IMG/VR virus record: IMGVR_UViG_3300032132_000048
Location: 1 to 20,765 of that record
Source: a virus
Strand: one strand, 5' to 3'
DNA length: 20,765 nt
Part shown: piece after piece, positions 1 through 20,765 of the stretch
How the letters are laid out: every line of letters starts with the position of its first letter
Position numbering within the stretch: the first letter of the stretch is position 1
Made by a program: the position numbers and the translations under genes
Notes under the pieces: generated by a model
Told to the model about the DNA's origin: nothing
Databases searched by the model: none
What the model saw: only the letters and a program-made list of their open reading frames with translations

Positions 1-96
1 ACCCCTACTCCCACTCCTACACCTACCCCTACTCCTACACCTACACCTACCCCTACTCCTACACCTACACCTGAACCTGATCCTACACCTGAACCT
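1..96 (+). repeat. Thr-Pro hexanucleotide tandem repeat
   Basis: Degenerate six-base units (ACACCT, ACCCCT, ACTCCT, ACTCCC) run in frame from the window edge to about base 72, then decay to GAACCT/GATCCT units up to about base 96. They encode (TP)n and then EP/DP pairs. The synonymous third positions vary from unit to unit, so the peptide rather than the DNA appears to be under selection. The array may continue to the left of the window. Confidence 0.85.
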
Positions 97-786
97 GAAA
101 CTCCTGATGAAGATATGGCAACAGCCCAAGCAGCGGCTGCGGCGATGGAAAGCAGCCCCATTACCTCTGGAGTAGACATCGGTAAGACGGAGAAAGGATT
201 TGACCCTGGAGAGACAGGATTTGAGCCTGACGTTGAGACCGGGCAATCCATCTCTGACTGGGCAGCAGCGTTTGACGCTAAGATGGCTGAAGGAGGGTTC
301 GATTATGGTTCGTGGGCATCTGGCGGCACCACCTCCGGCCCCAACCTGGAGATAGTAGGGGAAGAAGGCCCTGAACTGGTAGACCTCCCACCTGGGACGG
401 TAGTATTCCCATTAACCAGCCTACAACCAGAACACGCAGACAAGCTAGGAAAACTCAAAACCAAAGGTGCCAGTGTCCGTAAGATGGCTGAAGGCGGGAT
501 AGTCGAGATGGGCAATCCTTCCTCTTTCCCACTAGGAATCCAGAGACTGATATCCGGTGCCGGTGTAGACCAACCCCGCCCGTTACTCCCATTCTCCGGT
601 ATGACTACCCCGTCAGCCCAGTCCCAGAGGAACCTCCTCCCGTCAGAACAGGAATTCCTCGTAGGACTGCTGGAACAGGCCGGTATCCCCAAGATGGACA
701 TAGAGCGTGAACTCTCCAGTATAGGTCCCGGAAGGGGAGGTGGAAGGGCCAAGTTCCTACCAACCACCACAAGGACTAGCTTCTAA
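1..786 (+). CDS. Tape-measure-like virion protein, C-terminal fragment
   Basis: The reading frame is open at the left edge, so only the last 261 residues are seen; the ATG at 115 is internal to a longer gene. Visible residues 1-24 are at least twelve Thr-Pro pairs, followed by a Glu/Asp-Pro stretch, which reads as an extended linker. Residues 120-137 read GEEGPELVDLPPGTVVFP, preceded by a Gly-rich ASGGTTSGP segment. This GExGPELV-P-G-V-P signature is characteristic of the C-terminal end of phage tape-measure and related tail proteins. KMAEGG occurs twice, again like the AxGG repeats of such proteins. The last 60 residues are Pro/Leu-rich. The stop overlaps the start of the giant gene by one base (TAATG), implying coupled translation. 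If the virion is podovirus-like, this may instead be another tail or internal protein carrying the same signature. The virion role is fairly sure, the tape-measure name less so. Confidence 0.6.
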   Translation, partial: TPTPTPTPTPTPTPTPTPTPTPTPEPDPTPEPETPDEDMATAQAAAAAMESSPITSGVDIGKTEKGFDPGETGFEPDVETGQSISDWAAAFDAKMAEGGFDYGSWASGGTTSGPNLEIVGEEGPELVDLPPGTVVFPLTSLQPEHADKLGKLKTKGASVRKMAEGGIVEMGNPSSFPLGIQRLISGAGVDQPRPLLPFSGMTTPSAQSQRNLLPSEQEFLVGLLEQAGIPKMDIERELSSIGPGRGGGRAKFLPTTTRTSF

Positions 787-3700
787 TGGCAGTGTTTGAT
801 TTCCCACTGGACACCCCATCCCGGCGTCAGCTTTCCAGGATAGTCTTGAGGGCTGGTGATACGGACCCATTCGTCCGGGACCTGGAGACCGACCCTGACC
901 CCTGGGGGCATGACCCCGTACCCATGCCTGTACCCACTCCACCACCCCAGTCTCCCAACTTTCCGGGGTTCTTGTCCTGGGATGATCCGGGGTTCATAGG
1001 GCCACCACCACCCCCTATACCGACTCCGACTGCTACTCCTACTGGTGGGTTTTACCCGGACCAGGTTACCCCCGCTGCACCAAGTTTTTTGCACTCTATC
1101 CAACCAGACATACCTGGGGGGACTACCAGAACTGACGCCCCGGAGGACTGGTCCTACAGCAGACAAGCCTATATAGGGGATCAACCAGACCCCCAGCAGC
1201 CGTTCCAGGACTTCTTCAAGAAAGACCTGGACGTGCAGCAGATAGAGTCAGACCTACCTCTATACAGGAAGAAACTGGACCGTGCCCGTCTGGACAGGGA
1301 CCAGTTGCAAGGTTTCTCCCAATTCCCATTGAATCAGGGTGGATACCTGGATGAGACCCTGGCTTACCCGCTGGATATCCGTCAGCGTAGAGTCGAGGAC
1401 TATGAGACCAGGGAATCACGAAAGATACAGAATTATCGTGACCTAGAAGACAGGCTGAATTTCCAACAGGGTGTGATACCTGAAGGTGATCTGGCGAAAC
1501 AGCAGATGGAGCTTTATGGCTCCCCGTTCACATATCTGTCGGGTCTTTATATGGATGCCCTCAGTACCACCTTAAACACCCTTAAACATCCCAAATCAAT
1601 CTTTGACGTGAGATCAGATATAGCTGAGACGGGGGAACTCCAGGATACCGGCACATACAGTGGGGAAGGGCCATCCTTTCTGGGAAGACAAGAGGTTCCT
1701 TTCTCAAACTTCATAGACGTAGTACAGCGTCAACAGGCCCGTCCAGAGAAGGTTAGGCTCATCAGTGAAACTCTGATAGACCCCACCGTCGCAGGACTGG
1801 CACTTGGAGGAACAAGACTACTCGGGAAAGCAGGGCTGGGCATAACCAAAGAGATAGGCAGTATGCTCCCGAAGGTCCCTATAGCCCACGCCTCTAGTGG
1901 TGCCTGGAGAAGGCCGTTCAACTACAACCCCAGACAACTAGCTGACCTGGACAAGATAGAGAAATCTATGGCTATCAACGAGAAGAAGCTAGATGATCTG
2001 GTCCGGGTAGTAGGAGAAGACCCCACCAGTGCTCCTGTCCAACAGGTCCTGAACAGGATGAAGCAACTGGGCCAGCAGAGAGCCGACATAATCAAAGAGG
2101 CTGAACCCAGTATCGGCAAACTACTAACAGGAGCAACCTACAAGAATCCAGGGATAGTACATGATGTGGGAATGTTCAACCGCATGTCCACCCTGGAGGA
2201 GTTCGGTCTGGAACCCGTAGCCGCCTCCAACCAGTACCTAGCAACACTCCCAGGTATGGCTGATCAGGTAGCGGATGTGGTCACCTCAAACAGCAACCTT
2301 ATAAAGACCATCATAGCCAAGATAGGGATAAACCCCTCTATAGCCCGAAACACTCCCATAGGCAGGATAGCAACCGCCTTCCACCGCCAGGAGATAGCAG
2401 CAGAGGAGTCCATAAGTACAGCCCTATCCGCATTGATAGACTCCAGGATGCAGAGGTGGACCGGGAGGATGGGGCGTGGTATAGACCCACGGAAACAAGA
2501 GAACCAACTACTACCCATAGACCAGCAAGGACTCTGGGGAGATACCGGGGTCCCGTGGCAAGAGGTGTTTGGGAAACCAGGCAAATATGGCTATGGCGAC
2601 CCCCAGAACCTCCCGGATGGAATCATGCGAGACCGTGCCATGCTCATAGAGGACTACAACTATGTGATAAACGTGGAAGCACGGCGGATCATGGATGATG
2701 TGGGTCTGGATTTCAATTACCACAGCGCAAACAGGTATGAAACAGGATGGAAGGTCGGAGAGAAGACCCCCAACCCCTACTACGTCCCAAGACAGGTAAC
2801 AACTATCCGTGAGATAGAACTCACCCGCCACTCCAACCCCGACCTGCAACGCCACTACGAAGATATAACCGAAGGCTTTGAGTCTGGCATACGCTACGAC
2901 ACCGACCCACGCCGGACCGCTGAGTTATATCTCCGTTGGGTATACCGGAAGTCCATGAGGAAGCAACTGGATGATGCCCTAGAACCCTACTCCATGACAC
3001 CTGAACAGCTAATCTCAGCAGAGATACGGGATGGCTACAAGACAGCCATGAAGTCCCGTCGTGCTGCCGAGATCATGCGCCGCCGTATCCGGGGTGCCAT
3101 AGTAAGAGCCGAAGCCCACACCCGTACCCGCAAGGTAAGACGTGGGGACCTGGTAAAGAGCCTTGAAGAAACCGAAGGAGACATGGAGAGGATAGACAAA
3201 CTCCTTGCCCAACTGGATGTGCTGCCTTATGAGAGAGAAACCATCCCCAAGATGCACACAAGAACAGAGAAGGGAGTGAAGATATACACAGGCAAGGTGA
3301 AGAGAGGCAGAACGGGAGGTGTTCTCCGTGAAGGCATCACCCCAGAGCCTGCACGTCGGCAACAGGTCGGGGTACTAGCCCAGGCCGGATTAGCCAAGAC
3401 CAACTACAAACGACTACTAGCCCGGAAGGGTGGCAAAAAGCGTCTGGTAGCGACTTCCGAAAGGCGTCTACAGGAGATGCAGGACCGTCTGGAGATCCTC
3501 CGATACCACCTCTCTGCCGCCGACGAACTCCTTCAGATGAGGAGGACCGAGCACATCTCGGCCAGGAACACCTACCGGAGCAAACTCAGGGAGTTCAACA
3601 AATCCAAGGAAACCACCGCCCTGTGGGGTCCGAACCAGACGGAAACCAGGATAGAGAAACACGACTGGTTCAATAGATTCATGAAGCCAGAGGATGTCAA

Positions 3701-5888
3701 GGTCCTGAATGAATCTTTCCGGAAGCAGGACATAGAAACCTTCTCCTACAAAGCCTACCACGCCCTTGAGATATTAGGTAACGCCGTCCGGTATCTCTCC
3801 GCTGTGGGTGACTTCGCCATGCCATTCATCCAGGGGCTACCAGTGCTGGCGACAGACCCGGAAGCCTGGGGTAGGATGACCGCCCGTCACTATCAGGCTT
3901 TCTTTGATCCCAGCATCCAGGCACGTCTGGTAAAGACCCACATAGAAGACTACAAGTGGTTAGCCCAGCACGGGATACCCATAGGAGACCCGGAGTTCTT
4001 CGCTGCCCTCAATAAGGGAGGCGGGATATCCCTGGATAAGGCATACAAGAAACTAGGTAGAGAAGACGTTCAACGGTTCACCCATACTGTTCACCGCCAG
4101 ACCTTCGGGAGGTTCCAGGCATCCTATAATACCGGACTGGGATATTCCAGGGTCCTCCTCTACCGTGGCCTGAAGAGTGGCTGGAAGGGGACGGACTCTG
4201 AACTGGCCCAGTATATCCGCAACCTGACTGGTGGGTTGGACTCCCGTGCTCTGGGTGTGGGACCTTCACAGAGGGCCGTAGAGGGCATGTTCCTGGCCTT
4301 CTCCCCCAGACTACTCAGGTCCACCGTGGCACTGGTGGGAGACGCCCTGCTCCGTCCCGATACAGTAGCGGGTAGAGCATCCTTCAGGTCCCTAGCGCAA
4401 CTGTCGATGGGTGCAGTCGGCACCTTCGTCATCACTGGCAAGGCCCTCGGAAAGACCAACGAAGAGATACAAGCAGGTCTTAACCCACTGAACGGCAAAC
4501 GCTTCCTGGCCCACCAGATAAACGGTGACTGGATCGGCCTAGGGGGCCAGGTCCGTGCCATAGCCCAGTTACTAACAGGTATAGGAGCGGGGATATACGG
4601 CGGGACCGCCAGACTGACTGGACTGCCTTTCCCCGGCACCGAGGAAGACTGGGCAGACCCCTCCAAGCTGATAACCAGAGACCCCTACGACAACCCCCTG
4701 ATATCCATGTACCTGTCCCGTGGAGCGGTAGGGTTGAACCTGGTGGGTGGGGTGATGGAGGCTACTCCGGGTATGCCGGATATCCTCCCTTATGAAGAGA
4801 TAGACGGCCCCCTAGAACTGGTTAGCCATGTGGGAAAATCCGGCACCCCCTTCGCTGTACAGTCCTGGATGGAAAGACAGCAACCTCTCTCCATAGCACT
4901 GGGGGGAATAGGCATGAGAACCTCCCCCGAAACCAAATACGAGAAACAGGACCGTGCTCGCAAGACAGTCATGGGGGAACTTGGGGTAGCTACCACTGGT
5001 AACTCTGGTGAATATAAAGATATATCCGGGATAAGCGATAAAGATGCGGTGAACGCCGACCCCCGTGTGATAGCGACAGGCGAAGAGGTAGCCAAACTCA
5101 ACCGGGAGAGGAAGTCCGTGGTCCAAGCCTTCAAAGACGATATGAACAAGGAGATGGCTATCCACGACGACCTGATAGCCCAGTCAGCAGACCAACTCGG
5201 TGCAGGCAAGGCTTTCCGGGAAAATCTCCCAGACCTGATGAGGGCCAAAGCCCAAGCCAGGATAAACGTGGAGAACAAGCAGACACACGCAGATGCCATG
5301 TCGGTATTTGATGACCTAGAATCCAATGAGGCCCTTGAGTTCAAGATACTCAGGGAATACATGGAAACCATGCAAGGGGCCAGCCTGGAGAACCCCGCCA
5401 CCGGAGCATACGACTTCGACAGACGCCAGGGTATAGAAGATAAATTCCGGAAAGAATACGGGGATAAGGTGATGGACAGCATCCAGGAAGCTATCCGTGC
5501 CGATGAACACCCACTGGTAAAGGAACTCCGGGAAGATAGAGAAACCCTCCGTACCTACTGGGAGGCCAACAAGAGGGTCAAGAAATTCTTCCCTGATGGC
5601 TACGGAAAGAAGTGGGATGAGTTCCTGGCTCTGACGGATGACCGCCGTAAACGGAACATGAGAAGGGATAGCCATGTCATCAGAAGGATGGAAAAGGCTG
5701 TCGATGCCATCAGAGAGGGGATGGTACAGGACTCAAAGGAGAATGACCCATTTGAGGACCAGATAGATGTCCTCCTCCTGAAGTGGGGGTATGCTTCAGC
5801 ACCCAAGACCAGATCAGGTATCCGTGTACCCCTTCCCCAAGTACCAGGAGACCCCGCTATACTCCCGCAACCCGCTATGTTCAGATGA
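786..5888 (+). CDS. Giant (1700 aa) internal virion / DNA-ejection-type protein
   Basis: This single uninterrupted frame takes up a quarter of the window. Residues about 36-90 are proline-rich with PPPPP and PTPTATPT tracts. Residues about 770-960 are very basic and helical, with coiled-coil character near 890-945. Residues about 990-1330 form an Ala/Gly-rich helical block with amphipathic or hydrophobic stretches (FLAFSPRLLRSTVALV near 1169, MGAVGTFVITGKAL near 1209, GLPFPGTEEDW near 1280). The last 300 residues are charged helices. The FSPR-LLRS block followed by Ala-rich helices and an LPFPG segment resembles the helical C-terminal regions of large phage polyvalent and internal-virion proteins, which are packaged in the capsid and ejected with the DNA. 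No polymerase, protease or lysozyme active site was recognised. The start overlaps the upstream stop by one base and the end overlaps the Com-like gene by four. Confidence 0.6.
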   Translation: MAVFDFPLDTPSRRQLSRIVLRAGDTDPFVRDLETDPDPWGHDPVPMPVPTPPPQSPNFPGFLSWDDPGFIGPPPPPIPTPTATPTGGFYPDQVTPAAPSFLHSIQPDIPGGTTRTDAPEDWSYSRQAYIGDQPDPQQPFQDFFKKDLDVQQIESDLPLYRKKLDRARLDRDQLQGFSQFPLNQGGYLDETLAYPLDIRQRRVEDYETRESRKIQNYRDLEDRLNFQQGVIPEGDLAKQQMELYGSPFTYLSGLYMDALSTTLNTLKHPKSIFDVRSDIAETGELQDTGTYSGEGPSFLGRQEVPFSNFIDVVQRQQARPEKVRLISETLIDPTVAGLALGGTRLLGKAGLGITKEIGSMLPKVPIAHASSGAWRRPFNYNPRQLADLDKIEKSMAINEKKLDDLVRVVGEDPTSAPVQQVLNRMKQLGQQRADIIKEAEPSIGKLLTGATYKNPGIVHDVGMFNRMSTLEEFGLEPVAASNQYLATLPGMADQVADVVTSNSNLIKTIIAKIGINPSIARNTPIGRIATAFHRQEIAAEESISTALSALIDSRMQRWTGRMGRGIDPRKQENQLLPIDQQGLWGDTGVPWQEVFGKPGKYGYGDPQNLPDGIMRDRAMLIEDYNYVINVEARRIMDDVGLDFNYHSANRYETGWKVGEKTPNPYYVPRQVTTIREIELTRHSNPDLQRHYEDITEGFESGIRYDTDPRRTAELYLRWVYRKSMRKQLDDALEPYSMTPEQLISAEIRDGYKTAMKSRRAAEIMRRRIRGAIVRAEAHTRTRKVRRGDLVKSLEETEGDMERIDKLLAQLDVLPYERETIPKMHTRTEKGVKIYTGKVKRGRTGGVLREGITPEPARRQQVGVLAQAGLAKTNYKRLLARKGGKKRLVATSERRLQEMQDRLEILRYHLSAADELLQMRRTEHISARNTYRSKLREFNKSKETTALWGPNQTETRIEKHDWFNRFMKPEDVKVLNESFRKQDIETFSYKAYHALEILGNAVRYLSAVGDFAMPFIQGLPVLATDPEAWGRMTARHYQAFFDPSIQARLVKTHIEDYKWLAQHGIPIGDPEFFAALNKGGGISLDKAYKKLGREDVQRFTHTVHRQTFGRFQASYNTGLGYSRVLLYRGLKSGWKGTDSELAQYIRNLTGGLDSRALGVGPSQRAVEGMFLAFSPRLLRSTVALVGDALLRPDTVAGRASFRSLAQLSMGAVGTFVITGKALGKTNEEIQAGLNPLNGKRFLAHQINGDWIGLGGQVRAIAQLLTGIGAGIYGGTARLTGLPFPGTEEDWADPSKLITRDPYDNPLISMYLSRGAVGLNLVGGVMEATPGMPDILPYEEIDGPLELVSHVGKSGTPFAVQSWMERQQPLSIALGGIGMRTSPETKYEKQDRARKTVMGELGVATTGNSGEYKDISGISDKDAVNADPRVIATGEEVAKLNRERKSVVQAFKDDMNKEMAIHDDLIAQSADQLGAGKAFRENLPDLMRAKAQARINVENKQTHADAMSVFDDLESNEALEFKILREYMETMQGASLENPATGAYDFDRRQGIEDKFRKEYGDKVMDSIQEAIRADEHPLVKELREDRETLRTYWEANKRVKKFFPDGYGKKWDEFLALTDDRRKRNMRRDSHVIRRMEKAVDAIREGMVQDSKENDPFEDQIDVLLLKWGYASAPKTRSGIRVPLPQVPGDPAILPQPAMFR

Positions 5889-6058
5889 TAGATATCCGCT
5901 GCCCATCCTGTAACCGTCTCCTTGCCCGTGGGTTCATAGGGAGGTTAGAGATGGTATGCCCGGATTCCCGTTGCCGTACCAAATTCAAGATAACCCACCT
6001 GAAAGACTCCCAATCCATCTCGATTCTTGACAAATCCCGAAAACCCGTATTAACTTAG
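5885..6058 (+). CDS. Com-like zinc-ribbon mini-protein
   Basis: A 57-residue protein starting at an ATGA overlap with the end of the giant gene. It opens MIDIRCPSCNRLLARG, then has CPDSRC at residues 25-30, giving Cys6, Cys9, Cys25 and Cys30. This layout, with IRC-x2-CN-LL followed by a second cysteine pair and a hydrophilic tail, matches phage Mu Com, a zinc-finger RNA-binding protein that activates translation of the mom mRNA. Here the second pair is C-x4-C rather than C-x2-C. The frame is open further upstream to 5783, but that part lies inside the giant gene and is not cysteine-rich, so the short start is preferred. It is the last gene before the terminator that precedes the scaffold gene. 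Family assignment is fairly confident; whether it regulates RNA here is inference. Confidence 0.65.
   Translation: MIDIRCPSCNRLLARGFIGRLEMVCPDSRCRTKFKITHLKDSQSISILDKSRKPVLT
6027..6055 (+). promoter_or_regulatory. Possible sigma70-like promoter
   Basis: A perfect TTGACA lies at 6027-6032 inside the end of the Com-like gene. TATTAA at 6048-6053 gives a short 15-base spacer, and TTAACT at 6050-6055 a 17-base spacer with a poor -10 box. Transcription would start near 6060, just before the terminator. It could drive the capsid genes after read-through, or be chance. Confidence 0.2.
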
Positions 6059-6063
6059 GTAAC

Positions 6064-6112
6064 GTCGAAATAAGCTCGACACAGAGCCGTCCTTTTGGGC
6101 GGCTTTCTTTTT
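6064..6112 (+). terminator. Rho-independent terminator with a preceding small hairpin
   Basis: AGCCGTCC at 6085-6092 pairs with GGGCGGCT at 6097-6104 (eight pairs, one G-U) around a TTTT loop, followed by TTCTTTTT at 6105-6112. A second small hairpin, GTCGA/TCGAC with a 7-base loop at 6064-6080, sits four bases upstream. The pair lies in the 90-base gap between the Com-like gene and the scaffold gene. It should end, or partly end, the upstream transcript and separate it from the capsid genes. Confidence 0.8.
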
Positions 6113-6148
6113 GCCTCCCCCATAACTGGAAGGCGCAAAGGGAGAAAC

Positions 6149-6901
6149 ATGACAACTCCAGCGAATGACCCACTTGGGCATCTGGCATCCCTCTCGGCAG
6201 AGAGCACCCCAGAGCCGGAATCTGAGGCTGGACCTAGTGAAGAAAGCACCGAGGCTGGAGGACCATCCAAACAACTGGAAGAGGCTTTAGCTAGGGAAGC
6301 CAAACTACAGCAGCAGCTAAAGACCACCCAAGGCAGATTAAAAGCCGCTGAAAAACCAGCCATAAGTGCAACCGATCTCCAGGACATAAGGGATGAGTTA
6401 AAAGCTACCCAGACTGCCCTGTTTTCCCTGGTGCAACACTCCGGGAATGAAGAACTCGCCGAAGAGGTATCTGCCCAACAGATCAAATCAGCCACCGAGA
6501 GAGCACAAAAAACCATGACCCAGCAGCATCAATCCATCAGCGAAGCCCTCGTCCGTACAGTACATGACGACGACGGAAACCTCCTGATAAGCCAAGAGCA
6601 GGTAGAAGACATAAAGAGGCTCTGGGAAGCCGCTGAGTCCGATATAGCCAGACTCTCGATGGTGGTGTCCGATGCGGCCAAGATGGTGATCGTAGCTGAA
6701 AGGGCTAGGGTCGCCGAAGCCACAAAGACCGCCAAGGACGAGGCAGATAGACAACGCACCCAGGAAGAAGAGGAATCCGGGGTACATGAATTAGACATGG
6801 CTGCTATGGTGTCCGGATCAGATACCATCTCCGGCCTATCCCCCCTGGAGAAGATGTCAAAGGGACTACAAGGACAACAGAAATCCAGCATCTTCACATA
6901 G
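6149..6901 (+). CDS. Probable capsid scaffolding protein
   Basis: The 250-residue product is acidic and strongly helical, as expected for the internal chaperone that directs capsid shell assembly and is then lost. The first 40 residues are Ser/Pro/Glu-rich and probably disordered, residues 41-69 form a clear coiled coil (KQLEEALAREAKLQQQL), and a second charged helix runs from about 160 to 215. No protease motif is seen. The start at 6149 is chosen because GGAG lies four bases upstream; an in-frame ATG at 6095 would put the start inside the terminator stem. It lies directly before the major capsid gene with a 9-base gap, the classic scaffold position. Sequence identity among scaffolds is low, so the call rests on composition and location. 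Confidence 0.75.
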   Translation: MTTPANDPLGHLASLSAESTPEPESEAGPSEESTEAGGPSKQLEEALAREAKLQQQLKTTQGRLKAAEKPAISATDLQDIRDELKATQTALFSLVQHSGNEELAEEVSAQQIKSATERAQKTMTQQHQSISEALVRTVHDDDGNLLISQEQVEDIKRLWEAAESDIARLSMVVSDAAKMVIVAERARVAEATKTAKDEADRQRTQEEEESGVHELDMAAMVSGSDTISGLSPLEKMSKGLQGQQKSSIFT

Positions 6902-6910
6902 GAGACCAAG

Positions 6911-7867
6911 ATGGCTGACGCATTAACCGAGTGGGCCAAACTTGAAAAAGACCTGGTGCTCAAGGGTGTCTTTGAGGAGATCATCACGCATGATGCCTTG
7001 ATGCCTCTGCTCCGGTTCAAGACCTTTGAGGGGAACTCCCTGGTATATAACCGGGAACTGACCCTTCCATCGTCCAACACCCATGCAGTGGGAGATACCT
7101 GGTCAACCACCAAGCCTACTTTCACAAAAAAGACAGCTACCCTTACCACCGTGGGGACCCAATCGGGTGTAGACCTCTACATCCGGGAGACCCGTGGTTC
7201 GGTGCAGGACCCCAACGCCGTCAATCTACAGCTAATGACCAAATCCCTTACCCGTGAGATCGCCCGGTTGATAATCAAGGGAGAACCCGAAGCCACCTCC
7301 ACCCACTTTGAGGGGCTGGATTCTCTATGCCGGTCAGAGACCCGGATGATGGCTATGGACGATGGCAACGTGGACGGCCCAGGTACTGCCGAGACCGAAC
7401 TAACCCTGGACCGCCTGGACGCCGCTATCGACCAGGTAGATGACGGTCAGACCCAACCCGACGCTTTGATAATGAATACCACCATGCGCCGGAAGCTGAC
7501 CTCCCTATCCCGTGCGTCCGGCTCCGGTGTGGTCATGGATGAGATCGAGATGTACGGACACCAGGTCCGGCGTTACAACGGAATCCCGATCATCATCACC
7601 AACCATATCACCGACTCCGAGACCTACAACGACTCCGGCACCTGGTCTTCCTCGACAGCCACTACCATCTTCGGCGTCCAATTCGGCGAGGAGAAGCAGG
7701 GCTACACGATAATCCACAACGGCCCGGTATTGACTCCCAAGGTCCGTAACCTGGGTGTCCGGTCCAATGAGGAGATAGAGGAATACCGGATGGTCTCCTA
7801 CCTGCAAGCAGTGACTTTCTCTACCAAGAGGGTCATCGCTCTGGGTGGTATAGACTCAGCATCCTAG
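6911..7867 (+). CDS. Major capsid protein, HK97-like fold
   Basis: A 318-residue protein that should form the icosahedral shell. An N-terminal helical arm (residues 1-30, TEWAKLEKDLVLKGVFEEI) precedes the FKTFEGNSLVYNRELTLP segment, typical of the start of the E-loop/P-domain region. A long helix rich in Arg/Glu follows near residues 103-125 (LMTKSLTREIARLIIKGEP), then LTLDRLDAAIDQV, then DALIMNTTMRRKLTSL near 183-200. The last is the recurring A-domain pattern of HK97-fold coat proteins, in which a predicted strand with an Asn/Asp is followed by a helix. The C-terminal strand region with TPKVRNLGVRSNEE also fits. Length is normal for a coat protein without its own scaffold domain, consistent with the separate scaffold gene just upstream. 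GGAG lies at 6902-6905, before the ATG. Confidence 0.85.
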   Translation: MADALTEWAKLEKDLVLKGVFEEIITHDALMPLLRFKTFEGNSLVYNRELTLPSSNTHAVGDTWSTTKPTFTKKTATLTTVGTQSGVDLYIRETRGSVQDPNAVNLQLMTKSLTREIARLIIKGEPEATSTHFEGLDSLCRSETRMMAMDDGNVDGPGTAETELTLDRLDAAIDQVDDGQTQPDALIMNTTMRRKLTSLSRASGSGVVMDEIEMYGHQVRRYNGIPIIITNHITDSETYNDSGTWSSSTATTIFGVQFGEEKQGYTIIHNGPVLTPKVRNLGVRSNEEIEEYRMVSYLQAVTFSTKRVIALGGIDSAS

Positions 7868-7893
7868 ATAACTTCAACAGAAGGAGTTAGACA

Positions 7894-8715
7894 ATGGCCG
7901 ATCCAATCGTTAGACGAGCAAGGGGTGTCTTCATCGGGACTGTGGGTTCAACCGCAGTGGTCGCTGGGGACGCCGTATATTTCGACGGCACCGACTGGGA
8001 ACTGGCCGACGCCGACGACAACACCAAATTCGCTGAAGCGTTCTCCACCCAGTCCTTCGCTTCCGGTGTGGTGGGGACGTTCTGCACGGAGTGCATCATC
8101 GAGGATACCGATGCCCCGTATACCCAAGGGACCTCCATGTACCTCTCCACTACAGCCGGGGATATCACAGCTACCCGTCCCACCGGGGCTAATAACCTCA
8201 TGCAGGTCCTGGGGTTCGCCCTCAGTACCTCGGAGGTCCATGCCAGGGTGAAAATCCCCGAAGAGATCACCATCAACGTACACTTGATCGGCGATGGTGA
8301 CGCTGCTTTCGCCCAGAACGGCGACTGGACAGGGGTACTCTTAGCCGCAGCCAATGAAGCTGCCGGTGGGTCCTTCATGGTCCCCCAGAACGTGGTGGGG
8401 AACGTGATCCAATACCTGTGGTGGACCAACGGTGCCTCGGCCCCGGCCCTGGATGCGTCGGACACCTACACTATAGACGTGTCGGCTGGTGTGGATGATG
8501 AGACCACCACCGCTACCACTGACGGGATCACGGCTGCTGCGTTGACCGTGGTAGACAACGACCTGAACAGGGCTGCTGTAACCGCCGCCTTCGATGCCTC
8601 CGGGATCATAGAACCCGGAAACGTAGTGTCCATAGATGTGGACAAGGCAGCGGAAGGGGCTGGAGGCGACGACCCTCTGATGCTATGCTGCTCCATCGTA
8701 TTGCTGGCAGTGTAG
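7894..8715 (+). CDS. Probable capsid decoration protein
   Basis: A 273-residue beta-rich protein directly after the coat gene, where head-decoration proteins usually lie; AAGGAG at 7881-7886 sets the start. Residues 1-125 have the look of small head-decoration domains (DUF2190/gpD-like): short strands such as AVVAGDAVYFDGTDWELAD, a Thr/Gly-rich middle and a closing ALSTSEVHARVKIP strand. Residues 130-273 look like a separate beta-sandwich (GSFMVPQNVVGNVIQYLWW, then a Thr-rich stretch, GNVVSIDVDKAAE and a last hydrophobic strand), a type common in virion surface proteins. A likely role is stabilising the shell and displaying the second domain outside. The assignment is by position and pattern only; a head fibre is possible. 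Confidence 0.6.
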   Translation: MADPIVRRARGVFIGTVGSTAVVAGDAVYFDGTDWELADADDNTKFAEAFSTQSFASGVVGTFCTECIIEDTDAPYTQGTSMYLSTTAGDITATRPTGANNLMQVLGFALSTSEVHARVKIPEEITINVHLIGDGDAAFAQNGDWTGVLLAAANEAAGGSFMVPQNVVGNVIQYLWWTNGASAPALDASDTYTIDVSAGVDDETTTATTDGITAAALTVVDNDLNRAAVTAAFDASGIIEPGNVVSIDVDKAAEGAGGDDPLMLCCSIVLLAV

Positions 8716-8729
8716 TGACCTAGAGCACG

Positions 8730-9161
8730 ATGACCTTAACAGGAAAAGAAAGAGCCAGATCAGTCGGGGTGAACCTGGTGGAGGCAGAACATGAACCCAC
8801 CAGGAACCCCCGGCGGCTCATTTTGCATCGCTTCTTAGCAGCGGGAAAACCCGTACAGTTCGATGAGAAGGAAGAGGTAGTCATCCTTGGTGGGGATAAA
8901 CTCTCTATCAAGGACTGGATAGAACTCCGTAACCGGATAGACCAACTTTTCCTACATTCAAATACAGCCAGGAAAGGCCCAGACCCCTCCAGGAGTCGGA
9001 CCAGTGGGTTCCTTGGGGCCAACCATGAGAAGATAACTTCCCTCCAGAGAGGATATATCCGCCCTGTACCCGAAAGGTCCTGGTGGATGAGACTCCTGGG
9101 GGTGGTCAGTTCCAGGGATATAAAATATATAATCACCGACGAGGAAATAAATGGCTGTTAG
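8730..9161 (+). CDS. Conserved-looking phage protein of unknown function
   Basis: A 143-residue basic protein that I do not recognise. It has a polar N-terminus, a central stretch rich in charged residues (FDEKEEVVILGGDKLS, then a helix IKDWIELRNRIDQLF), and an Arg/Trp-containing C-terminal part (RSWWMRLLGVVSSRDIKYI). No signal peptide or membrane segment is evident. No good SD precedes the ATG; instead TAGAGCACGATG covers the start, a motif also found before two other SD-less genes. The stop overlaps the next gene by 11 bases. Its place among head genes suggests a virion or head-completion role, which is inference. Confidence 0.55.
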   Translation: MTLTGKERARSVGVNLVEAEHEPTRNPRRLILHRFLAAGKPVQFDEKEEVVILGGDKLSIKDWIELRNRIDQLFLHSNTARKGPDPSRSRTSGFLGANHEKITSLQRGYIRPVPERSWWMRLLGVVSSRDIKYIITDEEINGC

Positions 9162-9627
9162 AGAACGTATAGCCTGCGATTGTGGTCAGCGTGTGGCAAA
9201 GGGTTTTGAGAAGAACCATGAAGCTGGTGGGCGTCACCAGAAATGGCTGGTGGATAGGTTTGGGGGAGAAGGGACCGTGATAGCTGGGCCAATCGTCCTG
9301 GAGAACGGGGATCTAAAATCCCCCATCCTGGATATCCCCGACTATCTCAAGGCCCCGGACTTCCAGTCGATCCTGCAAATGACCGACCCTATCAACAAAG
9401 CCAAAGCCGCCAGAGGAGCCTTCGGAGCACGGGGATGGCCCAACTCCGAGCACCCAGGGACGGTAAGGGACTTCCTGGACGAACAGTCTATCCCCTACTT
9501 CGTCCCCAGTGAGGAGCACAACCTATCCCAGACCAAGACTGAATTCTTGAATTTCGTGAAACGGACTACCGGCAGGGAACATGAGATCCCACCGGGTATA
9601 GACCCGGACACGATCACCTCCCTATAA
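9151..9627 (+). CDS. Unknown protein with N-terminal C2H2-like zinc-finger motif
   Basis: A 158-residue protein, start supported by GAGG six bases upstream. Residues 9-32 read C-D-C-G, then eleven residues after the second Cys, His23, then His29 and a Trp32. This spacing (C-x-C-x11-H-x5-H) resembles a C2H2/BED-type finger. The rest is hydrophilic with Pro-rich loops (ILDIPDYLKAPDF, PPGIDPDTITSL) and a short helix near residues 125-140 (SQTKTEFLNFVKRTTG). No enzyme motif was found. It might bind nucleic acid or use the zinc only for structure. It sits between two probable virion genes and is translated in series with them. Confidence 0.55.
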   Translation: MAVRERIACDCGQRVAKGFEKNHEAGGRHQKWLVDRFGGEGTVIAGPIVLENGDLKSPILDIPDYLKAPDFQSILQMTDPINKAKAARGAFGARGWPNSEHPGTVRDFLDEQSIPYFVPSEEHNLSQTKTEFLNFVKRTTGREHEIPPGIDPDTITSL

Positions 9628-9637
9628 GGAGTGACAG

Positions 9638-9985
9638 ATGGCAGATATAAACATAAAGCACCGCCATCAGATGGTATCCGCTGAAGCCCTGGCATTGGGG
9701 TCATCAGCAGAGACCCTGGCAGGCGCAGGAGCTACCATCCCAGGTAACACTGGACGTATCCACGTCTTCTGCCCAACCGGGGATAATCTCCATGCAGCCC
9801 CATCAGAGACCCCTACCTCATCCTACGGGTATGCTATCGCTGCCGGGAACTGGTATGTGGTGGAGCCGGGAAAGCATGGGACCCAGTTCATCTCCGACGA
9901 CGGTTCGGACGTGACTTGTGTTCTAGTATACGAAAGGGGTTCCGGCAGGGCTGACGGTGGTGGCTCTGTAGCGGCTTCACACTGA
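9638..9985 (+). CDS. Small beta-rich virion protein
   Basis: A 115-residue Gly/Ala/Thr/Ser-rich protein with AAGGAG directly upstream of its ATG. It shows alternating predicted strands (GRIHVFCPTGDNLH, SYGYAIAAGNWYVVEPG, DVTCVLVYERGSG) with no helix of note and a disordered Gly/Ser tail. Such small single-domain proteins after the coat gene are usually capsid-surface or virion-associated components. The stop overlaps the next start by one base. I see no specific family signature. Confidence 0.55.
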   Translation: MADINIKHRHQMVSAEALALGSSAETLAGAGATIPGNTGRIHVFCPTGDNLHAAPSETPTSSYGYAIAAGNWYVVEPGKHGTQFISDDGSDVTCVLVYERGSGRADGGGSVAASH

Positions 9986-10350
9986 TGGCTGGACAGAACC
10001 GCAAAGGGAAGATCCAGGCAAACGTCTTCAAGATGATAGACGCCAACAGCATCACGGCTGGCACACCTGAGACCATATGGACCGCTTCCGATACCACTAG
10101 CGGAAGGATCAGGCTCCTGGGGTGGTGCCTGTCATCCAGTGCCAATGCAGCGATAGAATTCCAGGACAGTAACGCTGCCGGGACCGTGATAGCCCAGACC
10201 CCTCTACTAGCCGCAGCAGGAATCCACACCTCCCCCGACCTGGGAGAAGGACTACTACTAACGGCTGGTACGTTATTGACCTTAGACGTAACATCAACCT
10301 CCACCGTCTCAGGCATGGTCTGGGGTGTGGAGGAAGCCTCGGGATACTAG
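9985..10350 (+). CDS. Small beta-sandwich virion protein
   Basis: A 121-residue protein overlapping the preceding stop by one base. The middle reads ETIWTASDTTSGRIRLLGW, then AAIEFQDSNAAGTVIAQTPL, then TAGTLLTLDVTSTSTVSG, and it closes MVWGVEEA. This order (strand with aromatic residues, ILLGW-type strand, Gly-rich turn, T-L-L-T-L-D strand, closing VWGVEE) recurs in small jelly-roll-like structural proteins of environmental phages. Probable role: capsid decoration or attachment, paired with its neighbours. The product name beyond virion protein is inference. Confidence 0.55.
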   Translation: MAGQNRKGKIQANVFKMIDANSITAGTPETIWTASDTTSGRIRLLGWCLSSSANAAIEFQDSNAAGTVIAQTPLLAAAGIHTSPDLGEGLLLTAGTLLTLDVTSTSTVSGMVWGVEEASGY

Positions 10351-10360
10351 GAGGAATTAA

Positions 10361-10873
10361 ATGGCTGGTTCAAGATTCCACGGCGACGGGTTCAATACGC
10401 TGGTTGCCGATGCTGCTAACCCTGACTCCGCTATAAGTTTGACCGTTAATGCCAGTACCATCCACCGCATCTGGCTCTACGAGATCAACATGGGCAATAT
10501 CGGCACCCCTGCCGACCTTGTGTCCGTATACTACATCGGACAGTGCACGGCTCCAGGAGGTAGTGCAGGGGCTGTAACAGCCACCGCCATAGAAGATGGC
10601 ACCACCAACGCCAAGGCTTCTGTATCGGTGCTACACGGCAATCTCACCACGGAGCCTACCTACGTTGCCACCATAGCTGGTACGGGTGTGACAACCCCGG
10701 CAAACGGCGACCTGCTCCGTGTTGCTCTCAATCACCGTGCTGCCTACAGGTGGGTGGCCCCGCCAGGTGGCGAGTTCGTAGCCCCCGCTATCACTACTGA
10801 CGGCTTCGGTGGAGTAGCGGCACACGCCTCGGCTACCACTGACTACATGATAGGGTTCCATTGGGTTGAGTAG
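10361..10873 (+). CDS. Beta-rich virion structural protein
   Basis: A 170-residue protein with a strong AGGAGG site before the ATG at 10361, suggesting high expression. It is almost all beta and loop, with strands such as ISLTVNASTIHRIWLYEI and LVSVYYIGQ. Near its end it has the pattern LRVALNHRAAYRWVAPPGGE, an N-x-R-A-x-x-R-W-V-A-P-x-G motif that I have met in conserved hypothetical structural proteins of uncultured phages. No membrane segment or catalytic motif is seen. Position after several decoration-like genes supports a head-surface role; strong expression would fit a high-copy component. Confidence 0.6.
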   Translation: MAGSRFHGDGFNTLVADAANPDSAISLTVNASTIHRIWLYEINMGNIGTPADLVSVYYIGQCTAPGGSAGAVTATAIEDGTTNAKASVSVLHGNLTTEPTYVATIAGTGVTTPANGDLLRVALNHRAAYRWVAPPGGEFVAPAITTDGFGGVAAHASATTDYMIGFHWVE

Positions 10874-11147
10874 CATCCACTCAGGCTCCAGGGAAGGGTA
10901 TGCTCTGATCACCGACCCTTATGCCCCGTTGTCGGAGTCCAGCACCTTCAACTGCTGCCACTGTCAATACCTGGTCCACGTCCACTTCAGGTCTGGAGTA
11001 GAACGGGGCTATTGCTTCTTGTGCAACGCCGCCACCTGCGGTAAGCCCCGCTGCAACAAAGGCTGCTCTCCATTCATGAAGCGGATCGAGGAGCAGGAGA
11101 ACCGGCACCGGCTCCACAAGGCCCTGGAGCGTGGCTACGACAGATAG
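10866..11147 (+). CDS. Cysteine-rich zinc-binding phage protein
   Basis: A 93-residue protein with eight cysteines between residues 30 and 67: CCHC, then RGYCFLCNAATCG, then PRCNKGCSPF, followed by a helix with Glu-rich KRIEEQEN. The order C-x2-C, G-x-C-x2-C, C-G-x-x-x-C, C-x-PF and E-x-x-E is typical of a small conserved phage protein of unknown function found beside structural genes. Two zinc sites are likely. The frame begins with TTG at 10866, overlapping the previous stop by eight bases, without a clear SD; the first in-frame ATG lies far inside. A CTG at 10905 preceded by GGGAAGG is an alternative start, since the residues before the cysteines are not distinctive. Confidence 0.6.
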   Translation: MSSIHSGSREGYALITDPYAPLSESSTFNCCHCQYLVHVHFRSGVERGYCFLCNAATCGKPRCNKGCSPFMKRIEEQENRHRLHKALERGYDR

Positions 11148-11156
11148 GAGTTTCCT

Positions 11157-11999
11157 ATGGCTAATGAGTTCAAGCACAAAGACCCCGGCTCTGAATTAAC
11201 CCAGGCCGAGTTCATCGCTTCGGACGGGACCGGGCATATCTTTGACGGTCAGGCGGCGGGTGACATCCTGTACGCCTTCTCCACCACGGTACTCAAGAAC
11301 CTGGCCAAGGCGACTGACGGAAATATCTTGCAGTTGGCATCGGGCTTACCGGCATGGACAGCCAGTCCAACCATCGGCTCCACTAGTTGGGCCAATGCTA
11401 ACCATGCCCATGCTGCGTCTAATAGTGGTGGGACACTCACTACACTTGGTACTGTAACAACAGGTGTCTGGCAAGGCACCGTGGTAGCCGCAGCCTACCT
11501 ACCAGATGCCAGCAGCAGCGCCCAAGGTGTCGCTGAATTAGCCACTACTGCTGAAATTGACACAGGCGATGATACTAGTAGGGTAATAACTCCAAAGGCA
11601 CTGGCTGATTCAAATCTTGGTGAAAGAGTCATCCAGATGGTGTGCGTCGATTTTGCGACTGCCCTGACTACGGGCAGTAAATTCTACTTCCATGTACCGA
11701 GTACTCTGGCTGGATTCGATATCGTGGATGTTCACGCAGAAACCCTCGCTGACCCTTCGGGCAGCACTATCATCATTGACCTGCATAACGCAACGCAGAG
11801 TGATGCAGGTATCCTATCAGGTAAACTCACCATTGGTATTGGCGAACACGGGTCAGATGAGTCGGGCGGCTCAGTTACCATCGACACCGGCCAAGATGAC
11901 TTACAGACCAACGATGTCATCCGTGTAGACATTGACCAGATTGGGTCGGGCGACCCTGGAACAGGCTTGATAGTCACCTTGATCTGTAGGTTGCCATAA
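11157..11999 (+). CDS. Tail fibre / receptor-binding protein
   Basis: A 280-residue modular fibre-like protein with AGGAG upstream. Residues about 80-112 contain the Thr/Gly-rich LTTLGTVTTGVWQGT segment that precedes C-terminal domains in many phage fibres and spikes. Residues 117-150 contain SSSAQGVAELATTAEIDTGD followed by RVITPKAL, which matches the phage tail-fibre repeat seen in T4/P2-type fibres. Residues 155-280 form a separate beta-sandwich (KFYFHVPSTLAGFDIVDVHA, IDLHNATQSDAGILSGKLTI, DVIRVDIDQIGSG, LIVTLICRLP), a terminal module common in environmental phage fibres. The short length suggests an adaptor or short fibre rather than a full tail spike. The stop overlaps the next start by one base. 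Confidence 0.75.
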   Translation: MANEFKHKDPGSELTQAEFIASDGTGHIFDGQAAGDILYAFSTTVLKNLAKATDGNILQLASGLPAWTASPTIGSTSWANANHAHAASNSGGTLTTLGTVTTGVWQGTVVAAAYLPDASSSAQGVAELATTAEIDTGDDTSRVITPKALADSNLGERVIQMVCVDFATALTTGSKFYFHVPSTLAGFDIVDVHAETLADPSGSTIIIDLHNATQSDAGILSGKLTIGIGEHGSDESGGSVTIDTGQDDLQTNDVIRVDIDQIGSGDPGTGLIVTLICRLP

Positions 12000-12277
12000 T
12001 GTTCGTAGACTTCAAAATAGCCTATATAGTCCAAGAACACATCTCAACCCGTGCCTTGGCCCATATCTACTTGGGTGATGTGACCACCGAAGATGAGCCG
12101 GATGACGACCAGGTGATGCAAGCTGTTACCCGTTATAGGCGGCAAGAGGTACTGGAAGATGTACCTCTATATTTTCCAGATGGGGCAACTCAGGCAGAGA
12201 TTGAGGCTGTTATGCGGGAACGCCTCAGGACAGCCCGTGAAGATACCCTCCCGATACCGGAGCAGCGGGATGCCTAA
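11999..12277 (+). CDS. Small acidic protein of the fibre cassette, unknown function
   Basis: A 92-residue protein starting in a TAATG overlap with the fibre gene. The N-terminus is a mixed strand/turn segment (FVDFKIAYIVQEHISTRALAHIYL), the middle is acidic (TTEDEPDDDQV), and the rest is two helices with a YFPDGATQAEIEAVM turn. No cysteine pairs, signal peptide or membrane span are seen. Its tight coupling to the fibre and to the next surface protein suggests a fibre chaperone, adaptor or accessory virion protein; the sequence itself does not tell which. Confidence 0.5.
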   Translation: MFVDFKIAYIVQEHISTRALAHIYLGDVTTEDEPDDDQVMQAVTRYRRQEVLEDVPLYFPDGATQAEIEAVMRERLRTAREDTLPIPEQRDA

Positions 12278-13331
12278 ACTCTACTACCCATCACCGGATG
12301 AAGTGCAGGGAGCAGAGCCGCTCGATGAATTGATCTGGTTTGAGAAGTACCAGCACTGGCTTCTCCAGTTGGCTAATACCAACGAGGGACGGGATATACT
12401 ATTTCTTCCTCCGTGGAGAACACACCCCTATCCGATAGTGGGACTACGCAAGCAGGTGGTGAGGTTCTACCTGGGTAGGTGGGATGGCCTAGAGCATTGG
12501 CAATCTGAGTTTCATATCGGGGCGAAGTGGGGCAACGTCATCCGCTATCGGTGGCAGGAAGTCGGGAAGGCTATCAACCAGACCGTACTCCGGTCTATCC
12601 TAGACTACCTGCCTGCCTACACTAAAGATGGACGGCTACTACATCCAGTGGGCGGTGCTACTACTAGTCTTTTCTACCCTGACCCCAGCCCAGAAAGCAC
12701 AAGTGTTGATGGAACTGCCTATGCCCATACAGGAGGTGCAGGTGGTACATTCGCCGCTCTACGTGCGGCTGACGGTTATGGAAGTGCAGACGATAGTCCC
12801 TTGGATGATATGGGTAGGTTGCTTGCTTCCACCACTACTGATAGGTATAACGGGATACACCGACAGTTCCTGCTCTTCGACACATCAGCCTTGGGTAGCG
12901 GAGATACGATAGATAGTGGGACGGTGACGTTAACATCGGACTCGACTGTGGCTGATAGTTTCGGGGATGATACGGTATTGACTGACTCAAACCCTATATC
13001 CAATGATGATATCGTAACGGATGATTACCAGCGGATGGTTACTACTACAGAACAGGCAAGCAACCGGATTGATGTTGGGGCTTTTAGTGGGGCCACGCAT
13101 GTGTATACGCTTAATGCCGCAGGGATAGCCACTGTAACAGCAGCTAGAGATGGGATAACCAAGTTTGGTGGAAGGGTAAGTTCTGACCAAGACAATTCAG
13201 CCCCAACGTGGACAAGTGATGGTCAATCCACCCCCAGGTATTATGCGGCTGAAACGTCTGGCACCAGTAGTGACCCGAAGCTAACGGTAGTACACACCAG
13301 TCCATTCACACCAAAGGCAATAATGTTCTGA
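12270..13331 (+). CDS. Virion surface protein with DNRLRE-like beta-sandwich
   Basis: A 353-residue protein started at ATG 12270, where GGAG lies seven bases upstream; the frame is open back to 12159 but that part lies inside the preceding gene. Residues 1-140 are mixed helix/strand and unusually rich in Trp, His and Arg (WFEKYQHWLLQL, FLPPWRTHPYPIVGLRKQVV). Residues about 147-345 resemble DNRLRE-type beta-sandwich modules of cell-surface proteins: RQFLLFDTSALGSGDTIDSG near 198, where FDTS-L-G-D-TI-SGTV-L is the hallmark, then a Thr/Asp-rich middle and a closing DPKLTVVHT strand. A likely job is binding a host surface polymer as part of a fibre or head appendage. Sampled lines of the second half have lower GC (about 43-50%) than the coat gene (about 60%). 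Confidence 0.6.
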   Translation: MPKLYYPSPDEVQGAEPLDELIWFEKYQHWLLQLANTNEGRDILFLPPWRTHPYPIVGLRKQVVRFYLGRWDGLEHWQSEFHIGAKWGNVIRYRWQEVGKAINQTVLRSILDYLPAYTKDGRLLHPVGGATTSLFYPDPSPESTSVDGTAYAHTGGAGGTFAALRAADGYGSADDSPLDDMGRLLASTTTDRYNGIHRQFLLFDTSALGSGDTIDSGTVTLTSDSTVADSFGDDTVLTDSNPISNDDIVTDDYQRMVTTTEQASNRIDVGAFSGATHVYTLNAAGIATVTAARDGITKFGGRVSSDQDNSAPTWTSDGQSTPRYYAAETSGTSSDPKLTVVHTSPFTPKAIMF

Positions 13332-13332
13332 A

Positions 13333-13617
13333 GTGGCTGAGATAGATGACCTGCGGGCGGAGTTAGAACGATTAAAAGCAACGGAGGACAAGTCCGACAA
13401 AGTTCAGATGACGAGCGGCGATATCGTCCGGCTCGTAATCGCTGCGCCCGTGGTTTTTTGCTGGTTATTCCTGGGGTCCAGAATCATAATATCGGCCACA
13501 ACTTCACAGACGGTGTTGAGCAATATAGAACCCTTACTCCTAGCCTTATCCATCCTTACCATCCCGGTCACGGCGATACTCGCCAGCTTATTCAAAGTTG
13601 ATGGGAATGGGAAATGA
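13333..13617 (+). CDS. Two-span membrane protein, holin candidate
   Basis: A 94-residue protein begun at GTG 13333, one base after the previous stop. Residues 1-25 form a charged helix (IDDLRAELERLKATEDK), residues 31-53 and 66-87 are hydrophobic spans, and a short KVDGNGK tail ends it. Size, two spans and charged ends fit small phage holins, which form the lysis pore in the inner membrane, but no family signature is present and no endolysin is adjacent. It overlaps the next gene by four bases (ATGA), so the two are probably made together and may interact. A superinfection-exclusion or anchoring role is equally compatible. Confidence 0.5.
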   Translation: MAEIDDLRAELERLKATEDKSDKVQMTSGDIVRLVIAAPVVFCWLFLGSRIIISATTSQTVLSNIEPLLLALSILTIPVTAILASLFKVDGNGK

Positions 13618-14495
13618 CGCTATTTGAAAAGATATGCCGCCTAGTCGGAGACAGGAAGATACCGGTTCCCAAGATGCCGGTGTTCAGATGGTTTACGGTT
13701 GGATTTGCCAACAAGCATGTAACAACGATTGTGGTGATGGCAATCTTGGTCAGTGCCGCAGCCGTAAGCGTGGGGATGTATTTCGCGATCCGAGATGTGG
13801 TGGGTAGTACATACAACTGGCCTGAGCCAGCACAGTACGCTGTTACCGCTGCGGGCTTAGAGACGATGGGTAAAAAGAACCCAGATTACGCTGACGGCAC
13901 AGAGTCACAAACCCTATCCATCCGCTTGGCTGATGGGGCCAGGATAAGCACCCTCCGTATAAAAGACACAGACCTGGGGCGCACTGGTATCGCACGGGCA
14001 CTGGACATCAGCCCTCTCACCAGCGCAGTCACCGGGGCTACCGCCTATCTATGGGTGGGCAATCTAACTGTTACTAACTCGTCCTTCCCTACGTTTAAGA
14101 TGGAGACTAGCGACGTTGCCAATCTAGTGACTGGCGTCCTCTGCGATGGGCACACTATGGCAGCAACTATCACAAATACGGTGCCAGATATGGTGTTGGA
14201 GAGTGAGAGGCTATCTTCGGTGTACGAAGTTAATGACTCCGTTGTGGACCGTATCCAGATACACATCACCGGGACATCGGGGGCGTTTGTTGAAAATCTG
14301 ATACTCGATAATGTGGATGCCTGGAACGGAGAGGCTTATTTTTCGAGGCTAAAAGTGGGAAACCTGACCATGAATAATTCAAACAAGGTGGGTGATGGCT
14401 CAGGAGTGGACTCTGCCAGTTGTAATTGGGAGCCTAATGTCGCCGCCAGGAATATCACGAACACGATACAAGACAGACCGATAAAGGTGCAGTGA
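13614..14495 (+). CDS. Single-pass membrane protein with large beta-rich ectodomain
   Basis: A 293-residue protein. Residues 1-35 are basic (KICRLVGDRKIPVPKM, then RWF), residues 36-58 are one hydrophobic span (VTTIVVMAILVSAAAVSVGM), and the remaining 235 residues are soluble and beta-rich. Basic residues before the span and no cleavage motif suggest an inside-N, outside-C signal anchor, placing the large domain outside the cytoplasmic membrane. Repeated short strands (AYLWVGNLTVTNSS and YFSRLKVGNLTMNNSN share VGNLTxxNS) hint at a repeat or beta-solenoid fold. It is unlike the virion genes around it and I recognise no family. Possible roles include host-envelope modification, exclusion of other phages or a lysis accessory; none is proven. 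Confidence 0.5.
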   Translation: MTLFEKICRLVGDRKIPVPKMPVFRWFTVGFANKHVTTIVVMAILVSAAAVSVGMYFAIRDVVGSTYNWPEPAQYAVTAAGLETMGKKNPDYADGTESQTLSIRLADGARISTLRIKDTDLGRTGIARALDISPLTSAVTGATAYLWVGNLTVTNSSFPTFKMETSDVANLVTGVLCDGHTMAATITNTVPDMVLESERLSSVYEVNDSVVDRIQIHITGTSGAFVENLILDNVDAWNGEAYFSRLKVGNLTMNNSNKVGDGSGVDSASCNWEPNVAARNITNTIQDRPIKVQ

Positions 14496-14629
14496 TGAAG
14501 ACAGTACTAGGATTGGGAGTTATGACAGCGTTGGTTGGAGTTGTGGGGGCAGGCATGGCTGTCGGCTGGGCTTATGAGGGGCCACGCAGGTTCATGCGTA
14601 GACTCAAACTCCGTAAGGCACTGCGTTAA
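14495..14629 (+). CDS. 44-residue membrane mini-protein
   Basis: Starts at ATG 14495 in a TGATG overlap with the previous stop and ends with TAATG at 14627-14631, overlapping the following start. Residues 3-26 are one Gly/Ala/Val-rich span (LGLGVMTALVGVVGAGMAVG) with small residues every three to four positions that could pack helices together. The tail is very basic (RRFMRRLKLRKALR). The chain of start/stop overlaps on both sides makes it credible despite its size. It could be a small holin, pinholin-like peptide or membrane-active regulator; the sequence allows no firmer call. Confidence 0.5.
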   Translation: MKTVLGLGVMTALVGVVGAGMAVGWAYEGPRRFMRRLKLRKALR

Positions 14630-14760
14630 TGTGCTGGCTGGGCTGGCATATGTGGAGGCAGCTACCGGATGATTGGGGCGTTCGCCAATGCCGTGTATGC
14701 AAGGCTAGGGAGCAAGCTATGTACGACACGGTAACCGGCATGTACTGGGTGCGACTCTAG
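14629..14760 (+). CDS. 43-residue zinc-knuckle mini-protein
   Basis: Starts at ATG 14629 overlapping the previous stop and ends at TAG 14758-14760, overlapping the next GTG start by one base. It opens MCWLGWHMWRQLP and later has CRVCKAREQ, giving Cys2, His7, Cys21 and Cys24. The C-x4-H-x-W start and later C-x2-C resemble the short phage proteins of the DUF1660 type, where one zinc atom probably holds the chain. Five tryptophans in 43 residues is striking. The function of such proteins is unknown. Confidence 0.5.
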   Translation: MCWLGWHMWRQLPDDWGVRQCRVCKAREQAMYDTVTGMYWVRL

Positions 14761-14942
14761 TGCCAGAGATGGGCAAGGTAAGGCCACAGATACTCGTTGC
14801 CATCCTGTGTGCCACGATATTCTCCTGCTTCGTTAGCTACCTGGCTTACAAGATGGGTGGGATAGAGATAATGACGGCTATCATCGGCGGCATTTTCGGA
14901 TTCCTGGGTGGGGTTTCCCTCAAAGTCCTCGAAAACGAGTAA
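14760..14942 (+). CDS. Small two-span membrane protein, holin candidate
   Basis: Sixty residues starting at GTG 14760; ATG 14769 is an alternative start three codons on. Residues 10-30 (ILVAILCATIFSCFVSYLAY) and 35-56 (EIMTAIIGGIFGFLGGVSLK) are hydrophobic, linked by a short KMGG turn, with a basic N-terminus and acidic C-terminus. A helical hairpin of this size is the usual shape of class II phage holins. A second candidate lies 1.1 kb upstream, so the pair may be a holin and an antiholin, or neither. It is followed by the structured 98-base gap. Confidence 0.5.
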   Translation: MPEMGKVRPQILVAILCATIFSCFVSYLAYKMGGIEIMTAIIGGIFGFLGGVSLKVLENE

Positions 14943-14952
14943 ACTATCATAG

Positions 14953-15031
14953 CTGCCTACGGGCAGACATTTAACCTGTCACGGGGTGAAATGTCCCTGG
15001 GTGCCCCTGCTCCATTGGTGGGCATCCAGGG
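14953..15031 (+). promoter_or_regulatory. Three abutting RNA hairpins covering a ribosome-binding site
   Basis: This fills most of the only plus-strand gap with internal structure. Hairpin 1: CTGCC/GGCAG around TACG (14953-14966), a C(UNCG)G-type stable tetraloop. Hairpin 2: ACATTT (14967-14972) with AAATGT (14989-14994), plus an inner ACC/GGT. Hairpin 3: CCCTGGGTGCCC (14995-15006) with GGGCATCCAGGG (15020-15031), twelve pairs including one G-U. There are no unpaired bases between them. The last arm contains AGGG, the only SD-like site before ATG 15041. There is no T tract, so it is not a terminator. A translational control element is likely; an RNA-processing site is possible. Confidence 0.55.
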
Positions 15032-15040
15032 AAAACAAAT

Positions 15041-15565
15041 ATGCCTAACGTAACGGTATTCGTACCTAAACCATTCCCCTACACCTTCCCGTTCACATTC
15101 GGGGAGGTGGATAAGGCTGTCCAGGCAGCGTCTTACGAACCCGTACTCCCTATAGAATACCGCTACACCCTCCCAGACTTCTTCTTCGTCCAGGAGCCTT
15201 CCACCTGGTTGGGATTCATCGAAGTCCTCCAGGGCATGGAAGAACTCCTCATGCCGATCTGGCCGTCCGAGGATATCTACGGGGCCATCCACAATATCCC
15301 CTACATCTTCGGTGGCACAGACCTGGATCAGCTATTCGATGAAGCTGACATGACCTGGTACAGCCAACCATCAACACTCATGCCGGAATACTACCCCCGT
15401 GATCTCTATGGTTTATTTGAGGGTGGCATATCCGGTGGCAACTGGGCGGTGATGCAGCTTTCCACCCCGATATTCTCCCCCAACGGTTCGGGTGTAGCCG
15501 AACCAGGACAGATAGACCTACCGCAATCAGGTTATGGTAGAGTAGAGGTAGTAGGACCGTCATAG
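15041..15565 (+). CDS. Unknown aromatic- and proline-rich phage protein
   Basis: A 174-residue protein with no recognised family. It is rich in Phe, Tyr, Trp and Pro (KPFPYTFPFTFGEV, LPIEYRYTLPDFFFV, MTWYSQPSTLMPEYYPRD), acidic overall, with one helix near residues 65-80 (GFIEVLQGMEELLMPIW) and a Gly-rich, probably beta C-terminus. No span or signal peptide is seen. Its start follows the triple hairpin by nine bases, and its SD lies in the last hairpin arm, so its translation may be controlled. It abuts the BppU-like gene with no gap, so it is probably a tail or baseplate-associated component. Confidence 0.5.
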   Translation: MPNVTVFVPKPFPYTFPFTFGEVDKAVQAASYEPVLPIEYRYTLPDFFFVQEPSTWLGFIEVLQGMEELLMPIWPSEDIYGAIHNIPYIFGGTDLDQLFDEADMTWYSQPSTLMPEYYPRDLYGLFEGGISGGNWAVMQLSTPIFSPNGSGVAEPGQIDLPQSGYGRVEVVGPS

Positions 15566-15901
15566 ATGCCACATATAGATTTTGAGATAAAACAGAACGA
15601 CACCCAGCCTCCTCTGGAGTTCGTGCTCCGGGATGCTAACCGTAACCTGGTCAATCTCACGGGGGCCACGGTACAGTTCTCCATGAGAGCACACCCAGCC
15701 GGGACCACCAAGGTCTCACTCCAGTCTTGCACCCTGGTAGAAGCCGTGGCCGGACGTGGCAAATACCCCTGGGCCGCTGCCAATACCGATACCGCTGATG
15801 TCTATGAAGGAGAGATAAAGGTGACCTTCGCAGATGGTGGACTCCAGCGTTTCCCAGGCAACGGATATATAATAATAACCGTCAAAGACGATGTGGCCTA
15901 G
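15566..15901 (+). CDS. BppU-like N-terminal domain protein
   Basis: A 111-residue protein with the pattern of the N-terminal domain of phage baseplate upper proteins (BppU): FEIKQNDTQPPLEFVLRDAN, NLTGATVQFSMR, a short variable loop, ANTDTADVYEGEIKVTFADG and FPGNGYIIITV. The order I-K-x-x-D-T, L-T-G-A-x-V-F-M-R and Y-E-G-E-x-x-V-T is diagnostic. In lactococcal siphophages this domain attaches receptor-binding proteins to the baseplate; a stand-alone copy is common in environmental phages and probably serves as a tail adaptor. The start directly follows the preceding stop, and a three-base gap separates it from the next gene. Confidence 0.7.
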   Translation: MPHIDFEIKQNDTQPPLEFVLRDANRNLVNLTGATVQFSMRAHPAGTTKVSLQSCTLVEAVAGRGKYPWAAANTDTADVYEGEIKVTFADGGLQRFPGNGYIIITVKDDVA

Positions 15902-15904
15902 AAC

Positions 15905-17230
15905 ATGACTACTACAACTGGAAAGGTCCTACGTCAACGGCTCTCCGAATCTATCGGAGACTACTATTCCCTGACCACCTCCTCGGACGGGGACTCTGCC
16001 AAGTCCACCATGATAGACACCAGTCTAAGGAACCTGTCAGGCGGTGGTGATGACGATGCTTTTGAGGGATGGTATGTCCGGATATCCGATTCGGACGCAG
16101 CCTCGGATGGGGAAGACAGGCGTATAAAACAATACTCCGTAGCCGGATCAGACGGCAGTTCCCCCACCCTCACCGTAGAACAGGTATTCACCGGGGGGCA
16201 GATACAGTCCTCCACCACCTATGAACTACACCGCTGGGACCCCAAAGATAAACGGGAAGCGATAAACAGGTCCGGGCGTCAGTTATTCCCCACCCTCTAC
16301 AAGCCCATAATAGACGAGTCCATAATCATAGATAACCTCCTGCTGAACGGTGGCATGGAGGACTGGACCTCTGGTGTCCCTGATAGCTGGACGGAAGTGA
16401 ACTCCCCCGACACCACCCAGGAGACCAGCAGGGTATTTCACCTATCCAGTTCAGCCAAACTAATAGCCCCTTCCGGCTCCGTAGGTCAACTGACCCAGGA
16501 GGCTTCCGTCAACATGGCTGATGTGGCGGGGCTTGCAGTGACTTTGAAGGGAAGGGTGTGGACCAACGCAGCTTCCCAGGCGAGACTCCGGTTGGACTGG
16601 GATGGGTCAGATATAGAAGACGGTGACTATCATGGTGGGGATTCGGAATGGGAACTCCTTTCCGTATCCGGTACGATCCCCACAACCGCCACCCAGGTCA
16701 AGGCCATCCTTGAAGTCACGGCAGAAGACACCGCCTACTTCGACCACCTCTATCTAGTGATAGGACCCAAATACCGCTACACCATCCCTTCTACCATAGT
16801 AGGGATACCCAACCGGGTCACCGTCCAGTACGACGAGGGGGATGTGGACGGGCCTTTCTACCCATTCCGTCATAACACCTCACCCCTACCCGGAAGGCTC
16901 CTGCGTGTGGAAGGTAAAGGTCTCCTGTCCCAGCCCTCCACCGATACAGCCACCATAGAGATAGGGGAACCGGAGATAGACCTTCTCATAACCTACGCAG
17001 AGGTGCTGTTCTGGCAGATGCAAGCCTCTCCAGCCCGTTCTGCCGCCACCCAGAGAGAACGCTACCGGGCTGCTGCCGAGGACGCAGCGGAGAAGGTAGC
17101 CCAACTAGCCCGCAGGGTGAAGACCCCCCGCATAGGGTCTATACCGCACGAGAGCATATTCCATTACGAACAAGACGGCAACGGACGCTACCTGGTATTT
17201 GACCGTACCAGGAACGTCGTTGTGATTTAG
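15905..17230 (+). CDS. Neck/tail-connector-like protein with inserted carbohydrate-binding-like domain
   Basis: A 441-residue, three-part protein. Residues 1-140 hold a small beta-barrel (FEGWYVRISDSDAASDGEDR, then LTVEQVFTGGQ and TTYELHRWDP) followed by a helix ending REAINRSGRQLFPTLY, a pattern seen in connector/neck proteins. Residues about 142-287 look like a CBM4/9-type jelly roll: NLLLNGGMEDWTSGVPDSW, a Thr-rich strand, VTLKGRVW, ARLRLDWDGSD and TAYFDHLYLV. Residues 288-441 return to connector-like sequence with a C-terminal Ala/Arg-rich helix (TYAEVLFWQMQ, RERYRAAAEDAAEKVAQLAR). Together with the following 744-residue gene, this resembles the gp11/gp12 tail pair of short-tailed phages, though similarity is positional. 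No SD precedes the ATG; TAGAACATG spans stop and start. Confidence 0.6.
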   Translation: MTTTTGKVLRQRLSESIGDYYSLTTSSDGDSAKSTMIDTSLRNLSGGGDDDAFEGWYVRISDSDAASDGEDRRIKQYSVAGSDGSSPTLTVEQVFTGGQIQSSTTYELHRWDPKDKREAINRSGRQLFPTLYKPIIDESIIIDNLLLNGGMEDWTSGVPDSWTEVNSPDTTQETSRVFHLSSSAKLIAPSGSVGQLTQEASVNMADVAGLAVTLKGRVWTNAASQARLRLDWDGSDIEDGDYHGGDSEWELLSVSGTIPTTATQVKAILEVTAEDTAYFDHLYLVIGPKYRYTIPSTIVGIPNRVTVQYDEGDVDGPFYPFRHNTSPLPGRLLRVEGKGLLSQPSTDTATIEIGEPEIDLLITYAEVLFWQMQASPARSAATQRERYRAAAEDAAEKVAQLARRVKTPRIGSIPHESIFHYEQDGNGRYLVFDRTRNVVVI

Positions 17231-17238
17231 AACACGAT

Positions 17239-19473
17239 ATGCCCGCACCAAACGTCACCCACGATATCGTGCTGGAAGAGTATGACGGTGGAAACCGCAC
17301 CGGCTTCATGCTCAAGAGGGATAAAGACGGACTCCGGGATTTCTCTGTAAGAGACGCCGAGACCATCCGTCCCCGTACCCTCACTATGGGGGAGATGACC
17401 CAGGCCGAGTTCCCTCCCCAACTAGAAGTGGTCTGGTATGAAGAAGACTGGTCCCTTGGACTGGGTGGGAAGAACCACCGTTTAGATTCCAAGAGGGTAC
17501 AGACCACCCAGAAGCTGGACCTCTCCGAACCTGGAGTCATGCAGCCAGCCAGGGAATTACGGTCTTCCACGCTCTCTTCCGCCCCGGATAGATATTATCC
17601 TTCCGGGTTCGCCATAGCCCCGAATGACGCCACCCCTGGGACCTCCGGTATAAACATGCAGACCTGGGCCTTCGTGGGCCGGGATGTCTATTCCGGTGGT
17701 GACGATAACTGGACGCTGGAGACCGAACCCCAGAACCTGGATGTCTACTACAAGAATGGCATCCAGTTCAGGCAATACGTCATAGCCCCAGCACATTACG
17801 CCGGTACTGATGTCCGGGACTGTGCCATGCCATACATATATAAGGACCCCAACACAGCCACCTGGACAGCCTCCACCCTCACGGCGGGGAGGTTCAAGTT
17901 CCTAGCCAAGGCCAGAGACAACGGTGGTCAGGAAGTATTGTGGGGGGCCAACCATATATTCGATATAGGCAGGACGGTCTCAGGATCACACTCCGACTCC
18001 GACACCACCCTCACCCTGAGTGGAGACCCCACAGCCACCGTCTCGGTCAATGACCTGGTGCTGATAGGGGCGGCAGGTTCCCAGGAGACATGCCTGGTGA
18101 CTGCTGTGTCATCTTCTGACCCCCACCTGACTGTGATCCGTGGGTATGGTGTAGCTGCCCAGGCCCTCTCCGGTGGGGAAAAGGTATATCTATACCAGCC
18201 CCATGTTATAAAGTCCACCACCACCCCGGAGAACTCCACCGGCTCCTGGTCAACAGCGGTGAAGATAGGCCAGGACGACCAACCCATAACAGGATTAGTA
18301 GCTGATAGAGATTCTGATGAGATAATCATTACAAAGACTGATGGTGTCTGGTCCTACTCCTACGACCAGTTCGGGAGACTCGTAGACCGCAACCTCACCC
18401 CTGAGTTCCGCCAGCAACAACACACCGGCAACTTCCTGGGAGCGTATTCCTGGAATAAACACGTCCTCCTCCCCACAGGAGCGGGTGGTCTACTGGACTT
18501 CGATCTAGCCACCCGGAATATAAAAGATATATCCTTCAAGATAACCGCTTCGGAGACCACCGCCTATCACGGGACGGTCCTGGCCCTGCACGGGGACTCC
18601 CAATATCTATTCATGCTGCTGAAAGACAATAGTTCCCAGTTGATATATCTTCTCCAGGGGCAATATATCTCCCACGAGGGGGCCTCTGATTTCCGGTGGT
18701 CCACCGTATCCCAGATGGGTGCGGGGGCAGCTATAACAGACGCTCAATCCGGACTCATGGTGGAGTCTGCTTTGAATGACCATCGCCGGGTGTGGCTGGG
18801 GTTCACCGAATCCAGTGTCAACGAGGTCCCACGGTTCTATCCTTTCGGGGATATATCCGACGACCAGACAGACGGCTTCACCAACGACACCACTGACCCT
18901 CCCCAGGCGATAACCGTCCGTATGGACTGGAACCTCCCCAGGGTCCCGAAGCACATCTCCAAGGTAGAGGTGGGGTCCAAGAACCTCCTCCCTTCAGCGG
19001 GGCGTCACATCAAGTTTGAGAGGCGTCTGGATGAGGTGGAGTGGGAACTGGGGGACTACGCAACTGAATCCCCGATACAGGAACTCACCGTACCCCACGG
19101 TACATCCGGAAAGATAATGGAGATGAGGATCACCTTCTCCCAGTCCTCCATCACCACCACCAATCCCCAGTTATTATATTTCCGTGTCACAGCCCAGATA
19201 CATCCCAACCCCCAGCGTTTATACCCTTTCACCGTAGCCCTATCCGATGACAACCGGATGCTGAATGGGGGAACCGAGTCCCGCAGCAAGCGGAACCTAT
19301 CACTACTCCGGAGTTGGAACTCCTCCCCAGCCGACGTGACCCTATTCACCCCGGACAGTGATGAAGGTATAGCGGTGGTGTTCTTACCTGGTACACTGAA
19401 GGTGACTCAAACAGCCCATGAAGTGGGAAGACGCCCGGAATATGAAGCCTCATTCGTTCTTGCGGAGGTATGA
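17239..19473 (+). CDS. Large tail (tubular/beta-propeller-like) protein
   Basis: A 744-residue, nearly all-beta protein. Repeated motifs of the type GLVADRDSDEIIITKTDGVW, AYSWNKHVLLPTGAGGLLDF, TAYHGTVLALHGDSQYLFML and RRVWLGFTESS suggest propeller blades in residues about 330-570, as in nozzle or tubular tail proteins of podoviruses. Residues about 243-322 appear to be an inserted small domain (SDSDTTLTLSG, NDLVLIGAAGSQETCLVTAV, LTVIRGYGVAAQ). The C-terminal 180 residues are a beta-sandwich region ending near PEYEASFVLAEV. The product probably forms the lower part of a short tail together with the preceding gene. There is no SD; TAGAACACGATATG covers the previous stop and this start. Its end overlaps the following small gene by one base. 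Confidence 0.65.
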   Translation: MPAPNVTHDIVLEEYDGGNRTGFMLKRDKDGLRDFSVRDAETIRPRTLTMGEMTQAEFPPQLEVVWYEEDWSLGLGGKNHRLDSKRVQTTQKLDLSEPGVMQPARELRSSTLSSAPDRYYPSGFAIAPNDATPGTSGINMQTWAFVGRDVYSGGDDNWTLETEPQNLDVYYKNGIQFRQYVIAPAHYAGTDVRDCAMPYIYKDPNTATWTASTLTAGRFKFLAKARDNGGQEVLWGANHIFDIGRTVSGSHSDSDTTLTLSGDPTATVSVNDLVLIGAAGSQETCLVTAVSSSDPHLTVIRGYGVAAQALSGGEKVYLYQPHVIKSTTTPENSTGSWSTAVKIGQDDQPITGLVADRDSDEIIITKTDGVWSYSYDQFGRLVDRNLTPEFRQQQHTGNFLGAYSWNKHVLLPTGAGGLLDFDLATRNIKDISFKITASETTAYHGTVLALHGDSQYLFMLLKDNSSQLIYLLQGQYISHEGASDFRWSTVSQMGAGAAITDAQSGLMVESALNDHRRVWLGFTESSVNEVPRFYPFGDISDDQTDGFTNDTTDPPQAITVRMDWNLPRVPKHISKVEVGSKNLLPSAGRHIKFERRLDEVEWELGDYATESPIQELTVPHGTSGKIMEMRITFSQSSITTTNPQLLYFRVTAQIHPNPQRLYPFTVALSDDNRMLNGGTESRSKRNLSLLRSWNSSPADVTLFTPDSDEGIAVVFLPGTLKVTQTAHEVGRRPEYEASFVLAEV

Positions 19474-19577
19474 TGCCAAAAGCCAAAGTCGATGGAAAGG
19501 TCAAGCACTTCCCTTACACCAAGAAGGGTGTAGCGGCATCCAAGAAAGCAGCCCAACCAAAGAAGATGGGAAAATAG
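19473..19577 (+). CDS. 34-residue basic conserved phage protein
   Basis: Starts at ATG 19473 overlapping the preceding stop by one base, with GGAGG at 19464-19468 a few bases upstream. The peptide has KVKHFPYTKKGVAASKKAA near its centre and eleven lysines in 34 residues. A KHFPYTKKG-AA-KKA core is found in very small proteins next to virion genes of many marine and environmental phages; the function is unknown, but a DNA- or RNA-binding or head-packaged role would fit the charge. It ends the plus-strand block. No plus-strand terminator was seen after it. Confidence 0.65.
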   Translation: MPKAKVDGKVKHFPYTKKGVAASKKAAQPKKMGK

Positions 19578-19593
19578 CCGGGATCAATCCGGC
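19571..19593 (-). terminator. Terminator-like inverted repeat at convergent junction (minus strand)
   Basis: GCCGG (19577-19581) and CCGGC (19589-19593) form a GC-rich stem around a 7-base loop, extendable by two pairs with one bulged base. Read on the minus strand, the stem is followed by TATTTT. It spans the six-base gap between the convergent stops at 19577 and 19584, where a terminator for the minus-strand transcript is expected. The T run is short, so strength is uncertain. Confidence 0.45.
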
Positions 19594-19898
19594 ATGATAG
19601 GTTGGGGTTCGGGGACAGGCGGGAAGGACTGGATAGGATTAAAAACCTGCTCTACTTCCTGGCTGGGCCTCTTCCTGACTATCAACTCCTCGTCTTCCCC
19701 CAGGAATACCGTCACTCTGGACAGCCCCAGCCTTATGCCCCAGAGGGATATGGTCTGGGGAGTCACCAGCAATTGCTTGGCGGCTCCCTCCATCCCAAAC
19801 TGCCGTACCATCCTGGGCAGCAACTCCCTCATGGAGCAGTGATATATCCGTTCAGCCCGGTTCCACTGTTTTGACCTGAGTGGTAGGGGGATCGGCAT
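19584..19898 (-). CDS. Small helix-turn-helix DNA-binding protein
   Basis: A 104-residue protein. Residues about 23-60 read MRELLPRMVRQFGMEGAAKQ, then LLVTPQTISLWGIRLGLSRV, a helix-turn-helix of the A-A-x-x-L-x-V-x-x-x-T-I-x-x-W type found in small phage regulators and replication-associated proteins. The C-terminus is Pro/Glu-rich and probably disordered. GGAGG (CCTCC at 19905-19909 on the plus strand) lies six bases before ATG 19898, so the long start is chosen although it overlaps the preceding zinc-finger gene by 47 bases; M23 at 19832 has no comparable site. As the last gene of the minus-strand block, it could control early/late switching, which is inference. Confidence 0.65.
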   Translation of the reverse strand: MPIPLPLRSKQWNRAERIYHCSMRELLPRMVRQFGMEGAAKQLLVTPQTISLWGIRLGLSRVTVFLGEDEELIVRKRPSQEVEQVFNPIQSFPPVPEPQPIMPD

Positions 19899-20052
19899 AT
19901 ACGTCCTCCAGTTTCTGGCTCTTGGTCTTCCAGGTTTCGGGTTCTCCGGTGTAGTTCTGGAATCTCCTGGTCATACCACAAACACCACAGACCCCTTTGC
20001 TGGTAGGTCCATCGGCGGGTTCTATCTCCCAATGGTGGATACAGCTATTCAC
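19852..20052 (-). CDS. Zinc-finger mini-protein
   Basis: A 66-residue protein begun at GTG 20052 (GAGAAGG three bases upstream), overlapping the preceding stop by eight bases. It has CIHHWEIEP at residues 4-12, CGVCG at 22-26 and FQNYTG after it. The order C-x-H-H-W, S-x-G-x-C-x2-C-G and F-x-N-Y recurs in short phage proteins of unknown function in replication regions; a single zinc site is likely. The rest is Lys/Thr-rich and unstructured. Its end overlaps the helix-turn-helix gene by 47 bases, a large overlap for two real genes, but both are supported by SD-like sites and motifs. Confidence 0.6.
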   Translation of the reverse strand: MNSCIHHWEIEPADGPTSKGVCGVCGMTRRFQNYTGEPETWKTKSQKLEDVYADPPTTQVKTVEPG

Positions 20053-20356
20053 TGACCTTCTCTATCCCCCTCAACGCCCTGTACCCGGTGACGCTGGTGC
20101 AGTCATCCACCACTCCAGGCTCCACACCCTTCTCCAGTAGCTTCGTCCTGCTGATATGGGAGGAACTACTCTCATACACAGTGAACTCCACAGAAGGGGT
20201 GACGAACCTGCCTGGTCCGAACTCCTCCACCACCTCCATGACCCAGGTCTTCAACTCATCTTCTCTTTTTTTCAGTTCCGCTATGGCTTTCTTTGCGTTC
20301 ATCAACTCCAGGACCGCTTGCTCCAGTGCTGGGTGGTCCAGGTTATGCCTCGGCAT
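20045..20356 (-). CDS. Conserved phage replication-module protein, function unknown
   Basis: A protein of 103 residues from ATG 20356, or 115 from ATG 20392. The shorter start is preferred because AAAGAG lies six bases upstream and it cuts the overlap with the preceding gene from 50 to 14 bases. An N-terminal helix with coiled-coil character (LELMNAKKAIAELKKREDEL) runs into LKTWVMEVVEEFGPGRF, then strands VEFTVYESSS and a KLLEKGVEPGVVDDCTSVTG segment. A helix/LK-W/G-rich/KGV-x-x-C-T layout is common in small proteins encoded near phage recombinases, nucleases and polymerases, with no assigned activity that I know of. Its location next to the polymerase fits this. Confidence 0.6.
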   Translation of the reverse strand: MPRHNLDHPALEQAVLELMNAKKAIAELKKREDELKTWVMEVVEEFGPGRFVTPSVEFTVYESSSSHISRTKLLEKGVEPGVVDDCTSVTGYRALRGIEKVSE

Positions 20357-20561
20357 GGGTGTCTCTTTGTTCGATCTGTTCTTGGTAGTCATGTTTTCTG
20401 TACCACATCCTATATCTTGATTTAGATCTGCATAGACGACCAGCCCGTGTACACCTGTGACATTCCGGGCAGAGCAGACAGTGGTGATGGTTACACATGC
20501 CGCACTTGGTCGGTGTGTCTCTACCTATATGGTTGTCACTATCTTGGAATTGGGTTGACAT
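20343..20561 (-). CDS. Cysteine-rich putative zinc-binding protein
   Basis: A 72-residue protein started at ATG 20561 with GGAGAG eight bases upstream (CTCTCC at 20570-20575 on the plus strand). Residues 20-44 carry seven cysteines (CGMCNHHHCLLCPECHRC, then C44) and three consecutive histidines, enough for two zinc sites. The C-terminal half is basic and aromatic (RSKSRYRMWYRKHDYQEQ), which could contact nucleic acid. It overlaps the polymerase end by 37 bases and the next gene by 14 or 50. The regular cysteine spacing and the SD make it credible in spite of the overlaps. Confidence 0.55.
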   Translation of the reverse strand: MSTQFQDSDNHIGRDTPTKCGMCNHHHCLLCPECHRCTRAGRLCRSKSRYRMWYRKHDYQEQIEQRDTHAEA

Positions 20562-20765
20562 GGATTCATCTCTCCCCAGTTATATCCTGCTTTCGCCTCC
20601 ACCTTTATCGGGACTGACAGATGCACCACGTTCTCCATCACCGGGCTGAATAGATATATCAACCTCTCCACATCTCCTGTCTCCCAGAGTAGTTCGTCAT
20701 GTATCTGCAATAACCACCGGATATCTTTTATATGTCCATGATCCCTCCATAGTTTTCCCATAGCC
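20525..20765 (-). CDS. Family A DNA polymerase, C-terminal end
   Basis: The frame is open at the right edge, so only the last 79 residues or so are seen. They contain LLQIHDELLWE, the motif C of family A (Pol I/T7-type) polymerases, whose His-Asp-Glu places a catalytic carboxylate in the palm. The following ENVVHLSVPIKVEAKAGYNW is the typical terminal strand pair with the closing Gly-x-x-W. About 12 further residues form a polar tail. The enzyme would copy the phage genome. It heads the visible minus-strand block and shares 37 bases with the next gene. Confidence 0.85.
   Translation of the reverse strand, partial: AMGKLWRDHGHIKDIRWLLQIHDELLWETGDVERLIYLFSPVMENVVHLSVPIKVEAKAGYNWGEMNPCQPNSKIVTTI

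Follow-up and report, generated by a model that had tools for sequence, protein, structure and literature searches.

A five-gene cassette with a holin-like gene and a tightly linked membrane-protein pair is shared among unrelated types of uncultured phages

The window analysed here is a stretch of viral DNA of 20,765 nt, in which five small or membrane-protein genes (A to E) lie at 13333-14942, followed by a 98-nt gap that holds three RNA hairpins:

A, 13333-13617, plus strand: 94 aa, GTG start, two-span hairpin with a charged N-terminal tail
B, 13614-14495, plus strand: 293 aa, type II signal-anchor protein
C, 14492-14629, plus strand: 45 aa from GTG or 44 aa from the next ATG, single span, basic tail
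D, 14629-14760, plus strand: 43 aa, small zinc-site protein (C-x4-H...W-x2-R-x-C-x2-C)
E, 14760-14942, plus strand: 60 aa, two-span holin-like protein
Three tandem hairpins, 14952-15032, plus strand: z of -3.6, -4.5 and -4.9 in the window, L002 and L003, respectively

A first-pass annotation had placed five tiny or membrane-bound proteins here, chained by overlaps of 1-4 bases; the coordinates match, and the measured overlaps are 4 nt for A/B (ATGA), 4 nt for B/C (GTGA) and 1 nt each for C/D and D/E. Hydropathy predicts spans at residues 35-53 and 68-86 of A, 39-57 of B, 6-24 of C, and 11-29 and 39-57 of E, with none in D; these counts (2, 1, 1, 0, 2) agree with the two-span proteins of 94 and 60 aa, the signal-anchor protein of 293 aa and the membrane peptide of 44 aa described earlier. 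The proposed zinc-knuckle peptide of 43 aa was also upheld, with H7, C21 and C24 of D invariant and C2 nearly invariant in 23 relatives; D itself passed no Pfam or PHROG threshold. C has, besides its span, an EGPRRF motif and the basic tail, and longer C relatives carry after the span a C-x4-H...C-x2-C zinc-type domain, similar to the D motif. Tandem duplicates of the zinc-site gene D were seen in L017, L018 and L041.

Comparison of gene content at this locus in relatives found the cassette conserved on dozens of contigs. Since the homologues are open there, and comparison with three relatives gives A, B, C and E a dN/dS of 0.02-0.45 (D was left out, its dS being saturated), the five frames are more than chance, and they are confirmed as real and conserved. 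The earlier claim of an island at about 47-52% GC beside a coat gene at about 60% did not survive: the values are 52.0% for the island, 55.8% for the coat gene and 54.3% for the window, a smaller contrast. A GC shift was rejected as a mark of the island, as g359 and g280 just upstream are equally low (52-53%) and C and D are not low.

The hairpins, one of which has a UACG tetraloop, accompany the cassette in L002 and L003, where a long core is identical and changes in the third stem keep the pairing; in L002 the downstream genes are unrelated to those of the window, and L005 has no hairpins. They match no Rfam family, and a standard intrinsic terminator was rejected because there is no U-run.

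Scans of IMG/VR, from samples which we take to be largely deep-ocean, and hence marine, from their IMG sample numbers, returned 23 contigs with B as query and 38 with A. Profile searches over the collected contigs detected 49 with A, 59 with B and 79 with E. B was adjacent to A on 48 of the 49 A contigs, the remaining one ending inside the pair, and the A stop and B start overlapped as ATGA in all 36 close B copies inspected, so that A and B are a fixed pair, a single unit. E was present on 55 of the 59 B contigs; of the four without it, three are cut off at contig ends, which leaves L104 as the exception. A-B is one unit and E another, and the two are almost always found together.

The window, L003 (a 41.5 kb contig) and L005 are podo-like and share tail and DNA polymerase genes at ~46-62% identity, and the coat gene is shared by the window and L003 within the same range. 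Sipho-like contigs (L008, L012, L020, L040, L047, L053 and others) have only the cassette in common with the window, and L002 represents a third phage type with its own set of virion genes. The relatives thus comprise at least three types of phage with unrelated virion genes, and the presence of the cassette in all of them indicates that it moves as a unit. A recent exchange is implied by the B ectodomain, which is 95% identical between the window and L003, whereas the coat (54%), g441 (52%), g744 (48%) and E (44%) are far more divergent.

Several other features of these genomes were recorded. At 10361-11147 of the window, g170 and the Cys-rich g93 have 88-96% DNA identity to L003 while the neighbouring coat and tail genes have 52-59%, suggesting a second recently exchanged block. 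A 1700-aa protein without a PHROG match (window 786-5888) is likely to be an internal component of a podo-like virion. L003 (17295-20183, minus strand) and L005 (11282-13915, minus strand) encode a DNA polymerase A fused to a uracil-DNA glycosylase domain, and the right end of the window cuts inside the homologous polymerase. Sipho-like L034 and L061-L064 encode Mom-family DNA modification proteins and N6/N4 DNA methylases.

Synteny was compared across 80 sipho-like loci gathered via the major tail protein. The site of the cassette does not vary, being flanked by head gene K and genes J-T, and A-B occurs there in varied combinations with F, G, C, D, E and H. The gene set is kept but permuted to E-D-F-A-B-C in L007, L101, L102 and L105; many of L107-L139 have E, D and F at the site with A-B missing; and in L119 E lies in the head-tail gap with A-B ~8 kb downstream. 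L140-L154, which retain the same major tail protein, have an empty or almost empty site. Distant podo-like contigs (L080, L083 and L086) have A-B-E elsewhere, followed by a conserved protein of 61-63 aa. The cassette is thus a widely shared, swappable block in uncultured viruses that appear to infect bacteria.

B comprises a basic cytoplasmic tail (residues 1-38), the span and an ectodomain (about 67-293). A full-length model was poor (pLDDT 53) and was set aside for one of the ectodomain alone, built with 29 relatives (pLDDT 83, pTM 0.84), which is all beta; the domain confidently models as what its strand pattern suggests is a beta-solenoid. Among solved structures, Foldseek gave nothing below E 0.03 and the best VIA-align hit was a polysaccharide lyase at Z 3.6, so there was no convincing match by sequence or fold. 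In BFVD only five viral proteins matched the model (A0A1B1IS34, A0A1B1INJ4, A0A1B1IQH1, A0A516L4T4 and A0A516MPL1), with query-normalised TM-scores of 0.71-0.92 and 17-61% identity. Ectodomain classes diverge to 30-45% identity while the anchor is better conserved, as between L015 and L047, whose anchors are 95% and ectodomains 42% identical; the two parts have separate histories, with the ectodomain varying by allele while the anchor stays the same. A-B is a protein pair without any known family. A 453-aa B-like protein with extra membrane spans occurs in L073 (14725-16083) without a separate A gene, and is possibly an A-B fusion.

E fits the usual description of a holin as a small protein with 1-4 spans. 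Its best Pfam match is the holin family PF05106 (Phage_holin_3_1; E=2e-4, 22.2 bits), 1.6 bits short of the curated cut-off of 23.8, and for this reason E is called holin-like here and was not filed under that family. In PHROGs it matches holin families only: the E of the window matches phrog_785 (E=1.1e-3), and among 19 E members six match phrog_785 and two phrog_6384, both holin PHROGs (E<=0.01). The other two-span proteins of the cassettes, A and H, have no holin match and no match of any kind in Pfam or PHROGs.

No lysozyme, amidase or peptidase lies next to the cassette, as noted in the first-pass annotation, and its view that this is not a textbook holin/endolysin cassette stands: the genes form a discrete module, and no muralytic enzyme was found in or beside it, nor by Pfam in related contigs. 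An all-Pfam scan (E<=1e-3) covered the ORFs of G002 (41.5 kb), G004 (30 kb) and G001 (28 kb), representatives of 20 further loci, and then distant and empty-site relatives. It recovered terminase, portal, capsid, tape measure, polymerase, methylases, helicases and others, and among about 200 ORFs no lysozyme, amidase, transglycosylase or wall endopeptidase. Six named hydrolase families each gave 0/21 over 21 whole contigs, but a control lineage with a Pseudomonas-phage-type coat protein was equally negative for PF00959 and PF01510 (0/22 contigs); absence of a single family therefore says little, and the six-family result was downgraded. In a test of complementarity, the empty-site sipho-like relatives, expected to carry an endolysin, had no hydrolase either. 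The absence of hydrolases is weak evidence, and what weight it has comes from the all-Pfam scans.

The DnaC/DnaI-type and DnaA-like ATPases and family A polymerase indicate a bacterial host. Searches with A and B each against 84,980 prokaryote genomes (GTDB) gave no relative, hence no host or prophage; B had no relatives among 50,697 phage records, and no tRNAs were found as a host clue. SAR202 bacteria do not encode peptidoglycan synthesis, are monoderm with an S-layer-like layer, and have isolates of 51.8% GC (PMC10444878, PMC6306507, PMC10284905). Since no wall enzymes were found, the GC is near 54% and the SAR202 envelope lacks peptidoglycan, this lineage of Chloroflexota is a candidate; by this indirect reasoning the host is likely a bacterium that largely or wholly lacks peptidoglycan, with SAR202 as the best candidate. 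The phrases tried in a literature search returned no paper on SAR202 phages.

The explanation that we favour, though tentatively and at somewhat less than even chances, is that of a mobile cassette of the late virion operon that needs no peptidoglycan hydrolase to breach the host envelope and does so from the cytoplasmic membrane, E being the holin and A-B its outward partner. At the close of infection E, as a class II type holin, would permeabilise the membrane. A and B would act jointly, A as a two-span membrane partner and B as an outward-facing tethered beta-solenoid that could disrupt or grip an outer layer, such as an S-layer, in the role of endolysin and spanins, while C and D may be accessory or timing factors at the inner face. 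The narrower version, a dedicated endolysin-free lysis in phages of peptidoglycan-less marine SAR202 with the holin and the A-B solenoid breaking or detaching the S-layer, is doubtful as it stands. A new lysis, exclusion or envelope-modification module had been suggested from the first reading of the sequence, and this was partly borne out: the discrete module stood, the PHROG matches of E, all to holin families, and its best Pfam match, also a holin family, favour lysis as the function, and the argument from lower GC failed. The outcome that the same reading had set against itself, a standard lysis cassette elsewhere together with frames that are not conserved, was found in neither part, the window being a fragment. 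Against membrane-only lysis stand the Pfam score of E just under the cut-off, the separability of A-B from E in L119, the genome scans that gave no host link and the limited power of the missing endolysin as evidence. The location also counts against it, as lysis genes between head and tail genes are in an unusual position.

The main rival, though rather unlikely, is that two modules adjoin, an ordinary holin (E) and a superinfection-exclusion or receptor-masking pair (A-B) whose solenoid blocks competing phages. The several kb between A-B and E in L119 suggest that A-B may have a separate function, and an ectodomain that varies so widely under a better conserved anchor is what would be expected of a specificity domain. 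On the other hand, A-B is embedded in a late virion operon, E accompanies nearly every B, and searches of Pfam and PHROGs tied neither A nor B to any described exclusion protein.

Slightly less probable still is a standard holin/endolysin system, whose endolysin would be too divergent for Pfam or lie in a missing part of the genome, the cassette supplying holin, antiholin and accessories. The fragmentary state of the window, the many small ORFs without a match and the negative control lineage agree with such a hidden enzyme, but no hydrolase was found in a 41.5 kb contig with terminase, portal-size, coat, tail and DNA polymerase genes, nor with all Pfam families in two further phage types. It is improbable that A-B, with C and D, serves morphogenesis or entry, as tail-assembly membrane factors or a virion-borne aid for DNA crossing the host membrane: the cassette does sit within the virion genes, ahead of those for the tail, in both podo-like and sipho-like phages, but phages with unrelated tails use it and L140-L154 dispense with it under the same major tail protein.

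If membrane-only lysis is correct, the cassette would make exit from peptidoglycan-less bacteria directly testable, would mark phages that infect uncultured Chloroflexota, and would add in A-B a protein pair outside known families. We know of no description of how tailed phages leave bacteria without peptidoglycan. Even without a role in lysis, a pair that keeps the same overlap in unrelated phages deserves a function.

Among known systems, Phage_holin_3_1 and PHROGs 785 and 6384 are the closest to E, which aligns through its two spans to profile positions 41-85 of 99 and shares the small hairpin and charged C-terminus; it differs in covering less than half of the Phage_holin_3_1 profile and in having no endolysin beside it. 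E and A resemble class II (S21-type) holins in size (60-94 aa), in their two spans and in the predicted location of both ends inside, but neither has a match over a curated cut-off, and A is tied to B by the stop/start overlap. B resembles spanins as an outward membrane-anchored protein beside a holin-like gene, as does gene F of the sipho-like relatives (absent from the window), with a span and a long charged region; the B ectodomain, in contrast, is modelled as all beta, a predicted solenoid and not a coiled coil, and inspection of A-E for a spanin-type outer-membrane lipoprotein partner revealed no lipobox. D presumably resembles the small DUF1660-like zinc-site proteins of phages, which like D have C...H...C-x2-C within 40-60 aa. 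The five BFVD proteins, all uncharacterised, have the same predicted ectodomain fold as B.
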